DNA from: Bifidobacterium actinocoloniiforme DSM 22766
GTDB lineage: Bacteria; Actinomycetota; Actinomycetes; Actinomycetales; Bifidobacteriaceae
Assembly (NCBI RefSeq): GCF_001263395.1
Contig: NZ_CP011786.1
Coordinates: 372,001 to 436,000 of the forward strand
Length of the DNA stretch: 64,000 nt
Direction: 5' to 3'
Positions 1-64,000 of the stretch are shown piece after piece. Within the stretch, counting starts at the first letter, position 1. Every line of letters begins with the position of its first letter. The position numbers were made by a program, and so were the translations under genes. The notes below the pieces were generated by a model. That model had not been told where the DNA came from and ran no database searches. It saw only the letters and a program-made list of their open reading frames with translations.

Positions 1-117
1 CTCCCTCTCCACCAGTCTATCCCGGACCCCGTTCAGCGGGTTCAGACCTTGGCGCGGCTGGCTCACCTGACGGCGAGAGGGTCTGGCAGGCCGGACCCCT
101 TTCGCTATGATGAAGGT

Positions 118-1620
118 ATGGCTGATTTCTCCGAGATTCTCTCCACGTTTCAGGACTTCGACGAAGCCGACCGTGAGTGGCTTCATTTGCTGGTGGCCGA
201 CTGGCAGGTGATCGCCGACCTGAGCTTTGCGGACCTGCTGCTCCTCCTGCGGCGCAAGGATGGGCGCTATGTAGTCGCTGAGCAGTGCCGACCCTCCACG
301 GTCATGTCCCTGCTCACCGAGGATGTCGTAGGCGACTTGCTGCCCGAGGACCGCACAGCGGAGTTGGACACGGCCATGAACTCGAAGAAAGTCCTGCGTT
401 CCAACAAGATGCGCACGATTGGCAAAGTTACGGTCTGCGACGTTTACGCCCCCATCCGCCACCAAGGGAAGACCCTGGGGCTGGTGGCCAGGGAGACGAA
501 CATGGCCACCCGCGAATCAAACGGCCGCTACGAGGGGGAGAGCATCAACGCCGGCAAGGCCTTGTTCGATATGGTTACCCGGGGGCGGTTCCCCTACTCG
601 GACTCGGTCTTGAACCAGCGCCATAACGCGCGCGTAGCCGACGGCTTCATCATCCTGACCGCCGATGGGATTGTGCGCTACGCCTCGCCCAACGCCATCT
701 CCTGCTTCCGCCGCCTCGGATCGGTCGAGACCATGCCCGGTCAGTACCTGAGCGAGATCGGCACTTCGCTGATTCAACAGAACGACCCCCTGCCTGAGTC
801 ACTGCCATTGGTGCTGACCGGCAAGGCGGCCGTCGATTCTGAACTAGTGGTCAACCGTTCCGCCGTCTCCATGCGCTCCCTGCCCTTGTATGGCAAGGAA
901 GGGCGTGTGGGAGGCATCGTCCTGTGCAGGGATGTGACCGAGTTAAGAAGGCGGGAGAAGGAATTGCAGACCAAGGACGCCACAATCTCCGAAATCCACC
1001 ACCGGGTCAAGAACAACCTGCAAACAGTCTCCGCCCTTTTACGGCTCCAGAGCCGGCGGACCAAGTCCGAGGAGGTGCGCAAGGAGCTGGAGGAAGCCCA
1101 GCGGCGGGTGCAGACCATAGCGGTTGTGCACGAGGGGCTGAGCCAGACCGCCGACGAGATCGTCGACTTCGACAAGGTGATAGCCAACCTGCTGAAGCTC
1201 AGCGTGGACCTGGCGACCACCTCCGACCAGAAAATCGCCATATCCTACATCGGCAAGTTTGGCATGATGCCGGCCCAGGACGCCACGCCCCTGTCGCTGG
1301 TGCTGACCGAGCTGGTCAACAATGCGGTCGAGCACGGTTTCGAGGGCCGCAAGAGCGGTCACATCACGATTTCCGTAGGTCGCGGAGGCGATAACCTGAA
1401 TGTCGTGGTCGAGGATGACGGCAATGGCTACGACACGGAATCCAAGGCTGGGTTGGCCCGCCCATCCGGTTCGGGACTTGGCACGCAAATCATTAACACG
1501 TTCGTGACTAACGACTTCGGTGGCACGGTGCGCTGGGGGCCTCGCCGCGATGGCGGCACCCGCGTGGTGATTAACATCAAGCTGCGCGTGGCCCAGAAGA
1601 CTGGCGACAAGAGCCTCTGA
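118..1620 (+). CDS. pdtaS: Sensor histidine kinase, PdtaS-like (HisKA_2 type)
   Basis: Predicted cytosolic sensor kinase of 500 residues. The N-terminal part looks like the GAF/PAS sensing region of PdtaS proteins. It is followed by a HisKA_2 dimerisation motif, EIHHRVKNNLQ, with the phospho-acceptor histidine at about residue 294/295, and by an HATPase region with the N box (ELVNNAVEHGF) and glycine-rich boxes (EDDGNGYD, GSGLGTQI). No membrane segment is visible. In actinobacteria this kinase phosphorylates the ANTAR-type RNA-binding regulator PdtaR, and a good PdtaR candidate lies about 29 kb downstream at 30397. The reading frame is open to a TTG at 49, but I chose the ATG at 118 (MADFSEIL), where family-like sequence begins; the ribosome site there is weak, so the start is less certain than the family. 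Confidence 0.85.
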   Translation: MADFSEILSTFQDFDEADREWLHLLVADWQVIADLSFADLLLLLRRKDGRYVVAEQCRPSTVMSLLTEDVVGDLLPEDRTAELDTAMNSKKVLRSNKMRTIGKVTVCDVYAPIRHQGKTLGLVARETNMATRESNGRYEGESINAGKALFDMVTRGRFPYSDSVLNQRHNARVADGFIILTADGIVRYASPNAISCFRRLGSVETMPGQYLSEIGTSLIQQNDPLPESLPLVLTGKAAVDSELVVNRSAVSMRSLPLYGKEGRVGGIVLCRDVTELRRREKELQTKDATISEIHHRVKNNLQTVSALLRLQSRRTKSEEVRKELEEAQRRVQTIAVVHEGLSQTADEIVDFDKVIANLLKLSVDLATTSDQKIAISYIGKFGMMPAQDATPLSLVLTELVNNAVEHGFEGRKSGHITISVGRGGDNLNVVVEDDGNGYDTESKAGLARPSGSGLGTQIINTFVTNDFGGTVRWGPRRDGGTRVVINIKLRVAQKTGDKSL

Positions 1621-1659
1621 GCGCGGTCGATTGCTGCGACGGACCAAGACATACGAAAT

Positions 1660-1696
1660 GGAGGGACTTGGCGATGCTCTATCGCCAAGCCCCTCC
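1660..1696. terminator. Hairpin terminator between pdtaS and whiB
   Basis: An inverted repeat pairs GGAGGGACTTGGCGAT with ATCGCCAAGCCCCTCC across a very short loop, with one mismatch. It sits between two convergent genes and can end transcription from both sides. There is no strong T-run. Confidence 0.65.
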
Positions 1697-1762
1697 ATAA
1701 GGTTGCTTACAAGCGGTCACAGGCTGTAAGGCGAAGCTTCCAGCCTCATGCCTGCGCCAAGC

Positions 1763-2038
1763 TCAGGACTGCTGCATGGCCTGGGTTCGGCGGGCGCGCA
1801 TGGCCCGGCGCTTCAAGGCCCGCCGCTCATCCTCGCTCAAACCGCCCCAGACCCCGTAATCCTGGTTGGTGTCCAGAGCGCACTTCAGGCAAGCGTCGAT
1901 GACCTCGCAGGTCCGGCAGACGGCCTTGGCCTCTTCAATCTGCTGGTAGGCGGCGCCCGTGTTTCCCACCGGGAAGAAGAGCTCCGGATCCTTGTCACGG
2001 CATGCCGCTTTGGCCCGCCAATCAAATGCGCTGCTCAT
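1763..2038 (-). CDS. whiB1: WhiB-family iron-sulfur transcription factor (WhiB1-like)
   Basis: A 91-residue Wbl protein. It carries the four cysteines expected to bind a [4Fe-4S] cluster: Cys13, the CRTC pair at about 41-44, and Cys50 in DACLKCAL. The GVWGG turn and a basic tail (RRALKRRAMRARR) follow. Overall length and sequence (DWR.KAACRD.DPELFFPVG, SEDERRALKRR) are closest to what I know of WhiB1, an essential, nitric-oxide-sensitive regulator that binds the primary sigma factor. It is the first gene encountered reading into the minus-strand envelope block, though it is the last in transcription order after the FtsK-like gene. The WhiB1 rather than WhiB2 assignment is from memory of the family and moderately certain. 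Confidence 0.9.
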   Translation of the reverse strand: MSSAFDWRAKAACRDKDPELFFPVGNTGAAYQQIEEAKAVCRTCEVIDACLKCALDTNQDYGVWGGLSEDERRALKRRAMRARRTQAMQQS

Positions 2039-2111
2039 GCTTGATGTACCCCTTGCCTTCCATACTTTGGAACTCGAACTTCTTATAGGGAAGCACGATT
2101 ACGCCGACTTT

Positions 2112-4094
2112 TCAAGGTTTTGGCGGCGATTTCCCACAGGGCATGCATTGGAGGGCCCTGGCCTGGCCCCGTCCGACCAGGACCGCTCGGCCCGGTGTGG
2201 CGGACGCCTTGGAGCCCAGACGCGCCAGGAGGGAGGTTGGGATGCCTGCCATCAGATCCGTTCCACGGTCGCCGCTGGGGAAAAGGATACGCACCGGGAA
2301 AAGCTCGGGCTTGCGCAGGGGGCGGGGCGACTCCAGGCTCAGCAACACGTCAACGCGAGAGTCCTCCAGCGCTGCTTGCAGGCGGCGGGCCAGGGGCTCC
2401 TGGTTCAAGGGGTCCATGAGTTTGTCGGCTCCGTCAATCAGCCAGAGGGCGTGCGGTGCGCGTGGGGGCTGGCACCTGTCTGCCTGTCGTTGTTGCCCAT
2501 TTGCGCGCATGACTGGCCCCGACCCGGGCACCTGGCAGGGACTTGCCCACGATTCTGGAGCGGATGGGTTCGCTCTGATTCGTCGGCTGACGAAGCCCTG
2601 AGACCTCGGCTGGGTCCAGGTCAGTTGAAGGGGCCCCCGTCCCAGGTCGTGGCCAGCCAGGGCTTCAAGTTGGGAGAGGATGGTTTTCAAGCAGGTGGTC
2701 TTCCCCCGGCCTGCCCCACCGATAACGGCAATGTTCCCCTCGATCGGGAGCAGACAGGGAGAGGTCATCACCCCATCGTCGGTCAAGCCAATCGGCAGGA
2801 GTGGGCAGCGGTCCCTGACACGCGGGCCATACTTGCCCCTTGCGTGCGCCGGCAGCTGCTGAGGCAGGGGGGTGGTGAAAAGGGCTTTCGCTGGGTTAAG
2901 GCCAGCGAAAGCGGCGGCCAAGCGCACATGATCAACCACCAGGCCCACATCCGCGCACGGCGAGCAGCGGAAGGGTTCCAACCGATCGCCATCGCTCCAG
3001 AAACCGGCCCCCGGCAGGTTGGGGCTGATTCTCGCCGCGCAATCCGCCCCAAGCAGCTCCTTGGATTGAAGGGGTTCACGCACCCGCAGGCTGATGTTCA
3101 GGTTCATGTTCGACTTCATATGGGCGCTCACCTGGCCCATCGGGTTTTGCGTGCAGGCGATCAGGTTCATGCCCAGGGAGCGCCCCAGGGAGGCCAGCTG
3201 GACCAGGTGGTCCATATAATTCGGCAGCTGCTGGCGCAAGGCCTGGAACTCGTCGATGACCACAACCAGGCGGGGTGGCGGTTGGCGTAGGTCGCTGGCT
3301 CCAGTGCCCCCTTCGGCTGCAATCAGGTGCTCGCGGCGCTTGAGTTCGCGTTCGATGCCCTCGATGGCCCGGACCGCGTGGTCCAGGTCCAGGTCGGAGA
3401 CCGAACCCGCTGTGTGGGGTAGTCGGCTCAGCTGGTTGAAGGCGGAGCCACCTTTGAAATCCAAGAAGACGAAATTGAGTTGGTTGGGCGGCAGGGCGCA
3501 GGCTAAGGACAGGCACCAGGCCTGTAGGAAGACGGACTTGCCTGATCCGGTCGTACCGGCCACAAGGGCGTGCGGGCCCTGCTTGGGCAGATTCAGGCGG
3601 AAGTCGCCGTCGGGGCAGACGCCGATGACCGCCTCGCAGAGCGACTCGGTCAGGTCCGTGCGTTCCCCTGCGAGGAGCCAGCGGCGGACGACCCCCTGCC
3701 AGAGGGCTCCGCCAGAGTCCCGCGCCTCATGTCCTGGCAGGATGCGCTCCAAGCGGGGAGGGGAGAGGGTTTCGAAGCAGGGATTGAGGTCGTTTGTGAT
3801 TCCCGCTGACCAAGGTTCATTGGAAGAGACCGTCCTGTGGGCCGACCGAGGGGATTGACGCTCCTGTCGTTCACCCAAGTAGGTGGATAAGCCCGCCGCC
3901 AGGCTGGCTAGGAGGCTGGGGGCGAAAAGGGCCGCGTACATCCAGCGCCCCTGGGCTCCCATCAGCGCGACGAGTGCCACCTGGGCCAGGATTGGCGCCA
4001 CTTGGCCAGCCAAACGCAGTTTGGAAATCGCGGCTTGGCATTTATCTGGGCCGTCGTTCGCGCGTGGGCGCCGCGTGTGGGGGAATCCGCTCAT
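2112..4094 (-). CDS. FtsK/SpoIIIE-domain ATPase with two P-loop modules (EccC/EssC-like)
   Basis: A 660-residue membrane ATPase. Two membrane segments lie at about residues 30-46 and 52-72. The first FtsK/SpoIIIE domain has Walker A GTTGSGKS (180-187), the LDFKGGSAF motif (about 211-219) typical of type VII secretion ATPases, and Walker B LVVVIDEF (276-283). A second, weaker P-loop module has GGAGRGKT (459-466) and LWLIDGADKL (550-559). The architecture of tandem ATPase modules fits the EccC/EssC secretion motors better than the DNA translocase FtsK, which has one motor and a gamma domain; neither gamma domain nor FHA domain is seen. No WXG100 substrate or other secretion gene is in the window. 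The neighbours are LCP ligases and whiB. Its job is therefore open: an orphan secretion motor or an envelope-associated ATPase. Confidence 0.8.
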   Translation of the reverse strand: MSGFPHTRRPRANDGPDKCQAAISKLRLAGQVAPILAQVALVALMGAQGRWMYAALFAPSLLASLAAGLSTYLGERQERQSPRSAHRTVSSNEPWSAGITNDLNPCFETLSPPRLERILPGHEARDSGGALWQGVVRRWLLAGERTDLTESLCEAVIGVCPDGDFRLNLPKQGPHALVAGTTGSGKSVFLQAWCLSLACALPPNQLNFVFLDFKGGSAFNQLSRLPHTAGSVSDLDLDHAVRAIEGIERELKRREHLIAAEGGTGASDLRQPPPRLVVVIDEFQALRQQLPNYMDHLVQLASLGRSLGMNLIACTQNPMGQVSAHMKSNMNLNISLRVREPLQSKELLGADCAARISPNLPGAGFWSDGDRLEPFRCSPCADVGLVVDHVRLAAAFAGLNPAKALFTTPLPQQLPAHARGKYGPRVRDRCPLLPIGLTDDGVMTSPCLLPIEGNIAVIGGAGRGKTTCLKTILSQLEALAGHDLGRGPLQLTWTQPRSQGFVSRRIRANPSAPESWASPCQVPGSGPVMRANGQQRQADRCQPPRAPHALWLIDGADKLMDPLNQEPLARRLQAALEDSRVDVLLSLESPRPLRKPELFPVRILFPSGDRGTDLMAGIPTSLLARLGSKASATPGRAVLVGRGQARALQCMPCGKSPPKP

Positions 4095-4172
4095 GGGTCA
4101 TGAGTCTGCTCCCTAGTGGCCTAACAGGTCCAGTCTGTCAGACGCATGTGGTCGAATGTGCCTGACGCCCGC

Positions 4173-5528
4173 TTACATGCCGCCAACGGTGCCGGGTTGG
4201 TGGGTGCCTTTGTTGAGACGGTCGAAGAGGTCCAGGTTGCGTTTGTCATCCAGCAGCACGGTGGAGCCAAGACCGCCTGGATAGTAGTCAGGGTCTGTCC
4301 AATAGACCGAGCCGTTGATCCCATCGGCCCCGGATGCGTCACGGAAGGCCAGGAGCATGCGCGCCAAGGTCAGGGGGTTAGCGTTCTCATCCACGATGAC
4401 AGCGCCTAGGGCCGCCTTGGCTAGCTTGGAGTCGGTGGAGGGATTGCTCAGGGTCTTCGGCGAAGCCGCTTTCTGGGCGATGGCGCCAATCACCTTCCGT
4501 TGACGCTCGGCCCGGCCGAAATCTCCCTTGGAATCCGCGTAGCGCATGCGGGAGAAGGCCAAAGCGGTCCCGCCGTCAACGTCGTGGCATCCCGCGGTCC
4601 AATTGAGCCCGGAATACGGATCGTTGACGCTCTGGTCATAGCACAGGTTGACGCCGCCAATGGCGTTGACGACGCCTTCCAAGCCTCCGAAGCGAATCAG
4701 AGCGGCATGGTCGATTTTGTGGCCGGTGATGACTTCGACCTGCCCGGTCAGTGCTGGGTAGCCCTGCAGGTTAGCGACAGCGTTGATTTTCATATCCTCG
4801 TCTCCCGCCTTCACCAACGAGTCACGGGGGATTGAGATCAGTGAAGCGGGACCGTGCTTCGGCTTGGTCAGCACCAGAATCGTGTCGGTGCGGAATCCCG
4901 GAGTATCGTCTGAGCTGCCAGTGCCTTGAGTGCCGTCGCGCTCGTCCGAGCCAAGGATGAGCCAGGATGTGGCCGGCCCCGAAGCCATCTGTGTGAGCAT
5001 GTTTTTATGCTGGAGCTGCCGGTCCACCCACATCCAGGTGTAGCCGCAGCCAGCAGCCGTGAGCCCCAGGATCAGGACCAGAAGGATGGCTATGGTCTTG
5101 CGCACGCGATGACGGCCGGGCTTGCCCGCTGTTGCGGTGAACGCCGCAGGTCTCGTGGCTGGAGCGACTGAAGTCAGCGGGCGGGGCATGGATGCGTTGG
5201 CTCCGCCGGCCATGCGGGAGGAGCCAGATGAGCGCCTTGCCGAGCGAGGGGGGGTCGGATTGGCCGCACGAGGCCCGTCGCTGGAATAGGCTACGGGCAG
5301 GGAGGACTTCCCGCGCCCAATGCTCTGACTGGTCCTGGGGGTGGCTGGAGCGGCGCCCGAACGAGCTGTGCCCCCGCTCCGACGGGGTTCGCGCGCCTGG
5401 CTGGCTTGCTTGGTCTGCTGGGGTTGTCTGGCTTGCACGTGCTGGCGGCGAAATTGCTGGGAGCTACCGGCGGGAAGGAAGGAGGGGGGTTCCTGTGCCG
5501 ACGATTGACGTTGTTCTCTCTCGCTCAT
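4173..5528 (-). CDS. LytR-CpsA-Psr (LCP) family glycopolymer ligase
   Basis: A 451-residue membrane-anchored LCP protein. A long, disordered, Ser/Gln/Pro/Arg-rich cytosolic N-terminus of about 140 residues is followed by one membrane segment (about 145-167). The extracytoplasmic LCP domain then starts with TSWLILGSDERDG and continues through DTILVLTKPKHGPASLISIPRDS, the conserved Arg/Asp lipid-phosphate-binding core. LCP enzymes attach undecaprenyl-linked glycopolymers to peptidoglycan. It lies 82 bp downstream of a second LCP gene on the same strand and is probably cotranscribed with it and the FtsK-like gene. The long N-terminal tail is unusual compared with the short cytosolic parts of most LCP proteins. 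Confidence 0.9.
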   Translation of the reverse strand: MSEREQRQSSAQEPPSFLPAGSSQQFRRQHVQARQPQQTKQASQAREPRRSGGTARSGAAPATPRTSQSIGRGKSSLPVAYSSDGPRAANPTPPRSARRSSGSSRMAGGANASMPRPLTSVAPATRPAAFTATAGKPGRHRVRKTIAILLVLILGLTAAGCGYTWMWVDRQLQHKNMLTQMASGPATSWLILGSDERDGTQGTGSSDDTPGFRTDTILVLTKPKHGPASLISIPRDSLVKAGDEDMKINAVANLQGYPALTGQVEVITGHKIDHAALIRFGGLEGVVNAIGGVNLCYDQSVNDPYSGLNWTAGCHDVDGGTALAFSRMRYADSKGDFGRAERQRKVIGAIAQKAASPKTLSNPSTDSKLAKAALGAVIVDENANPLTLARMLLAFRDASGADGINGSVYWTDPDYYPGGLGSTVLLDDKRNLDLFDRLNKGTHQPGTVGGM

Positions 5529-5610
5529 CAGGATCCATCCCCTAGTCTCGCCCCCGGTCTCTTCAGACTTAGACTTAACATGCCGCTAGAATTCACCGAG
5601 GATTTCCCGC

Positions 5611-7062
5611 TCACTTCTGCGCAGGAACGGCACATACGGTGGCGGACAGGTAGCGGTCGGCGATGCCGATGTACTGGCCGCTGCCCGCATCCCGGATCGT
5701 TCCATCTTCGGAATCTACGATTCCCCCAGTTACTGGGTCGATCAGCTGGCCGCCGCGGGTGATTAAACCTGTTTTGGGGTCGGGGGTCTCTTGTTGGTTT
5801 GCCGAAGCCGAGGGGGACGTTCCCTGGGCGCCCTGGGTCTGCGTCTGAGCCTGGGGCCGCTGTCCCTGTTCGCGTTGGGATGGTGCCTGTTTGCCAGCGG
5901 CATCCAGATTCTGCTGCCTGACCTGGTTGAGCTCGGCATCGGTCAGGGGTTTCTCCGCTCGGAGTGCGGCCCATACGGTCTTGGCGTCGCTGGACCAACG
6001 CACCCGGGCTTGGGGGTAGTCGGGATCGGGTTCGACAGGCAGGGTCCTTGAGTAGACATGCGAGGCGTCGATGTGTTGCATGCTGTCCGCCAGACCGTAC
6101 AGGGTCATCACATTGCCCAGGCCCTGGCTGAACTGCAAGGCCGACAGGGAGGTCTTAGATAGTTGGAACATTTTGCCGAAGTTGGAGTAGACATCGCTGC
6201 TCTTGGCCTCGTTCATCAGCGACTTGATCAGGTACTGCTGGCGGGTGGTGCGCATGATGTCGGAGCCGTCCGTGCCGGTGCCGTGACGCATACGCGCGTA
6301 CTGGGTGGCTTGGGTGCCATCCAAGTGTTGCAGTCCGCGCTTGATGTCGACGCCGGTGTAGCCGTCCCAAGTGTCTTGCGGCACGCAGATATTGACACCG
6401 CCCAGGGCGTCGATCACGTCCTTGAGTCCGTTGAAATCAGCGACGACGAACTGTTGGACGTCCAGACCGGTCAGGGTGTTGACCGCCGTCAGCGCGCAAG
6501 AGGCGGCCGAGGCCACGTCGCCACCCTGCTGGTAGCCGGTGGCGAAGATTGAATTGAACATCACGTAGTGCCGGGCGGGAATGGTCTTCCCGGAGCTCGT
6601 CGTGCAAGCTGGGGCGTTGACCATTGAGTCGCGGGGGATGGGCACCAGGTTAATGTAGGAGCGGTCAGCGGCGATTTGCGCAACGATGGCTGTGTCCGAC
6701 TGGTGGTTCTCGGCGTCTTCGGGGTCATCGCCGCCGATGGCGGCGTTTCCGGCGCCTGAGCGTGTGTCCTGGCCGAGGACGAGTACGTTCAGGGTCTTAC
6801 CCTTGTAAATGTCCTCGGGCTTTGGGGTCTTGGCACCGGCCTTGAGCTGGTGGACCGAGGGGACGACGTTGACGCTGCCGAGGATCTCGATCGCGGCAGC
6901 GGCGACGAAGGCGGCTACGAAAGCGATGGCGGCGCACGCGCTGATGGCTACGGCCTTGCGGGCCCGGTGGGAGATTCGGAATCCAAGCGAGTGTTTGGGG
7001 CCCGAACGAGCCCGCCCACGGATGTTGGGCAGGTCGTGGTTGCTCTCCTTGTGTGAGGTCAC
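5611..7062 (-). CDS. LytR-CpsA-Psr (LCP) family protein with C-terminal tail
   Basis: A 483-residue LCP protein. One membrane segment lies at about residues 37-61, followed by the LCP domain (LNVLVLGQDTRSG, VPIPRDSMVN, LDGTQATQYARMRHG). The C-terminal tail of about 110 residues is Gln/Ala/Ser-rich, then ends in a short segment with many Gly and Asp (GGQLIDPVTGGIVDSEDGTIRD), possibly a small wall-exposed module. I start at the GTG at 7062, which has AGGAAGG about seven bases upstream. It diverges from the giant glycosyltransferase gene, so a glycopolymer synthesised by that enzyme and ligated by these two LCP proteins is a reasonable inference. Confidence 0.9.
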   Translation of the reverse strand: MTSHKESNHDLPNIRGRARSGPKHSLGFRISHRARKAVAISACAAIAFVAAFVAAAAIEILGSVNVVPSVHQLKAGAKTPKPEDIYKGKTLNVLVLGQDTRSGAGNAAIGGDDPEDAENHQSDTAIVAQIAADRSYINLVPIPRDSMVNAPACTTSSGKTIPARHYVMFNSIFATGYQQGGDVASAASCALTAVNTLTGLDVQQFVVADFNGLKDVIDALGGVNICVPQDTWDGYTGVDIKRGLQHLDGTQATQYARMRHGTGTDGSDIMRTTRQQYLIKSLMNEAKSSDVYSNFGKMFQLSKTSLSALQFSQGLGNVMTLYGLADSMQHIDASHVYSRTLPVEPDPDYPQARVRWSSDAKTVWAALRAEKPLTDAELNQVRQQNLDAAGKQAPSQREQGQRPQAQTQTQGAQGTSPSASANQQETPDPKTGLITRGGQLIDPVTGGIVDSEDGTIRDAGSGQYIGIADRYLSATVCAVPAQK

Positions 7063-7364
7063 GTTCGCGCCTTCCTGCTCTGCGCTGCTGGTTCCATGCT
7101 CGCCGCGCGCTTGGGCAGACGGGTCCTACGAGCTGTCGTGCGCGCATACTCCCGCCAATTGTAAGACTTGGGCTGGCCTGGAAGGCCCGGCCAAGAGCTC
7201 CAGAGGCCGACTGCCGGCGTGCGTGGACGGGGTCCCGGGCCCGCCGCTGGGCGGGAAGGCGCTCTGCTGACTTGGCTTGGGCCTGCGGGCGGAGCGAATG
7301 TGAAAAATGTGCAAGAACTGCCGGACTCAGGGCCTCATACAAGGCCTTGCGTAGACTGGAGCCT
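7063..7364. other. Divergent intergenic region between LCP and glycosyltransferase genes
   Basis: About 300 bp without a convincing gene. It must carry the promoters of both flanking genes. I see no clear -35/-10 pair, operator or hairpin that I would defend. Confidence 0.4.
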
Positions 7365-10300
7365 ATGACTTCGTCCACTCCTGTGTTCTCCGACGTCCAG
7401 CAGGTCCTCGCCAGCGTCTTGGCCGAACGGCCCCGCTCCGTCCGGCAGGAGGTGGATCCGTCGGTCGCGGCTCTGGTGAGCGTGGAGGCCGATATGACCT
7501 ACCTGCCCGCCACCCTGTCCGGCCTGTTCAGCCAGAGGCTCATGCCTTCCCTGGTCATCATCGCCGACTGCTCGGGTCGTACCACTGAGCCCTTGTACTC
7601 CACGCTGACGCTTGATCGGGGCCAAGGACAGGCTCCCGCTCGTACGGTGCGGATTGAAGTGGTGAGGGCTCACGGGGCCAGGTCGTACGGTGACGCGGTG
7701 CGCCGTGCTTTGGGCTACGCTAATCTTCCCGCCAGTGTGCGCGCTCTTTGGCTCTTGCATGATGACTCCCGTCCCTTGGACGAGGACTGCTTGGAAACCT
7801 TGGTTGGCACCTGGCGTGATACGCCCGCGGCCTCCTTGCTGGGCGCCAAACAACTGGACTGGGAGGGCCGGGGCCTGCACAACGTGGGGTCCTATGCGGT
7901 TAAGGGAGGGCTGAACAGCCTGGTTGTGGACGGCGAACCCGACCAGGAGCAGTACGACGCCCGGCAGGATGTCTTCGCGGTCAGCCTGGCCGGCGCCCTG
8001 GTGCCCTTGCAGACCCTATCATCCCTCTCGGGTTTGGGCTCCTGGGCCAGCACCTTCGGCTTATCCGCTGACTTCTGCCGGAGGGCCTGCCTGTCCGGGG
8101 GCCGGGTGGTGGTGGCCCCGGCCGCGCGGATCGCTCATCGTCGGGCCCGCTACGAGGGTTTGCGCGGCAAGGATGGCGAGCAAAGCGAGCAGGAGAACCC
8201 GCGCGACAGCTCCATGCAGGTCATCGATGCCCGCGAATCATACTTGTACTCGGGGCATCGGCCTCTGACCTGGCCTGTGCTCTGGATCGCCCGTCTTCTG
8301 GCCGCTTTCTGGTTCGCTGCGCTCAGCCTGACCGCCCAACGGCCCTATGCGGCGGTCTGCGAGCTCTGCGCCCCCTGGCGTGTGCTGGGCCACTTGGGCC
8401 ATCTCTTCTCGGCCCGCCTTCACTTGTCCCGGGTCGTCAACACATCGTTCAAGCATTTGGAACCACTTCAGGCCTCCCACGCGCAGGTCAAACAGTGGAG
8501 GGCACGCACCAGGGCTTATGAGGACCAGTTGGCCCGTCCTCTGCTCAGCAACCTGGCTCGTGCGCACTTACGCAGGCTTCAGCGAATCCGTGTCCTCTGG
8601 GCCCTGGGCATGGTTGTCGTTGTGATGGTTTACACGGCTTGGGCCGCTTGGCCTGTCCTCAAATCCCTTTTCCAAGGAGGTGCCCTGACCTCCGACTACT
8701 TGCTGAGCTCGTCGGCAGGGTTGGGGCAGCTGGCTCGCGCGGCGACCGTGCCGTGGACCTGGGGTTTGGCCCTGGGCGCACCCAGCCCGCCCACGCCTTT
8801 CCTTCTCCTGCTGCTGCCGCTGGCCGTTCTGACCGGCGGTCGGGTCTGGGTGGCCGTGGCCTTCCTCTTCTTCGCTTGCCTGCCTTTGGCGGCCCTGTCT
8901 TTCTGGGCTTTGGCTGGTGTCTTCACCCGATCCAACCCGATTCGGGCCATCTCCGGTCTGCTTTGGGCCGCTTTGGCTTTCGCCCTGCCCCTTTACGCCG
9001 ACGGTGACCTGCCAGGCCTGGTCGTTCTGGCTTTCCTGCCCGCGGCCTTCGCTTTCACCTTCCGGGCTGTGGGCATGTACCACACCGAGCAGCCGGCTCA
9101 ACCACACCCCTCCGCCAGGAGCGCGGCTTGCGCCTCCCTGTGCTTCATGGCTGTTGTGCTGGCCGAACCTCAGCTCCTGCTGGCCTTGGTGGTCGTCTTC
9201 ATCCTCTTCGTCTGCCTGGTGGTTAGCCACAGGACCATGCTGGTCATGATCCCCCTCCCTGCGGCCCTGGCTATGGCGCCAACCCTGGTCAACGCGGTAG
9301 GGCACTGGGGCCAGGGAGGCTGGCGGCAGTTGTTCGGCGATGTGACCCAAGCCTCCTCATCCCGCTTCGGGCATCCCAGGGCAGCGAGCGTGGTGGACCT
9401 GGTCACAGGCTTGCTGCGGGTGGATGTCTCTGGCGGACCATCGACTTGGTTGGCTCGTAATTCATGGCAATCCTTGGCCTTTCTCGGCGTCTTGGCCCTC
9501 GTTGCAGCAATCGCCCTGGTCAGTCTTTGCCTGTCCTCGATTTCCCGTGTCTCCCGGCTCATGTGGTTCCTGTCCATCGTGGGCGCGGCCCTGGCTACGG
9601 TTTCCGCCTGCGTGGCGGTGGGGCAGGATTGGTCCGGGCCAGTCGCTGGGTCGCCCTTGCCTGGTCTGATGCTCGCTCTTCTAGGTCTGCTGGCCTGTGT
9701 TGCGATGATTGCTGGGGGCGCGGTCACGCCGTTCACCGCGATGAATGTACGCTGGAGTAACGGTTACCATGCCTATACGGCTTTGGGGTCAGCCACCGAC
9801 GCTTCCGAGTTGGAGGCTGAGGCCAACGGCGACGTCTCCCAGTCAGCGTCCGCCGTCAGCTTCCATGGTCTGATCAGACGGTTACTGGGCCGCTGGTCCC
9901 TCACACGAGTAGCCAGGGCCGTCCTTGCCGTCGTCCTCCTGGCCATCCTGGCTTTCTGTGGCGCTGTGGGGCTGCATAGCGCATCTGTCTCGTCCCTTGC
10001 AGCCAGGCAGGGAGGTTTGCCGATGGTGGCGGTGGATTACCTGAGCCGTTCCGAGTCTCACCGGGTCCTCGCCCTGGCGCCGGTCAACGAGCGCCAAGTG
10101 GGCTTTGTCTCCATGCGCACGGCCAGGGGCGATATGGTGGACTCTTCGGCTGCCGCCCAATCCATGCCCCTGAGCGGTCGGCAGGACCAAGCTGACCGGA
10201 GACTCTCCTCGGCTGCCGCCGCCTTGATGGCCAGCGCGGATTCCCAGGCGATTGAGACGATCAGTCAGCTGGGCTTCGGAGGCATCTTCGTGCCGTCCGG

Positions 10301-10586
10301 GCAGGCTGAGGAAGCTATGGGCGGTTCGGCTTCACCCGCCGAGACCTTGACGGCTAACATCACCGGGGCTGACGGAACCCAGCAAGTGGTCACCGGGCCT
10401 TCAGGCACTTACTTCCGCCTGACCCGCGTCGACGCCAGTCATCAGGGGGTCCACCTGGAGGGTGAGCGAGCTGCTGCCGGCTTGTGGTGGCGGCCGGTCT
10501 GGCTTTGGTCGTTGGGCTTGGTCCTTCTGGCCTACTGCTTGGTCGCCCTGCCTCGATGGACCCTGAGCGAAGGGAGCGCAGCATGA
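7365..10586 (+). CDS. Large polytopic membrane glycosyltransferase, GT2 family
   Basis: A 1073-residue protein. The N-terminal third is a GT-A fold glycosyltransferase of family 2: it opens with VSVEADMTYLPATLSGLFSQ, has the acidic nucleotide-sugar motif LLHDDSRPLDED, and continues to the acceptor-side region (FAVSLAGALVPL, FGLSADFCRRA). The rest is a membrane domain with roughly a dozen hydrophobic segments between about residues 300 and 1060, with several extracytoplasmic loops. This architecture is found in actinobacterial envelope polysaccharide loci next to LCP and DUF5719 genes. The ATG at 7365 was chosen over upstream in-frame codons because family sequence starts there and a GGAG lies just upstream. 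It overlaps the next gene by four bases (ATGA), implying coupled translation. The sugar donor is not known. Confidence 0.85.
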   Translation: MTSSTPVFSDVQQVLASVLAERPRSVRQEVDPSVAALVSVEADMTYLPATLSGLFSQRLMPSLVIIADCSGRTTEPLYSTLTLDRGQGQAPARTVRIEVVRAHGARSYGDAVRRALGYANLPASVRALWLLHDDSRPLDEDCLETLVGTWRDTPAASLLGAKQLDWEGRGLHNVGSYAVKGGLNSLVVDGEPDQEQYDARQDVFAVSLAGALVPLQTLSSLSGLGSWASTFGLSADFCRRACLSGGRVVVAPAARIAHRRARYEGLRGKDGEQSEQENPRDSSMQVIDARESYLYSGHRPLTWPVLWIARLLAAFWFAALSLTAQRPYAAVCELCAPWRVLGHLGHLFSARLHLSRVVNTSFKHLEPLQASHAQVKQWRARTRAYEDQLARPLLSNLARAHLRRLQRIRVLWALGMVVVVMVYTAWAAWPVLKSLFQGGALTSDYLLSSSAGLGQLARAATVPWTWGLALGAPSPPTPFLLLLLPLAVLTGGRVWVAVAFLFFACLPLAALSFWALAGVFTRSNPIRAISGLLWAALAFALPLYADGDLPGLVVLAFLPAAFAFTFRAVGMYHTEQPAQPHPSARSAACASLCFMAVVLAEPQLLLALVVVFILFVCLVVSHRTMLVMIPLPAALAMAPTLVNAVGHWGQGGWRQLFGDVTQASSSRFGHPRAASVVDLVTGLLRVDVSGGPSTWLARNSWQSLAFLGVLALVAAIALVSLCLSSISRVSRLMWFLSIVGAALATVSACVAVGQDWSGPVAGSPLPGLMLALLGLLACVAMIAGGAVTPFTAMNVRWSNGYHAYTALGSATDASELEAEANGDVSQSASAVSFHGLIRRLLGRWSLTRVARAVLAVVLLAILAFCGAVGLHSASVSSLAARQGGLPMVAVDYLSRSESHRVLALAPVNERQVGFVSMRTARGDMVDSSAAAQSMPLSGRQDQADRRLSSAAAALMASADSQAIETISQLGFGGIFVPSGQAEEAMGGSASPAETLTANITGADGTQQVVTGPSGTYFRLTRVDASHQGVHLEGERAAAGLWWRPVWLWSLGLVLLAYCLVALPRWTLSEGSAA

Positions 10587-12154
10587 GCACGAACGCATCG
10601 CCGCAGTCGGCCCAGCAGGACAGCAAGGCCCAGGACGTCCCAAAGGCTCAAGTCCCGCAAGGGCGGCGGATGGGGAGAGTCGTAACCTCCGCTTTGACGG
10701 CTCTGATCATCATCGCCTTGGCCCTGGCTCTCCTGCTGCTGAGGCCCCCGAGCGCGCTGAGTGACCAGGGGCGGGTCGCGGACATCGGTTCCAGACAGGT
10801 CAGTCAGCTGAACTTGACGGATTACTGCCCCGCCCGTATGAGTTTGGCGGACACCACTGGTTTCGGCGAAGCTAAGCCGGATGAAGGCAACATCGCCTCG
10901 GCTTCCCGGTATGCGGCTTTTGGTCCTGTCTATGCCTCCTACGCGCGCACAGTGGGATCCGACGACGAGCTCAAGCTGAACGACGCCGACCCCAGTGACG
11001 ACGACCAGGTTCAGACGGCCTCAAGCCCAGCCGGCGAAGGAGGCAGCATCCAATCCACGCGCTTGCTCAAAGCCGTTCAGGGGGCCGGCGCCGCGTCGTC
11101 GATGGTCTCTTGGGCTACTTCCGGTGATCTCAGGGGTGTGCAGGCGGCTTCTTGCCTGCCCACAGGCTTCGAGCGCTCCTTCTTGCTGCCAGCCAGTCAG
11201 AAGGGATGGTCGCAGCAGCTGGTTGTGTACAACCCCTCGACTAAGGCCGCCAGCGTGAACTTGGAAGCGTATGGGACCAGCGCGCGCGGACCCCTGGCCT
11301 TGAACACGCGCGGAGTGGTTACCGTCAAGGCTGGTGGGGATTCTGTGTACGATTTGGCGGCGGCCGCGCCGGGTCAGGACGCGCTTTTCGTGCGTTTGAC
11401 CGGCACCGACGCCCCGGTCGCCGCCACGGTTCGGCTGAGCGCCATGTCCGGCACCGACGCTCTGGGCTCGGATTTCGCCACAGACATCGGCCAGGAGTCG
11501 CGTCAGGCCGTCCTGCCGGGGGTGGAGGGCGGCGATCAGCCCCAGCTTCTGTTGATGAGCCAGGGCAAGGCCCATATCAAGGCTTCCTGGGTCTTAAGCA
11601 CTGGCTCCACCCAAGCTAAGGAAGCCGATCTGCCTGGCGGACGAGTGGCCGCGATTGACATGGGCCAGGCACCCGAAGGCGCGGTGGGCTTGAGTCTGGA
11701 TGCGGATGCGCCAGTGCTTAGCGCCGCTAAGCTGACCAGGCAGGGGCAGGATGGCCAATCCGACTTCGCCATGTTGGCACCCGCCAGTGCCCGGAAGGTC
11801 AGCGCCATAGCCTTGCCTGATCAAGCGGTCGGCAGTCTGGCGCTGGTCAATGTCAGCGGCCGCGAGTCCTCGGCCACGCTCGTAGGTCTCGACGGCGCTG
11901 GCAAGCGAACCGGCTCGCGGAGCCTGAACTTGAACCCTGGGCAGGGAACCATCGTCAGCATGGCGGACCTGGGGCATGGCACCGCTCTTGCGCGCTTGGA
12001 GGATTCGAACGCCACCTTGGCCTGGTCGGCTCGTGTAGGGGTGGACGCGGTCTCCCAGGCTGGGGTGACGGGCTTGGCTGTGGTCGGGGCGCAGGCTTTG
12101 GAGCCGCAGACCCTGCGTGTGCGCGCCCAGCAGGACAGGACCTTAGTCAGGTAG
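10583..12154 (+). CDS. DUF5719-type membrane-anchored extracellular protein
   Basis: A 523-residue protein with a short cytosolic N-terminus, one membrane segment at about residues 33-52 (TALIIIALALALLLL) and a large extracytoplasmic domain that is Ala/Ser/Gly/Asp-rich with repeated beta-like stretches. Size, topology and position immediately after a giant GT2 gene match the DUF5719 proteins of actinobacteria. The start at 10583 has AGGGAG seven bases upstream and overlaps the stop of the glycosyltransferase gene. The tight coupling suggests the two proteins act together at the membrane. The family assignment rests on context and general appearance, not on a diagnostic motif; biochemical function is unknown. 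Confidence 0.7.
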   Translation: MSTNASPQSAQQDSKAQDVPKAQVPQGRRMGRVVTSALTALIIIALALALLLLRPPSALSDQGRVADIGSRQVSQLNLTDYCPARMSLADTTGFGEAKPDEGNIASASRYAAFGPVYASYARTVGSDDELKLNDADPSDDDQVQTASSPAGEGGSIQSTRLLKAVQGAGAASSMVSWATSGDLRGVQAASCLPTGFERSFLLPASQKGWSQQLVVYNPSTKAASVNLEAYGTSARGPLALNTRGVVTVKAGGDSVYDLAAAAPGQDALFVRLTGTDAPVAATVRLSAMSGTDALGSDFATDIGQESRQAVLPGVEGGDQPQLLLMSQGKAHIKASWVLSTGSTQAKEADLPGGRVAAIDMGQAPEGAVGLSLDADAPVLSAAKLTRQGQDGQSDFAMLAPASARKVSAIALPDQAVGSLALVNVSGRESSATLVGLDGAGKRTGSRSLNLNPGQGTIVSMADLGHGTALARLEDSNATLAWSARVGVDAVSQAGVTGLAVVGAQALEPQTLRVRAQQDRTLVR

Positions 12155-12178
12155 GGGGGCTGAATCGGCCGGCCCGGC

Positions 12179-12613
12179 TTAGGCCCCCCAAGAGGGGTCG
12201 ATGTCCTCCGGGTGGCGGCCGTAGAGTTCCGACAGGCGCAGGACCATTTCGTCGCGAATCATCAGTTCCAGCTCGTAGCGGCTGTGGGCCTTGGTCTGCA
12301 TGGGCAGGCGGTAGAGGACTATTCTGGCATCGACGCCATGGCTGGGAGCGAATGACCGGGATAAGGCGCAGGGCTCGTTGTCCCAGGGCAGGGGGTCCGA
12401 AGGCGGCACATCTTCGACAGCGAACTGGACCGGCCCCACCAGCTGCGGCCAGGCCATGCCCAGGCGTTTGATTTGTGAGGCGACCATCGTGTCGAAAAGG
12501 CCCGCGTTGGTGCGGGAACGGGGGAGCCGGGAGCCGAAAGTGGGTCGACGCACACCCCGGCCGTGCAGGTCACGGTAGGAGCCCTGCGTCCAGGGTGTTC
12601 GGGCGGAATTCAT
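12179..12613 (-). CDS. Zincin-like metallopeptidase-family protein lacking an evident HExxH
   Basis: A 144-residue basic protein converging on the DUF5719 gene. It resembles the small actinobacterial metallopeptidase-family proteins that sit beside whiB/LCP loci: RTNAGLFDTMVASQIKRL at the start, LVGPVQFAVEDVPPSDP in the middle, and a C-terminal helix ending near GRHPEDIDPSWG. In family members known to me the C-terminal helix carries HExxHH. Here the corresponding stretch reads RDEMVLRLSELYG, with no histidine pair, so it is probably not a zinc peptidase. Assignment is by overall similarity and position; the alternative is an unrelated conserved hypothetical protein. Confidence 0.6.
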   Translation of the reverse strand: MNSARTPWTQGSYRDLHGRGVRRPTFGSRLPRSRTNAGLFDTMVASQIKRLGMAWPQLVGPVQFAVEDVPPSDPLPWDNEPCALSRSFAPSHGVDARIVLYRLPMQTKAHSRYELELMIRDEMVLRLSELYGRHPEDIDPSWGA

Positions 12614-12715
12614 GGGACCACCATAGCCCTTCCGCCTGATATGGAGGCCTTGCTAGGATACTGCTTGTCCAGCGGCGCGGGGTCGCTGCCAGCTTCAAGG
12701 GGTAAGGAGTCGCTC

Positions 12716-13537
12716 ATGGGCTTGGGCCAGCGCTCACCAATCGTCGTGCGGCCTTGGCGCCAGCAGGACTTGTCCGCCATCTGCGCCAGGGCACAGGTTC
12801 TGGCTTTCGACCTGGACACCACTTTGGCCCGTTCCAAGACCAGGATGGACCCGGACATGGCCGTCCGCTTCGCCGCCATGACCAACCTGCGCCCAACGGC
12901 CATCGTGTCGGGCGGGCGCTTCGAGCAATTCCGGGACCAGGTCTTGGATGCTTTGCCGGCCGCCGCCGATCTGAGCGCCCTCCATCTGATGCCCACTTCC
13001 GGCACCCGCTACTACCGATGGGGCGGCTCGGGCTGGCAGCAGGTTTATGCCCATGATTTGAGCGCTCAGGAGCGGGAGGCAGCCGTGAACAGCCTGGAGC
13101 GCAGGGCCCGCCAGCTGGGCGACTGGGAGGAGCGGACCTGGGGGCCTCGCATCGAGGACCGCGGTAGCCAGATCACTTTCTCCGCCTTGGGCCAGGAGGC
13201 GCCGGTGGACGCTAAGGAGGCTTGGGACCCGACCAATGAGCGCAAGAACGCCTTGGCCCAGGCCGTGGCCGCTGACCTGCCCGACCTGCAAGTGCGCTCG
13301 GGAGGCTCCACCAGCGTCGACATTTCCGCCAAGGGCATTGACAAGGCTTACGCCGTGGGACAGTTAGCGGGAATCCTGTCGGTGCCAGTGGACCGGATGG
13401 TTTTCGTGGGCGATCGGATGGATCCGGACGGCAACGATTACCCGGCGGCCCAGGCTGGGACCATGGCCCTGAGAGTCAACGATCCCGATGACACGCTTGA
13501 GCTTTTGGAGGCGATGGAGCCGCTTTTGCGGGCCTGA
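12716..13537 (+). CDS. HAD-superfamily (IIB) hydrolase, phosphomannomutase-like
   Basis: A 273-residue cytosolic HAD-fold phosphatase. Motif I is FDLDTTLA (nucleophile and acid-base aspartates), motif II lies near AIVSGGRF, and the C-terminal motif IV is FVGDRMDPDGND. The KGIDKAYAV segment with the preceding cap region is like the type IIB cap of eukaryotic-type phosphomannomutases and sugar phosphatases. I chose the ATG at 12716 because AAGGAG sits six bases upstream; the frame is open further 5'. Near an envelope polysaccharide locus, a sugar-phosphate substrate is plausible but not shown. Confidence 0.75.
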   Translation: MGLGQRSPIVVRPWRQQDLSAICARAQVLAFDLDTTLARSKTRMDPDMAVRFAAMTNLRPTAIVSGGRFEQFRDQVLDALPAAADLSALHLMPTSGTRYYRWGGSGWQQVYAHDLSAQEREAAVNSLERRARQLGDWEERTWGPRIEDRGSQITFSALGQEAPVDAKEAWDPTNERKNALAQAVAADLPDLQVRSGGSTSVDISAKGIDKAYAVGQLAGILSVPVDRMVFVGDRMDPDGNDYPAAQAGTMALRVNDPDDTLELLEAMEPLLRA

Positions 13538-13632
13538 CCTCTACTTCGCCCCTCTGACGTTCGCCGGCACATTCGACCACATGGGTGCGCTGTCCTTGCC
13601 TATCGGCCTCCTAGCCTCTTATCCTGGCCCGC

Positions 13633-14394
13633 ATGGATGGAAGCGCACATGTTCCGAGGCTTTGGGTTCCGGGCCTGTTGGCCGCAGTCCGTGATTTGAT
13701 CGTGCCCCGAGGTTGCGCTGGTTGCGACTGCCCGGACGAGGTCTTGTGCCCGGCCTGCGCCGCTCTCTTCCGGCAGTATCGGAGTTTCCCGGCCGCTGGC
13801 TTCGTCTGGGGGAGCGGCCTGGCCTGTGCTGGCTACCAGGGGCGGGCCCGGCGGGCAATCCTGGAGTGGAAGGACCATGACGATGAGGAGGTCACCAGGC
13901 CCTTAGGGCGCGCTATGGGCGAGCTGGCGGTCCAGTCCCTGGAGCGGGCCTGGACTGGGAACCTCGGTCCGGTTCCCTCGCAAGTGCTGATTGTCCCCGC
14001 CCCCTCGTCATCCAAATCGGTCCGCAGGCGGGGACGGGTCCACATGCCGCCGGTGGCCGGGGCCGCGGCTGCCTCGCTGCGCCAAGCCGGTCTGCCAGCT
14101 CAGGTTCAGTTGGCGCTGATTATGGGGTCGGTGCGGGGTAAGTCCGTAGAGCTCCACGGGTCCTCGGCGCGGGCCTCCCGCCTGAGCGGGCGTATTCACA
14201 CCCGGGCTGGCATTGAGTTGACTGGCCAGTCAGTCATCCTGGTTGATGATATCGTCACCAGTGGTTCCACCATCCGCCAGTGCGCTGCGGCCCTTCGGAC
14301 CGCCGGGGCTTACCCCTTGACAGCCCTGGCCCTGGCGCGGGCCGGTCGGGGATCTGACCCCAGCCGGGCCGTTGAGCCTGTGCCCGTCATCTAG
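13633..14394 (+). CDS. ComF-family phosphoribosyltransferase-like protein
   Basis: A 253-residue protein. The N-terminus has a four-cysteine zinc-ribbon-like motif (CAGCDCPDEVLCPAC). The C-terminal half is a type I phosphoribosyltransferase fold with the PRPP-binding motif VILVDDIVTSGSTI. ComF proteins are tied to DNA uptake in competent bacteria, and relatives (GntX, YhgH) occur widely. Its stop codon and that of the convergent umuC share the palindrome CTAG at 14391-14394. No other competence gene is in the window. Confidence 0.8.
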   Translation: MDGSAHVPRLWVPGLLAAVRDLIVPRGCAGCDCPDEVLCPACAALFRQYRSFPAAGFVWGSGLACAGYQGRARRAILEWKDHDDEEVTRPLGRAMGELAVQSLERAWTGNLGPVPSQVLIVPAPSSSKSVRRRGRVHMPPVAGAAAASLRQAGLPAQVQLALIMGSVRGKSVELHGSSARASRLSGRIHTRAGIELTGQSVILVDDIVTSGSTIRQCAAALRTAGAYPLTALALARAGRGSDPSRAVEPVPVI

Positions 14395-15743
14395 CGAGCG
14401 TGGACGGTCGCCATCTCGTCCCAGCGGGTGGTGCAGCGGGGTGAGAGCATCCGCCGGTTCATGGCCCACTCGGCTCCGGTGTCCTCATCCTGCCGTCCTT
14501 TGCCGCGCACGCCCCCGAAGCCGATGCCGACCCGAAAAGGGCCGAAGCGGCGGGCCGCCTCATCCAGGGCCGGACCCAGTCCCCGGTCCCGGTTGGCTTC
14601 CAAGCCATCCAAGGTCTGGTAGCCTTTAGCGTCTCGCAGGTTCTCCAAAACGACGCCAGCGCGTATGTAGGCGGCATGAGGGTCGACTCGTCCCGCCAAG
14701 GCGGTCCTGGCGGCCCGGGTGATGACCACGGGGTCGTCCGATGGATCCTCCAGGCGCGTCTGCCCGCTCATCGCTGAGTATTGGCCGGGCGCGTAAGGAC
14801 TGGAGGAGCAGAAGACGCGCACCCGGGAGCATAGGCTTCCCTGCCGGCGCAGGCGGGAGCAGGCTTTCTGCGCGTAGACGCCCAGGGCTTGGCTGAGGGT
14901 GCCGAAGCCGACCACAGGTTTTGAGAACATGCGCGAGCACAGGATTTGCTGGGAGCGGGCTCCGCCATTGGCATCCTCCTCGCGTTCGATCGCCGGTGTG
15001 CCGCGCAGCTCCAGGACTGTGCGCTCCAAGAGCACGGAGAAGCGCCGCCTCATCGCCGTTGGGTCCGCGCGTTGGAGGTCCAGGGCGGTCAGGATGCCCG
15101 TGGACTCCAGCTTTTTGGTCAGCCGTCGGCCAACCCCCCACACATCGGCCACTGGCACCGAGGCCAGGGCCCGGTCACCGTCTTGGGCCAGCACTTGACT
15201 CCACAGGGTGACCCCGTTGGCTCCGGGGTGGTTCTTAGCCCAATGATTGGCCACTTTAGCAAGGGTCTTGGTGGGTGCCACGCCCACGCTGACCGGGATG
15301 CCGACCGACCGCAGGACGGTCTCGCGCAAGTCCGCGCAGATGGCTTGGGTTCGTTGGCCGTCCCAGAGGGAGAGCATGAAACACTCATCGATCGAGTAGA
15401 CCTCCTGCTCAGGCAGGAAGTTCGCCATGATGGACATCATCCGGTGGGAGAGGGAGGCGTAGAGCTCGTAGTTGGAGGAGCGGGCCACCACCCCGTCGCG
15501 CTCGGCCTGCTCGCGGATCTTGAACCAGGGGGTGCCGTTGGCGATCCCGAGTCGTTTGGCCGCAGGGGAGCGGGCCACCACACAGCCGTCGTTGTTGGAC
15601 AGGACGACCACAGGCCGACCGGCCAGACTGGGATTGAAGACGGATTCGCAGGAAGCGAAAAAGGAGTTAGCGTCGGCCAGCACGAATTGCGGGGTCAGGC
15701 GAGCGTGGTCGTAGAGTTGGTCTTGATTGAAGTCTTCAGGCAT
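14391..15743 (-). CDS. umuC: Y-family translesion DNA polymerase, UmuC-like
   Basis: A 450-residue UmuC-type polymerase. Catalytic acidic motifs are visible as LADANSFFASCE near the N-terminus and YSIDECFM about 90 residues later; the DNA-binding helix-hairpin region (VWGVGRRLTKKLESTGI) and the little-finger domain follow. The full frame extends 27 residues upstream, but I start at the ATG at 15743 (MPEDFNQD), which overlaps the stop of umuD by eight bases, implying coupled translation. With UmuD it would form an SOS-inducible mutagenic polymerase that copies damaged DNA. The length is close to E. coli UmuC (422). Confidence 0.85.
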   Translation of the reverse strand: MPEDFNQDQLYDHARLTPQFVLADANSFFASCESVFNPSLAGRPVVVLSNNDGCVVARSPAAKRLGIANGTPWFKIREQAERDGVVARSSNYELYASLSHRMMSIMANFLPEQEVYSIDECFMLSLWDGQRTQAICADLRETVLRSVGIPVSVGVAPTKTLAKVANHWAKNHPGANGVTLWSQVLAQDGDRALASVPVADVWGVGRRLTKKLESTGILTALDLQRADPTAMRRRFSVLLERTVLELRGTPAIEREEDANGGARSQQILCSRMFSKPVVGFGTLSQALGVYAQKACSRLRRQGSLCSRVRVFCSSSPYAPGQYSAMSGQTRLEDPSDDPVVITRAARTALAGRVDPHAAYIRAGVVLENLRDAKGYQTLDGLEANRDRGLGPALDEAARRFGPFRVGIGFGGVRGKGRQDEDTGAEWAMNRRMLSPRCTTRWDEMATVHAR

Positions 15744-16410
15744 GGCCGCCCCATCCGGCACTGGGGTAGGGGGCGGATCTGCGTGTGCCCTGTCCCGAGC
15801 TCGGACCGCCGCTTTGGCGCCCATGCCCCGCCCGGGCGGACGAGGGCGCTCCGGCTGTGGGCGCGCCGGGCCTTGGGCAGCTGACGGAAGGCGCTGGATT
15901 GCGGTTGGCCCGTGCAGGGGTCTCCTCCCGCTGCCAGTGGTAGTTGCCGGTCACTACCCCCCAGACGACCAAAACTTCACCTCCCTGGGGCTTGAAATCC
16001 GGGTAGGCCGGGTTCTCCGCCTGCAGCCAGGTCCGCCCACCTTCGCTGCGCAGGCGTTTGACGGTCAATTCGTCATCCAGGATCGCGATGACCACATCCC
16101 CGTCGCAGGGGTCCAGACCCCGGTCCACGACCAGGAGGTCCCCATCGAAAATGCCCGCGCCAGTCATCGAGTCGCCTGCCACCCGCACCACAAACGTGGA
16201 GTCTGGATGGATGAAGACGTGCTCGTCGAAAGAGAATTCAGTGGAAAAGTAGTCCTGAGCCACTGAAGGGAAGCCTGCATGGACCGCCTCCAGCGCTAGG
16301 GGAACCGGGTGAGGCATCCGCGTGACAGAGTGGACGCCCCTGAGCGAGACGGTTCGCGCGCCCTGCTGTGGGCGCGCTTCCATGGGAGCTTTACCAGGCT
16401 GTTTTCCCAT
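15736..16410 (-). CDS. umuD: UmuD-like S24 self-cleaving SOS protein with low-complexity tail
   Basis: A 224-residue LexA/UmuD-type peptidase. The expected self-cleavage Ala-Gly lies in EAVHAGFPSVAQDYF, matching the UmuD context. The nucleophile serine is in VAGDSMTGAGIFDGDLLVVDR, and the lysine general base in LTVKRL. Unlike typical UmuD (about 140 residues), it has an additional C-terminal tail of about 60 Pro/Ser/Gly/Arg-rich residues running into umuC. I start at the ATG at 16410, with GAGG eight bases upstream; two earlier in-frame starts exist. A perfect SOS box lies immediately upstream. Confidence 0.85.
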   Translation of the reverse strand: MGKQPGKAPMEARPQQGARTVSLRGVHSVTRMPHPVPLALEAVHAGFPSVAQDYFSTEFSFDEHVFIHPDSTFVVRVAGDSMTGAGIFDGDLLVVDRGLDPCDGDVVIAILDDELTVKRLRSEGGRTWLQAENPAYPDFKPQGGEVLVVWGVVTGNYHWQREETPARANRNPAPSVSCPRPGAPTAGAPSSARAGHGRQSGGPSSGQGTRRSAPYPSAGWGGHA

Positions 16411-16436
16411 CGTCATCACCTCGCCTGAGAACATGA

Positions 16437-16448
16437 GAACATTTGTTC
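16437..16448. promoter_or_regulatory. LexA (SOS) box upstream of umuDC
   Basis: GAACATTTGTTC, followed by GA, is a perfect GAAC-N4-GTTC palindrome, the core of actinobacterial/Gram-positive LexA sites. It lies 26 bases before the chosen umuD start, placing umuDC under SOS control. Confidence 0.8.
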
Positions 16449-16479
16449 GAATCAGTATGCTCCGACGAATGGACAGGAA

Positions 16480-17622
16480 TCAGGACAGGTCCAGGTCCGT
16501 CCCGGCCTCCTCCTGCTCAATGTGGTATTTGGGCAGGGTGACCTCGAAATCGACCCCGCGCGTGTCGTCCACCACGTGAATCTGACCGCCGTGCAGCTGG
16601 GCGGCCCAGCGGGCTATCGACAGTCCCAGCCCGGTGCCCCCGGATTCGGTGCCGGGACCGGTGCGCCCCTTGACGAAGCGCCGGAAGATGTCGGAGCGGG
16701 CCTCCAGTGGAATCTGGGAGCCGAAGTTGACCACATTGGTCACAACCGTGTCCTGGGCCTGGTCCTCATGGGCCTCGATCAGGACCGTGGTCCCGTCGGC
16801 CGAATGCTTCAAAGCGTTGGAGATGACGTTGGTGAAGAGCTGGCGCAGGCGGTTCTGATCGCCCTCCATCGTGATGTCGGCGGGCATGTCGATGTGGATG
16901 TCGTGGGCGTGCCCGGCGTCGGCGATTTCCAGGGGGCCCACTGTGTCGTCGATGAAGTCAGCGAAGTTGAACTTCTCGACCTCCAGGCTGGCGGCGCCCG
17001 CCTCCATACGCGAGAGGTCCAGCAGGAAGGCGATGAGGTCGGACAGGCGGTGGGTTTGGTCCAGGATGCCTTCCAGGTTGGCCGGTGTGGGCTCGGTGAC
17101 CCCATCGGCCATGTTCTCCACCATCGCCTGGAGGGCGGAGACCGGTGTGCGCAGCTCGTGGGAGACGTTCGCTACCATGTCCCGGCGCATTTGGTCAGCG
17201 TGCTGAAGCTCCTCGGCCATCTCATTGAAGGAACGGGTCAGGAGCCCTACCTCGTCCCGCGAGCCCTCGGCGCTCTGCACGCGGACCGTGTAATCCCCCT
17301 CTGCCATGGCCTCGGCCGCATCGCGCATCTGGCGCAGGGGAGCGGTCAACCCACGCGAGAAGTAGTAAGTGATGCCCAGGGCGACCACCAGGGTCAGGGG
17401 CATGGCAATCCAGCCGGACAGCCCTATCTTGAGTAAGAACCAGGCCATTACAAAGGCGATGGCCGTGGAGATGGTAATCAGGACCGACAGTTCCACTTTC
17501 AAAGAGGAAAAAGCTCCGATTGGCCGGTCCCGCCCGGGCCGGGCCCCTACGGCCGAAGCCAGGAGGCGCTTGGGGGCGGACGCGCCAGAGGCAGCGGGGC
17601 CTCGCGTTCGCTTGGATTTCAT
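16480..17622 (-). CDS. Sensor histidine kinase, HAMP-containing, minimal sensor loop
   Basis: A 380-residue kinase. A basic Ala/Gly-rich N-terminus of about 40 residues precedes two membrane segments (about 45-64 and 71-88) separated by only a few residues. A HAMP linker (about 88-140), HisKA with phospho-acceptor His155 in VSHELRTP, and HATPase boxes (NVISNALKHS, GTGLGLSIA) follow. With almost no extracytoplasmic loop, it may sense within the membrane or through partner proteins. The ATG at 17622 has AAGGA upstream and begins 13 bases after the response regulator stop. It may be SenX3/PhoR-like, but I cannot prove which system. Confidence 0.85.
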   Translation of the reverse strand: MKSKRTRGPAASGASAPKRLLASAVGARPGRDRPIGAFSSLKVELSVLITISTAIAFVMAWFLLKIGLSGWIAMPLTLVVALGITYYFSRGLTAPLRQMRDAAEAMAEGDYTVRVQSAEGSRDEVGLLTRSFNEMAEELQHADQMRRDMVANVSHELRTPVSALQAMVENMADGVTEPTPANLEGILDQTHRLSDLIAFLLDLSRMEAGAASLEVEKFNFADFIDDTVGPLEIADAGHAHDIHIDMPADITMEGDQNRLRQLFTNVISNALKHSADGTTVLIEAHEDQAQDTVVTNVVNFGSQIPLEARSDIFRRFVKGRTGPGTESGGTGLGLSIARWAAQLHGGQIHVVDDTRGVDFEVTLPKYHIEQEEAGTDLDLS

Positions 17623-17635
17623 CGCAGCGATTCCT

Positions 17636-18376
17636 TCAGGACCGGCCTCGCTCGCCGTTGTCCTCAGGCGGCTCGAAGGCGTATCCCACACCATGCACGG
17701 TGCGGATGAGCTGGGCGCCGAGCTTATGGCGCAGGGCCTTGACGTGCGAGTCGACGGTACGGGTGCCCGAGGCGTCCACCCAGTCCCAGACCTCCTCAAG
17801 GAGCTTCTCTCTGGTCAGGACCGACTTGGGCTTGCGGGCCAGCGTGGCCAGCAGGTCAAACTCGGTGGGGGTCAAGTGGACCTGCTCGCCGTTCTGGCTG
17901 ACGATGCGCTGGGCCGGGTCGATGACCAGGGAGCCGAAGTCCAGGAGTTTCTCGTTCTCCGAGTTCTTGGCGATGACTTTGGCCCGCTCAACCCGGCGTA
18001 GGAGGGCCTTGCAGCGCGCGATCAGCTCCCGCATGGAGAAGGGCTTGGTCATGTAGTCATCGGCGCCGGCACCCAGGCCGGTCACCTTGTCGGCCTCGTC
18101 ATCCCGGGCGGTCAGGATAAGAACCGGCACCGGGCGCTCGGCGACGATGCGCTTGGTGGCCTCCAACCCATCCATGACCGGCAGCATGATATCCATGATC
18201 ACCAGGTCGGGCTTGAATTGCGAGGCCGCTTGAACAGCGCTGGCCCCGTCCGAGGCCACCCTGGCCGTCCAGCCCTCGGCTGTGACGCGCTGGGCGATGG
18301 CGGTGGCCAGCGTCGGTTCGTCCTCAACTACCAGGATGGTGGTCGCTGCCGCATAGCGGCTCGTGTTCTTCATCAT
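17636..18376 (-). CDS. OmpR/PhoB-family response regulator
   Basis: A 246-residue DNA-binding response regulator. The receiver has acidic pocket EDE at 18-20, phospho-acceptor Asp62 in LVIMDIMLP, Thr in LILTARDD and Lys in MTKPFS. The C-terminal winged helix shows the OmpR pattern LTPTEFDLLATLARKPKSVLTREKLLEEVWD and VDSHVKALRHKL, with the terminal GVGYAFE wing. Its kinase is directly downstream. The gene diverges from carD, which in actinobacteria often lies near a SenX3-RegX3-like system; that identity is suggested only by context. Confidence 0.9.
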   Translation of the reverse strand: MMKNTSRYAAATTILVVEDEPTLATAIAQRVTAEGWTARVASDGASAVQAASQFKPDLVIMDIMLPVMDGLEATKRIVAERPVPVLILTARDDEADKVTGLGAGADDYMTKPFSMRELIARCKALLRRVERAKVIAKNSENEKLLDFGSLVIDPAQRIVSQNGEQVHLTPTEFDLLATLARKPKSVLTREKLLEEVWDWVDASGTRTVDSHVKALRHKLGAQLIRTVHGVGYAFEPPEDNGERGRS

Positions 18377-18604
18377 GCTCGCTTCTGCCTTTACTTACTG
18401 ACGCGCTGAACGTGTATCTTCCTCCAGGATAGTCATAGGGCTAAAAAAGTGTAGACCCAGCGCTTTCCCCCGGCTCGCGCGTCGCGCTGGCGGTTGGGGC
18501 GGCGGCGGTGAAGTCCACGGTGGATGTGAAAATATATTGGCATCATTGCGTGTTTATTGGCGTTGGCTCAGGCTGTTGGCCCGCTGGCGCCGCTTGGAGG
18601 GTCC

Positions 18605-19231
18605 ATGGATTACAAGGTCGGCGATATGGTCGTTTATCCGCGTCACGGCGCCGCCCGGGTGGATGCCGTGTTGGAGCGGACAGTCAAAGGGGTCACCCGC
18701 AAGTACCTCCAACTCTCCGTCCTTTCCTCGGACGGCCTGGTCATCGACGTGCCCGTGGAGAACGCCAAGAAGGTGGGCGTGCGCGACATCGTCGACGGCA
18801 AGGCGGTGTCTAAGGTCTTCCTGATTCTGCGCACCCCTATCGTCGAAGAGAAGGAGATGAACTGGTCGCGCCGATACAAGCTGAATGTGGAGAAGATCGC
18901 GACCGGCGAGGTCAACAAGATCGCCGAGGTGGTTCGTGACCTCTCCCAGCGTGACGTGGATGAGCACGGCCTGTCGGCAGGGGAGAAGCGGATGCTTGGC
19001 AAGGCCCGCTCCATCCTGACTTCCGAGATCGCCCTGTCCGAGGAAATCACCGAGGAGGAGGCCCAGCGTTTGCTGGATGTCAACCTGGGCTACCAGGAGC
19101 CTCGTCCGGGCGATGAAAAGCATCACAGCAAGGCGCCCAAGGAACCCGCCGACCAGACCTTGGCCCGGGTGGCTCAGCAGGCCAAGTCCAAGGCGGCTAA
19201 GGCCAAAGCAAAGCCTAAGGCCAAGAAGTAG
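18605..19231 (+). CDS. carD: CarD-family RNA polymerase-binding transcription regulator
   Basis: A 208-residue CarD/CdnL protein. The N-terminal RNA polymerase-binding Tudor-like domain is clear (YKVGDMVVYPRHGAARV, RKYLQLSV). It is followed by the helical DNA-binding domain with the conserved tryptophan (EMNWSRRYKLNVEKIATG). CarD stabilises open complexes at many promoters. The protein is about 45 residues longer than the mycobacterial one (162) because of a Lys/Ala-rich tail (QQAKSKAAKAKAKPKAKK), which may add non-specific DNA affinity. The ATG at 18605 has GGAGG just upstream. Confidence 0.9.
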   Translation: MDYKVGDMVVYPRHGAARVDAVLERTVKGVTRKYLQLSVLSSDGLVIDVPVENAKKVGVRDIVDGKAVSKVFLILRTPIVEEKEMNWSRRYKLNVEKIATGEVNKIAEVVRDLSQRDVDEHGLSAGEKRMLGKARSILTSEIALSEEITEEEAQRLLDVNLGYQEPRPGDEKHHSKAPKEPADQTLARVAQQAKSKAAKAKAKPKAKK

Positions 19232-19255
19232 TCGCGTTTCGCCGCTAACTCGTTC

Positions 19256-19293
19256 AAGAGGGACGGCCGGGGACTGATCCCGGCCGTCCCTCT
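19256..19293. terminator. Terminator downstream of carD
   Basis: AAGAGGGACGGCCGGG pairs perfectly with CCCGGCCGTCCCTCTT around a six-base loop. The symmetric ends give A/T flanks on both strands, so it can act in both directions between carD and the convergent metal transporter operon. Confidence 0.85.
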
Positions 19294-19384
19294 TGCGTGT
19301 GTCTTGTGCCGCATCGGCGTCGGGTAAGCGTTTTCGCATTCGCTCCCGTCCCCTGGCCCGACCTGCGCGGTCGGGCAGGTCGGC

Positions 19385-20236
19385 TTACCGGGTCCGTCCG
19401 GTCGCGCGCTGGTTCGTCAGGGCCTTGCCTGCCTTGGCCAGCGCCCACATCAGGGTGGAAAGGGTCACGATGACGAAGGAGGGCGGGGTCGGGAACATGG
19501 CCGATATGACCAGGCCGCCCCAGAGCGAGACCAAGCAGATGAGGCCGGAGACGACCATGGCTCGCAGGGGCGAGGCCGCCAGGATGTTGGCGGTGGCCGC
19601 AGGGGTCACAATCAGGGCGAAAATAAGCAGGGTGCCTACGGCTGGCACAGCTATCGTGATGACGCCGGCCATCAGGGCCATGTAGACCAGATTCATGGCC
19701 GCGATCGGCACCCCCTTGGCCTGGGCCACCTGCTCGTCCAGCGAGGAGAAGAGGAGGGGACGGTAGACCAGGGACAGGACGGCGATCAAAACCAGGTCGA
19801 ATGCAGCGAAACCGATGATCTGCCCCTGGGTGACCGTCAGAATCGATCCGAACAGGATGGCCTGCATTTGCTGGGAGGCGGATGAGGATAGGCGGGCGAA
19901 GAAGAGGCCCAGACCGGTGGCGAAGGCCAGGACCGTGCCGGTGGCGATCTCCCGCTGGGAGGCTTTCTTGCCTAGGGCGCCGATGACCAAGGCCCCGCCC
20001 AAGGCGAACAAACCCAGCCCGGCCGAGACCGGAAGGCCCAATAAGACAGCGCCTGTGGCGCCGGGCAGGCCTATGTGGGCCAGGGCATGCGCGGCGAAGG
20101 TGGAGTGGCGGGCTATCGTGAAGTAACCCATAGCCCCAGCGGCGATGGCGATCAGGACGCCGGCTACGATCGCCTTGAGCATGAAGGGGGCCGAGAGGGT
20201 TTGCATCCAGCGCGGGTCGAAGGCGAAGGCGCTCAT
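19385..20236 (-). CDS. Metal ABC transporter permease, ABC-3 (ZnuB/MntB-like)
   Basis: A 283-residue integral membrane protein with about eight hydrophobic segments. The ABC-3 family pattern is visible: FAAHALAHIGLPGATGAVLLGLP near the second segment and VGTLLIFALIVTPAATANILA toward the C-terminus. Such permeases import zinc, manganese or iron with an ATPase and a binding lipoprotein. It overlaps the upstream ATPase gene by four bases. The metal cannot be read from the sequence, and no substrate-binding protein gene is nearby. Confidence 0.85.
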   Translation of the reverse strand: MSAFAFDPRWMQTLSAPFMLKAIVAGVLIAIAAGAMGYFTIARHSTFAAHALAHIGLPGATGAVLLGLPVSAGLGLFALGGALVIGALGKKASQREIATGTVLAFATGLGLFFARLSSSASQQMQAILFGSILTVTQGQIIGFAAFDLVLIAVLSLVYRPLLFSSLDEQVAQAKGVPIAAMNLVYMALMAGVITIAVPAVGTLLIFALIVTPAATANILAASPLRAMVVSGLICLVSLWGGLVISAMFPTPPSFVIVTLSTLMWALAKAGKALTNQRATGRTR

Positions 20237-21117
20237 GACCGCCTCCCTTCCGCTGCCGAAGGTCGGGCCTGGTGGTGGTGTTCCTGGACGATTTCGGTCG
20301 GCCGGTGCAGGTCGTGGCTTCCCTGGGCGGTCTCGTCGGTGCTTGGGCTGATGAACATCTCGCCCTGGGGGGTGCTGACCACTTCCACTTGGGTGCCGTA
20401 CAGGTGGGTCAGGAGGTCGGAGTCGAGCAGGTCGTGGATGCCTGCGTAGTGGGGGTGCCCGTCCAGCAGGTAGACGGCTCCGTCCAGGATTGGCAGGAGC
20501 ATGTTCAGGTCGTGGGCCACCACTTGAATCGTCATGCCCAACTGTCGGTTGAGCCGGGCCAGGACGTGGACCGTCTCCCTCTGGCTGGCCAGATCAAGGT
20601 TCGCCAGGGGCTCATCCAACATCAGGAGCAGGGGGTCGCAGGCCAGCGCCTGGGCTATGGCCACGCGCTGGCGCAGGCCGCCGGAGAGCTCGGAGAGCCG
20701 CGAGTTGGCTCTGTCCTCTATCCCGGTGAAAGTCATGGCTTGGTGCGCCTGGCGGCGTTCGGCGGAACTGGTGGGCCGGGCGCCGAAGCGGGTGCCGTTG
20801 ACTCCAAGCAGGACCGATTGCTCGACGGTCAGGTTGGCATCCACTTCGCTGGTGTAGGACTGGGGCACGTATCCGATTCGATCGCTCTCCTTGCCCGCGG
20901 GCTGGCCTAGGACTTGGATGGACCCTGCGGCCAGGGGGAGGAGCCCCAGCTCGGTCTGCATCAGCGTGGTCTTGCCGGCCCCGTTGGTGCCGACGATCGC
21001 GGTGATGGTGCCGGACGGTATCGTGAAGCTACCGTGGCTCCAGATTTCGCGTCCTCCGCGTCTGGCCGCCGCGTTGACCAAGACGATGGCGTCTTCTTCC
21101 TTGCTGTCCGTCTGCAT
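20233..21117 (-). CDS. Metal ABC transporter ATP-binding protein (ZnuC/MntA-like)
   Basis: A 294-residue ABC ATPase. Walker A GTNGAGKT lies at 43-50, the Q-loop at YVPQSY, the signature LSGGLRQR, and Walker B LLLMLDEP with the H-loop AHDLN. An additional C-terminal extension of about 40 residues ends in a His-rich stretch (EHHHQ), which could bind metal. I start at 21117 (MQTDSKEE) with AGAGG upstream, although the frame extends 14 codons further. It is the first gene of a two-gene operon behind a possible metal-responsive operator. Confidence 0.85.
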   Translation of the reverse strand: MQTDSKEEDAIVLVNAAARRGGREIWSHGSFTIPSGTITAIVGTNGAGKTTLMQTELGLLPLAAGSIQVLGQPAGKESDRIGYVPQSYTSEVDANLTVEQSVLLGVNGTRFGARPTSSAERRQAHQAMTFTGIEDRANSRLSELSGGLRQRVAIAQALACDPLLLMLDEPLANLDLASQRETVHVLARLNRQLGMTIQVVAHDLNMLLPILDGAVYLLDGHPHYAGIHDLLDSDLLTHLYGTQVEVVSTPQGEMFISPSTDETAQGSHDLHRPTEIVQEHHHQARPSAAEGRRS

Positions 21118-21170
21118 GCTCCGCCTCTCCGGGAAGGTGTGGCGTATCCCCCCCTCCACTGCTTATTGAT

Positions 21171-21184
21171 TATTGTTCTCAATA
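21171..21184. promoter_or_regulatory. Candidate operator upstream of the metal ABC operon
   Basis: TATTGTTCTCAATA is an AT-rich 14-base palindrome (TATTG-N4-CAATA) about 55 bases before the ATPase start, with additional ATTG and CAAT half-matches on its outer sides (21165-21168, 21189-21192). AT-rich palindromes of this type are typical for metalloregulators such as Zur or MntR; which one is not deducible. It lies between this operon and the divergent folD. Confidence 0.4.
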
Positions 21185-21268
21185 TAGACAATGGGCCCTT
21201 CCATCCGACTGCGCCTGCGGCTAGGCTGATTGGGCACAGGTGGCGCAGAGTGAACGGGGGAGGGACCC

Positions 21269-22177
21269 ATGGCGGTGAAGTTGGACGGTAAGGCTCAGGC
21301 TGAACGGATCCGCGCAGGGCTTGCTGAGCGAGTGGCGGTCCTGAGCGCGCAGGGGGAGACCCCTGGCCTGGGGACCTTGCTGGTGGGGGAGGATCCCGGG
21401 TCCGTGAAATACGTGGAAGGCAAGCACCGCGACTGCGCCCAGGTGGGCATCCGCTCCATCCGCCGTAGGCTGCCGGCCACGGCCAGCACCGCGCAGATCG
21501 TTCAGGCCGTGGATGAGTTGAACGCGGACCCGGCCTGCACCGGTTTCATCGTCCAACTGCCCCTGCCCGCTGGTGTGGATCAGACGGAGGTCATCGCCCG
21601 GATCGACCCGGCCAAGGACGCGGACGGGATGCATCCGGTCAACTTGGGCCAGCTGGTCCTGCGCGCCTCCGGGCCTTTGAACACGCCGCTGCCCTGCACC
21701 CCGCGCGGCATCCTCACCCTGCTGGAGGCTTACCGGATCGACCTGAACGGTGCTCAGGTGTGCGTGGTCGGCCGAGGATTGACCGTGGGCCGTACAATCG
21801 AACTCCTCCTGACCAGGCGCGAGATCAACGCCACGGTCACCTTGTGCCACACGGGCACCAAGAACCTGCCCGAGCAGCTGCGCCGGGCCGATGTGATCAT
21901 CGCGGCGGCTGGGCGAGCTGGCCTGGTCCGTGCCCAGGACGTCAAGCCGGGCGCCGTCCTTGTCGACGTGGGCGTCACACGGGCCTGGGACCAGGAGCGG
22001 GGGCGTTGGCTGATCAAGGGCGACATCGATCCCGCGGCCCGCGACGTATCCAGCGCGTACACGCCCAATCCCGGGGGAGTGGGGCCCATGACCCGGGCAA
22101 TGCTCCTGGCCAATGTGGTCGAGGCCGCCGAGCGCAGGGCCGCAGGAATGGCGACACGCCCGGGGATCATCGGCTGA
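21269..22177 (+). CDS. folD: Methylenetetrahydrofolate dehydrogenase/cyclohydrolase
   Basis: A 302-residue bifunctional FolD, which interconverts 5,10-methylene- and 10-formyl-tetrahydrofolate. Family motifs are present: [17 protein letters not shown] (substrate-binding Tyr and Lys region), [24 protein letters not shown], and PCTPRGI. The NAD(P) Rossmann motif is [16 protein letters not shown], and the C-terminus has [14 protein letters not shown]. Length is normal. The ATG at 21269 lies after GGGAGGG. It is expressed divergently from the metal ABC operon. Confidence 0.95.
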
Positions 22178-22308
22178 TTTGACCGCCCCGTCACCTATGA
22201 TGGAAGAGGCCGGGTGCATGCGGATGCCTGCCGAAGGTTCACAATTGAAGACTCATAACTGAATATGGTCGGTAATTTCCCGCTTAACTATAAGAAAACT
22301 ACTCATTA

Positions 22309-23835
22309 ATGGCAGAGAATACACAAGAGGTCCCTCAGGTCGCTATCAACGACATCGGTTCCAAAGAGGACTTCATCAAGGCAGTCGACTCCACGATCAA
22401 GAACTTCGACGATGGGGACCTGGTTCAAGGCACGGTCGTCAAGATTGACCACGATGAGGTACTGCTGGACATCGGCTACAAGACCGAGGGCGTGATTCCC
22501 GCCCGCGAGCTTTCCATCAAGAAGGATGTGGACCCGGATGAGGTCGTCCAGGTCGGCGACGAGGTTGAGGCCTTGGTCGTCACCAAGGAGGACAAGGAAG
22601 GCCGGCTCATCCTGTCCAAGAAGCGTGCCCAGTACGAGCGCGCCTGGGGTGACATCGAGAAGATCAAGGATTCCGACGGTGTGGTCGAGGGCACGGTCAT
22701 CGAGGCTGTCAAGGGCGGCCTGATCGTGGACATCGGCCTGCGTGGCTTCCTTCCCGCCTCCCTGGTCGAGATGCGCCGTGTACGCGACCTGTCCCCCTAC
22801 ATTGGCCAGAAGATTCAGGCCAAGATCCTGGAGCTGGACAAGAACCGCAACAACGTGGTCATCTCCCGCCGTCAGTACCTGGAAGAGACGCAGTCCGAAG
22901 TGCGCGAGACCTTCATGGCCCAGCTCAAGAAGGGCCAGATCCGCGAGGGCACGGTCTCCTCCATCGTCAACTTCGGCGCCTTCGTCGACCTGGGCGGTGT
23001 GGACGGCCTGATCCACGTTTCCGAGCTCTCTTGGAAGCACATCGACCACCCCTCCGAGGTCGTCAAGGTCGGACAGAAGGTCACCGTCGAGGTCTTGGAT
23101 GTCGACATGGACCGCGAGCGCATCTCCCTGTCGCTCAAGGCCACCCAGGAAGACCCCTGGCAGCGCTTCGCCCGTACTCATGTACCCGGGCAAATCGTCA
23201 AGGGCAAGGTCACCAAGATTGTGCAGTTCGGTGTCTTCGTCTCCGTCGACGACGGTATCGAGGGCCTGGTGCACATTTCCGAGCTGGCCAACCGCCACGT
23301 GGAGAACCCCGAGTCCGTGGTCAAGCAGGGCGAGGAGATTTTCGTCAAGGTCATCGACGTGGACCTGGATCGCCGCCGCATCTCCCTGTCCCTCAAGCAG
23401 GCCGACGATTCCGTCGACCCGGCTTCCGAGGACTTCGATCCGGCCATCTACGGCATGCCCGCAGAGTACGACGATGAGGGCAACTACAAGTACCCCGAGG
23501 GCTTCGACCCGACCACCAACGAGTGGATCGCCGGTTACGAGAAGCAGCGCGAGGAGTGGGAGGCCCAGTACGCGGCCGCTCACGACCTGTGGGAGCAGCA
23601 CAAGGCCTTCGTGACCAAGGAGATGGAGAACGCCGAAGCCTCAGCGGCTGAGGACGCCAAGAGCTCCGAATCCGCTTCCGCTTCCTCCTCCAGCCAGCCT
23701 TCCGGCAAGGGCCATCAGCCCGCGTCCGACGGCGCTGCCACTAACTACACCTCCGAGGCTTCCTCGGAGGGCACCCTGGCTTCCGATGACCAGCTGGCCG
23801 CCCTGCGCGAGCAGCTCCTCAAGGAGAAGCAGTGA
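22309..23835 (+). CDS. rpsA: 30S ribosomal protein S1
   Basis: A 508-residue S1 protein with four S1 RNA-binding domains in tandem, each opening with a G-x-V-x-x-I pattern (LVQGTVVKIDHDEVLLDIGYKTEG, VVEGTVIEAVKGGLIVDIG, IREGTVSSIVNFGAFVDLGG, IVKGKVTKIVQFGVFVSVDDG). The C-terminal tail is acidic and Ser/Ala-rich, as in actinobacterial S1. The codon use is strongly biased to C-ending codons, typical for a highly expressed gene. No purine-rich ribosome site precedes the ATG, which follows an A/T-rich leader; S1 mRNAs often lack one. Confidence 0.95.
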   Translation: MAENTQEVPQVAINDIGSKEDFIKAVDSTIKNFDDGDLVQGTVVKIDHDEVLLDIGYKTEGVIPARELSIKKDVDPDEVVQVGDEVEALVVTKEDKEGRLILSKKRAQYERAWGDIEKIKDSDGVVEGTVIEAVKGGLIVDIGLRGFLPASLVEMRRVRDLSPYIGQKIQAKILELDKNRNNVVISRRQYLEETQSEVRETFMAQLKKGQIREGTVSSIVNFGAFVDLGGVDGLIHVSELSWKHIDHPSEVVKVGQKVTVEVLDVDMDRERISLSLKATQEDPWQRFARTHVPGQIVKGKVTKIVQFGVFVSVDDGIEGLVHISELANRHVENPESVVKQGEEIFVKVIDVDLDRRRISLSLKQADDSVDPASEDFDPAIYGMPAEYDDEGNYKYPEGFDPTTNEWIAGYEKQREEWEAQYAAAHDLWEQHKAFVTKEMENAEASAAEDAKSSESASASSSSQPSGKGHQPASDGAATNYTSEASSEGTLASDDQLAALREQLLKEKQ

Positions 23836-23867
23836 GCCGTTGACCCTGTGATGGGTCGCGGTTACGA

Positions 23868-23913
23868 TACGGCGGAAGGCCTGGCACCCTGTGGGGTCAG
23901 GCCTTCCGCCGTA
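23868..23913 (+). terminator. Terminator downstream of rpsA
   Basis: TACGGCGGAAGGCCTG pairs perfectly with CAGGCCTTCCGCCGTA across a 14-base loop. There is no T-run, but the stem is long and G+C-rich. Confidence 0.75.
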
Positions 23914-23970
23914 TGCGGATACGTGTGGCGCCAAGCTGGGTTCGGCTTGGCGGTTTAGGGGAGGGGACCC

Positions 23971-24603
23971 ATGCTGAGAGTAGGGCTGACGGGAGGGATA
24001 GCCGCAGGCAAGAGCACGGTTTCCCGTCGCTTGGGAGAGCTGGGGGCTTGGGTCATCGACTATGACCGGATCGCCCACCGGATCATGGAGGCAGGCGGCG
24101 CGGCCGTCGAGCCGATCAGGAAAGCCTTCGGCGGGCGGGCCATTGGGAGTGACGGCTCGGTGGACCGAGCCTGGTTGGCTGACCGAGTGTTCGCTTCGGG
24201 TGACTTGCTGGCGCGCTTGGATGCCTTGACCCACCCCTTGATCCGCCAGCAAGCCATGCATGAGGAGGAGCCTTGGAGGGGCAGTGACCGCGTCGTCGTC
24301 CATGACATCCCCCTTTTGACGGAAATCATCGGGTCGATTCCCCTGACGTTCGACCGGATCATCACGGTTGAAGCGCCGGAGCAGGTGCGCGTTGCGCGGA
24401 TGGTGAACGAGCGGCATATGAGCCGCAGCCAAGCGATTGCCCGGGTGAATGCCCAAGCCAGCGAGGCTGACCGGCGTGGCCTTGCTGATACCGTGATCGA
24501 TTCCTCGCTCGCTATCGAACAGATGTTCGAACAGGTTGATACAATATATGAAGAATTGAGCCACCAAGCCCAGACCCAAGGGGAGCCGGGCCGAAGGGCT
24601 TGA
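23971..24603 (+). CDS. coaE: Dephospho-CoA kinase
   Basis: A 210-residue P-loop kinase that phosphorylates dephospho-CoA in the last step of coenzyme A synthesis. The P-loop is [16 protein letters not shown] at the N-terminus; the CoaE-typical [20 protein letters not shown] and [10 protein letters not shown] motifs follow. Its length is that of the single-domain enzyme; the C-terminal GrpB-like domain found in mycobacterial CoaE is absent. The 3' end of the gene contains a perfect SOS box and promoter-like sequence for uvrB. Confidence 0.93.
24515..24546 (+). promoter_or_regulatory. SOS box and promoter for uvrB inside coaE
   Basis: TCGAACAGATGTTCGA (24515-24530) is a symmetric LexA site (GAAC-N4-GTTC with matching flanks). 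A -10-like TACAAT follows at 24541-24546. The site ends about 110 bases before the uvrB start and lies in the last codons of coaE. Confidence 0.75.
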
Positions 24604-24641
24604 GCGCGCAGAGGTCTTGCCATCGCAGGAGAAGGAGCAGC

Positions 24642-26753
24642 ATGGGGTTCAACATAGAGCGCACCGACAAGCCGTTCGTGGTCAAGTCGCCCTACCAGCC
24701 CTCGGGCGACCAGCCCCAGGCCATTGATGAGTTGGCCAACCGCATTGAGAATGGTGAGAACGACGTGGTCCTGATGGGGGCCACTGGCACCGGCAAGACG
24801 GCGACCACGGCCTGGCTGATTGAGAGGCTTCAGCGCCCAACCCTGATCCTGGAGCCCAACAAGACCCTGGCCGCCCAGTTGTGCGCGGAGTTCCGCGAGC
24901 TCATGCCCGACAACGCGGTCTCATACTTCGTCTCCTATTACGATTACTACCAGCCCGAGGCCTACATTCCGCAGACCGATACCTACATCGAGAAGGATTC
25001 GAACATCAACGACGACGTGGAACGCTTGCGCCATGCCGCCACCGCCAACCTCCTGACCCGCCGGGACTGCGTGGTCGTGGCCACGGTCTCCTGCATCTAT
25101 GGCCTGGGCACTCCCGAGGAATACGCCGGCCGTATGCTCTTCCTGCGAGAAGGGCAGCAAATCAGCCGGGAGGAGCTCCTGCGCAAGTTCGTGGATATGC
25201 AGTACAAGCGTAATGACATCGCCTTCACCCGGGGCACTTTCCGGGTCCGGGGCGACACGGTCGAGATCATCCCGGTCTACGAGGAGCTGGCCGTGCGCAT
25301 CGAGTTCTTCGGCGACGAGATAGACCGCATCTCCACCTTGCACCCATTGACTGGCGACGAAATAGCTCACGAGAGCCAGGTTCACATCTTTCCCGCCTCC
25401 CACTACGTGGCGGGCCCTGAGCGGATGCAGCGGGCCCTGAAGACCATCAAGGAGGAGTTGGACTGGCGGGTGGGCCAGCTGCGCAAGCAAGGCAAGGAGC
25501 TGGAGGCCCAACGGCTAACCATGCGCACCACCTACGACTTGGAGATGCTTACCCAAATCGGCACTTGCTCGGGCGTGGAGAACTACTCCCGCCACTTCGA
25601 CGGGCGGGAACCCGGCACGGCCCCGCACACCCTACTGGATTTCTTCCCTGACGACTTCCTCCTGGTCATCGACGAATCCCACGTCACCGTCCCGCAAATC
25701 GGGGCCATGTACGAGGGGGACGCCTCCCGCAAGCGCACCCTTGTGGAGCATGGCTTCCGCCTGCCTTCAGCCATGGATAACCGGCCGCTCAAGTGGCCTG
25801 AGTTCCTTGATAAGGTTGGTCAGACCGTCTACCTGTCGGCCACGCCGGGCGACTATGAAATGGGTTTGTCGGATGGCGTGGTTGAACAGATCATCAGGCC
25901 TACCGGGCTCCTGGACCCCGAGGTGGAGGTGCGGCCGGTCAAGGGCCAAGTGGATGACCTCTTGGCGGAGATCAAGGACCGGGTGGCTCGTCATGAGCGC
26001 GTCCTGGTGACCACCCTGACCAAGAAGATGGCCGAGGACCTGACTGACTACCTGTTGGAGCGCGACATCAAGGTTGAATACCTGCACTCGGATGTGGACA
26101 CCCTGCGCCGGGTGGAGCTCCTGCGTGAACTGCGCGAAGGCAAGATCGACGTGATTGTGGGCATCAACCTCCTGCGCGAGGGACTGGACCTGCCGGAGGT
26201 GTCCCTGGTGGCCATCCTTGACGCCGACAAGGAAGGCTTCCTGCGCTCCTACCGCTCCCTGATCCAGACGATTGGTCGCGCCGCGAGGAACGTGTCGGGC
26301 ACCGTGATCATGTACGCCGATGAGCAGACCGATTCCATGAAGAAAGCCATCGACGAAACCAACCGCAGGCGGGCCAAGCAAATCGCCTATAACAAGGCGC
26401 ACGGGGTCGATCCCAAGCCCCTGATCAAAAAGATCTCCGATGTCAACGACATGTTGGCCAAGGAGGATGTCGACACGCAGACCCTCTTGGAGGGTGGTTA
26501 CCGTAACGCAGGAAAGGCTGGCAACTCACACTTGGGCGTGCCTTCCTTCAGCAAGGAGGAGGCGGACAAGCGCCACCAGGAGATACTCAAGGCCGGTCTG
26601 CCGGCGCAGGACCTGGCCGATTTGATTCGTCAACTGAGCGAACAGATGCACACGGCCGCCGAGCAGCTCCAGTTCGAGCTGGCAGCCCGCCTGCGCGATG
26701 AGATTCGCGATTTGAAGAAAGAGCTGCGGCAAATGACCGAGGCCAGCAAGTAA
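24642..26753 (+). CDS. uvrB: Excinuclease ABC subunit B
   Basis: A 703-residue UvrB, the damage-verification helicase of nucleotide excision repair. The ATP site is [16 protein letters not shown], followed by the beta-hairpin region ([16 protein letters not shown]), the DESH Walker B ([13 protein letters not shown]), helicase motifs V-VI ([33 protein letters not shown]) and the C-terminal UVR coiled-coil that contacts UvrC ([20 protein letters not shown]). The start at 24642 has AGGAG upstream. SOS regulation is supported by the box in coaE. Confidence 0.97.
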
Positions 26754-26827
26754 TTCGCCAAGCCTCGCCCGCCCCTCGCGCCCACGTGGTGGCAGAGTCT
26801 GTCGCAAAGTACCGGTACAGTAGGCCT

Positions 26828-27829
26828 ATGTCTGAGACCCCACTTGCATTCATGGTCGTCACACTCATCCTCCTTGCCGTTTTCGTCGTGGTTGATCTTT
26901 TCGTGATTGGCCGCAGGCCTCATGTGCCCTCTACGAAGGAGTGCGTGCAGCACATAGCCTTCTTCGTTGTCGCGGCCCTGCTCTTCGGCGGCGTGCTCTG
27001 GTTGATTTCCGGCCCCCAGCCGGCCATCGAGTTCTACTCAGGCTGGTTGACGGAGTACTCCCTGTCCATCGACAATCTCTTTGTTTTCGTGATTATCATG
27101 GGCCAGTTCGCGGTGCCCCGCCAGCTCCAAAAGTACGTGTTGAGCGTGGGCATCGCCATCGCCTTGGTCCTGCGCGGCGTCTTCATCCTCGTCGGTGTCA
27201 CCCTGATTGACCGCTTCACTTGGATATTCTTCATCTTCGGCGTCTTCCTGCTCTACACCTCCTTCAAGGTCGCCAGGGGCCAGGACGAGGGGGGTTATAA
27301 GGAGAACCGCCTGGTGGGTTCCCTGCGCCGGGTCATGCGCATCAGCGATGCCTACGATGGTGAGCGTTTGACCGTCAAGCGCGATGGCGTGACGTATTTC
27401 ACCCCCATGCTGATTGTCTTCCTGGCCATCGGCACGACCGACGTGATGTTCGCCTTCGATTCGATTCCGGCGATTTTCGGCCTGACCCACGATCCCTTCA
27501 TCGTTTTCACCTCCAATGTCTTCGCCCTTCTGGGACTTCAACAGCTCTACTTCCTGCTGGGGGCCATGCTTGACAAGCTGGCCTACCTGCCGATCGGTCT
27601 GTCGATCGTGCTGGCCTTCATCGGCGTCAAGCTGATCATGGAGGCCCTGCATGGCAACTCCCTGCCCTTCATCAATGGTGGCCAACCGCTTGACGCGGTT
27701 CCTGAAGTACCCACCTGGCTCTCCTTGGCCGTCATCGTCCTGGCCATAGGCGGCGCCTCGCTGGCCTCCTTGATTAAGGCCCGCAGGTCCTCCTTGAAGA
27801 CCTCCTGGCACAAAGACGGTGACGAGTGA
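26828..27829 (+). CDS. TerC/Alx-family integral membrane protein
   Basis: A 333-residue protein with about nine membrane segments. The TerC signature regions are SIDNLFVFVIIMGQFAVP and IGTTDVMFAFDSIPAIFGLT, each carrying the conserved membrane-embedded Asp/Glu residues thought to bind a divalent cation. Members export manganese or link to tellurite resistance; manganese handling is the more likely role. A short palindrome (GTACCGGTAC, 26808-26817) precedes the gene. No tellurite genes are nearby. Confidence 0.88.
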   Translation: MSETPLAFMVVTLILLAVFVVVDLFVIGRRPHVPSTKECVQHIAFFVVAALLFGGVLWLISGPQPAIEFYSGWLTEYSLSIDNLFVFVIIMGQFAVPRQLQKYVLSVGIAIALVLRGVFILVGVTLIDRFTWIFFIFGVFLLYTSFKVARGQDEGGYKENRLVGSLRRVMRISDAYDGERLTVKRDGVTYFTPMLIVFLAIGTTDVMFAFDSIPAIFGLTHDPFIVFTSNVFALLGLQQLYFLLGAMLDKLAYLPIGLSIVLAFIGVKLIMEALHGNSLPFINGGQPLDAVPEVPTWLSLAVIVLAIGGASLASLIKARRSSLKTSWHKDGDE

Positions 27830-27982
27830 GGTCGGCTAATCGCTTGATTCACAGGTATTGTGAGCGCTAACGTAGAAAACCTGCCACCCGTCGCCTGAGC
27901 CGAGTAGACTGGCCCTAGTGAGTGCCTGGGGGTCATCCTCAGGCCTGGAACAACACTGAATGAAAAGGTAGGCAGGCATCGT

Positions 27983-29425
27983 ATGCGCAAAGCCAAGATC
28001 GTAGACACCATCGGACCAGCCTCGGAGTCCTTGGAGGAGATTACCAAGCTCGTCGAGGCCGGTATGGATGTGGCCCGGCTCAACCGTTCCCACGGCACGC
28101 CCGAGGACCATCTGAAGGTCTACAACAACCTGCGCGAGGCCAGCAAGAAGACTGGGCGCAACGTGGCGGCCCTGGTCGATCTGCAAGGCCCCAAGATTCG
28201 CTGCGGTTGGTTCAAGAAGAACGCCGAGGGCGAGGATAAGGTCCAGCTCAAGGAAGGCCAGGAGTTCATCATCACCACCGACGATGTCGAGGGCGACGAG
28301 CACATGACCTCCACCACCTTCAAGGGCCTGCCCGGCGACTGCCACAAGGGCGATCCCATCCTGATCGATGACGGCAAGGTCCGCTTGGAAGTCACCGAGG
28401 TCGAGGGCAACAACGTGCACACCAAGGTCATCGTCGCCGGCCCGGTCTCCTCCCACAAGGGCATCAACCTGCCCGGCGTGGCCGTGAGCCTGCCCGCTCT
28501 GACCGAGAAGGACGAGGCCGACCTGCGTTGGGGCATCCAGACCGGCGCTGACATCATCGCCATGTCCTTCGTCCGCTTCGCCACCGACATCAACCGCGCC
28601 CACGAGATCATGGACGAAGAAGGCCGCCGCATCCCGATCGTCGCCAAGATCGAGAAGCCTCAGGCCGTCGAGAATCTGGAGGAGATCGTCAAGGCCTTCG
28701 ATGGCATCATGGTCGCCCGTGGCGATATGGCTGTGGAGATGCCTTTCGAGGAGGTCCCCTTGGTCACCAAGCGCTGCATTGAGCTGGCGCGTCAGTACGC
28801 CAAGCCCGTCATCGTGGCCACTGAGGTCCTGGGCTCGATGGTCCATTCCCCGATCCCCACCCGCGCCGAGGCTTCCGACTGCGCCAACGCCATCCTGGAT
28901 GGCGCGGACGCGACGATGACCTCCAACGAGACCGCCGTTGGCGATTACCCGGACGTGACCGTCTCCACGATGGCCCGTATCTCTGGCTACGCCACCGCTC
29001 ATGGCTTCGACCGCATCCCGGTTATGAAGGACCTGGACATGTCGAATTCCGGCGCCGTCTCCTCGGCAGCCGTCGATCTGGCCGACAAGCTCAACGCCAA
29101 GGCCATCGTAGCGTTCACTCAGACCGGTGACACCGTCCACCGCGTCTCCCGTGAGCGTCCGGCCGCCCCGATTTACGCACTGACCAACAACGAGCACACC
29201 TTCCACTGGCTGGCCCTGTCCTGGGGCACCGAGGCCTTCCTGTGCGAGCAGGACTACCACGGTCTGACCCGTGAGAAGCTCATGGGCTACCTGGACAAGA
29301 TCCTCAAGGGCGCCGGCAAGCTGGCCGACGGCGACAAGGTGGTTGTCCTGTCCTGCGGTCAGGTCGAGCACGAGCCAGGCTCCACCGACTCCATCTACGT
29401 GCACACAGTCGGCAAGGCCGAGTGA
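27983..29425 (+). CDS. pyk: Pyruvate kinase
   Basis: A 480-residue glycolytic enzyme converting phosphoenolpyruvate and ADP to pyruvate and ATP. Motifs seen are KIVDTIGPAS at the start, RLNRSHG, VDLQGPKIR, the active-site IVAKIEKPQAVENL with the catalytic lysine and glutamate, and VARGDMAVE for metal binding. The codon use is strongly biased as in rpsA. It stands alone between two terminators or intergenic regions. In the bifid shunt, pyruvate kinase supplies pyruvate for lactate, acetate and formate. Confidence 0.96.
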   Translation: MRKAKIVDTIGPASESLEEITKLVEAGMDVARLNRSHGTPEDHLKVYNNLREASKKTGRNVAALVDLQGPKIRCGWFKKNAEGEDKVQLKEGQEFIITTDDVEGDEHMTSTTFKGLPGDCHKGDPILIDDGKVRLEVTEVEGNNVHTKVIVAGPVSSHKGINLPGVAVSLPALTEKDEADLRWGIQTGADIIAMSFVRFATDINRAHEIMDEEGRRIPIVAKIEKPQAVENLEEIVKAFDGIMVARGDMAVEMPFEEVPLVTKRCIELARQYAKPVIVATEVLGSMVHSPIPTRAEASDCANAILDGADATMTSNETAVGDYPDVTVSTMARISGYATAHGFDRIPVMKDLDMSNSGAVSSAAVDLADKLNAKAIVAFTQTGDTVHRVSRERPAAPIYALTNNEHTFHWLALSWGTEAFLCEQDYHGLTREKLMGYLDKILKGAGKLADGDKVVVLSCGQVEHEPGSTDSIYVHTVGKAE

Positions 29426-29469
29426 ACGCATCGATAAGCGCCAGCTGAGTTCACACGCTCGGCCCCGCT

Positions 29470-29523
29470 ATCAGCGAAGGCCCGGCGACCTCCACGAGGA
29501 GAGGTCGCCGGGCCTTCGCTGAT
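29470..29523. terminator. Terminator between pyk and the Nudix gene
   Basis: A long perfect stem, ATCAGCGAAGGCCCGGCGACC against its complement GGTCGCCGGGCCTTCGCTGAT, lies between two convergent genes. It probably terminates both. Confidence 0.85.
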
Positions 29524-29534
29524 CCCTTAGCCGA

Positions 29535-30128
29535 TCAGGTCAGGTCGGTTAGGCCTATCCGAGCCCGTAGGATCGCTATCACGGTTTTCGCGTCGATCAC
29601 CGTTCCGGCGATGACCATCCGGTAGGCTTCGTCCACAGTGAACAGGCGGACATCCTGGTGGGGCGTCTCCGGTTTCAAGCTTCCTCGTGCGGCTGGCGTC
29701 AAGCCTTGGGCGTAAAAGAGCGAGGTGTAGTGGCTGGAGTACGAGGGCGTATTGACGAATCGGGCGAACTGATGGAAGTTCTTCGCTTCGTACCCGGCTT
29801 CCTCGCGCAGCTTGCGGGCCGCTACGTCGACCGGCCGCTCCTTGTCGTTCAAGGGGTGCCCGGCCGGCAGCTCCAAAGTCCAGCGGTGGGAAGGCAGGCG
29901 ATATTGCTCCACCAGCGGAATCCTGCCATCGTCGGTCAAAGCCATGACCGCGATCGTGTCGCCGTTCTTTTCGTTGACAATGCAGCGTTTGAAGCGTTCC
30001 CCGTCAATCGACAGATAGGAGACTTCGTCGACGCTGTAGTAGTGACTGTCCATGATCTGGCGTCGATCCACCTCTTGCACGGGGGAGGGCCTCCACGGAT
30101 CGAACCTGCGATAAACCTGTGTGTTCAT
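29535..30128 (-). CDS. Nudix hydrolase (ADP-ribose pyrophosphatase-like) with altered Nudix box
   Basis: A 197-residue Nudix-fold protein. The overall pattern (IPLVEQYRLPSHRWTLELPAGHPL, then FVNTPSYSSHYTSLFYAQGL) is that of ADP-sugar pyrophosphatases. The Nudix box reads GHPLNDKERPVDVAARKLREEAGY: the spacing has one additional residue after Gly, and Lys replaces the first metal-binding Glu of REUxEE. Activity may therefore be weak or altered. The start at 30128 has AAGGG upstream. Confidence 0.75.
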   Translation of the reverse strand: MNTQVYRRFDPWRPSPVQEVDRRQIMDSHYYSVDEVSYLSIDGERFKRCIVNEKNGDTIAVMALTDDGRIPLVEQYRLPSHRWTLELPAGHPLNDKERPVDVAARKLREEAGYEAKNFHQFARFVNTPSYSSHYTSLFYAQGLTPAARGSLKPETPHQDVRLFTVDEAYRMVIAGTVIDAKTVIAILRARIGLTDLT

Positions 30129-30263
30129 AAGCGCCCTTCTTCAAAAGGATTGTGGCATCCTCGCTCGCTTCTTATTGTAGGCCTTGGCCCCTCTGCGGTC
30201 CAGGCAACACGGCGTCCGTGCGTCGTCTGGTGGGTGTGGTACATTCTGACAAGAAAGAATTTA

Positions 30264-30337
30264 GCCCCCGTATCCCAATTGGTAGAGGAAACGGCCTCAA
30301 AATCCGTGCAGTGTGAGTTCGAGTCTCACCGGGGGCA
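30264..30337 (+). tRNA. tRNA-Leu (CAA), short variable arm
   Basis: A 74-base cloverleaf. Acceptor GCCCCCG pairs with CGGGGGC, with discriminator A. The anticodon loop CTCAAAA gives anticodon CAA at 30298-30300, and the T arm is GTGAG-TTCGAGT-CTCAC. The 3' CCA is not encoded. Anticodon CAA means leucine (UUG), but the variable region has only about five bases, not the long arm usual for tRNA-Leu; the top anticodon-stem pair is a C-U mismatch. My memory is that actinobacterial LeuX is similarly short. Confidence 0.85.
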
Positions 30338-30396
30338 CGATGCACGCGAACCTCGGCCAGGCGCCGCACATGCAGGCGCGGGTTGGGAAGACAGAC

Positions 30397-31029
30397 ATGG
30401 AAACGAGGTTGACATTGGCTGCTGAGAGCAAGACATACAGCGACGAGCCTGAAGGGCGGACGGTCGTCGTCGCGGAGGATGAAGCTTTAATCCGGCTGGA
30501 CACGGTGGAGGCGCTTGAGGATGCCGGCTATGAGGTCGTAGGGCAGGCGGCCAGCGGCCAGGAAGCTGTTGACTTGACACGTGAGTTCAAGCCCGACGTG
30601 GTGGTCATGGACGTCAAGATGCCTGGTAAGGACGGAATCGAGGCGGCGACCGAGATCGGCGAGGAGAACCTCGCTCCCGTCGTCATGCTCACGGCCTTCT
30701 CCCAGCAGAGCCTGGTGGAGAAAGCCGCCGACGCAGGCGCTATGGCCTATGTGGTCAAGCCCTTCGCGCCGGAGAAGCTGCTGCCTGCCATCGAGGTGGC
30801 CATCTCCCGGCATGACCAGATCAATGCCTTGAAGGATGAGGTCACCGACATGAAGGCCCGTTTCGAAGCCCGCAAGCGGGTGGATCGGGCCAAGGGTCTG
30901 CTGATGGAGAACATGGGGCTCACTGAGTCCGAAGCCTTCCGTTGGATTCAGAAGACTTCGATGGACCGCAGGCTGACGATGCAGGAAGTAGCGGATGCGG
31001 TGATTGACCAGGTGCAAGGCGACGACTAG
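30397..31029 (+). CDS. pdtaR: ANTAR-domain response regulator, PdtaR-like
   Basis: A 210-residue regulator. The receiver domain has acidic residues in VVVAEDEALIRLD, phospho-acceptor Asp72 in VVVMDVKMPGKDG and Lys in YVVKPF. The C-terminus is an ANTAR RNA-binding domain (VDRAKGLLMENMGLTESEAFRWIQKTSMDRRLTMQEVADAVI), which binds dual-hexaloop RNAs and blocks terminators after phosphorylation. Its likely kinase is PdtaS at 118. The ATG at 30397 has GGGAAG upstream; earlier in-frame codons run into the tRNA gene and are rejected. It precedes polA by 26 bases. Confidence 0.93.
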   Translation: METRLTLAAESKTYSDEPEGRTVVVAEDEALIRLDTVEALEDAGYEVVGQAASGQEAVDLTREFKPDVVVMDVKMPGKDGIEAATEIGEENLAPVVMLTAFSQQSLVEKAADAGAMAYVVKPFAPEKLLPAIEVAISRHDQINALKDEVTDMKARFEARKRVDRAKGLLMENMGLTESEAFRWIQKTSMDRRLTMQEVADAVIDQVQGDD

Positions 31030-31055
31030 CGAGCACAGGTGAAGGGGCGGCGCGC

Positions 31056-33971
31056 ATGAGTGGCGCAGATCAAAAGGCGAGCGGCAAAGGACCCCTGCTT
31101 GTAGTGGATGGGCACTCCCTGGCCTTCCGGGCTTATTACGCTCTTCCGGTCGATTCCTTCACCACCTCGAACGGGCAGCCGACCAACGCCGTTTGGGGCT
31201 TCGCGATCATGCTCTCCGAGGTGATCACCGCCGAGCAGCCCACCCGGATGTGCGTGGCTTTCGACATGGCAGGCGGGACCTTCCGCAACAAGATGATGCC
31301 CGGCTATAAGGGCACGCGGCAGGCGGCGCCAGAGGAACTCCTGAGTCAGTTGCCCCTGATCCAGAACTTCCTGGAGACCTTGAGCGTGCGATACATCGAG
31401 AAGCAGGGCTACGAGGGCGACGACATCATCGGCACCCTGGCTACGATGGGGGAGGACGCGGGCTACCGGACCCTGGTCCTGTCGGGAGACCGGGACGCCT
31501 TCCAACTGGCTGACGACCATGTCACCGTTCTTTTCCCTGGTTATCATTTCCGTCAGCTTAAGCGCATGACCCCTGAGGCCATTCAGGAGAAGTACCACGT
31601 GAGCCCCGAGGTCTACCCGGATCTGGCGGCCCTACGCGGCGAGCAGTCCGACAACATCCCCGGGGTACCGGGTGTCGGCGACACCTTCGCGGCCCGCTGG
31701 CTCAACGAGTACGGCGACCTGGAAGCCGTCCTGGATAACGCTGAGAAGATCAAAGGCAAGAAGGGCGAGGCCCTGCGCAAGTGCATCGGGCAAATCAGAC
31801 TCAACCGCAAGGTCAATGCCCTGGTGCGGGATTTGGACCTGGGCGTCACGGTTGACGACTTGGGTTTCGGACGCATTCATACCGATAAGGTCAACGCCCT
31901 CTTCGACCGCTTGGAATTCGGCTCGCACACCCGCAACAAAATTCTCAAGGGATTCAACTGTGTGGAGGATTTCGAGGGAACGGGACTGCCTGACAACAGC
32001 AAGAAGACCGACGAGTCCGAGACCGGCCTGGCCTTCCAAACCCCCAAGGCTGATCCTGTCGAGGATGTGGAAGCATTCGAAGCTTGGTGCCGCGAGCACC
32101 TGCCCAGCCCGAAGGAGTCCAGCGAACTCGCTGAAACCATGCCGGATGCGGAGCCGGTCATTCAGGCGGCGGGTGACGGTCTGAAAGCCGCCCAAGCCCA
32201 GGATACGGCCTGCCCGGACCTGTCCAAGCAATCGTGGTATCTCCATGCCGAGGGATCATCCAAGCCCGGCGCCGCCAAGCTGGAACGCCTGACCGTCCTT
32301 GCACCGGACGGGCACGCCATCGTGCTCGAGGACCAGCAAGTGTCAGGAGACCTGAACCAGGCCCTTGCGACGATGCTCGCCGAACGAATCTCCAGCTGCA
32401 CGGTATACGGCTATAAGGAGCACACCCACCTGCTCAGCGCTGCTGGGTTGACGCTGCCGATGCCTCTGTTCGACGCCAAGCTGGCCGGTTACCTGGTGGA
32501 GCCTGACTTCCATGCGGTTGATTTGGAGAAGGCTTTCGCCCACTTCCTTCATGTGCTGATGAACGATGACGAGCAGCCCGAGGTGGAACAAGGGGCCTTG
32601 GACTTCGACGGCGACGAGGATGCCGAGCGCGACAAGCCCACCGATGAGCAAATCGCCCTGAATCGGGTCGAGTACGTCAGATTGCTGGCCGAGCACCTGA
32701 AGCCGCTGATTGAAGAGCGCCGCCAATTCAACCTCCTGCGCATCATCGAGATGCCCACCTCCACGGTTCTGACCGGTATGGAGGACCAGGGCGCGAAGGT
32801 TGACTTGGACCGCTTGAAGGGCATGGGAGATCAGTTCGGCGCTGAAGCTCAAGAGGCGCAAGCCATCGCTTGGGATCGGGCCGGCGAAGAGGTCAACCTC
32901 CAGAGCCCCAAGCAGCTGCAAAAGGTCCTGTTTGAGGATTTGGGCCTCAAGCCGATCAAACGTACCAAGAACGGGTCTTATTCGACCAACGCGGCTTCCC
33001 TCCAACGCCTGTATTTGACTTCGGTGGGCAATGAACGCGCCAACGATTTTTTGGGCGCCCTCCTGCGACACCGGGAGACCAACAAGCTCAAGCAGATCGT
33101 CAATTCCCTGATGGAGACGGTCAACCCCCGTGACGGCCGCATCCACACCACATTCGAACAGACCGTGGCCGCGACCGGACGCTTGAGCTCGGTGGACCCC
33201 AACCTCCAGAACATACCGAATAAGAACGCCGCGGGCCGTGAGATTCGCTCCGCCTTCGTGCCTGGCGAGCGCTTCGAGTCCCTGCTGAGCTGCGACTACT
33301 CGCAGGTGGAGCTGCGCATCATGGCTGACTTGTCCGGTGACGAGGCGCTTATTGACGCTTTCAAGTCAGGCGCTGACTTCCACAAGTACGTGGCCTCCCT
33401 GGTTTATGGGATCAGCATGGACGAGGTTACGCCTGACCAGCGCTCCCACGTCAAAGCCATGAGCTACGGGCTGGCCTACGGGCTGTCCACCTACGGCCTG
33501 GCCCAGCAGCTCAACGTCAGCCCGGCCGAGGCGGACGTCCTGCGCTCCCAGTACTTCTCCACCTTCGGCAAGGTCCATGACTACCTGGAGTCCCTGGTCT
33601 CCGACGCTTCAGTCAAGGGCTACACCGAGACCATCTTCGGCCGCCGCCGCTACTTCCCTGGTCTACGGTCCAAGCGACGGACCACACGTGAGGCGGCAGA
33701 GCGCGCCGCCTTGAACGCGCCGATTCAAGGTTCGGCGGCGGACATCATGAAGATAGCGATGATTAAAGCCCAGCACTCCCTGGCCCAGGCTGGATGCAAG
33801 AGCCGTATCATCCTGCAAATCCACGACGAACTCGTGCTCGAGGTCGCTCATGGAGAGCAGGAGCAGGTGACCGACCTGGTGACGGATGCCATGGAGCACG
33901 CCGTCAAGTTGGCCGTACCCTTGGATGTGTCCACCGGTATCGGGGCGGACTGGCAGCAGGCCGCTCACTGA
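31056..33971 (+). CDS. polA: DNA polymerase I
   Basis: A 971-residue PolA. An N-terminal 5' nuclease (LLVVDGHSLAFRAYYAL, YEGDDIIGTLA, GVGDTFAARWL) is followed by a 3'-5' exonuclease-like domain with no recognisable DxE catalytic motif, probably inactive as in other actinobacteria. The C-terminal polymerase has motif A CDYSQVELRIMADLSGD, motif B RSHVKAMSYGLAYGLSTYGL and motif C LQIHDELVLEV. In motif B a Tyr stands where E. coli has Phe762, a change known to relax discrimination against dideoxynucleotides. It repairs gaps and processes Okazaki fragments. Confidence 0.97.
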   Translation: MSGADQKASGKGPLLVVDGHSLAFRAYYALPVDSFTTSNGQPTNAVWGFAIMLSEVITAEQPTRMCVAFDMAGGTFRNKMMPGYKGTRQAAPEELLSQLPLIQNFLETLSVRYIEKQGYEGDDIIGTLATMGEDAGYRTLVLSGDRDAFQLADDHVTVLFPGYHFRQLKRMTPEAIQEKYHVSPEVYPDLAALRGEQSDNIPGVPGVGDTFAARWLNEYGDLEAVLDNAEKIKGKKGEALRKCIGQIRLNRKVNALVRDLDLGVTVDDLGFGRIHTDKVNALFDRLEFGSHTRNKILKGFNCVEDFEGTGLPDNSKKTDESETGLAFQTPKADPVEDVEAFEAWCREHLPSPKESSELAETMPDAEPVIQAAGDGLKAAQAQDTACPDLSKQSWYLHAEGSSKPGAAKLERLTVLAPDGHAIVLEDQQVSGDLNQALATMLAERISSCTVYGYKEHTHLLSAAGLTLPMPLFDAKLAGYLVEPDFHAVDLEKAFAHFLHVLMNDDEQPEVEQGALDFDGDEDAERDKPTDEQIALNRVEYVRLLAEHLKPLIEERRQFNLLRIIEMPTSTVLTGMEDQGAKVDLDRLKGMGDQFGAEAQEAQAIAWDRAGEEVNLQSPKQLQKVLFEDLGLKPIKRTKNGSYSTNAASLQRLYLTSVGNERANDFLGALLRHRETNKLKQIVNSLMETVNPRDGRIHTTFEQTVAATGRLSSVDPNLQNIPNKNAAGREIRSAFVPGERFESLLSCDYSQVELRIMADLSGDEALIDAFKSGADFHKYVASLVYGISMDEVTPDQRSHVKAMSYGLAYGLSTYGLAQQLNVSPAEADVLRSQYFSTFGKVHDYLESLVSDASVKGYTETIFGRRRYFPGLRSKRRTTREAAERAALNAPIQGSAADIMKIAMIKAQHSLAQAGCKSRIILQIHDELVLEVAHGEQEQVTDLVTDAMEHAVKLAVPLDVSTGIGADWQQAAH

Positions 33972-34048
33972 CCCGGCCAAGCGGCTGTCCGTTATACGTC
34001 TGAAGGGCGCGTTGAGGCTCGCATCAGTGCGGGGAAGGGAGGCCTGAC

Positions 34049-34987
34049 ATGGCGGAGCAGGTTCGCGCGAAAGCGGCGTCAACCGTGAGTCTGGGGGAGG
34101 TCGTTCAGATCCTTGAACGGCTCTATCCGCTCTCCTACGCCGAAGATTGGGACCATCCCGGTCTGATTGTTGGCAGCGCGGACTGGCCGGTCAGTAAGGT
34201 CTTTTGCGCGGTCGATCCAACCTTGGACGTAGTGGAGGAAGCCATCGCATCTGGAGCCCAGCTCTTGATCTGCCATCACCCCCTTTTCTTTCGCTCGGTG
34301 CACGAGGTGGGAGGGTTCGGCTTCCGTGGCGGAATCGTCACACGCTTGATTGAATCGCGCTGCGGCCTGTGGGTAGGGCATACGAACGCCGACGCCGCGG
34401 TGCGAGGCGTGGCCCAGGCGGCCGCCGATCTCATGGGGATACTTGACCAGCGCCCCCTGAAGGAGGTAGGCCTCGACCCGAACGACTGGAGCATACGCGA
34501 CGGATCCACCAAGCATGAATCGGTCGGTCTGGGCCGGGTGGGCCGTTTGCCCGCCACCATGCGCTTGGAGGACTTCGCCAGGCGGGTCGCCGGCCTTCTG
34601 CCCCGCACTCAGCTAGGCGTTCAGGTGGCAGGCGAGCCGGACGCCCGCATGCAGACCGTCGCCCTTCTGCCGGGGTCAGGTGATTCCATGTTCGACGAGG
34701 TCCGCGCCAGCGGGGTTGATGTCTATGTGACGAGTGACCTGCGCCATCATCCGGCTACAGACGCCTACCAGCAGGCCGTCTATGAGGCCCGGCTGCGTCG
34801 CCGCGAGGATGCCGGTGGGACTGCGCGCCCACTTTTAATCAACACTCCCCATGCGGCGATTGAGAGTCTCTGGTTCACCTATGCGGCAAAGGACATTCAG
34901 CAGGCGGTTCATGAGGCGACCGGAGCCTGTTTGGATCTGCAGGTCATCGATCGGTCAACGGATCCATGGACGTTTTCGATTCAGTAG
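34049..34987 (+). CDS. Nif3-like dinuclear metal-centre protein (DUF34)
   Basis: A 312-residue protein of the NIF3/YbgI family: WDHPGLIVGS, LLICHHPLFFRSV with the metal-binding histidines, and VGHTNADAA complete the N-terminal metal half; DVYVTSDLRHHPATDA and NTPHAAIE the C-terminal half. The family forms hexameric toroids and is suspected to act as a GTP cyclohydrolase-like or metal-insertion factor. It follows polA by about 80 bases. Function is not established. Confidence 0.88.
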   Translation: MAEQVRAKAASTVSLGEVVQILERLYPLSYAEDWDHPGLIVGSADWPVSKVFCAVDPTLDVVEEAIASGAQLLICHHPLFFRSVHEVGGFGFRGGIVTRLIESRCGLWVGHTNADAAVRGVAQAAADLMGILDQRPLKEVGLDPNDWSIRDGSTKHESVGLGRVGRLPATMRLEDFARRVAGLLPRTQLGVQVAGEPDARMQTVALLPGSGDSMFDEVRASGVDVYVTSDLRHHPATDAYQQAVYEARLRRREDAGGTARPLLINTPHAAIESLWFTYAAKDIQQAVHEATGACLDLQVIDRSTDPWTFSIQ

Positions 34988-35052
34988 CCGGCAGGAGTGC
35001 TGGCGGCGTTCGGGTATGCCGTGAGGCGTGAGCGCCAGTAGGAGGAGCAAGG

Positions 35053-35703
35053 ATGACGATGGATGTTGACGGGCGAGGCAGAGCGATTCTTAATCCTGCA
35101 GAGCGTTTCGCGACCGGTCGGGATGGGGTCGATATGGACGCACCGACCCGGTTGGTCAGCAGCAGGACCGTATTCGAGGGACCTATTTTCACCATCCAGG
35201 ACCAGCGCATCGCCCTGGCCAAGGCCGACGGGGGCCGGACCATGATCCGTCGGCAGCTCGTGCATCATGCCCCCTGCGTGGTCATGCTGGTGCAGGACGC
35301 GATCACCGACCGTTACCTGCTGGAACGGGAGTATCGGGTGGGGGTTTCGGGCTATACGTTCGGCCTGCCCGCCGGATTCATGGATCCTGGTGAGGATCCT
35401 GCCACCGCGGCCCTACGCGAACTCAGGGAGGAAACCGGGGTGGAACCAGCTGGGCAGGGCGCTTACCAGATCGAGCGGGTGGCGGATTGCTACTCTTCCG
35501 AAGGCATGAGCGATGAGTTGGTCCACATTATGATTATCCGCCTGCGCTCCTGGAGGAAGGAGCTGACCCGTTTCGACGCGGACGAGCATGTCCAATCCGC
35601 CTGGGTGTCTTGGCCGGAGCTGCGCGCCTTGCCTGTCACCGCATCCAACGCGGTCATCGCCATCCAAGCCGAGGCCCTTCACCGCTTGAGGAGCGTGTGC
35701 TGA
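35053..35703 (+). CDS. Nudix hydrolase (ADP-ribose pyrophosphatase-like)
   Basis: A 216-residue Nudix protein with a textbook box: GFMDPGEDPATAALRELREE followed by TGV. The preceding beta strand GYTFGLPAG is typical for NDP-sugar pyrophosphatases. Unlike the paralogue at 29535-30128, all metal-binding glutamates are present. AGGAGG lies ten bases before the ATG. An in-frame alternative start (MDVDGRGRA) is two codons later. Confidence 0.88.
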   Translation: MTMDVDGRGRAILNPAERFATGRDGVDMDAPTRLVSSRTVFEGPIFTIQDQRIALAKADGGRTMIRRQLVHHAPCVVMLVQDAITDRYLLEREYRVGVSGYTFGLPAGFMDPGEDPATAALRELREETGVEPAGQGAYQIERVADCYSSEGMSDELVHIMIIRLRSWRKELTRFDADEHVQSAWVSWPELRALPVTASNAVIAIQAEALHRLRSVC

Positions 35704-35923
35704 GCAGCCGTGAGCGTCCCCGTCTCGTATGACGGTGCGGTGGCGACGGGATTCCAGAGATGAAGGCGAAACTGGCGTAGCCCATGGCGGATGGGGCCAC
35801 CACCGTTCTTGCGCTTTGCATCCTGCGGCCCGCTGTTGCTAATCGTGAGGAACGTTCACCGGTGAGCATTTGCGCGCAAGTCCGCCCTAGGGCTCAGCGC
35901 TACGGTTTCCGCCGGCGCTCCAT

Positions 35924-35975
35924 GAAACCCTGTATGGCCCGGCAGGAGCGCTCCTACCGGGCCATACAGGGTTTC
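35924..35975. repeat. 52-bp near-perfect palindrome, likely bidirectional terminator
   Basis: Within the 309-base gap between a Nudix gene and the convergent DUF5692 gene, two 26-base arms are complementary except for one position. The outer part pairs GAAACCCTGTATGGCCCGG with its complement. There is no loop beyond the centre and no T-run on the plus strand. It may simply be a double terminator, but it is longer than the other terminators here. The remaining gap holds nothing else I can support. Confidence 0.7.
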
Positions 35976-36012
35976 ACTGCTGGGTGTGAACCGTCATCCA
36001 GCCATGGCGGTG

Positions 36013-37053
36013 TCAGTCGACCAGGGTGTGATTGATGGCAGGCTGGACCTTAGCAGTGGAGGGGAGAGCGGGCTGTTCGGCGCGGGACATGGCCTGGTCG
36101 AAGTCGCGGGTGCCCTTGAAGACCTCTTTGGTCCAGGGGTTGATGTGCTGCTTCTTGGCGCGCCGGAGGATGTAGCCCAAGGCCAGGACGTTAGCGGCCA
36201 AGGAGATGAGCGAGACGGTCAGGTTCACACTCGGGTTGTTGACCGACTGTACGGCGAAGCGGGAGTGGTTCTGATCCAGGAAGAACGGGAAGACCTGGGC
36301 GAACATGCACCAGATGGCCAGTGTGTTGGCGCGGTTCTGGATCCAGGCGCCCTTGTTCCATAGGAAGTTGGCGAAGGTGGGGGCCAGGAGCAGGGCCAGG
36401 CCGCAGTACCATGCGTGGGTGGGAAGGCAGTTGTAGGTGTAGCAGAAGTTCCAAATATCGTAAGCGACGATGAAGATCCAGGTCATGTCGGGCCAGAGCA
36501 TGTCCTGCTTCTTCTTGGAAGCGTAGATGCCGAACCAACCGGTCATGCAGAAGATGTTGATCAGGCCGGCGATGCCGTTGAAGACGTTAAACCAGCCGCC
36601 CATCAGCGTGACGCCTTCGCTGGAGACGAACGTGCCGCCCCAGCCGCGGAAGGCGGACTCGAAGTCGGAGGCCACGGCGATCAGGATGTTGATGGCTACG
36701 ATGATGAACGGGAAGCACTTGAACCAGTTGACTTTACCCAGTTTGCCCCAGCCATACTTGAGGATCATGAAGCCGATGCAGCCGGCGGTGGCGGCATAGA
36801 GCTTAGCGTAGTGGAACCACCCGTTCATCTCTGTGTACGTGGGGTTGTTCAACGCCCAGCTGGCGCCCCTGGCGGCCCCCACGTAAATGGCGATGAAGTA
36901 GGCGCTCAAAGCCACGGGGATTCCCACGAAGCAGACGAGCCCTCCGGTTTTGGTCCGCCGCGCGATTTCGTTGGCGCCAATCAAAGCACAGAATACCAGT
37001 GCCCAGCCGAGCCATTGATAGATGGCGTTGGAGCCGTAGACTTGGAATAACAC
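36013..37053 (-). CDS. DUF5692-like polytopic membrane protein
   Basis: A 346-residue protein with eight or nine hydrophobic segments, rich in Trp, Tyr and Phe (WFHYAKLYAATAG, FIVAYDIWNFCYTYNCLPTHAWYCG). The sequence looks like the DUF5692 membrane proteins of bifidobacteria and other gut or oral bacteria, whose substrate is unknown. I start at GTG 37053, since AAGGA lies about ten bases upstream; a GTG eight bases further up is an alternative. It lies 88 bp downstream of a TetR gene on the same strand and is presumably cotranscribed with and controlled by it, as is common for efflux or transport proteins. Confidence 0.65.
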   Translation of the reverse strand: MLFQVYGSNAIYQWLGWALVFCALIGANEIARRTKTGGLVCFVGIPVALSAYFIAIYVGAARGASWALNNPTYTEMNGWFHYAKLYAATAGCIGFMILKYGWGKLGKVNWFKCFPFIIVAINILIAVASDFESAFRGWGGTFVSSEGVTLMGGWFNVFNGIAGLINIFCMTGWFGIYASKKKQDMLWPDMTWIFIVAYDIWNFCYTYNCLPTHAWYCGLALLLAPTFANFLWNKGAWIQNRANTLAIWCMFAQVFPFFLDQNHSRFAVQSVNNPSVNLTVSLISLAANVLALGYILRRAKKQHINPWTKEVFKGTRDFDQAMSRAEQPALPSTAKVQPAINHTLVD

Positions 37054-37141
37054 GGTGCTCACTTCCTTTGTTCTCTCGTGAATTCTTCTTTTTCCTGCGT
37101 TCCCGCCAACCGTGGAGGCCGGTCGCCGGCCGCAAAATCCT

Positions 37142-37774
37142 TTATATGTAGGCTTCCAGGTGCAAGGTCTGGGCGACAATCTCTTTGATGGTGGCATCGT
37201 CTACCTGCGGCTGCTCGCGCAGGAGAGCGACGGAACCGGAGATGAGGATCATCAAGGTCTCCTTGATGTGGCGGACGGGCAAGCCGGAGTGGATGCGCTC
37301 GAAGTCCTTGACCGTGGTCGAGCAGATGTAGTCAGCCACGCGCTCGGACATCTGGTCAACGAACTGGATGTAGAGGGCGCCGTTGCCTGACTGGACCATT
37401 CTCTTGCTAAAGGGGCCTTCATCGTTGATGATGGCCCGCATGAGCGTCACCAGGTCGTCCAAGGCCTTGTCGATGTTGCCTGTCTCGCGTTCCCCGTTCC
37501 AAGTGTCCAGCTTGGCGATAATGGTGTTGGTCGCGTCGTCGAGCACTGCCGCGGCCACGTCTTCCTTGTTGCGGAAGTAATGGTAGAAGAGGGAACGGGT
37601 GATGCCGATCTTACGGGTTATGTCACCGATCGTGATGTGAGCGTAGCCTTTTTCCAGGCAAATGTCGTGGAAGGTTCGCACGATTTGCTCACGGCGCCTG
37701 GGGACTTGGGATCCAGCCTTGGCTGGGAAGTTAGCGGTGGCCTGCTGACCTGCCAAGCCGACTGCTGTCATCAC
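37142..37774 (-). CDS. TetR-family transcriptional regulator
   Basis: A 210-residue regulator. The N-terminal helix-turn-helix is clear: RREQIVRTFHDICLEKGYAHITIGDITRKIGITRSLFYHYFRNKEDV. The C-terminal ligand domain is not recognisable. The ATG at 37774 has AAGGAG six bases upstream. Two identical-type palindromes in its promoter are the expected operators, so it should repress itself and the downstream membrane protein until an unknown ligand binds. Confidence 0.9.
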   Translation of the reverse strand: MMTAVGLAGQQATANFPAKAGSQVPRRREQIVRTFHDICLEKGYAHITIGDITRKIGITRSLFYHYFRNKEDVAAAVLDDATNTIIAKLDTWNGERETGNIDKALDDLVTLMRAIINDEGPFSKRMVQSGNGALYIQFVDQMSERVADYICSTTVKDFERIHSGLPVRHIKETLMILISGSVALLREQPQVDDATIKEIVAQTLHLEAYI

Positions 37775-37838
37775 GCTCTCCTTGTCGTTGTTGCCGAGGT
37801 CCGCGTAAACGCTTCAAGAGCCGAGAACCGCAATGTTC

Positions 37839-37853
37839 TTGACAATGTGTCAA
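37839..37853. promoter_or_regulatory. TetR operator, copy 1
   Basis: TTGACAATGTGTCAA, a perfect 15-base palindrome (TTGACA-N3-TGTCAA). It lies just downstream of the predicted -10 of the minus-strand promoter, near the transcription start of the TetR gene. Confidence 0.75.
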
Positions 37854-37866
37854 CGCTGATGAACCC

Positions 37867-37896
37867 AGTATAGAACGTCTCTTGACACTGTGTCAA
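37867..37896 (-). promoter_or_regulatory. TetR operator copy 2 overlapping a consensus promoter
   Basis: TTGACACTGTGTCAA at 37882-37896 is the second copy of the palindrome. Read on the minus strand its first half is a consensus -35 (TTGACA, 37896-37891), followed after 18 bases by TATACT as -10 (37872-37867). Binding of the regulator would directly block RNA polymerase. Confidence 0.75.
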
Positions 37897-38128
37897 TTCG
37901 CGGGAATCCTTGTGGCCGAACGGGGGCATCGCATTCCTGAGACGGACTAATGGCATGGGCCATACCGTCGATGGGCCCTTGGAAAGAGATGGAGCGTGTC
38001 TTGCCGTCATCGTAGGAGCCCGCTATATGGGCCGTCGGGAGAGGAGAGGACTCGGATGAACAGGGGGCCGGGCGTTGATTCGGAATGAGCCGGGCCTGCG
38101 GCAGCGCTGTCACCGAATCGGGGCTAAG

Positions 38129-38202
38129 TCGGGCTAGCGGGATTTGAACCCACGACATCCTGCACCCAAAGCAGGCGCGCTACCAAGCTGCGCTATAGCC
38201 CG
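38129..38202 (-). tRNA. tRNA-Pro (TGG)
   Basis: A 74-base cloverleaf on the minus strand. Acceptor CGGGCTA pairs with TAGCCCG, discriminator A. The anticodon stem CTGC-(TTTGGGT)-GCAG gives anticodon TGG, and the T arm contains the GTTCAAATC loop. The D loop carries the GG pair (AGCTTGGTAG). The 3' CCA is not encoded. Confidence 0.95.
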
Positions 38203-38431
38203 AGGCCTGGAACGAACCAGGCGCAATCCAATAGTATAGCGCGAGGGGAGGGACGAGGACTTTCCCGTGGGCATTCAACCGCGATGGTGGCGAGAGCGAC
38301 TGGGAAGGGGATAAAATTAGAGGAAGTCGTGTCTTGTATGACTTGAGGAGAAGTCCGGGCGCGCAGCAGGACCGGAGGTTGGGTGCTCAGCCCGCGGTCG
38401 TCACTGATAAGAGAAGGACACGAGAATCAGC

Positions 38432-39520
38432 ATGAACGAGAATGAGAATCCGCAGGAGCCCCAGGAGCCGCAGGCTCAGAACGGTCCCGCTACCGCGCCG
38501 GGCCAGGGAGCTCAGCCAGGACCTCAGGCACAGTCCGAAGCCTCGGCGCAGTCTTCATCGATGGCGCAGGGCCAGGCGCCTGCGTCCCCAGAGCAGGCTG
38601 CTTCTGCGACTTCGGGCGCCCCCGGTGGGGCAGATGTTCAGGGCCAGCAGGGTCAACCCGCTCCCGACTACAAGATGGCGGCGGAGCAGCCGGGTCAAGG
38701 CGCGACCAAGACTAAGCGCACTTGGTTGATTGTGGCCGTCGTGGTTGTTGTAATCGCAGCCCTGGCAGCCGCCGTCCTGGTCATGAAGCCTTGGGCGCCC
38801 AAGCCGGCTGACTACCGGCAGGCGGCCAACGCTGCCGCGGACATCCGCAGCCAAAAGAACAAAATCGCCGATCAGTTGGGCGAGGCTTATATCGCTGCGG
38901 GTGATCCCAACAAGGAGTTCAGTCAGCAGGATGTCGATAAGCTGAAGAACTCCATCGACAAGCTCGATCAGATGAACAAGGACTTCGCCAAACAGAAGGC
39001 CGTCAAGGACAAGGACGTGAACGCCAAGTACCAGACCTATCTGGAGAAGTCCAAGCGGTACGACGCTTTCGTGGGCGATTTGGCCGCTTCCGCGCCCGCA
39101 TACGCCAAGGCAGGAAAGGCCTGCGGGCAAGAGCCGGAATTGGCCAGTACCTCGGACACCACGGAATACCTGAACAAGGTGAACGATTTCATCTCCTCGT
39201 GCAAGGCCAGTCTTGACGCCGTAGTGAAAGCGCCCAATAAAACCTTATCGGATTACGCGAAGGAGACTTCCGGTAGCTTGTCCCAACTCCAGGATGTCCT
39301 CAAGCAAACCGGCGATCTGGTCAACAACCTGAACTCCGACAATTTGAGTCAGAGCATGTCGAAGCTTACGGATTTGGAGCAGCAGGCGAGGGACATAGAG
39401 AAGGACACGCCAAAGTCCCTGGAGGTGAGAAGCAATCTGAGGGATGAAGAGAAGAAGGTCAGCCCGGATGCGTCTTTGAACGATCTCTATCAGATTTTGC
39501 AGAATAAAGCAGGCAAGTAA
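38432..39520 (+). CDS. Hypothetical membrane-anchored helical protein
   Basis: A 362-residue protein of unknown function. The N-terminal 95 residues are disordered and rich in Gln, Pro, Ala and Glu (Pro/Gln repeats such as NPQEPQEPQAQ). One membrane segment lies at about 98-118, and the remaining 240 residues are extracytoplasmic, charged and predicted mainly helical, with Asn/Asp/Lys-rich turns and a Cys pair (KACGQEPE, ISSCKAS) that could form a disulfide. No signal for sorting or lipid anchoring is seen. AGGACACGAG lies upstream of the ATG. It may be a surface or envelope-stress protein, but I do not recognise the family. Confidence 0.75.
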   Translation: MNENENPQEPQEPQAQNGPATAPGQGAQPGPQAQSEASAQSSSMAQGQAPASPEQAASATSGAPGGADVQGQQGQPAPDYKMAAEQPGQGATKTKRTWLIVAVVVVVIAALAAAVLVMKPWAPKPADYRQAANAAADIRSQKNKIADQLGEAYIAAGDPNKEFSQQDVDKLKNSIDKLDQMNKDFAKQKAVKDKDVNAKYQTYLEKSKRYDAFVGDLAASAPAYAKAGKACGQEPELASTSDTTEYLNKVNDFISSCKASLDAVVKAPNKTLSDYAKETSGSLSQLQDVLKQTGDLVNNLNSDNLSQSMSKLTDLEQQARDIEKDTPKSLEVRSNLRDEEKKVSPDASLNDLYQILQNKAGK

Positions 39521-39584
39521 AAAGTCAGGCTGGCGCGGGCGATGAGCGTGGCGTCAGCCTAGCGGCTGGGCGAGTCTGAATACA

Positions 39585-39630
39585 CCCCAAGGGCCCATGA
39601 AGCGGTTTTCCGCCTCCTGGGCCCTTGGGG
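39585..39630. terminator. Bidirectional terminator between the helical protein gene and ackA
   Basis: CCCCAAGGGCCCA pairs with TGGGCCCTTGGGG; downstream on the plus strand TATTCTT follows. The gene pair is convergent. Confidence 0.8.
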
Positions 39631-39657
39631 TATTCTTGCGCTTACCGAGCGGTCACA

Positions 39658-40884
39658 TCACTTGCCGAAGACGTTGCCGTATGAGTCGCCATCTCGGGCG
39701 ATGACTTCGGACTGGCGGGCGATTGAGAGTTCCTCGTTGGTCGGGATCACGCAAATCGTCACTGTGCTGTCGGGCGTGGAGATGATGCGAGGCTCCTTTG
39801 AACGTACATCGTTCTTGGCCGCATCCAGCTTGACGCCGAAGGGGGCCAGCTGGTTGATGACCGCGGCGCGGACGATCTCGTCGTTCTCGCCGACGCCTGC
39901 GGTGAAGGTGAGCACATCCAGACCGCCCATCTGAGCCGTGTAGTTGCCGATGTAGCCGACGATGCGGTGGACGTAGACATCCAGGGCCAGCTTGGCGTCC
40001 TCATTGCCCTCAGCCACCAGCCGGTGGACCTCACGCATGTCGCCGAAACCGGTCATGCCGGTCATGCCGGACTGCTTATTGAACAGGGTGTCCAGCTGGT
40101 CGACGTCCATGTTGGCGTTACGAATCAGGTGGAAGACCACGGCCGGATCGATATCGCCGGTGCGGCTACCCATGACCAGGCCTTCCAGCGGGGTCAGGCC
40201 CATCGAAGTCTCGACCGGGCGGCCCGAAACCTGAGCCGAAGCCGAAGCGCCGTTGCCGATGTGGAGGACGATCTGCTTGAGGCCTTCCGCCGGCTTGCCC
40301 GCAACCTTGGGAGCCATGGAGCCGACGTACTGGTGGCTGGTGCCGTGAGCGCCATAGCGGTGAATGTGGTACTTCTCAGCGACTTCCTTGTTCAGGGCGT
40401 AGGTGGACGCCTTCTTCGGCAGCTCGAAGAAGAAGGAGGAGTCGAACACGAAGACCTGCGGCGTATCAGGCAGGAGCCTGCTCATCACTTCGGCGCCTGT
40501 GGCTTCAGGCCCGTTGTGGAGAGGGGCCAGCACAGCCAGGTCTTTGACCTGGGCGATGGTCTTGTCGGTCACCAGGGCCGGCTTGGGGAAGATGGAACCA
40601 CCCTGGACCACGCGGTGGCCGACCGCGACGATGCCGGACTCAGTCAAGTTGGGGCCATATTCCTCGAAGAAGCCCAGGACCCGCTTCAGACCGGTCCCGT
40701 GGTCCGGAATCGGCTCCTCAAGCTCGTGCTTGCTGCCCTGGTACTCGTGCTTGTAATGGCCGTCGATGGGCTCGCCGATCTTCTCGACCAGACCCGAGGC
40801 CAAGCCCTCGCCGGTTTCCAGGTCCACCAGCTGGTACTTGATTGAGCTGGAGCCCGAATTGATGACTAGGACGGTTCTCGCCAT
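39658..40884 (-). CDS. ackA: Acetate kinase
   Basis: A 408-residue acetate kinase, which makes ATP from acetyl phosphate. ASKHA-fold motifs are visible: VLVINSGSSSIKYQL at the N-terminus, VGHRVVQGG, APLHNG, YGAHGTSHQYV, IVLHIGNGAS and FTAGVGEND. Length is normal. It is the third gene of the co-oriented xfp-pta-ackA group, the ATP-generating end of the bifid shunt, about 190 bp downstream of pta. Confidence 0.97.
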   Translation of the reverse strand: MARTVLVINSGSSSIKYQLVDLETGEGLASGLVEKIGEPIDGHYKHEYQGSKHELEEPIPDHGTGLKRVLGFFEEYGPNLTESGIVAVGHRVVQGGSIFPKPALVTDKTIAQVKDLAVLAPLHNGPEATGAEVMSRLLPDTPQVFVFDSSFFFELPKKASTYALNKEVAEKYHIHRYGAHGTSHQYVGSMAPKVAGKPAEGLKQIVLHIGNGASASAQVSGRPVETSMGLTPLEGLVMGSRTGDIDPAVVFHLIRNANMDVDQLDTLFNKQSGMTGMTGFGDMREVHRLVAEGNEDAKLALDVYVHRIVGYIGNYTAQMGGLDVLTFTAGVGENDEIVRAAVINQLAPFGVKLDAAKNDVRSKEPRIISTPDSTVTICVIPTNEELSIARQSEVIARDGDSYGNVFGK

Positions 40885-41072
40885 TGTGGCATCCTCCTGA
40901 TGCTGTACGTTAGGGGAGCGAAGAACTCCCCATTTCCTTGGTTCAGATTACGCGCCGGGGCTTACAATGCTGGTCGGCGCAAGCAATTGAGAAAGCGGGC
41001 CGTCTGTGGCAGGCGGGCCCGCTTTCCTTCTATGTCTGCTATGTCTTCAGCGCAGGTGCTGCGTCGAAGGCC

Positions 41073-42761
41073 TCACTCGTCTTGGGCCTCGACCGCGGTC
41101 AGAGCCACGGTGTTGATGATGTCCTGGACCAGAGCGCCGCGAGAGAGGTCGTTGACCGGCCTGTTGAGCCCCTGCAGGACCGGGCCGATGGCCAGGGCGC
41201 CCGAGGAGCGTTGCACCGCTTTGTAGCCGATGTTGCCGGCCGCCAGTGAGGGGAAGACGAATACGTTAACATGGCCTGCGACTTCGTTGCCCTTGGCCTT
41301 GGCGGCGGCCACGGTGGGCGACCAAGCGGCGTCGAACTGAATCGAGCCGACGATCGGCAGGTCGGGCGCCTTCTCCTTGGCCAGCCTCGTGGCCTCCTCG
41401 ACCAGGTCCACGTCCGGGCCCTTGCCGGAACCCAAAGTGGAGTAAGAGAGCATGCCGACCCGTGGCTCAATCCCGAAAGCCCGTGCGGTCTGGGCCGACT
41501 GGATGGCGATGTCCGCCAGCTGCTCGGCGGTGGGGTTCAGATTGATGGCGCAGTCGGCGAAGACTGCCACGTGGTCCTTGAAGCACATGAGGAAGGCGCC
41601 GGAGACCAGGGAAGCGCCGGGCTTGGTCTTGATGACCTGAAGGGCCGGGCGCACTGTATTGGCGGTCGAGTTGACGGAGCCGGAGACCAAGCCGTCGGCG
41701 AGACCCTGGACGACCAGCATAGTGCCGAAGTAAGAGGGGTCTTTCAGCTGCTGTCGGGCCTGCTCCTCGGTCATGCCTTTCTTGGCGCGCAGGGCGCACA
41801 GCTTGCTGATCATGGGGGTCAGCACGGCCTCGTCGTCCATGCTTTGGAAAGAGGCCTGCCCTAGGTGCTCCAGGCCCAGCTCGCCTGCGCGCTTGAGGAT
41901 GGCCGCTTGCTCGCCGACGATGATCAGCTTGACGATGCCGCGCTCCAGCAGGTAATCGGCCGCCTTGAGAATGCGGTCCTCGCCGCCCTCGGGCAGGACG
42001 ATGGTCTTCTGGCCGGCCTTGGCGCGCTCCAACAGGTCGTTCTGGAAGGCGATGGGTGTGGTCACTTGGACGGAGGGCCCTTCGGCGGCCTTGACGATTT
42101 GATCGGCGGGCGCGCAGGATTGGAAGGCCTTCAGCGCCTGCTCATGGCTTTCGGTGGCCTCGGGCGCGGGATCGAACTCCATTCGATCAACCAGCCAGCA
42201 GGGCTGATCGTAACCGGCAAAGCGCTCCTGGAGTCCGGGTTTATCGTCCTGCTCGCATCCGGTGACAAAGACCCCCGCCAGGCGGCTGCCTGCCCCCTCG
42301 ACGATGCCGCGGCAGGTCGCCACGCTTTGGAAGACCTGCTCGGGGGTGCGCTCAATCGTGCAGACGGCCAGGAAGACCGGGGATCGCAAATCGGCTGCGA
42401 TGTCGGCGTCCAAGACCATGCGGGTCGGATCGGCGACGGGGGTCTTATCGGAACCTACAATCAACACGGCCTCGGGCTGCTCCTTCGCGGTGAGCGCGCT
42501 ATAGGCGGCGACCGCGTCGGCGCGGGCCTGCTCCCGATCCGTGCGGGCCTTGCCGGGGCAGGTGGCCACGGACAGGCCACGACTGGCTTCACTGCCGCAG
42601 GCCTTGAGCAGGGTTTCGGTCAGCCGCTCCTTCCGGCAGGCGATGGGCCGTAAGAGGGCGACCTTCTTGGAGGCCGCCAAAGCTTGGGCCACGCCGTAAG
42701 CCACAACGTTGCGGCCGGTGCCTGCTTCGGGGCTGATGATACTGATATTGATAGGACTCAC
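41073..42761 (-). CDS. pta: Phosphate acetyltransferase (long form)
   Basis: A 562-residue Pta, which interconverts acetyl phosphate and acetyl-CoA. The N-terminal half is the P-loop-like/DRTGG region (INIISPEAGTGRN-type start). The C-terminal PTA domain has TIVLPEGGEDRILKAADYLLERG, VNSTANTVRPALQVIKT, and FSTLGSGKGPDVD-like catalytic motif (SYSTLGSGKGP). I start at GTG 42761, which has AGGAGG eight bases upstream. It lies between xfp and ackA on the same strand, so acetyl phosphate from phosphoketolase can be routed to acetyl-CoA or to ATP. Confidence 0.95.
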   Translation of the reverse strand: MSPINISIISPEAGTGRNVVAYGVAQALAASKKVALLRPIACRKERLTETLLKACGSEASRGLSVATCPGKARTDREQARADAVAAYSALTAKEQPEAVLIVGSDKTPVADPTRMVLDADIAADLRSPVFLAVCTIERTPEQVFQSVATCRGIVEGAGSRLAGVFVTGCEQDDKPGLQERFAGYDQPCWLVDRMEFDPAPEATESHEQALKAFQSCAPADQIVKAAEGPSVQVTTPIAFQNDLLERAKAGQKTIVLPEGGEDRILKAADYLLERGIVKLIIVGEQAAILKRAGELGLEHLGQASFQSMDDEAVLTPMISKLCALRAKKGMTEEQARQQLKDPSYFGTMLVVQGLADGLVSGSVNSTANTVRPALQVIKTKPGASLVSGAFLMCFKDHVAVFADCAINLNPTAEQLADIAIQSAQTARAFGIEPRVGMLSYSTLGSGKGPDVDLVEEATRLAKEKAPDLPIVGSIQFDAAWSPTVAAAKAKGNEVAGHVNVFVFPSLAAGNIGYKAVQRSSGALAIGPVLQGLNRPVNDLSRGALVQDIINTVALTAVEAQDE

Positions 42762-42925
42762 TGAAGTCCCCTCCTGTCCATGATTAATCTCGCCATGAGC
42801 GTTGGCTGTGACCGCTTCGTTCACGCCTTGCGCCCGCCACCAGTATAGGCTACAAGCCCAACAAGCTGCCTTGGGCCGTCGCACTGGGGTCGGGGGAGGA
42901 GGGGAGGCCTCGTAAATAAGAGAAA

Positions 42926-42961
42926 GGGCGCCAGCGGCGCGTATGCGCGTCACTGGCGCCC
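42926..42961 (-). terminator. Terminator downstream of xfp
   Basis: GGGCGCCAG pairs with CTGGCGCCC, and on the minus strand the hairpin is followed by TTTCTC. It separates xfp from pta, so the two genes may be only partly cotranscribed. Confidence 0.8.
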
Positions 42962-43033
42962 CTAACGGGGTTGAACATGGGCTGGTAGCTAATGCACCTG
43001 GACCCTGTCCAACCTAGTGGCGGGCCGTAAGGC

Positions 43034-45508
43034 TCACTCGTTGTCCCCGGCCGTGGCAGCGGTCGCCGAGATGTTCTTCTGACCGGCGCGGTTGGCGTCA
43101 GGCCAGACGAAATCGGTGTAAGCGGGGTGGTCGTAGCCATTGTCCACCGCGAACTGGAAGGCCTCGGTGCGGAACTTGGTCCACTCGTCGATCTGACCGG
43201 CGTACTTCTTGGCATCCACCAGCTCAAGGGCGGAGGCCGCCAAGCACCAACGATCCATGTCGTTGACGCGCACCATGTCGAAGGGCGTAGTGGTAGAACC
43301 CTGCTCCTTGTAACCGTGCACCGTGAAGTTGTCGTGGTTGGGACGGCCGTGGATCAGGCGGTAGATCGAGCCCGGGTAGGCGTGGAAGGCGAACAGGACC
43401 GGCTTGTCCTTGCTGAAGAGCTCGGTGAACTCCTCGTCGGAGATCGCCTGGTCGTTCTCTTCGACGTCCTGGAGCTTGAGCAGGTCCACCACGTTGACGA
43501 ACTGGACCTTGATGCCCATCTTCTGGAGCATGTCGTCGGCTGCCAGGGCCTCTTGGGTGGGGATGTCACCAGCCGTGGCGATGACCACGTCAGCATCCTC
43601 GGCGTCCTTGGCGTTGGAAGCCCAATCCCAACGTGCGGCGCCCTTCTCCAGCTCAGCCTTGGCCTCGTCCACGCTCTGGTAGGTGGCCGCGGGCTGCTTA
43701 CCGGCGAAGATCGCGTTGATGCAGTTGGTGGACTTGTAGGCACGCTCGCCCACAGCCAGCAGCATGTTCGCATCGGACGGGAAGTAGATGTTGACCACGT
43801 GGTCGTTGTTGAAGGATTTGTTCAGCAGGATGTCCACGAAACCGGGGTCCTGGTGGGAGAAGCCGTTGTGATCCTGGCGCCACACGTGGGAGGTGACCAG
43901 GACGTTGAGGCCAGCGATGGGCTTGCGCCAAGGAATCTCACGGACCGTGGCTTCCAGCCACTTGGCGTGCTGGTTGATCATGGAGTCGATCACATGCACG
44001 AAGGACTCGTAGGTGGACCAGATGCCGTGACGGCCGGTGAGCAGGTAGCCCTCCAGGAAGCCTTCCATCTGGTTCTCCGACAGCTGCTCGATCACCTGGC
44101 CGGTGTGGGCCATGTGCTCGTCGGTCAGCTCGGAGAGGTACTCGGCGTCCCACTGCTTGTTGGTCACCTCGTAAGCGGCGGCCAGACGGTTGGAGGCCGT
44201 CTCGTCGGGGCCGAAGATGCGGAAATCGGTGGGGTTCTTGGCCAGCACGTCGCGGGTGTAGTAGCCCAGCACGCGGGTGGCCTCGGTGGCGCCCCAGCCA
44301 TGGCCGTGGCTCTTGACGTCGATTTCGTAATCGTGGATGTCGGGCAGGTCCAGGGGCTTCAGCAGACGGCCGCCGTTGGCGTTCGGGTTCTCGCCGATGC
44401 GCAGGTCGCCCTTAGGCATGAAGGAGGTGACCTCGGGGCGGACGGCTCCCTTATCGTCGAAGAGCTCGGCGGGCTTGTAAGACTCCAGCCAGCCCTTGAG
44501 GACCTGGAAGTGGGCCTCGGTGTCGCGGGCGGAGGCCAGCGGCACCTGATGGGCGCGCCAAGAGCCTTCGGTCTTCTTGCCGTCGATGAACTTGGGGCAG
44601 GTCCAACCCTTGGGCGTGCGGAAGATGATCATCGGATAGAAGGGCCGGGTCATGTCGTCGGTCTGGGCCAGGGCCTTGATCTCGCAGATGTCGTCGAAGA
44701 CGGACTCCAGCAGGTCGGCGAACCGGCGGTGGATGGACATGTGGCTCTCGTCGTCGAAGCCGGCGACGAACTCGTGAGGCTCGTAACCCATGCCGTGGAA
44801 GAACTCGTGGAGCTCCTCATCGGAGATGCGCGAAAGGATGGTCGGGTTGGCGATCTTGTAACCATTCAGGTGCAGGATCGGCAGCACTATGCCATCGGTG
44901 CGGGGGTTGACCAGCTTGTTGGACTGCCAGGAGGTGGCCAGGGCGCCGGTCTCAGCCTCGCCGTCGCCCACGACCGCGGGCACGAAGAGGGAGGGGTTGT
45001 TCATGACCGCTCCATAGGCGTGGGACAGGGCGTAACCCAGCTCGCCGCCCTCGTGGATGGACCCGGGGGTCTCAGGCGCGAAGTGGGAGGGGATGCCGCC
45101 CGGGTAGGAGAACTGGCGGAAGAACTTCTGCAGGCCAGCCTCGTCCTTGGTGATGTTAGGGAAGTACTCGCTGTAGGTGCCGTCCAGGTAGGACTGCGAG
45201 GTGCCGGCGGGGCCACCGTGGCCCGGGCCCATGATGAAGACCGTGTTCTGCTGGTGGTCAGCGATCAGGCGGTTCAGGTGGCCCAGCAGGAAGTTCAAGC
45301 CAGGAGTGGTGCCCCAGTGGCCGACGAGACGGTGCTTGACGTCTTCGCGGGTGAACGGCTCCCTCATCAGCGGGTTGCTGCGAAGGTAAATCTGGCCGAT
45401 GGAGAGGTAGTTGGCTGCACGCCAATACTTGTCGACAGCTTCCAGGGTCTCCTCGGAAACCGGAGCGTCGAGCTTCTTCCAAGGGGTGCCGATAACAGGA
45501 TTCGTCAT
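43034..45508 (-). CDS. xfp: Xylulose-5-phosphate/fructose-6-phosphate phosphoketolase
   Basis: An 824-residue thiamine-diphosphate enzyme, the hallmark of bifidobacteria. It splits fructose-6-phosphate or xylulose-5-phosphate with phosphate to acetyl phosphate plus erythrose-4-phosphate or glyceraldehyde-3-phosphate. Sequence markers are [29 protein letters not shown]-like start ([18 protein letters not shown]), [10 protein letters not shown], the ThDP-binding VGDGEAETG, and the C-terminal [14 protein letters not shown]. Codon use is extremely biased, as for an abundant protein. GGAG lies six bases upstream of the ATG. Confidence 0.98.
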
Positions 45509-45518
45509 GTGTACTCCT

Positions 45519-45530
45519 GCACTATAGTGC
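45519..45530. promoter_or_regulatory. Palindrome upstream of xfp
   Basis: GCACTATAGTGC is a perfect 12-base palindrome 11 bases before the xfp start. It contains a -10-like TATAGT on the minus strand, so it may be a core promoter element, an operator, or a small RNA hairpin before the ribosome site. Confidence 0.4.
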
Positions 45531-45874
45531 GATTGATTCTTTTCGTTCGGTAGTAAAGCGCCGACAGGCCCTCTGGCCAGTCCGACCCCTTATTTCCCAA
45601 TCGCTCTCATGGTACGTGGAAGAGGCGACTTTCTGGACTTTTTAGTTGCAGGCGTGTTCATATATGTTCGGATGGGGGCACATTCATGTTCATTTGCTCG
45701 AAAGTGGCGGAATTGCAGGCTTTTGCGTAGGCTGTCCGATTGTCGTGGGCCGCCTGGGCGGGAAGCGGCGGTCCCGGTCTTGCGCTGTGGGCTGCAAGCT
45801 GAGGTCGGCTTGTCTGAAAGGGCGTTCATAATCGAGGCACAAGCAAATGCAAGAAGATAATAATAAGGAGCGTC
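45531..45874. other. Divergent region between xfp and guaA
   Basis: This stretch must carry both promoters. No gene is supported. A cluster of ATGTTC-type repeats lies at about 45656-45707 (GTTCATATATGTTC, then ATTCATGTTCATTT), which could be a regulator site. No guanine riboswitch is recognisable before guaA. Confidence 0.4.
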
Positions 45875-47437
45875 ATGGCAGCAGGACCCGTTCTGGTAGT
45901 CGATTTCGGGGCTCAGTACGCCCAGCTCATCGCTAGGAGGGTGCGCGAGGCGCATGTTTACTCCGAGCTGGTGCCGCACTCGATGCCGGTGGAGCGGATG
46001 CTGGCCATGGATCCCAAGGCCATCATCCTTTCCGGTGGGCCCGCTTCGGTCTATGTCGAGGGCGCGCCTACGCTGGATCCCGCCATTTTCGAGGCCGGCG
46101 TGCCGGTGCTGGGCATCTGCTATGGCTTCCAGGTCATGGCCCACGAGCTCGGCGGCGTCGTGAACAAGGCGGCCCTGGGGGAGTACGGTAAGACCGAGAC
46201 GGTGATCGACCGGGCTGAAGGGCTGCTGGCTGGTTCCCCGGACAAGCAGACCACCTGGATGAGCCATGGTGTGGCCGTCGAACAAGCGCCGGAGGGCTTC
46301 CAGGTGCTGGCTCACACCGCAGGAGCGCCAGTCGCCGCCATGCAGGACCCCGCCCGCAAGCTCTACGGGGTTCAATGGCATCCTGAGGTCAAGCACACCC
46401 CCTTGGGTCAGGAGCTCATCTCCACCTTCCTGCATCAGTGCGCTGGCCTGGCCGATGATTGGGACCCTTCCAGCATCATCGAGGACCAAGTGGCCGCCAT
46501 CCGAGCCAAGGTCGGCTCCGACCAGGTCATCTGCGGCCTGTCCGGCGGGGTGGACTCGGCAGTGGCAGCGGCCCTGGTTCACAAGGCGATCGGCGACCAG
46601 TTGACTTGCGTCTTCGTCGACCACGGGCTGCTGCGCAAGGGCGAAGCCCAGCAGGTGAAACATGACTTCGTCGCGGCCACTGGCATCAAGCTGATCGCCG
46701 TTGACGCATCCGAGGACTTCCTGGGCGCCCTGAAAGGGGTGAGCGAGCCTGAACGCAAGCGCAAGATCATCGGGGAGAAGTTCATCCGCACTTTCGAAAA
46801 GGCCCAGCGCCAGGTCATCGAAGAGGCCGGCAAGGCGGGGAAGGAAGTCAAGTTCCTGGTGCAGGGCACCCTCTACCCGGACGTGGTCGAATCCGGCGGC
46901 GGGGATGGGGCTGCCAACATCAAGTCCCACCACAATGTGGGCGGTCTGCCCAAAGACATCCACTTCGAGCTGATTGAGCCATTGCGCACCCTCTTCAAGG
47001 ATGAGGTGCGCGCCATCGGCAGCCAGCTGGGCCTGCCTGACGAGATCGTCTGGCGGCAGCCCTTCCCCGGCCCCGGGCTGGGCATCCGCATCATCGGCGA
47101 AATCACACGCCCCCGCCTGGACCTGCTCCGGGAGGCGGATGCGATCGCCCGCGAGGAGCTGTCCGCCGCCGGTCTGGACAGGGACATCTGGCAGTGCCCG
47201 GTCGTGCTCCTGGCTGACGTGCACTCGGTGGGCGTCCAGGGCGATGAGCGCACTTACGGGTCGCCGGTCGTGCTGCGCCCGGTTTCCTCCGAGGACGCGA
47301 TGACCGCGGACTGGTCGCGCCTGCCTTACGATGTGCTCGCCCGCATCTCCACCAGGATCACCAACGAATGCCCGGGCGTCAACCGCGTGGTCCTGGACGT
47401 CACCTCCAAGCCGCCGGCAACCATCGAGTGGGAGTAA
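45875..47437 (+). CDS. guaA: GMP synthase (glutamine-hydrolysing)
   Basis: A 520-residue enzyme making GMP from XMP, glutamine and ATP. The glutaminase domain has [19 protein letters not shown] with the nucleophile Cys and the catalytic pair in [11 protein letters not shown]. The ATP-pyrophosphatase domain begins with the P-loop [17 protein letters not shown], and the C-terminal dimerisation domain ends [18 protein letters not shown], the invariant family terminus. AAGGAG lies upstream of the ATG. The gene's 3' end is a well-known insertion point for genomic islands, and a short low-G+C segment follows here. Confidence 0.98.
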
Positions 47438-47547
47438 TGAAAGCTTCGCTTCAAAGGTGGCTTGCGCAGGTTCATGCTTGTGCGCAAATGAGAACCATTG
47501 CAGGTTTGCCCACGCCCGTCAATGATTTGAAATCAAGCTAATGGATC

Positions 47548-47578
47548 AGCCCCGGAACCCAAGAGGTCCGGGGCTTTT
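47548..47578 (+). terminator. Intrinsic terminator of guaA
   Basis: AGCCCCGGA pairs with TCCGGGGCT around a ten-base loop, followed by TTTT. A standard strong terminator. Confidence 0.9.
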
Positions 47579-47670
47579 CCGCGTCCCAAGATCGGCGCCT
47601 TAACTTCGAGAATTGGCGCTAAAACAAACAAATCAGACCCGGCAGCAGTCCGCAAGTGAAGAAGCTCGGA

Positions 47671-47772
47671 TTACACCCGACTGGTTTTGTCGCTGGCCTT
47701 CTTGAGAGCCTTTGACAGCTCGGTATTGCTGCGCGAATAATATTTCAGGCTGCGCTTCAGAAGCTTAAGCAT
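47671..47772 (-). CDS. Small cationic peptide ORF (33 aa), unrecognised
   Basis: A 33-codon frame beginning MLKLLKRSLKYYSRS and ending KASDKTSRV. Its ATG overlaps the stop codon of the upstream hypothetical gene, and GAGGAAG sits immediately upstream, so coupled translation is possible. About one third of residues are Lys/Arg. It has no recognisable family and may be spurious; the frame is supported only by the overlap. Confidence 0.3.
   Translation of the reverse strand: MLKLLKRSLKYYSRSNTELSKALKKASDKTSRV
47730..47741. repeat. 12-bp direct repeat, left copy, flanking the island
   Basis: TGCGCGAATAAT occurs here and again at 49380-49391, bracketing about 1.65 kb of lower-G+C DNA. It could mark an insertion duplication or attachment site, or be chance. 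Confidence 0.3.
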
Positions 47773-48385
47773 CTTCCTCGAGCTGATCCTTCCCGGTTGC
47801 ATCATCCGAGTCGTCTGACGGATCATCAGGTGGAACATTGCGTTTGATTTCCTCGATTTGTGCCTGCAGATTTATCATGTGCATGTTCAGCGTGGTATTT
47901 ATTCCCCCTACCGAAGTCAGATCACCGTATCGTTTAATCAGCACCTCCTCACAGAAGGCAGGCAGTTTTGCGCACTCGTCGTGCACGAAATGTCCATTTG
48001 TCGTGAAGACCAAGGACGTGGCGGCAGTTATTCCTGTTTTTCCTCCTACGACCCCCAGCAAAGCTCCGCTACCGGCGATGAGCGCAGTTCCGCCAGCCAT
48101 CCCTAGACCACCGGAGGCAATTGCACCCCCACCAAGAAAGGCGAGGCTGGCGTTCGTGAGTACCGCTCCGGAAAGGGCAACTGTCTCCGCCCCCAATGCG
48201 GCTGCGAGTGCGGGTGCCAGTACAGGAGCGAGATAGAAGGCAACACCGCCTGCGGCGACTCCGATGGCCAGGGTTCCAGCAGATCCCGTACGCCCCCATA
48301 GCATGCGTAAGGTCGCCACGGTATGCCGCCTGGTTTCATCTGAGGTCATTCGCATCGTGATAGCTGTAAAATTCGCCCTCGTCAC
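47765..48385 (-). CDS. Hypothetical glycine-zipper membrane protein
   Basis: A protein of up to 206 residues, unrecognised. The central 100 residues are hydrophobic and full of Gly/Ala with GxxxG spacing (LGGGAIASGGLGMAGGTALI, SGALLGVVGGKTG), suggesting two to four membrane helices that pack tightly or form a pore. A polar region with two cysteines (DECAKLPAFCEE) and an acidic tail (DDPSDDSDDATG) follow. Starts are uncertain: GTG at 48385, or ATG at 48355 or 48349; none has a good ribosome site. Codon use is unlike the neighbours, with fewer C-ending codons, consistent with transfer. Confidence 0.5.
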   Translation of the reverse strand: MTRANFTAITMRMTSDETRRHTVATLRMLWGRTGSAGTLAIGVAAGGVAFYLAPVLAPALAAALGAETVALSGAVLTNASLAFLGGGAIASGGLGMAGGTALIAGSGALLGVVGGKTGITAATSLVFTTNGHFVHDECAKLPAFCEEVLIKRYGDLTSVGGINTTLNMHMINLQAQIEEIKRNVPPDDPSDDSDDATGKDQLEEDA

Positions 48386-48518
48386 CTATCCGTTCATCCC
48401 TGAACGAATACACGTCTCCACGTCACCACAGCCGCGGAGCTGCGCCCACAACCCCTCAAACGATCGCGCACATGTGAGCCGCCGCTCCCTATAAGGCGCT
48501 TCCTTCAATCGGCGCGTC

Positions 48519-48989
48519 TCAGCAATCAGAGGAAGTCGCAATCGACCTTAACCTCTTGAAACCCACGGATGCAAGAAGGGTACCTGCTTGCAACTTCTCG
48601 TAAATCATTTCCCAGCTGATGATTCGCCTTATGGCGGAGCAAGCGCGCCTATAATCGCCCGCTTCCATGGCGGCGTTAAAGGCCTTCTCTACAATCTCCC
48701 CATTGATGCCGGCCGCCTCCGCGATCCAGAGAAGCGACGCCGGATTCATGAGCCTGTTGTAGCACCGTTTGGCGCTCATGTTAGGTTTTATGCGCGTATA
48801 TGAGCCGCTGCCCTTGGTTGAGTTGCAGCGAAACCAGGCAACCATGTGCTCGCGCTCGGTCCTGCCTGTTTTGTTGGGCGAGTCATGCACTTCGGCAATA
48901 TAGCGGTCGGAGTATGGGTAATGATCGCTCTTGCGGGCGAATATCCTCGCCGCTCTCGCACAGCGCATATCGCTCTTATCCAACAGCAC
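48519..48989 (-). CDS. Hypothetical protein in guaA-adjacent island
   Basis: A 156-residue basic protein without membrane segments. The N-terminal half is rich in Arg/Tyr (DHYPYSDRYIAEVHDSPNKTGRTEREHMVAWFRC), and the C-terminal half looks like a helical, possibly DNA-binding segment (NMSAKRCYNRLMNPASLLWIAEAAGI followed by AFNAAMEAGDYRRACSAIR). I do not recognise a named family. The GTG at 48989 has AAGGAAGG five bases upstream, a strong ribosome site, so the gene is probably real. It is separated from the glycine-zipper gene by 133 bases. Confidence 0.6.
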   Translation of the reverse strand: MLLDKSDMRCARAARIFARKSDHYPYSDRYIAEVHDSPNKTGRTEREHMVAWFRCNSTKGSGSYTRIKPNMSAKRCYNRLMNPASLLWIAEAAGINGEIVEKAFNAAMEAGDYRRACSAIRRIISWEMIYEKLQAGTLLASVGFKRLRSIATSSDC

Positions 48990-49078
48990 GGCCCCTTCCT
49001 TTTACAGGCGCATTCGCATTGCGTTTATTATAGGTACGCCGCTTAAGCGATTCCGTGTCAGGCAATCGCGATGGAGGA

Positions 49079-49379
49079 ATGTACCCCATTGATCAGGGTC
49101 TTATTACATTCGAGCCACGGAAAGCGGCGCTTAGGCGAGAAAAGCAAGCGTCAGAGCTTCAGCTTTATGATTGGTTATACGGTGATTACGATTTTCGCTG
49201 CCAAGCACGCGAATATGAGCCTCCCTTAGCCCCAACATATCGCGGACTTGGTTTTCTATCGCGCGTCCTACAAGGAACTCCATCCATACGAGTGGATCAA
49301 TCCATGTGAATATGGCGAGAATAACAGCAAAGCACCCACGCCTGCTATTCAGCGCATTTTCGATGAATTCGTGGCATAG
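49079..49379 (+). pseudogene. Probable frameshifted small gene
   Basis: The frame from the ATG at 49079 (MYPIDQGLITFEPRKAALRR) is open to a stop at 49307-49309, but the end of the frame is noisy. A shift of one base restores a protein-like end, YKELHPYEWINPCEYGENN and AIQRIFDEFVA, terminating at 49377-49379. Removing one T from the TTTT run at 49252-49255 joins the two parts as RGLGFYRASYKEL. The product would be about 99 residues, acidic/aromatic and of unknown function. A sequencing error or programmed shift cannot be excluded. Confidence 0.45.
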
Positions 49380-49391
49380 TGCGCGAATAAT
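49380..49391. repeat. 12-bp direct repeat, right copy, flanking the island
   Basis: TGCGCGAATAAT, identical to 47730-47741, begins immediately after the apparent stop of the frameshifted gene. Confidence 0.3.
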
Positions 49392-49510
49392 GCCGGGCTC
49401 TCGATTCGGGGGAGGGGGCGTCCCTTAGGACTGGCTTGACTTCAAGCCCCTTAAAGCGCTTATGCTGCTTGGAAGGCCGCCAAACGTTGGCGGTGGAGGA
49501 AAGAGACGGA

Positions 49511-50554
49511 ATGAGAGCAGCACGTTTTATTGAGCCGGGCCAGGTGCGTCTGGACGAGGTTGACGATCCGGTCATCGAGAAGCCGGGTGACGCGATTATC
49601 CGTATTGTGCGCGCCTGCGTGTGCGGGTCGGACCTGTGGTGGTTCAGGGGGCTGTCCAAGCGGCAGCCCGGCACGCTGGTGGGCCACGAGGCCATCGGCG
49701 TGGTCGAAGCGGTGGGCCAGCAGGTCACCCATATCCATGAGGAAGACTTCGTGATCGCCCCCTTCACGCATGGTTGCGGGCACTGCCCGGCTTGCGTTGC
49801 CGGATTCGACGGCAACTGCATGAACCAGGAGCCCGGTGGCAATGGAGGCTACCAGGGCGAACGACTGCGCTTCTCCAACGCGGACTGGGCGCTCATCAAG
49901 ATCCCAGGTGCCCCCGCCGACTACAGCGACGGCATGCTCAACTCCTTGCTGACCCTGGCCGACGTGATGGCGACCGGCTATCATGCCGCGGTCACGGCTG
50001 AAGTAAGCCGCGGCGACACGGTCGTGGTGTTCGGCGATGGGGCGGTAGGGCTGTGCGGGGTGATCGCCGCGAAGCTGCGGGGGGCCGAGCGCATCATAGC
50101 GATGAGCAGGCACGCTGACCGCCAGGCGTTGGCCCGGGAGTTCGGGGCCACCGATATTCTGCCCCAGCGCGGTGATGAAGCCGTCGAGGCGATTCGTGCG
50201 CTGAGCGATGGCGCGGGCGCCGACGCGGTGCTCGAATGCGTGGGCAGCGAGCAGTCCGTGGCTTCCGCGCTCGGGGCCGCCAAGCCAGGTGCCGTGGTGG
50301 GCAGGGTCGGAGTGCCTCAGGACTCCACCGTCAACACCGCTGGTCTCTTCTGGCGCAATGTAGGTGTTCGTGGTGGAGTGGCCGCCGTAACCAGCTACGA
50401 CAAGGCCCAGCTCTTGGATGCGGTTCTCGACGGACGAATCCAACCAGGCAAGGTCTTCACCCAACGCTTCGACTTGGAGCATATCCAGCAGGCATACGAG
50501 GCGATGGACCAGCGCAAGGCTGTAAAATCCCTGCTCGTCGTCAGCGACGAGTGA
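49511..50554 (+). CDS. Zinc-dependent alcohol dehydrogenase (MDR family)
   Basis: A 347-residue medium-chain dehydrogenase. The catalytic zinc ligands are Cys in CVCGSDLWW and the His/Glu of GHEAIG; the structural zinc site is CGHCPACVAGFDGNC. The cofactor fold has VVFGDGAVGLCG. Substrate is unknown, but the closest general type is the S-(hydroxymethyl)glutathione/threonine dehydrogenase-like group. GGAGGA lies nine bases before the ATG. A reductase gene follows 28 bases downstream on the same strand. Confidence 0.88.
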   Translation: MRAARFIEPGQVRLDEVDDPVIEKPGDAIIRIVRACVCGSDLWWFRGLSKRQPGTLVGHEAIGVVEAVGQQVTHIHEEDFVIAPFTHGCGHCPACVAGFDGNCMNQEPGGNGGYQGERLRFSNADWALIKIPGAPADYSDGMLNSLLTLADVMATGYHAAVTAEVSRGDTVVVFGDGAVGLCGVIAAKLRGAERIIAMSRHADRQALAREFGATDILPQRGDEAVEAIRALSDGAGADAVLECVGSEQSVASALGAAKPGAVVGRVGVPQDSTVNTAGLFWRNVGVRGGVAAVTSYDKAQLLDAVLDGRIQPGKVFTQRFDLEHIQQAYEAMDQRKAVKSLLVVSDE

Positions 50555-50582
50555 GGTGGGGGACAGGCGAAAAGGAAGGTCA

Positions 50583-51191
50583 ATGACAGCGGTATTGATA
50601 ATAGGAGCGACGGGCACGGTCGGCGCCGCGAGCAGGAAGCGTCTGCTTGAGGGCACGAGCGACAGGCTGACCCTGATGGCTCGGCACACTCGATCCCTTC
50701 AGCCAATCGACGCCAGCCGAGAGCGCATCGTGAGCGGTTCGGTCACAGACCCCGAGCTGCTGGAAGGCGCGCTCAAAGGACAGGACGCCGTCTTGGCGGC
50801 GCTGAGTGGGGACCTGACCTCGATGGCGCACTCCCTGGTGGAGGGAATGGACCAGGCGGGCGTCAAGCGCCTCATCTTCATCTCGTCGATGGGCATCTAC
50901 GACGAGATTCCGGATTCGGTCGGTGCTTCGGGGAACCTGTCGAAGAACCCTATCCTGCGCGATTACCGGCAAGCAGCTGATCTGGTGGAGGGCTCCGACC
51001 TGGACTATACGGTCATCAGGCCGGGCTGGTTCATCGGCGGCGATGACCCGGACTACCAAATCACCCACAAGGGTGAGCCTTTTGGCGGTCACGACGTGTG
51101 CGTGTCCAGCATCGCTGACCTGGTGGCCCGTTTGATTCACGAGCCCGGCCTGGGGCACCGGGAGAGCTTAGGCATCAACAAGAAGCCCTGA
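50583..51191 (+). CDS. NAD(P)H-binding atypical SDR protein
   Basis: A 202-residue reductase-like protein of the NAD(P)-binding/NmrA-like group. The dinucleotide motif is LIIGATGTVGAASRKRLL; FISSMGIYDE and the ending DYTVIRPGWFIGG are typical for flavin-reductase/NmrA-like proteins. It lacks the Tyr-x-x-x-Lys of classical SDRs. AAGGAAGG lies just before the ATG. Probably cotranscribed with the upstream alcohol dehydrogenase; substrate unknown. Confidence 0.83.
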   Translation: MTAVLIIGATGTVGAASRKRLLEGTSDRLTLMARHTRSLQPIDASRERIVSGSVTDPELLEGALKGQDAVLAALSGDLTSMAHSLVEGMDQAGVKRLIFISSMGIYDEIPDSVGASGNLSKNPILRDYRQAADLVEGSDLDYTVIRPGWFIGGDDPDYQITHKGEPFGGHDVCVSSIADLVARLIHEPGLGHRESLGINKKP

Positions 51192-51223
51192 CAAGCACCG
51201 CCGGGCGGACGGTAAGGGCCCGC

Positions 51224-52048
51224 TTAGAGGTCTTCGGCGTGGACCATCATCCAGTCAAAGGCCCGGGCGGGCAGGAGGGCGTGGAGGGCCACCAAAGGCT
51301 TGGCTCCAAAACCCAGTGTGTAGCGGGCTCGCGGACGCTTGACCGTGGCTGCGTGGACCAAGGTGCGGGCGACGGCCTCTGGTTTGGTTATCAGGGCGCT
51401 CGCGTAGAGTTTGCGCAGACCGGCGGCTGCCCGGGAAGCCTGCTGGCTGTATGGTCCATGGCTGGCGGCGGCTTGGAGGTGGTCAGCGGCGATCGGGCCC
51501 CATTGGGTGGCGACCGCACCTGGCTCAACGACCACTACGTCGATTCCGAAACCCCGGGTTTCCATCCGCAGGGCGTCGCTGAAAGCTTCCAGCGCGTATT
51601 TCGTAGCGTGATACCAGGCGCCCATGTAGGTGACCATCCGCCCGGCCATCGACGAGGTGTTCACGACGCGGCCTCGTCCAGCCGCCCGCATGCCAGGCAA
51701 GACCAGCTGGGTCAGTCGGGCCAGGCCGAAGAGGTTGACTTCGAACTGCCGCCGGACCTCCTCGATCGGCACCTGCTCGACTGGCCCATAGGAGCCATAG
51801 CCAGCGTTGTTGATTAAAACATCGATGCTGCCCTCACGCTCCAGGATCGCTTGGGCACCGGCCTCGATCGAAGCCTGGTCGCTCATGTCCATGCGTACGG
51901 GCACCACGCCCAGGACTCTAAGCCCTTCCAACAGTTCGATCCGTCGGCCGGCGCCATAGACCTCGTACCCGCGCTCGGCCAGCATCCGCGCCGTAGCGAG
52001 GCCGATTCCGCTGGTAGCCCCGGTGATCAGCACCACGCTTCGAGACAT
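51224..52048 (-). CDS. Classical short-chain dehydrogenase/reductase
   Basis: A 274-residue SDR. The cofactor motif is TGATSGIGLATA, the structural NNAG motif lies in LINNAGYGSYG, and the catalytic Ser and Tyr-Lys are in NTSSMAGRM and YHATKYALEAF. The C-terminus has a hydrophobic part. It converges on the previous pair. A nine-C run lies about 70 bases upstream of its start codon (52121-52129). Confidence 0.9.
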   Translation of the reverse strand: MSRSVVLITGATSGIGLATARMLAERGYEVYGAGRRIELLEGLRVLGVVPVRMDMSDQASIEAGAQAILEREGSIDVLINNAGYGSYGPVEQVPIEEVRRQFEVNLFGLARLTQLVLPGMRAAGRGRVVNTSSMAGRMVTYMGAWYHATKYALEAFSDALRMETRGFGIDVVVVEPGAVATQWGPIAADHLQAAASHGPYSQQASRAAAGLRKLYASALITKPEAVARTLVHAATVKRPRARYTLGFGAKPLVALHALLPARAFDWMMVHAEDL

Positions 52049-52435
52049 GCCACGCCCCCTTGTGTCCCTGCAACTGAGTCTTCTCCGTTATATATCCAAC
52101 CAGCTTATTGCGCCCGTTCGCCCCCCCCCTCCCAAGAGCGATTCCGCAGGCGGCAATCGCGCTTCCGGCATCGTTAAAGGGTTCGTCATAGCCTTCCCGC
52201 CCTAACCCATTGAGATTGCCCTTGCCGGTTATCTCCGTGATGATGTCCTGTGGTGCGACACGCTGCTCAAAGATCGCTTAAGCGGGTCAATATCGGTCGG
52301 CCCGGAACCAGGGCGGATGTCGCCCTATTGGCTTCCAGGATCAATGCGCGAGCATGATGCCTCGATTCATCGACCATGCATCGGCAGCTTGAATCCTCTG
52401 GTCTTGGATCAGCCGCCATCTTCTACACTGTGGCT
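52049..52435. other. 387-bp gap with homopolymer run
   Basis: No gene is supported. It holds a nine-base C run at 52121-52129 and otherwise unremarkable sequence; it is the promoter region of the SDR gene and the tail of the Asn-type hydrolase gene. Confidence 0.4.
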
Positions 52436-53353
52436 CTAGTCCCGGCCGTCTCCTACGGGTTCGAAGAGCGTGCTGCCCCTGGGAGCGGGGTTGGCCAGCA
52501 TGACTTGTGGGGCGTGGTCGCTGGAGGCTATGCAGAAGGTGAATTCCACGTTGCTGGCGACCCCCCACCGGCCCCTGTTGTCCAGAGCGATCAGGGAGCA
52601 AGCGCCGGCCTTGCCATAGCGGCGGCGCAGCTTGGCGATAAAGGGGTAGACGGCCCGGTCGCAGGCCTCCTGGGGGCTGGCGCCTTCGGCCATCTGCCGC
52701 ACGATTTCGTAGGAGAGGCAGCCCTTCATGATGTCCTCGCCCAGACCGGTCGCGGCCGCGCCCCCAACCTCGCTATCCACGTAGTAGCCCGATCCGGACA
52801 GAGCTGAATCGCCTATCCGACCTGGCCGCTTCATGAAGAGTCCTGAGGTGGAGGTGGCGGCGGCCATCGACCCGGAGCCCGACAGGGTGAGTGCCCCGAC
52901 CGTGTCGTGCCCGTCGTAGGGTGTGATCAGACCGCGGTCCACCTGGTCCTTGCGCTCGCGCCATGTGGATTCCGCCTGTTGGGTGAGCATCGATGGCACG
53001 GACAGGCCCTGCTCGCGGGCGAAGTTGGAGGCGCCTTCGCCTACCAGGAAGGAGTTGACATGTTGCCGGCTCAAGGCACGCGCGACGCTGACCGCATGCA
53101 TGACGCCCCGGATGCCAGCCACGGCCCCTTGGGCTAGCGTGTCGCCATCCATGAAAGCCGCGTCGCATTCCACAACGCCCTGGTCGTTGGGGAGTCCGCC
53201 GTAGCCTACGGAAGTGTATGCCGGGTCGGCCTCCACGGTTTTGATCAGCTCTTCGAGCGCGTCAGCCGCTGCGCCTTGCTTCCGTAGTATTTCCGCGGCC
53301 TTGCCTACGCCACCGTAGGCCATCTGCCAAGTCGCAATCGTCGCCCAGGTCAT
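52436..53353 (-). CDS. Isoaspartyl peptidase/L-asparaginase-type Ntn hydrolase
   Basis: A 305-residue N-terminal-nucleophile hydrolase like N4-(beta-N-acetylglucosaminyl)-L-asparaginase. The precursor cleaves itself at the HD-T motif in YDGHDTVGALTLSGSG, leaving Thr151 as nucleophile; the beta subunit then has TSTSGLFMKRPGRIGDSALSGSGYYVD and AATGLGEDIMKGC, the conserved substrate-binding segments. The N-terminal half has SVGYGGLPNDQG, as in glycosylasparaginase. I start at 53353, which has GGAGGGG upstream. It may release aspartate from N-linked glycan remnants or isoaspartyl peptides. Confidence 0.85.
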   Translation of the reverse strand: MTWATIATWQMAYGGVGKAAEILRKQGAAADALEELIKTVEADPAYTSVGYGGLPNDQGVVECDAAFMDGDTLAQGAVAGIRGVMHAVSVARALSRQHVNSFLVGEGASNFAREQGLSVPSMLTQQAESTWRERKDQVDRGLITPYDGHDTVGALTLSGSGSMAAATSTSGLFMKRPGRIGDSALSGSGYYVDSEVGGAAATGLGEDIMKGCLSYEIVRQMAEGASPQEACDRAVYPFIAKLRRRYGKAGACSLIALDNRGRWGVASNVEFTFCIASSDHAPQVMLANPAPRGSTLFEPVGDGRD

Positions 53354-53473
53354 TGCCCCTCCGCTCGCCCGTAAGCAATTTGCCGGCGGTTTTGCCGACT
53401 TGTTCCAACACATCATACAAGACCAATCGCAGCGCGCCCGCTCATCAGGCCGTCCGCATGATGGACGGACGGT

Positions 53474-53501
53474 TTGACACATTCCGCTGATAGGGTAAGC
53501 T
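53474..53501 (+). promoter_or_regulatory. Promoter of the aromatic leader/aminotransferase operon
   Basis: TTGACA at 53474-53479 is a consensus -35; TAAGCT at 53496-53501 is a possible -10 at 16-base spacing. This would give a leader RNA of about 235 bases before the aminotransferase gene. Confidence 0.55.
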
Positions 53502-53535
53502 AAAACCCACGTTTACTTTTTGAGGAGGGTTTGTT

Positions 53536-53601
53536 ATGGCACATCTGTCAATGTCAACCCTGTCTCGATTTAGCTATTGGTGGCGCAGACTGATTCTGTA
53601 G
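53536..53601 (+). CDS. Attenuator leader peptide with Phe, Tyr and tandem Trp
   Basis: A 21-codon frame with a strong ribosome site (GAGGAGGG, about eight bases upstream of the ATG). The C-terminal half reads SRFSYWWRRLIL: one Phe, one Tyr and two consecutive Trp, which is the layout of classical transcription-attenuation leader peptides that sense charged aromatic tRNAs (compare the Trp runs in actinobacterial trp leaders). It ends at 53601, and self-complementary RNA segments start inside it. The downstream gene is an aminotransferase, not a biosynthetic trp gene, which makes the control unusual. Confidence 0.75.
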   Translation: MAHLSMSTLSRFSYWWRRLIL

Positions 53602-53623
53602 CCCCAGGCTTCAAGTGAACGGG

Positions 53624-53715
53624 CGCACAGATCAGCGGCGAATCTGACTGTGCGGTCTCGCTCTAAACCTTTGGCGATTGTTACCCCCCGCAGCCGGAGA
53701 AGCTGCGGGGTTTTT
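53624..53715 (+). terminator. Attenuator hairpins and intrinsic terminator
   Basis: Segment B (CGCACAGATCAG, 53624-53635) can pair with segment C (CTGACTGTGCG, 53644-53654) in an 11-bp helix with one bulge. B can instead pair with segment A (CTGATTCTGT, 53590-53599) inside the end of the leader ORF. The terminator at 53686-53715 is CCCCGCAGC paired with GCTGCGGGG plus TTTTT; its 5' arm contains CCGCA, complementary to TGCGG overlapping C. The alternative pairings are the signature of attenuation; which state terminates is not settled by inspection. Confidence 0.7.
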
Positions 53716-53744
53716 CGTAAACAACGGACGGAGGCAATACAACC

Positions 53745-54905
53745 ATGAGCACAGTGGAGATGAACGAACGGGTCAGAGCCCAGAAGCCCAGCGACATACT
53801 GGGGTTCAACGCCGAGATCAGCGCGATTGATGGGATTGTGAAACTGACGCTCGGGGAGCCTGACTTCCCGACGCCGGAGCACGTGAAGGAAGCTGCGATC
53901 CGGTCCATTCAGGCCAACGAGTCCCACTACACGCCTAGCCGGGGCCTGCCTCAACTGCGGCAGGCGGCCGCTGACTTCCTGGAAGCCAAGTACGGGACCC
54001 GGTACGATCCGGACACGCAAATCCTGGTCACCGCCGGTGCGACCGGAGGAATTTACTCCACCCTTACCGCCATCCTGAACCCTGGTGACACGGTCTTCAT
54101 TCCCACTCCGATCTTCCCTCTCTACATACCGATCACCCAACTGGCCGGAGGCTCAGTCGTTTTCATCGACACTTCCGACGACGGCTTCATCCTGACGCCG
54201 GCCAAGTTGGAGGCCGCCATTCAAGAGCACCCTGATACGGCAAAGGCCCTGGTCCTGAACTTCCCGACCAACCCCACAGGCGTGACCTACAACCGTGAGC
54301 AACTCCAGGGCCTAGCCCAGGTGGCTCGCGCCCATGGGCTGCTCGTCCTATCCGACGAGATTTACTCCGAATTGACCTACGAAGGCACCCACGTGTCAAT
54401 GGGGCAAGTCATGCCTGAGCGCACGATTGTGCTCAACGGTGTGTCCAAGTCCCATGCGATGACTGGCTGGCGAATCGGCCTGGCGGCTGGGCCGGCCGAC
54501 CTGATTGAGCAAATCGGCAAGGTCAGCGAATTCTCAATCACCTGCGCCACCGCCAACGCCCAGTACGCGGCCCTTGAAGCCCTGGGGCACGGACAGGACG
54601 ACGCCGAACCTATGCGTCAGGCTTACCGTGAGCGCAGGGACTTCCTGGTCCCGGCACTGCGCCAGGCGGGTCTGGAGTCCACCGACCCGCAAGGGGCCTT
54701 CTATCTGTTTGTCAAGCTGCCCGAGCGAATGAAGGACTCCTGGAAGTTCGCTTATTCCCTGGCCCGCGAAGCCGGGGTGGCGGTCATCCCGGGGGCCAGC
54801 TTTGGTCCCGGCGGGGATGGATACGTGCGTATCTCCTACGCGGCTTCGATGGAAGACTTGCGAACGGCGACGGAGCGAATCGCGGCCTATATGCGCGCCC
54901 ACTGA
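53745..54905 (+). CDS. PLP-dependent aminotransferase, AraT/PatA-like (class I/II)
   Basis: A 386-residue aminotransferase. PLP-binding residues are N176 in NFPTNPTG, D204 and Y207 in LSDEIYSEL, the Schiff-base K235 in GVSKSHAMTGWRIG, and the substrate carboxylate-binding Arg in YVRISYA near the C-terminus. The beginning (KLTLGEPDFPTPEHVKEAAIRSI) and overall length match the lactic-acid-bacterial aromatic aminotransferase AraT/PatA group. It would transfer amino groups from aromatic or branched amino acids to a 2-oxoacid. It is the first structural gene after the aromatic leader. Exact substrate is inferred from the leader and the D-2-hydroxyacid dehydrogenase next to it. Confidence 0.85.
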   Translation: MSTVEMNERVRAQKPSDILGFNAEISAIDGIVKLTLGEPDFPTPEHVKEAAIRSIQANESHYTPSRGLPQLRQAAADFLEAKYGTRYDPDTQILVTAGATGGIYSTLTAILNPGDTVFIPTPIFPLYIPITQLAGGSVVFIDTSDDGFILTPAKLEAAIQEHPDTAKALVLNFPTNPTGVTYNREQLQGLAQVARAHGLLVLSDEIYSELTYEGTHVSMGQVMPERTIVLNGVSKSHAMTGWRIGLAAGPADLIEQIGKVSEFSITCATANAQYAALEALGHGQDDAEPMRQAYRERRDFLVPALRQAGLESTDPQGAFYLFVKLPERMKDSWKFAYSLAREAGVAVIPGASFGPGGDGYVRISYAASMEDLRTATERIAAYMRAH

Positions 54906-54998
54906 CAGGCGGCCGTCCAGGGGGGGGGGAGACAAGGCCTCTGGGGTTCATGAAATGTAGTGCAAGAACGGTAGAGCGGTAAAGGAAGAAAGGTAATC

Positions 54999-55991
54999 AT
55001 GCCGAAAATTCTGATGTACTCGGTGAGGCCCGACGAGATGCCCGTCATTGAGGCGTGGTCCCAAGCCAATCGCATCCAGGTGGACACGAACGAGGTGGAG
55101 TTCAACGCTTCCACAGTGGACCTGGTCAAAGGCTACGACGGCCTGGTCATTCAGCAGCATGGCTCGATTGGTGGGCCGGAGGTTTATGCCAAGCTCAAGG
55201 CTTACGGCCTGCGGCAGATTGGCCTGCGCATCACCGGATACGACATCATCGACCTGGACCAGGCACGTGCGAATGGCCTGGTAGTGACTAACGTCCCGGC
55301 CTACTCGCCCCGTTCGGTGGCGGAGTTGGTCCTGGCGCACGTCATGCGCCTGGTCCGGCACCTGGGCGAGTCAACGGCCCGGCAGGAACGCGGTGACTTC
55401 TCCTGGACCGGTCTTGAGGCCCATGAGATTCACAACATGACCATCGGCATCATCGGCGCTGGCAAGATCGGCTCAACCGTGGCCCGCATCTTCAAGGCCC
55501 TGGGCGCCACCGTAATCGCCAACGACCCCATCCACCGGCCCGAACTGGCCGATGCGCTGGACTACGTCGGCTTGGACGAACTGTTGATGCGCTCGGATGT
55601 CGTCACCGTCCATACGCCCCTGGACCAGAGCACCCATCATCTGATCGACGCGGATGCCCTAGCCAAGATGAAGTCCACGGCCTTCCTGATCGACGCTGCG
55701 CGCGGACCCATCGTCGACACGAAGGCCTTGATCGAGGCTCTCAAATCCGGTGGAATCGCCGGAGCCGCGATGGATTCAGTCGAAGGCGAGGCTGGCATCT
55801 TCGGTGAGGATCGCTCCGCCGAAGGCTACGATAACCCCGATTTGAGGACCTTGGAGGCTATGGATAACGTAGAAGTCTCACCGCACATCGGTTTCTACAC
55901 TGACGCGGCGGTCAAGAACATGGTCGAAATCGCTCTGGATGACGTCAAAACCATCCTGTCCGGGGGAATCAGCGAACACCAGGTCGACTGA
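54999..55991 (+). CDS. D-2-hydroxyacid dehydrogenase (D-lactate dehydrogenase-like)
   Basis: A 330-residue NAD-dependent D-2-hydroxyacid dehydrogenase. The Rossmann motif is IGIIGAGKIGST (149-160), with Asp176 after strand 2 indicating NAD. Catalytic residues R235 (AARGPIVD), E264 (DSVEGEAGIF) and H296 (SPHIGFYT) are all present. The sequence is close to D-LDH/D-hydroxyisocaproate dehydrogenases of lactobacilli. Following an aminotransferase, it would reduce the resulting 2-oxoacid (such as indolepyruvate, phenylpyruvate or branched 2-oxoacids) to a D-hydroxyacid, regenerating NAD+. A run of nine G lies about 70 bases upstream of the start. Good ribosome site (GGAAGAAAGG). Confidence 0.9.
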   Translation: MPKILMYSVRPDEMPVIEAWSQANRIQVDTNEVEFNASTVDLVKGYDGLVIQQHGSIGGPEVYAKLKAYGLRQIGLRITGYDIIDLDQARANGLVVTNVPAYSPRSVAELVLAHVMRLVRHLGESTARQERGDFSWTGLEAHEIHNMTIGIIGAGKIGSTVARIFKALGATVIANDPIHRPELADALDYVGLDELLMRSDVVTVHTPLDQSTHHLIDADALAKMKSTAFLIDAARGPIVDTKALIEALKSGGIAGAAMDSVEGEAGIFGEDRSAEGYDNPDLRTLEAMDNVEVSPHIGFYTDAAVKNMVEIALDDVKTILSGGISEHQVD

Positions 55992-56104
55992 TCGCAGACG
56001 GCGGCCGGGCCTGTTCCGGTCGCCGCCCGCCCCATCAACAACTCCAGCTCCCAATGTAACCCCGAGCCGTCCGCAGCCGCGGACCCTATGGAAAGACAAC
56101 CAGT

Positions 56105-57253
56105 ATGAACACCACAAGCGTGAGCCCGGCCACCTCCGACGGTCCAACGCCAGCATCCAGCATAAAGGCCACTAACAGCCAAGAAACCCCGACCCCGGCC
56201 CAGGATTCGTTCTCGACCAAGGCCAAGGCCATGATCATGGACATCCTGAACGGCTTGTCAACCGGTATCATCGTGGCCCTGGTGCCCGGAGCACTGCTGA
56301 ACGCCCTGGTCAAGTACCTCCTGCCGGTCGCGCCCTGGCTGCGACCGATTCCGACCATGACCGGCATGGCCCAGGTCCTCCTGCCGGCTGTCAGTGCCGT
56401 GTGCGTGGGGATGATCGCCAAGTTCACCCCCATCCAGACCTCCTCCTTGGCCCTGGCCGCCGCCCTCGGAGCCGGCAATTGGAAAGTCTCTGGCAAAGGG
56501 TTGGCCCTGGCCGGCCCTGGGGACGTGATCAACTTGGCTGTGACCATAGCTGTAGGGTATCTGGTGCTCAAACTACTTGGCGACATGCTCAAGACCTATA
56601 CGATCCTCTTGCTGCCGACGCTGGTGATCCTGATCGCGGGCGGCATCGGGATGCTTACCTACGGGCCGGTCTCCTCGCTAACCCGCTGGGTCGGCGCAGG
56701 CGTGAACGCCTTGACCTCCTTCCAGCCGGTGCCTATGGGCGTGCTGATGGGCGCGGCCTTCGCTCTGATTATCGTCAGCCCGATCTCCTCGGTCGGCATC
56801 GCCGCCGCGATAGGCGTGACCGGCATCGCTGCGGGTTCGGCGAACCTGGGAATCACAGCGGCGGCCCTGGCTCTGGCCATTTACGGGCGTGAAACCAACT
56901 CCGTGGGCACCAGCCTGGCCCATTTCCTGGGATCGCCCAAGATTCAAATGGCCAATTTGCTCTCGCGGCCCAAGCTCCTGCTGCCCTTGACGATCAACGC
57001 CGCGATCATGGGTGGTGTCGGCGCGGCCTGTGGGATCCAGGGTACCCCCGCTTCAGCTGGTTTCGGCCTGTCGGGATTGATCGGCCCCCTGGCCGCGATC
57101 GAGGCCCAAGGAGGCTTCACCACAGCCCATGTCCTGGAAGCGGCCCTGCTCTTCGCGATCCTGCCCGTAGCCCTGGGCTACTTAAGCGACCTGATTTTCA
57201 CCCGGCTCCTGGACTACCAGAAGCCCGAATACTACGCAATCACCTACTCCTGA
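56105..57253 (+). CDS. PTS EIIC-like (PF13303-type) membrane protein
   Basis: A 382-residue membrane protein with about nine hydrophobic segments and a disordered Ser/Thr/Pro-rich N-terminus of about 40 residues. It looks like the EIIC_2-type family, PTS-like permeases without EIIA/EIIB partners: IVALVPGALLNALVKYL, FTPIQTSSLALAAALGAG, GRETNSVGTSLAHFLGSPKIQMANLL and IQGTPASAGFGLSGLIGPLAAI are conserved-looking features. No PTS phosphorylation domain is nearby. Positioned after an aminotransferase and a D-2-hydroxyacid dehydrogenase, it may carry an amino acid or its hydroxyacid product rather than a sugar. Confidence 0.8.
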   Translation: MNTTSVSPATSDGPTPASSIKATNSQETPTPAQDSFSTKAKAMIMDILNGLSTGIIVALVPGALLNALVKYLLPVAPWLRPIPTMTGMAQVLLPAVSAVCVGMIAKFTPIQTSSLALAAALGAGNWKVSGKGLALAGPGDVINLAVTIAVGYLVLKLLGDMLKTYTILLLPTLVILIAGGIGMLTYGPVSSLTRWVGAGVNALTSFQPVPMGVLMGAAFALIIVSPISSVGIAAAIGVTGIAAGSANLGITAAALALAIYGRETNSVGTSLAHFLGSPKIQMANLLSRPKLLLPLTINAAIMGGVGAACGIQGTPASAGFGLSGLIGPLAAIEAQGGFTTAHVLEAALLFAILPVALGYLSDLIFTRLLDYQKPEYYAITYS

Positions 57254-57260
57254 TCGCCGC

Positions 57261-57291
57261 GACCCCACCAACCGTTAGGATGGGTGGGGTC
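57261..57291 (+). terminator. Hairpin after the EIIC-like gene
   Basis: GACCCCACC pairs with GGTGGGGTC over a 13-base loop; no T-run follows, so it is a weak terminator or an RNA-processing site before the MalY-like gene. Confidence 0.5.
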
Positions 57292-57335
57292 GGACAGCGG
57301 GGGAGCGCCCCGCTCTAAAGGGAGGGGCGAGCCCT

Positions 57336-58520
57336 ATGAGCAAACCGGACGAGTACGACTTCACCAGCCTGGTGGACCGCAGGGGGACTAATTCCTACAA
57401 GTGGGACGTGGCTACCGGCGAGCTGCCGATGTGGGTGGCGGACATGGACTTCCGCACGGCTCCGGAGATCATCAATGCCATGCGCCGGAAGCTGGACCAG
57501 GGCGTCTTCGGCTATGAGGAGGTGTCCGAGAGCTACTACCAGGCTGTGGCCGACTGGTACGGCCGCGAGCATGGGGCGCGTCCTTGCACTGAGTGGATGC
57601 TCTTCGTCAACGGTGTTGTGCCTGCGCTCTCCTCGCTGGTGCGCCGCCTGACTCAGCCGGGCGATCAAGTGTTGGTTCAGGCTCCGGTCTATGACATCTT
57701 CTTCCATTCGATCGAGAACAACGGCCGGCACGTGCTTTCGAGTGACCTGGTCTACGACCCCGGCAGCCACCGCTACCATGTCGACGAGCAGGACTTGGAG
57801 GCCAAGCTGGCCGAACCCTTGACCAGGATGATGATCCTGTGCAACCCTCACAACCCAGCTGGCAAGGTGTGGTCCCGCCAGGAGTTGGAGCGCACAGCGA
57901 GCCTGTGCGAACGTCATGGGGTGAGCCTGGTCAGCGACGAGATCCACGGTGACCTGGTCTTCGGCCAGCCCCAGTACACCCCCCTGTTCGCTTTGCCTCC
58001 TGAACTCCTGGGACACGCGGTCAGCCTTGTTTCCCCATCCAAAAGCTTCAACCTGGCCGCCCTGCACGCGGCCACGATCGTCGCTCCGGGCGAGCGCATG
58101 CGCGAGTCGATCAGCCGGGGCATCAACAACGACGAGCTGGCTGAGCCCAATCTCCTGGCGGTGCCGGGCACAATCGCCGCCTATGAGGAGGCGGGCCCCT
58201 GGCTGCATGCCCTCTTAGGTCAGCTGGAACGCAGCCGCTCTCGGGCCGTCGCCTGCCTCGAAGGCATCGACGGGGTCGAGGCGGCCAACGAGAACGCTAC
58301 CTACCTGCTCTGGATGGATATCAGCGCCCTGGGGGCGAAAGCCGATCAGGTGGCCGCCTTCATCCGTGAGGACACTGGCCTCTACCTATCCAGCGGATCA
58401 ATCTATAGGGGGAATGGGGACCACTTCCTGCGGATGAACTTGGCTTGCCCGCCCAGTGAGCTGGAGGACGGCCTGGAGCGCCTGGCCAGGGGAGTGCGCG
58501 ACTTCCGGGCCAGGCGGTAA
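57336..58520 (+). CDS. MalY/PatB-like PLP-dependent aminotransferase (C-S lyase)
   Basis: A 394-residue fold-type I PLP enzyme of the MalY/PatB group. Markers are LPMWVADMDFRTAPEIINAM, FGYEEVSESYYQAV, ILCNPHNPAGKVWSRQEL, SDEIHGDLVF and the Schiff-base lysine in SPSKSFNLAAL. Such proteins cleave cystathionine or cysteine conjugates, or act as aminotransferases. AGGGAGGGG lies ten bases before the ATG. Downstream of the EIIC-like gene in the same orientation, it may belong to the same amino-acid-catabolic unit, though a hairpin lies between them. Confidence 0.87.
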   Translation: MSKPDEYDFTSLVDRRGTNSYKWDVATGELPMWVADMDFRTAPEIINAMRRKLDQGVFGYEEVSESYYQAVADWYGREHGARPCTEWMLFVNGVVPALSSLVRRLTQPGDQVLVQAPVYDIFFHSIENNGRHVLSSDLVYDPGSHRYHVDEQDLEAKLAEPLTRMMILCNPHNPAGKVWSRQELERTASLCERHGVSLVSDEIHGDLVFGQPQYTPLFALPPELLGHAVSLVSPSKSFNLAALHAATIVAPGERMRESISRGINNDELAEPNLLAVPGTIAAYEEAGPWLHALLGQLERSRSRAVACLEGIDGVEAANENATYLLWMDISALGAKADQVAAFIREDTGLYLSSGSIYRGNGDHFLRMNLACPPSELEDGLERLARGVRDFRARR

Positions 58521-58539
58521 GCGGATTCGGCTGGTTCTT

Positions 58540-59127
58540 TCACTCGCTCTCAGCGAAGCGAATTTCGCCGGTTTCAGGGTCCATGCCCTCCACGATAGCC
58601 AGGGACTTTAAGTCATAGCCCTCTTCGCGTAGTTTGCGGCCGCCTTCCTGGAAGCCTTTCTCAATTGCGATTCCTATGCCTTCGACCTTAGCGCCCGCGT
58701 GCTGGCAGATGTCGATCAGGCCGTGCAGGGCGTTGCCCTTGGCGAGGAAGTCGTCGATCAGCAGGACGTGATCGCCGGCATGGAGGAAGCGTTTTGCCAC
58801 GATGACCGGGTACTCACGCTGTTTGGTGAACGAATAGATGGAGGAGACGTATTGGTCGCCATCCAGGTTGATGGACTGGGTCTTCTTAGCGAACACGACC
58901 GGTACGTCGCCAAAGTGACGGGCGGCTAGGCAGGCGATGCCGATGCCCGAGGCCTCGATGGTGAGGATTTTGTCAATCTGGCGGCCTGCGAACAGGCGGG
59001 CCCATTCGGCGCCCATTGCATCGAAGAGGGCCACGTCGCACTGGTGGTTCAGGAAGGCATCCACTTTGAGCACGTTACCCGGCTTGACTGTGCCGTCATG
59101 ACGAATGCGTTCCTCTAATTGCTTCAT
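58540..59127 (-). CDS. xpt: Xanthine phosphoribosyltransferase
   Basis: A 195-residue PRTase that salvages xanthine to XMP. Features are [38 protein letters not shown] and the PRPP loop [14 protein letters not shown], the Xpt-type variant; the ending [14 protein letters not shown] is also typical. It converges on the MalY-like gene. No purine riboswitch is recognisable in its short leader. The nucleobase permease at the window end is a functional partner but is not adjacent. Confidence 0.93.
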
Positions 59128-59358
59128 AGCAGTCCTTATAGTTGGTAGGCGGACGGAAGGTCAAGAGCCGTCCCTGGAGGGGCGCTGCTCGATGGAACCA
59201 GCATAACCTTCCAGCATGACCTGCGCCGGTTGGGCCCCGGCTAGCGTGAGGATGCCGGAAAGACCGAAAACAACCGATTTTCGGGCATAGCACTGGTACA
59301 ATAAAAGAGAATTAAGCGATCACGTGCCACGAGGTGCGTGTGTCTGGAAGGAGAACCA

Positions 59359-59586
59359 ATGAGTGTATTAGACAATGCCAAGGACGCCATGAAATCAGCG
59401 GGCGACAAAATCTCCGAGGCGGCCGATTCGGCCAAGGACAAGGTGTCCGAGGCGGCTGAGACCGCTAAGGACAAGGTGTCCGACGCGGCCGACAAGGCCA
59501 AGGCCGACGCCAAGGTAGGAAAGGCCAAGGCTGAGCAGGGCGCGACCGAGATGAAGAATGACGCGAAGGACAAGATGCGCAACTAG
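59359..59586 (+). CDS. Small LEA/CsbD-like helical protein
   Basis: A 75-residue, extremely hydrophilic protein built of Ala/Lys/Asp/Glu 11-mer-like repeats (SAKDKVSEAAETAKDKVSDA). It has no aromatic residue and no cysteine. Such sequences form amphipathic helices on drying or stress, as in LEA proteins and CsbD-like or YtxH-like stress proteins. A consensus-like TACAAT lies about 65 bases upstream, with GGAAGGAG before the ATG. It is a single-gene unit ending at a strong terminator. Confidence 0.7.
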   Translation: MSVLDNAKDAMKSAGDKISEAADSAKDKVSEAAETAKDKVSDAADKAKADAKVGKAKAEQGATEMKNDAKDKMRN

Positions 59587-59607
59587 CGCGAACCGCTGTG
59601 CGTTCAT

Positions 59608-59643
59608 CGCCCCGGGAGGTTGATAGCCCCCGGGGCGCTTCTT
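59608..59643 (+). terminator. Terminator of the LEA-like gene
   Basis: CGCCCCGGG pairs with CCCGGGGCG around a 12-base loop and is followed by CTTCTTT. Confidence 0.8.
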
Positions 59644-59757
59644 TGCGTGCGTGCGGGCAGCCCCATGACCGTCGTGTGTGCTACAAATGAGAACTCGGCG
59701 GCCGTCGGTCGGTCCGGCCGGTGTTGACAGAGGCAAGCGCGTATTGAGGGGTTGCAA

Positions 59758-62409
59758 GTGTTTGAAGATCCTGATCTGGTCCAACGGTCCGCCGATGAGC
59801 TCCTGGCTGGGCTCAACCCCCAGCAGGCGGAGGCGGTCCAATACCGTGGACCGGCCTTACTGATCGGGGCCGGCGCGGGTTCGGGCAAAACCCGCGTGCT
59901 GACCCGGCGAATCGCCTGGATTCTCAGTCAGTTCGGAGCTTGGCCAAGCCAGGTCCTCGCCATCACTTTCACCAACAAGGCGGCCTCGGAGATGCGCGAG
60001 CGCTTGGGGCAGCTAATCGGGCCGGTGGCCCAGCGTATGTGGGTATCCACCTTCCACTCAGCGTGCGTGCGAATCCTGCGCCGGGACGGCCGTGAGATCG
60101 GACTCAAGTCCGGTTTTTCGATATACGATTCGGCTGACTCCGAACGCCTGATCAAGCTGATCGGCCACGACCTGAACGTGGACCTGAAACGCTTCACGCC
60201 CCGTTCGATCCTGAGTCATATCTCCGATTGCAAGAACAGCCTGGAGACCTGGCAGGAGCGGCTCAAGGAGTTCGCTCCCGATTATCGGCCGGGTCAGCGC
60301 GGCCAGTTCACAGCCCGCTTCGGCAATGAGGAAGAGCTCTACGCAATCTTCTACGCCGAGTACGAGCACCGGCTGGCCCTGGCTAACGCGGTCGACTTCG
60401 ACGATTTAATCGTGCGCACGGTCGATCTCCTACGTTCGGCGCCACTGGTGGCCCAGTACTACCGGCATAAGTTCCGCTACATCCTGGTCGACGAGTACCA
60501 GGACACCAACCATGCCCAATATGTGCTCCTGCGGGAGTTGGCTGGGGTGGATGACGCCGGGGATGCGCGGACCCAGGGGCCAGGGCCGTCCGGGTCCAGG
60601 CCTGTGGCCGCCGGTAAGGATGGGCCGGCCTGGATTACCGTCGTCGGCGACTCTGACCAGTCCATCTACGCTTTCCGCGGGGCCGACATCAGCAACATCC
60701 GCGACTTCGAGAAGGACTTCCCCGGAGCCAAGACCATCATGCTGGAGCAGAACTACCGCTCCACGCAGACCATTTTGGACGCCGCGAACGCGGTGATTTC
60801 CAAGAACACCTCCCGTCGGCCCAAGAAGCTGTGGACGGCCCTGGGTGAAGGTGATCCGATTGTCGGGTACGCGGCCGACAACGCCCAGCAGGAGGCGGCC
60901 TGGATAGCGACCGAGACGGCCCGCCTGCGCGCTGAGGAAGGCGTCCCTTACTCGGATATGGCGATCATGTACCGGGCCAACGCCCAATCCCGTCCCCTTG
61001 AGGAGGCCCTGATCAACGCGGGGCTGCCCTACCAGCTGGTCGGTGGCACCAAGTTTTACGAGCGTCGTGAGGTCAAGGATGCCCTGGCGTATTTGCAGGC
61101 GATCGCCAACCCTGACGACGATGTGAACCTACGCCGAATCATGAACGTGCCTAAGCGCGGTCTGGGACCAAGAGCCGAGGCTCTGGTCTCGATGTACGCC
61201 GACGCCCATGCGTCCAGCTTCTGGTCGGGCATCGAGCATTACGAGTCGATTGAAGGCCTGCCGACGCTGACCGCTAAAAAGTTGGAGGCTTTCCGCGCGA
61301 TCATGCGCGAGCTGACTGCATTCGCGGCCGAACACGACTCCAAGCCCTCGCAAATCGTGGCGGAGGTCCTCGAAGTCTCCGGCCTGCTTCCTGAGCTGCG
61401 TAAGTCTGTGGACCCCCAGGACGCCTCCCGGGTCGAGAACCTCTCTCAGTTGCAGTCCGTGGCTGCTGAGTTCGAACAGAAAACGCCCGATGCGACCCTT
61501 GCAGGCTTCCTGGAGACCACGGCCTTGGTCGCCGACTCCGACCAACTGCCGGGCGAAGGGGAGGAGACCGGCAAACTCACACTCATGACCCTGCACACCG
61601 CCAAAGGCCTGGAATACCCTGTGGTCTTTCTGACCGGTATGGAACAGGGGACCTTCCCGCACTCACGCAGCCTGGAGGACGTCAGCGAGATGGAGGAGGA
61701 GCGACGGCTCGCCTACGTGGGCATCACCCGCGCCAAGCGACGGCTCTACCTGACCCGGGCGTCGGTTCGCGCCCAGTGGGGGCAAGCCAACGAAATGCTC
61801 CCCAGCCAGTTCCTGGACGATATCCCTGAGAGCTTGATTGACTGGAAGCGCAAGCAGTCCGCCGTCGAGCGCATGCGGGGAGGTTGGGAGCGGGACGGCG
61901 AGGACGACGAATTCGGAGGTTTCGAGGACGGCGCTTTCACCTCGTCCTCCGTTTACGGTTCGTCTCGTGGGTCGTCATCCACTGGCGGCTCCTACGGCTC
62001 GTACGGGTCGGGTTCGTATGGTTCCCGTGGCGCTCGCGGCTCGCAGGGCGGGCATTCGGGCAGTGGCTACTACGGCTCCGGCAGGTCAACGGGATCACGG
62101 GGCTCCTACGGCTCTGGCCGTGCCCACGGGTCGTCAGGCTCCTCCAAGGCGTGGTCCCAAAGCGGGCGGGTGACCACCAGAAGGACCAAGCCCACGAGGT
62201 CGTCCCAGGCGGGGTCGGCCCAACCCTCCGGCTCCAAGCTCTCAATCGACGACTTCCACCGGGGAGACAAGGTCGCTCACGATCAGTACGGTTTGGGCAC
62301 CGTCGTCGATGTGCAGGACAAAGGCCATAATTCGGTGCTGACCGTGGATTTCGGCTCCGATGGCGTTAAGCGACTCATGCTGCGGGTCGCTCCAATCGAG
62401 AAGCTCTGA
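59758..62409 (+). CDS. pcrA: UvrD/PcrA-type ATP-dependent DNA helicase
   Basis: An 883-residue superfamily 1 3'-5' helicase. Motif I is GAGAGSGKT (37-45); others are ITFTNKAASEMRERL (Ia), LVDEYQDTN (II), VVGDSDQSIYAFRGAD (III), MLEQNYRS (IV), LMTLHTAKGLEYPVVFL (V) and ERRLAYVGITRAKRRLYL (VI). An insertion of about 25 Gly/Pro residues (GDARTQGPGPSGSRP) lies before motif III. A long Ser/Gly/Tyr-rich linker (about residues 735-820) leads to a C-terminal Tudor-like module (GDKVAHDQYGLGTVVDVQ) that in PcrA binds RNA polymerase. The GTG at 59758 is preferred to the TTG at 59752, as GAGGGG lies seven bases upstream. Roles include repair and transcription-coupled repair. Confidence 0.95.
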   Translation: MFEDPDLVQRSADELLAGLNPQQAEAVQYRGPALLIGAGAGSGKTRVLTRRIAWILSQFGAWPSQVLAITFTNKAASEMRERLGQLIGPVAQRMWVSTFHSACVRILRRDGREIGLKSGFSIYDSADSERLIKLIGHDLNVDLKRFTPRSILSHISDCKNSLETWQERLKEFAPDYRPGQRGQFTARFGNEEELYAIFYAEYEHRLALANAVDFDDLIVRTVDLLRSAPLVAQYYRHKFRYILVDEYQDTNHAQYVLLRELAGVDDAGDARTQGPGPSGSRPVAAGKDGPAWITVVGDSDQSIYAFRGADISNIRDFEKDFPGAKTIMLEQNYRSTQTILDAANAVISKNTSRRPKKLWTALGEGDPIVGYAADNAQQEAAWIATETARLRAEEGVPYSDMAIMYRANAQSRPLEEALINAGLPYQLVGGTKFYERREVKDALAYLQAIANPDDDVNLRRIMNVPKRGLGPRAEALVSMYADAHASSFWSGIEHYESIEGLPTLTAKKLEAFRAIMRELTAFAAEHDSKPSQIVAEVLEVSGLLPELRKSVDPQDASRVENLSQLQSVAAEFEQKTPDATLAGFLETTALVADSDQLPGEGEETGKLTLMTLHTAKGLEYPVVFLTGMEQGTFPHSRSLEDVSEMEEERRLAYVGITRAKRRLYLTRASVRAQWGQANEMLPSQFLDDIPESLIDWKRKQSAVERMRGGWERDGEDDEFGGFEDGAFTSSSVYGSSRGSSSTGGSYGSYGSGSYGSRGARGSQGGHSGSGYYGSGRSTGSRGSYGSGRAHGSSGSSKAWSQSGRVTTRRTKPTRSSQAGSAQPSGSKLSIDDFHRGDKVAHDQYGLGTVVDVQDKGHNSVLTVDFGSDGVKRLMLRVAPIEKL

Positions 62410-62447
62410 GCGGAGACTGCCCTAGTCCGACAAGGAATGGCCATACG

Positions 62448-62487
62448 GAAAGGCCCCCGACCATGGCGTGATGGTCGGGGGCCTTTC
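62448..62487. terminator. Terminator between pcrA and the CAP protein gene
   Basis: GAAAGGCCCCCGACCAT pairs perfectly with ATGGTCGGGGGCCTTTC across a six-base loop, between convergent genes. Confidence 0.85.
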
Positions 62488-62522
62488 ATGTGCTTCAAAA
62501 CGCCTCGGCAAGCCGGCTGGAA

Positions 62523-63716
62523 TCAGTGGGCTGCCTTTCGCTTCAGGAGCACGGCGCCTCCTGCGGCCAGGCACAGTCCAAGGCCTACGGCTGCGACACC
62601 GAAAACGCTGGCACCAGTACGCGCCAAGCCCAGTTGGCCGCTCCGGCTGCTGAGTGGATCACGTGAGCCGGAAGTCGAGCCTCCAGGGTTGCTGGGGGAG
62701 GCGGAACCGGGAGCGCTGGGGGCACCTGGTGCGCCGCCAGAGTTGGAGGACGAACCATGTTGGTTGGGCTGGTTGGGCTGAGGAGGGGAGCTCAAGGATT
62801 GAATCCTGGCTGCGATGTCATCGTAGGTCTTCTGCGCGGCGTTCACGGCCTCTTGGGCGGCGTTGACGTTTGCGCCGGCGTTCGACAGGAATGACCGGTA
62901 GGACTGGAAGTTCGCGTAGTAGTCCTGGACCGTCATCGACCGCGATCCAGCCCAGGCGTTGGCGGAGCGCACCATGCGCGGGGTCAAGCCGAAGAAGAAT
63001 ACCTGGCCATAGGTGTTTCCACCGTAGGGGTTGGAGGAATTCCTGTGAATCGCGAAGCCGGTGATTTGGTAGGAACCGTTGACGATGTTGTCATAGTGGC
63101 CGGTTATGCCGTTGCCGTTGGTCTTATTCTGCTTTTCTGCCGTATACCACCTGGCGAAGGGGTCGTTTTCCGGGCTGTTCCAGGCCAGGTTCTCGCCGAT
63201 GTCGAATACCCTCGCGTGTTCGGTGTTGGTCGACGACCAGTCAGTATCCGCCTGGGACATAGCCATCAGGGTGTCTGAGACCTTGAGAGCGCCTTTGCCT
63301 TCCCCGGCCCGCAGTTCGTTGCACTTGTCGAGGTATTCAAACGTGGCGCCCATATTATCCAATGAGGTGGCGTCGTCGGATGCACCCAGGTGGATGCTGG
63401 GGCCGAGCTTGCCGTTCAAACCGCTGTCGGTCAGGACATCATAGGCTCCTGTGGCTCCGACGTATTTGAAGTAGCCTGCGGTTCCTTCTTCCTTCAGCGC
63501 TGTGGCTTGAGAGGCCATATCCTGCTTGGTCTTGAGATTGGCCTTGGCTTCGTCCAGGTTGGTGGAGGCCGCGGCCAGCTGCTCCTTGAGCTGCTTGAGC
63601 TCAGCGGTGTCATCGGCCAATGCGGGGCTCGCCGCACCGAGGGCGACGGCGCCTGACACGGCCACCGTCAGTCCCAGCTTGATCAGCCGGGCAATCCAAT
63701 CATTCGCTGCATGCAT
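62523..63716 (-). CDS. Secreted CAP-domain protein with LAXTG sorting signal
   Basis: A 397-residue surface protein. A signal peptide (LIKLGLTVAVSGAVALGAASPALA) is followed by a helical coiled-coil segment (TAELKQLKEQLAAASTNLDEAKANL), a CAP/SCP-like domain (CNELRAGEGKGALKVSDTLMAMSQADTDW, TEHARVFDIGENLAW, ITGHYDNIVNGSYQITGFAI), a second helical segment, and a Pro/Ser/Gly wall-spanning linker. The C-terminus has LARTG, a hydrophobic helix and a KRK tail: this LAXTG motif is the type used by class E sortases of actinobacteria. The start at 63716 has GAGGA upstream. It is likely covalently anchored to peptidoglycan; no sortase is in the window. Confidence 0.83.
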   Translation of the reverse strand: MHAANDWIARLIKLGLTVAVSGAVALGAASPALADDTAELKQLKEQLAAASTNLDEAKANLKTKQDMASQATALKEEGTAGYFKYVGATGAYDVLTDSGLNGKLGPSIHLGASDDATSLDNMGATFEYLDKCNELRAGEGKGALKVSDTLMAMSQADTDWSSTNTEHARVFDIGENLAWNSPENDPFARWYTAEKQNKTNGNGITGHYDNIVNGSYQITGFAIHRNSSNPYGGNTYGQVFFFGLTPRMVRSANAWAGSRSMTVQDYYANFQSYRSFLSNAGANVNAAQEAVNAAQKTYDDIAARIQSLSSPPQPNQPNQHGSSSNSGGAPGAPSAPGSASPSNPGGSTSGSRDPLSSRSGQLGLARTGASVFGVAAVGLGLCLAAGGAVLLKRKAAH

Positions 63717-63869
63717 ATTAGTATTTCCTCGTTCTCTCTCCGCGCCCGTAGCTACGCGACTGTGCATGGCTAAGCGAGCCTATCAGCTCTTCCCTACCCA
63801 GCATCGTACCTAAAAGCGAGCCCCGAACACAAGACAGGCTTGCGCTAGGCCCAGGGATAGCGGGTGAAG

Positions 63870-64000
63870 CTAATCCTTGCCCTTGGAAGAGACGATGAAG
63901 TGCTCCTCCGAAGGCAGGGCCAGGTTGGCGATGACGGCGACGACAAAGGCGACCGCTATGCAGTTGGTGGAGAAGATGGATTGGAAGAGCGGTGGGAAGG
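63870..64000 (-). CDS. Nucleobase:cation symporter-2 family permease, C-terminal fragment
   Basis: The gene runs off the window's end, so only the last 43 codons are present. The visible end has FPPLFQSIFSTNCIAVAFVV and NLALPSEEHF, resembling the last membrane helix of uracil/xanthine permeases (NCS2). It is on the minus strand, upstream of the CAP gene. With xpt nearby, xanthine is a reasonable guess. Confidence 0.6.
   Translation of the reverse strand, partial: FPPLFQSIFSTNCIAVAFVVAVIANLALPSEEHFIVSSKGKD

Follow-up and report, generated by a model that had tools for sequence, protein, structure and literature searches.

Much work has been devoted to aromatic lactates as microbial products that act on the host, and their formation is commonly seen as amino acid breakdown. 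In Bifidobacterium actinocoloniiforme DSM 22766, a 64,000-nucleotide stretch of the genome (NZ_CP011786.1, positions 372,001 to 436,000; hereafter the window) contains an aminotransferase gene and a D-2-hydroxyacid dehydrogenase gene preceded by a short, aromatic-rich reading frame, which raises the question of when such genes are switched on and in which direction their products then work. The best explanation, to which a probability of about 0.78 is assigned, is that an aromatic 2-oxo acid operon is controlled by ribosome-mediated transcription attenuation of the his/phe type, and that both switch and operon were acquired from Lactobacillaceae.

Genes of the operon

The initial annotation listed four genes, and the first three, encoding an aminotransferase (AT), a D-2-hydroxyacid dehydrogenase (DH) with an Arg-Glu-His set and an EIIC-like membrane protein, are present as described (Table 1). 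AT can be assigned at the family level to the AraT-like aromatic aminotransferases, its best NCBIfam model (PRK07309) scoring 521 bits and thus falling below the 576-bit cut-off. DH combines both Pfam domains with the catalytic set of a D-2-hydroxyacid dehydrogenase and is 56% identical to DLDH744 of Sporolactobacillus inulinus (PDB 4XKJ), which converts phenylpyruvate to D-phenyllactate only (PMC4580590). D-type chemistry on aryl substrates is plausible, because every active-site residue checked agrees with DLDH744 (Gly79, Tyr101, Trp135, Arg234, Glu263, His295, Phe298, Tyr299 and Met307). Unlike the phenylpyruvate specialist D-LDH1, which has Ile307, DH carries Met308 at the 307-equivalent position, where Met is found in enzymes other than phenylpyruvate specialists (PMC9618312).

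The EIIC protein may be the transporter of the pathway; sequence comparison gave no relative of solved structure. It occurs alongside the attenuator at L003, L090, L152, L163 and L171 as well as in Lactobacillaceae operons. The MalY-like lyase, the fourth annotated member, is present but only loosely attached, and its operon membership is uncertain: it follows EIIC only in the window, lies directly after AT in the relative L091, and is separated from EIIC by a strong hairpin without a U-tract.

Table 1. Features of the putative attenuated operon, in window coordinates
Feature	Position	Strand	Basis
Promoter-like pair TTGACA-16-TAAGCT	53474..53501	+	read in sequence
Ribosome-binding site of leader, GAGGAGGG	~53522-53529	+	read in sequence
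Predicted leader peptide MAHLSMSTLSRFSYWWRRLIL, ATG 53536 to TAG 53601, 21 codons	53536..53601	+	read in sequence; aromatic cluster conserved
Leader codons Phe, Tyr, Trp, Trp	53569-53571, 53575-53577, 53578-53580, 53581-53583	+	
Segments A (GGCGCAGA, within leader) and B (CTGATTCTGTAGCCCC, leader end and stop codon)	53582..53605	+	A:B hairpin in MFE
Segment C (CGCACAGATCAG), partner B or D	53624..53635	+	B:C and C:D helices
Segment D (CTGACTGTGCGG), partner C, or E as antiterminator	53644..53655	+	
Segments E and F, intrinsic terminator CCCCGCAGC-7-GCTGCGGGG-TTTTT	53686..53715	+	terminator search; covariation
AT, AraT/PatA-like class I aminotransferase, PF00155	53745..54905	+	family-level matches
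DH, D-2-hydroxyacid dehydrogenase, PF00389/PF02826	54999..55991	+	Pfam domains; Arg235-Glu264-His296
EIIC, PTS_EIIC_2 (PF13303) membrane protein, candidate pathway transporter	56105..57253	+	Pfam match; co-occurrence with attenuator
MalY, PatB/MalY-family C-S lyase, lineage-specific addition	57336..58520	+	TIGR04350 above cut-off

Leader peptide and competing RNA helices

The promoter-like pair upstream of the leader was missed by a 9-of-12 consensus scan; an equivalent pair, TTGACA-16-TAAACT, precedes the locus of the sister species L044. The aromatic cluster of the leader is kept across the genus and in Lactobacillaceae, where related loci show motifs such as RFSYWW, RYYFWFF, FYFWFF and AFSFAF. 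Absence of the Trp, Tyr and Phe codons from close relatives had been named in the initial annotation as grounds for rejecting its reading; these codons are conserved there. Across 56 distinct leaders, the last 12 codons hold 5.34 aromatic codons; the two remaining frames give 1.93 and 1.18, and the enrichment lies far beyond chance. Phe codons occur in all 56, Tyr codons in 52 and Trp codons in 49, and the leaders thus show the codon enrichment by which attenuators are recognized.

A six-segment chain (A-F) of competing helices, which begins inside the leader, precedes the AT gene, and the fold of the leader RNA is 2.8 s.d. below that of dinucleotide shuffles. The A:B hairpin is clear in seven of eight folded representatives. 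In 55 of 58 sequences, the B:C helix surpasses 95% of its own shuffles in stability, and in 44 of 58 it beats swapped partners (control pairings, 0-8 of 58), while the swap control for D:E is weak (36 of 58) because both segments are conserved. For C:D and E:F, 96.1% of cells are paired, versus 28-42% after sliding; two-sided pair changes number 9 versus 4.7 in shuffles, and the covariation score of 0.41, versus 0.25, was reached in 0 of 500. Folded representatives, covariation and the swap and shuffle controls together show mutually exclusive helices, from A:B to E:F, that lead to an intrinsic terminator ahead of the first gene, as in other attenuators. The annotated leader, competing hairpins and terminator are confirmed by sequence reading and comparative conservation, and comparative evidence likewise supports the claim that an aromatic-codon attenuator controls AT and DH.

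When charged Phe, Tyr and Trp tRNAs are present, the ribosome would reach the leader stop codon and cover B, allowing C:D to form and the E:F terminator to end transcription. When these tRNAs are scarce, it would stall in the F-Y-W-W cluster and cover A; with B free, B:C would form, D would pair with E, and the operon would be transcribed. This regulatory mechanism is highly probable on the comparative evidence. Constrained single-sequence folding with a masked ribosome did not cleanly reproduce the switch because long-range MFE pairs dominate, and reliance was therefore placed on the comparative tests. The footprint geometry is tight, as a ribosome at the last Trp codon would overlap part of B. 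In the B. asteroides-like group (L046-L058), the intrinsic terminator has been lost. Some known ribosome-mediated attenuators hide the ribosome-binding site instead of terminating (PMC9413887), and a helix of this kind is offered as a suggestion for that group, in which the whole fold is no more stable than shuffles.

Distribution and origin of the switch

Among the genomes searched with covariance models, 18 of 27 from the same genus carry this RNA, as do 70 of the 397 Lactobacillaceae genomes sampled. The gene that follows is AT, DH or EIIC at 57 of the 77 loci examined (AT at 51, EIIC at 4 and DH at 2), and one further aromatic leader ends at a contig edge. The sensor codons follow the function of the downstream gene: the same RNA class, with Ser-rich leaders, lies upstream of the biosynthetic gene serC, and L136 has a Leu-rich leader upstream of a 2-hydroxyacid dehydrogenase of the L-LDH family. 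Matches upstream of DAHP synthase (L188, L192, L194 and L200), in which a clear aromatic leader is missing, were left out of the support. Six weak model matches elsewhere in Bifidobacteriaceae were rejected, having hit tRNA genes or unrelated terminators by chance.

No Rfam family matched the locus at gathering score, the best sub-threshold matches under a permissive threshold reaching 22.0 of 49.5 and 20.7 of 59 bits. The latter, to the trpB ncRNA motif RF04312, weakly aligns the CGCACAG...CTGTGCG hairpin and the terminator; however, it is far under threshold (E ~1.2), and the name of the family ties it to another gene. The T-box riboswitch model gave no match within the window; the sole T-box found sits elsewhere in L136.

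The order AT-DH-EIIC occurs in 6 of 19 Lactobacillaceae loci and AT-DH in 9 of 19, whereas at some loci AT stands without DH. In the AT tree, the bee bifidobacteria are nested within Lactobacillaceae and joined to the L138-L142/L106 group at 100/100. Furthermore, a plasmid of L. helveticus carries the unit flanked by IS elements. The attenuator and operon of this bumblebee-gut Bifidobacterium were apparently acquired from Lactobacillaceae, which would mean that an RNA switch and its operon moved together between two phyla sharing gut habitats. Conservation across these phyla, together with covariation, also refutes a chance short reading frame with chance hairpins, a reading left with virtually no probability.

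Direction of the pathway and known systems

Within the proposed attenuated operon, EIIC may move an aromatic 2-oxo or 2-hydroxy acid, DH may interconvert D-aryl-lactate and aryl-pyruvate, and AT may interconvert aryl-pyruvate and the aromatic amino acid. Since a shortage of aromatic amino acids should switch the operon on, the net flow under such conditions would most likely run toward the amino acid; such salvage has roughly an even chance of being correct. No prephenate dehydratase (PDT, PF00800), taken as the mark of de novo Phe biosynthesis, was found in the B. actinocoloniiforme genome, although the same search found it in 26 congeners and in 14 of 14 controls, and no TrpA was found either. 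For B. actinocoloniiforme, aromatic amino acids should therefore be a requirement and not something to discard. For most other genomes of the genus with the attenuator, which encode PDT and TrpA, salvage would be one use among others. Attenuation alone is compatible with aryl-lactate production as well, for example for redox balance.

The initial annotation had instead proposed a catabolic route from Trp, Phe and Tyr to aromatic D-lactates. Its D-type enzyme stands, given the identity and active-site match to DLDH744; moreover, ArAT-positive bee lactobacilli raise indole derivatives, and a D-2-hydroxyacid dehydrogenase mutant of B. longum forms less of a presumed D-indolelactate peak (PMC8620054). 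The catabolic direction, however, is unsupported, because the attenuator would switch the genes on at low charging of aromatic tRNAs, PDT and TrpA are missing, and the same RNA class precedes serC; the Met of DH, as in enzymes other than phenylpyruvate specialists, also speaks against it. Switching on at low charging should fit salvage or anabolic use better, and the catabolic route is rated unlikely. Somewhat less likely still, AT might perform the last step of Phe and Tyr biosynthesis and be attenuated like other biosynthetic genes, with DH and EIIC as passengers. The presence of PDT in 26 of 27 genomes of the genus, the serC loci and the loci with AT alone agree with this, but B. actinocoloniiforme keeps attenuator and operon intact without PDT, Trp codons are common in the leaders although transamination does not make Trp, and the leader also stands over DH-EIIC or EIIC alone (L003, L144, L090 and L163). 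A TnaC-like arrest peptide, responding to a free aromatic metabolite and inducing catabolism when that metabolite is plentiful, would account for Trp residues close to the leader end, yet it is improbable: the leaders differ in their C-terminal residues (LIL, DL, Q, G, LH) and in the position of the stop, both of which track the RNA pairing segment rather than the peptide, aromatic identities are interchangeable among leaders, and with a ribosome halted at the stop, B would be covered and termination favored.

That dozens of lactobacilli and the bee bifidobacteria have an aminotransferase and a dehydrogenase under a switch responding to aromatic scarcity yields a testable prediction of when these genes are on, and offers them a salvage function. 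As a tentative extension, somewhat less probable than salvage itself, a widespread, previously undescribed attenuator class in Lactobacillaceae might place a reversible module interconverting amino acid, 2-oxo acid and 2-hydroxy acid under the control of tRNA charging, and through this module auxotrophs might rebuild scarce aromatics from the aryl-lactates and aryl-pyruvates of their neighbors. If so, the genes credited with indole- and phenyl-lactate production would belong, at least in part, to a salvage system for starvation, transferred together with its switch to the bifidobacteria of bee guts.

The novelty initially claimed for a D-type bifidobacterial route was overstated, given the B. 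longum mutant (PMC8620054) and the neighboring ArAT and fldH genes of lactic acid bacteria, which have been described as putatively forming an operon (PMC10040830). In those ArAT-fldH/HdhD pairs, an aromatic aminotransferase likewise adjoins a D-2-hydroxyacid dehydrogenase in a proposed indolelactate operon; however, the pairs are not bifidobacterial, and the main text describes no attenuator, the word "leader" being absent there (PMC10040830). The bifidobacterial Aldh (type 4 LDH) pathway likewise turns aromatic amino acids into aromatic lactates by the same overall chemistry, but Aldh belongs to the L-type LDH family and lies in a different gene cluster of infant-gut species (PMC8556157). 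With the ribosome-mediated attenuators of E. coli his, pheA and trp and the His attenuators of Firmicutes (PMC9413887), the present locus shares a leader rich in the regulated amino acid, competing hairpins and an intrinsic terminator. It differs from the known amino acid attenuators in being an RNA distinct from Rfam families at gathering score, with a mixed Phe/Tyr/Trp leader on an aminotransferase/hydroxyacid dehydrogenase operon, common to Lactobacillaceae and bee bifidobacteria.

The attenuator and the genes it precedes

The genome carrying the window is a single contig of 1,830,060 bases, from a strain whose source is the bumblebee gut (PMC4582582). As the initial annotation described, a leader, two hairpins and an intrinsic terminator are followed by genes for an AraT-like aminotransferase (AT), a D-2-hydroxyacid dehydrogenase (DH) in which the catalytic residues Arg235, Glu264 and His296 are all found, a PTS_EIIC_2 membrane protein (EIIC) and a PatB/MalY lyase (MalY), in this order. 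The description holds, except that the membership of MalY in the operon is uncertain. The strong G+C-rich hairpins after DH and EIIC may stabilise or segment the transcript. The ten-G run between AT and DH, not found in the matching gap of the genus locus L044, is a possible slippage or sequencing-sensitive site. Another class I/II aminotransferase homologue in the genome (G000:C1:1386434-1387471) has an in-frame TAA inside the matched region.

Features of the locus (window positions)
Feature	Position	Remark
Leader peptide MAHLSMSTLSRFSYWWRRLIL	53536-53601	21 codons
Pairing segments A-F	53582-53715	leader end to terminator
Intrinsic terminator	53686-53715	downstream of leader and two hairpins
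AT	53745-54905	
Ten-G run	54920-54929	AT-DH intergenic
DH	54999-55991	
Hairpin	56000-56030	after DH, no U-tract
EIIC	56105-57253	
Hairpin	57260-57293	after EIIC, no U-tract
MalY	57336-58520	

Six RNA segments are able to form a chain of mutually exclusive helices: A:B at the leader end, B:C, C:D, D:E and the terminator E:F. For C:D and E:F, 96.1% of cells are paired versus 28-42% when slid, nine pairs have both sides changed versus 4.7 in shuffles, and the covariation score was reached in 0 of 500 shuffles. B:C is the competitor of C:D. In 55 of 58 loci its stability exceeds that of 95% of shuffled versions of itself, a criterion that control pairings pass in just 0 to 8 of 58, and in 44 of 58 it outdoes pairings with swapped partners. 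For D:E, the shuffle test gives support in 51 of 58 loci; its swap control (36 of 58) adds little because both sides are conserved. Local folding gave a clear A:B in 7 of 8 representatives, with differing sequences. The predicted alternation of helices is that of a his-type attenuator. The attenuator is real, conserved and of a mechanistic kind already known, and the earlier claim that aromatic codons would control this operon stands. Its RNA is apparently an undescribed family; no description was found in the non-subscription literature searched, and that absence is not proof.

Distribution and origin

Among 27 genus genomes (that of the window included), AT orthologues occur in 19 (70-81% identity) and DH orthologues in 16 (69-78%), adjoining wherever a genome has both. 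Covariance models, built first from 7 and then from 9 sequences, detected the RNA in 18 of the 27. The leader was found again upstream of AT in congeners with its aromatic residues kept: RFSYWWRRLDL in L044, RFSYWQSRRDL in L091, DWRFRYRLH in L045 and RFTYWWHGFDL in the B. asteroides-like group. In L092 and L090 the AT gene has no such leader in front of it; in L090 a leader (MAMWFTHSFRR...) sits between AT and EIIC instead. The B. asteroides-like group (L046-L058) has kept the leader and lost the terminator. There, a predicted UUUCCCGUGC:GCAUGGGAAA helix would cover the ribosome-binding site; that this sequestering helix might replace the terminator is only a suggestion, and the fold containing it is no better than shuffles. 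Other Bifidobacteriaceae hold a distant AT-DH pair (L093-L102; DH identity 45-51%) from which the RNA is absent, and outside the genus in this family the models gave chance matches only.

In Lactobacillaceae, the covariance model (E <= 1e-4) detected the RNA in 70 of 397 sampled genomes. The element also occurs in the Lactobacillaceae MAG L002, in the Lactobacillus MAG L003, where the leader lies directly before DH-EIIC, and on a Lactobacillus helveticus plasmid (L106), where the leader is annotated only as a hypothetical protein. At 77 loci examined, the downstream gene is AT (51), EIIC (4) or DH (2), and one further aromatic leader is truncated by a contig end. The 19 Lactobacillaceae loci with enough sequence read AT-DH-EIIC (6), AT-DH (9), AT-EIIC (2) or EIIC alone (2), so the window order is one of the lactobacillar orders plus MalY. 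In the AT tree, bee bifidobacteria form one clade (support 100/97) that joins five Lactobacillaceae sequences at 100/100 inside a larger Lactobacillaceae clade; the DH tree shows broadly the same picture, less well supported. The most economical reading is that the operon under the attenuator would have been acquired horizontally, from Lactobacillaceae, and the plasmid copy, flanked by IS elements, offers a vehicle.

The signal sensed

All 56 distinct aromatic leaders contain Phe, 52 contain Tyr and 49 Trp. Their last 12 codons include 5.34 aromatic ones in the reading frame, compared with 1.93 and 1.18 when the two other frames are read. Aromatic residues interchange between leaders, and the C-terminus and stop shift relative to the RNA; these features favour tRNA charging as the probable signal and argue against the sensor being a TnaC-like arrest peptide. 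Among weaker model matches, sensor codons track downstream gene function: in Lactobacillaceae, the phosphoserine transaminase gene serC follows Ser-rich leaders whose RNA architecture is the same (L190, L191, L195, L202, L203), and a Leu-rich leader in Philodulcilactobacillus myokoensis (L136, 1501-1644, minus strand) precedes an L-LDH-family (HicDH-like) 2-hydroxyacid dehydrogenase. The L136 locus also holds a T-box elsewhere. At lower scores for this RNA class, an Ile-rich leader (L161) is followed by an unassigned gene, and a Val-rich one (VVVVV; L196) by an amino acid permease gene.

Chemistry, direction and known systems

The window AT is placed at family level only. The DH and DLDH744 (4XKJ) share 56% identity, and all 9 active-site positions checked are the same in both; DLDH744 converts phenylpyruvate to D-phenyllactate only, with a Km close to that of pyruvate (PMC4580590). 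Where a phenylpyruvate specialist has Ile (PMC9618312), the window DH has Met, and broad activity on 2-oxo acids is therefore likely. The likeness to DLDH744 makes plausible the D-type enzyme of the aromatic D-lactate route proposed earlier, whose catabolic direction is one of several live readings. The genome, when searched, yielded neither TrpA nor prephenate dehydratase, the latter being present in 26 of 26 other genus genomes searched. The organism should need Phe and Trp, and the operon genes would be switched on when aromatic tRNAs are uncharged; given both, use toward the amino acid would fit better than disposal. Because the AT and DH reactions are both reversible, this direction can only be inferred.

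The enzyme established in bifidobacteria is Aldh, which is of the L type (PMC8556157). Bifidobacterial aryl-lactates are mixtures of enantiomers, and a B. longum D-2-hydroxyacid dehydrogenase mutant formed less of the presumed D-indolelactate (PMC8620054). Lactobacilli are the group in which ArAT from the bee gut has been studied (PMC9018956), and in lactic acid bacteria neighbouring ArAT and fldH/HdhD genes have been described as a putative operon (PMC10040830).
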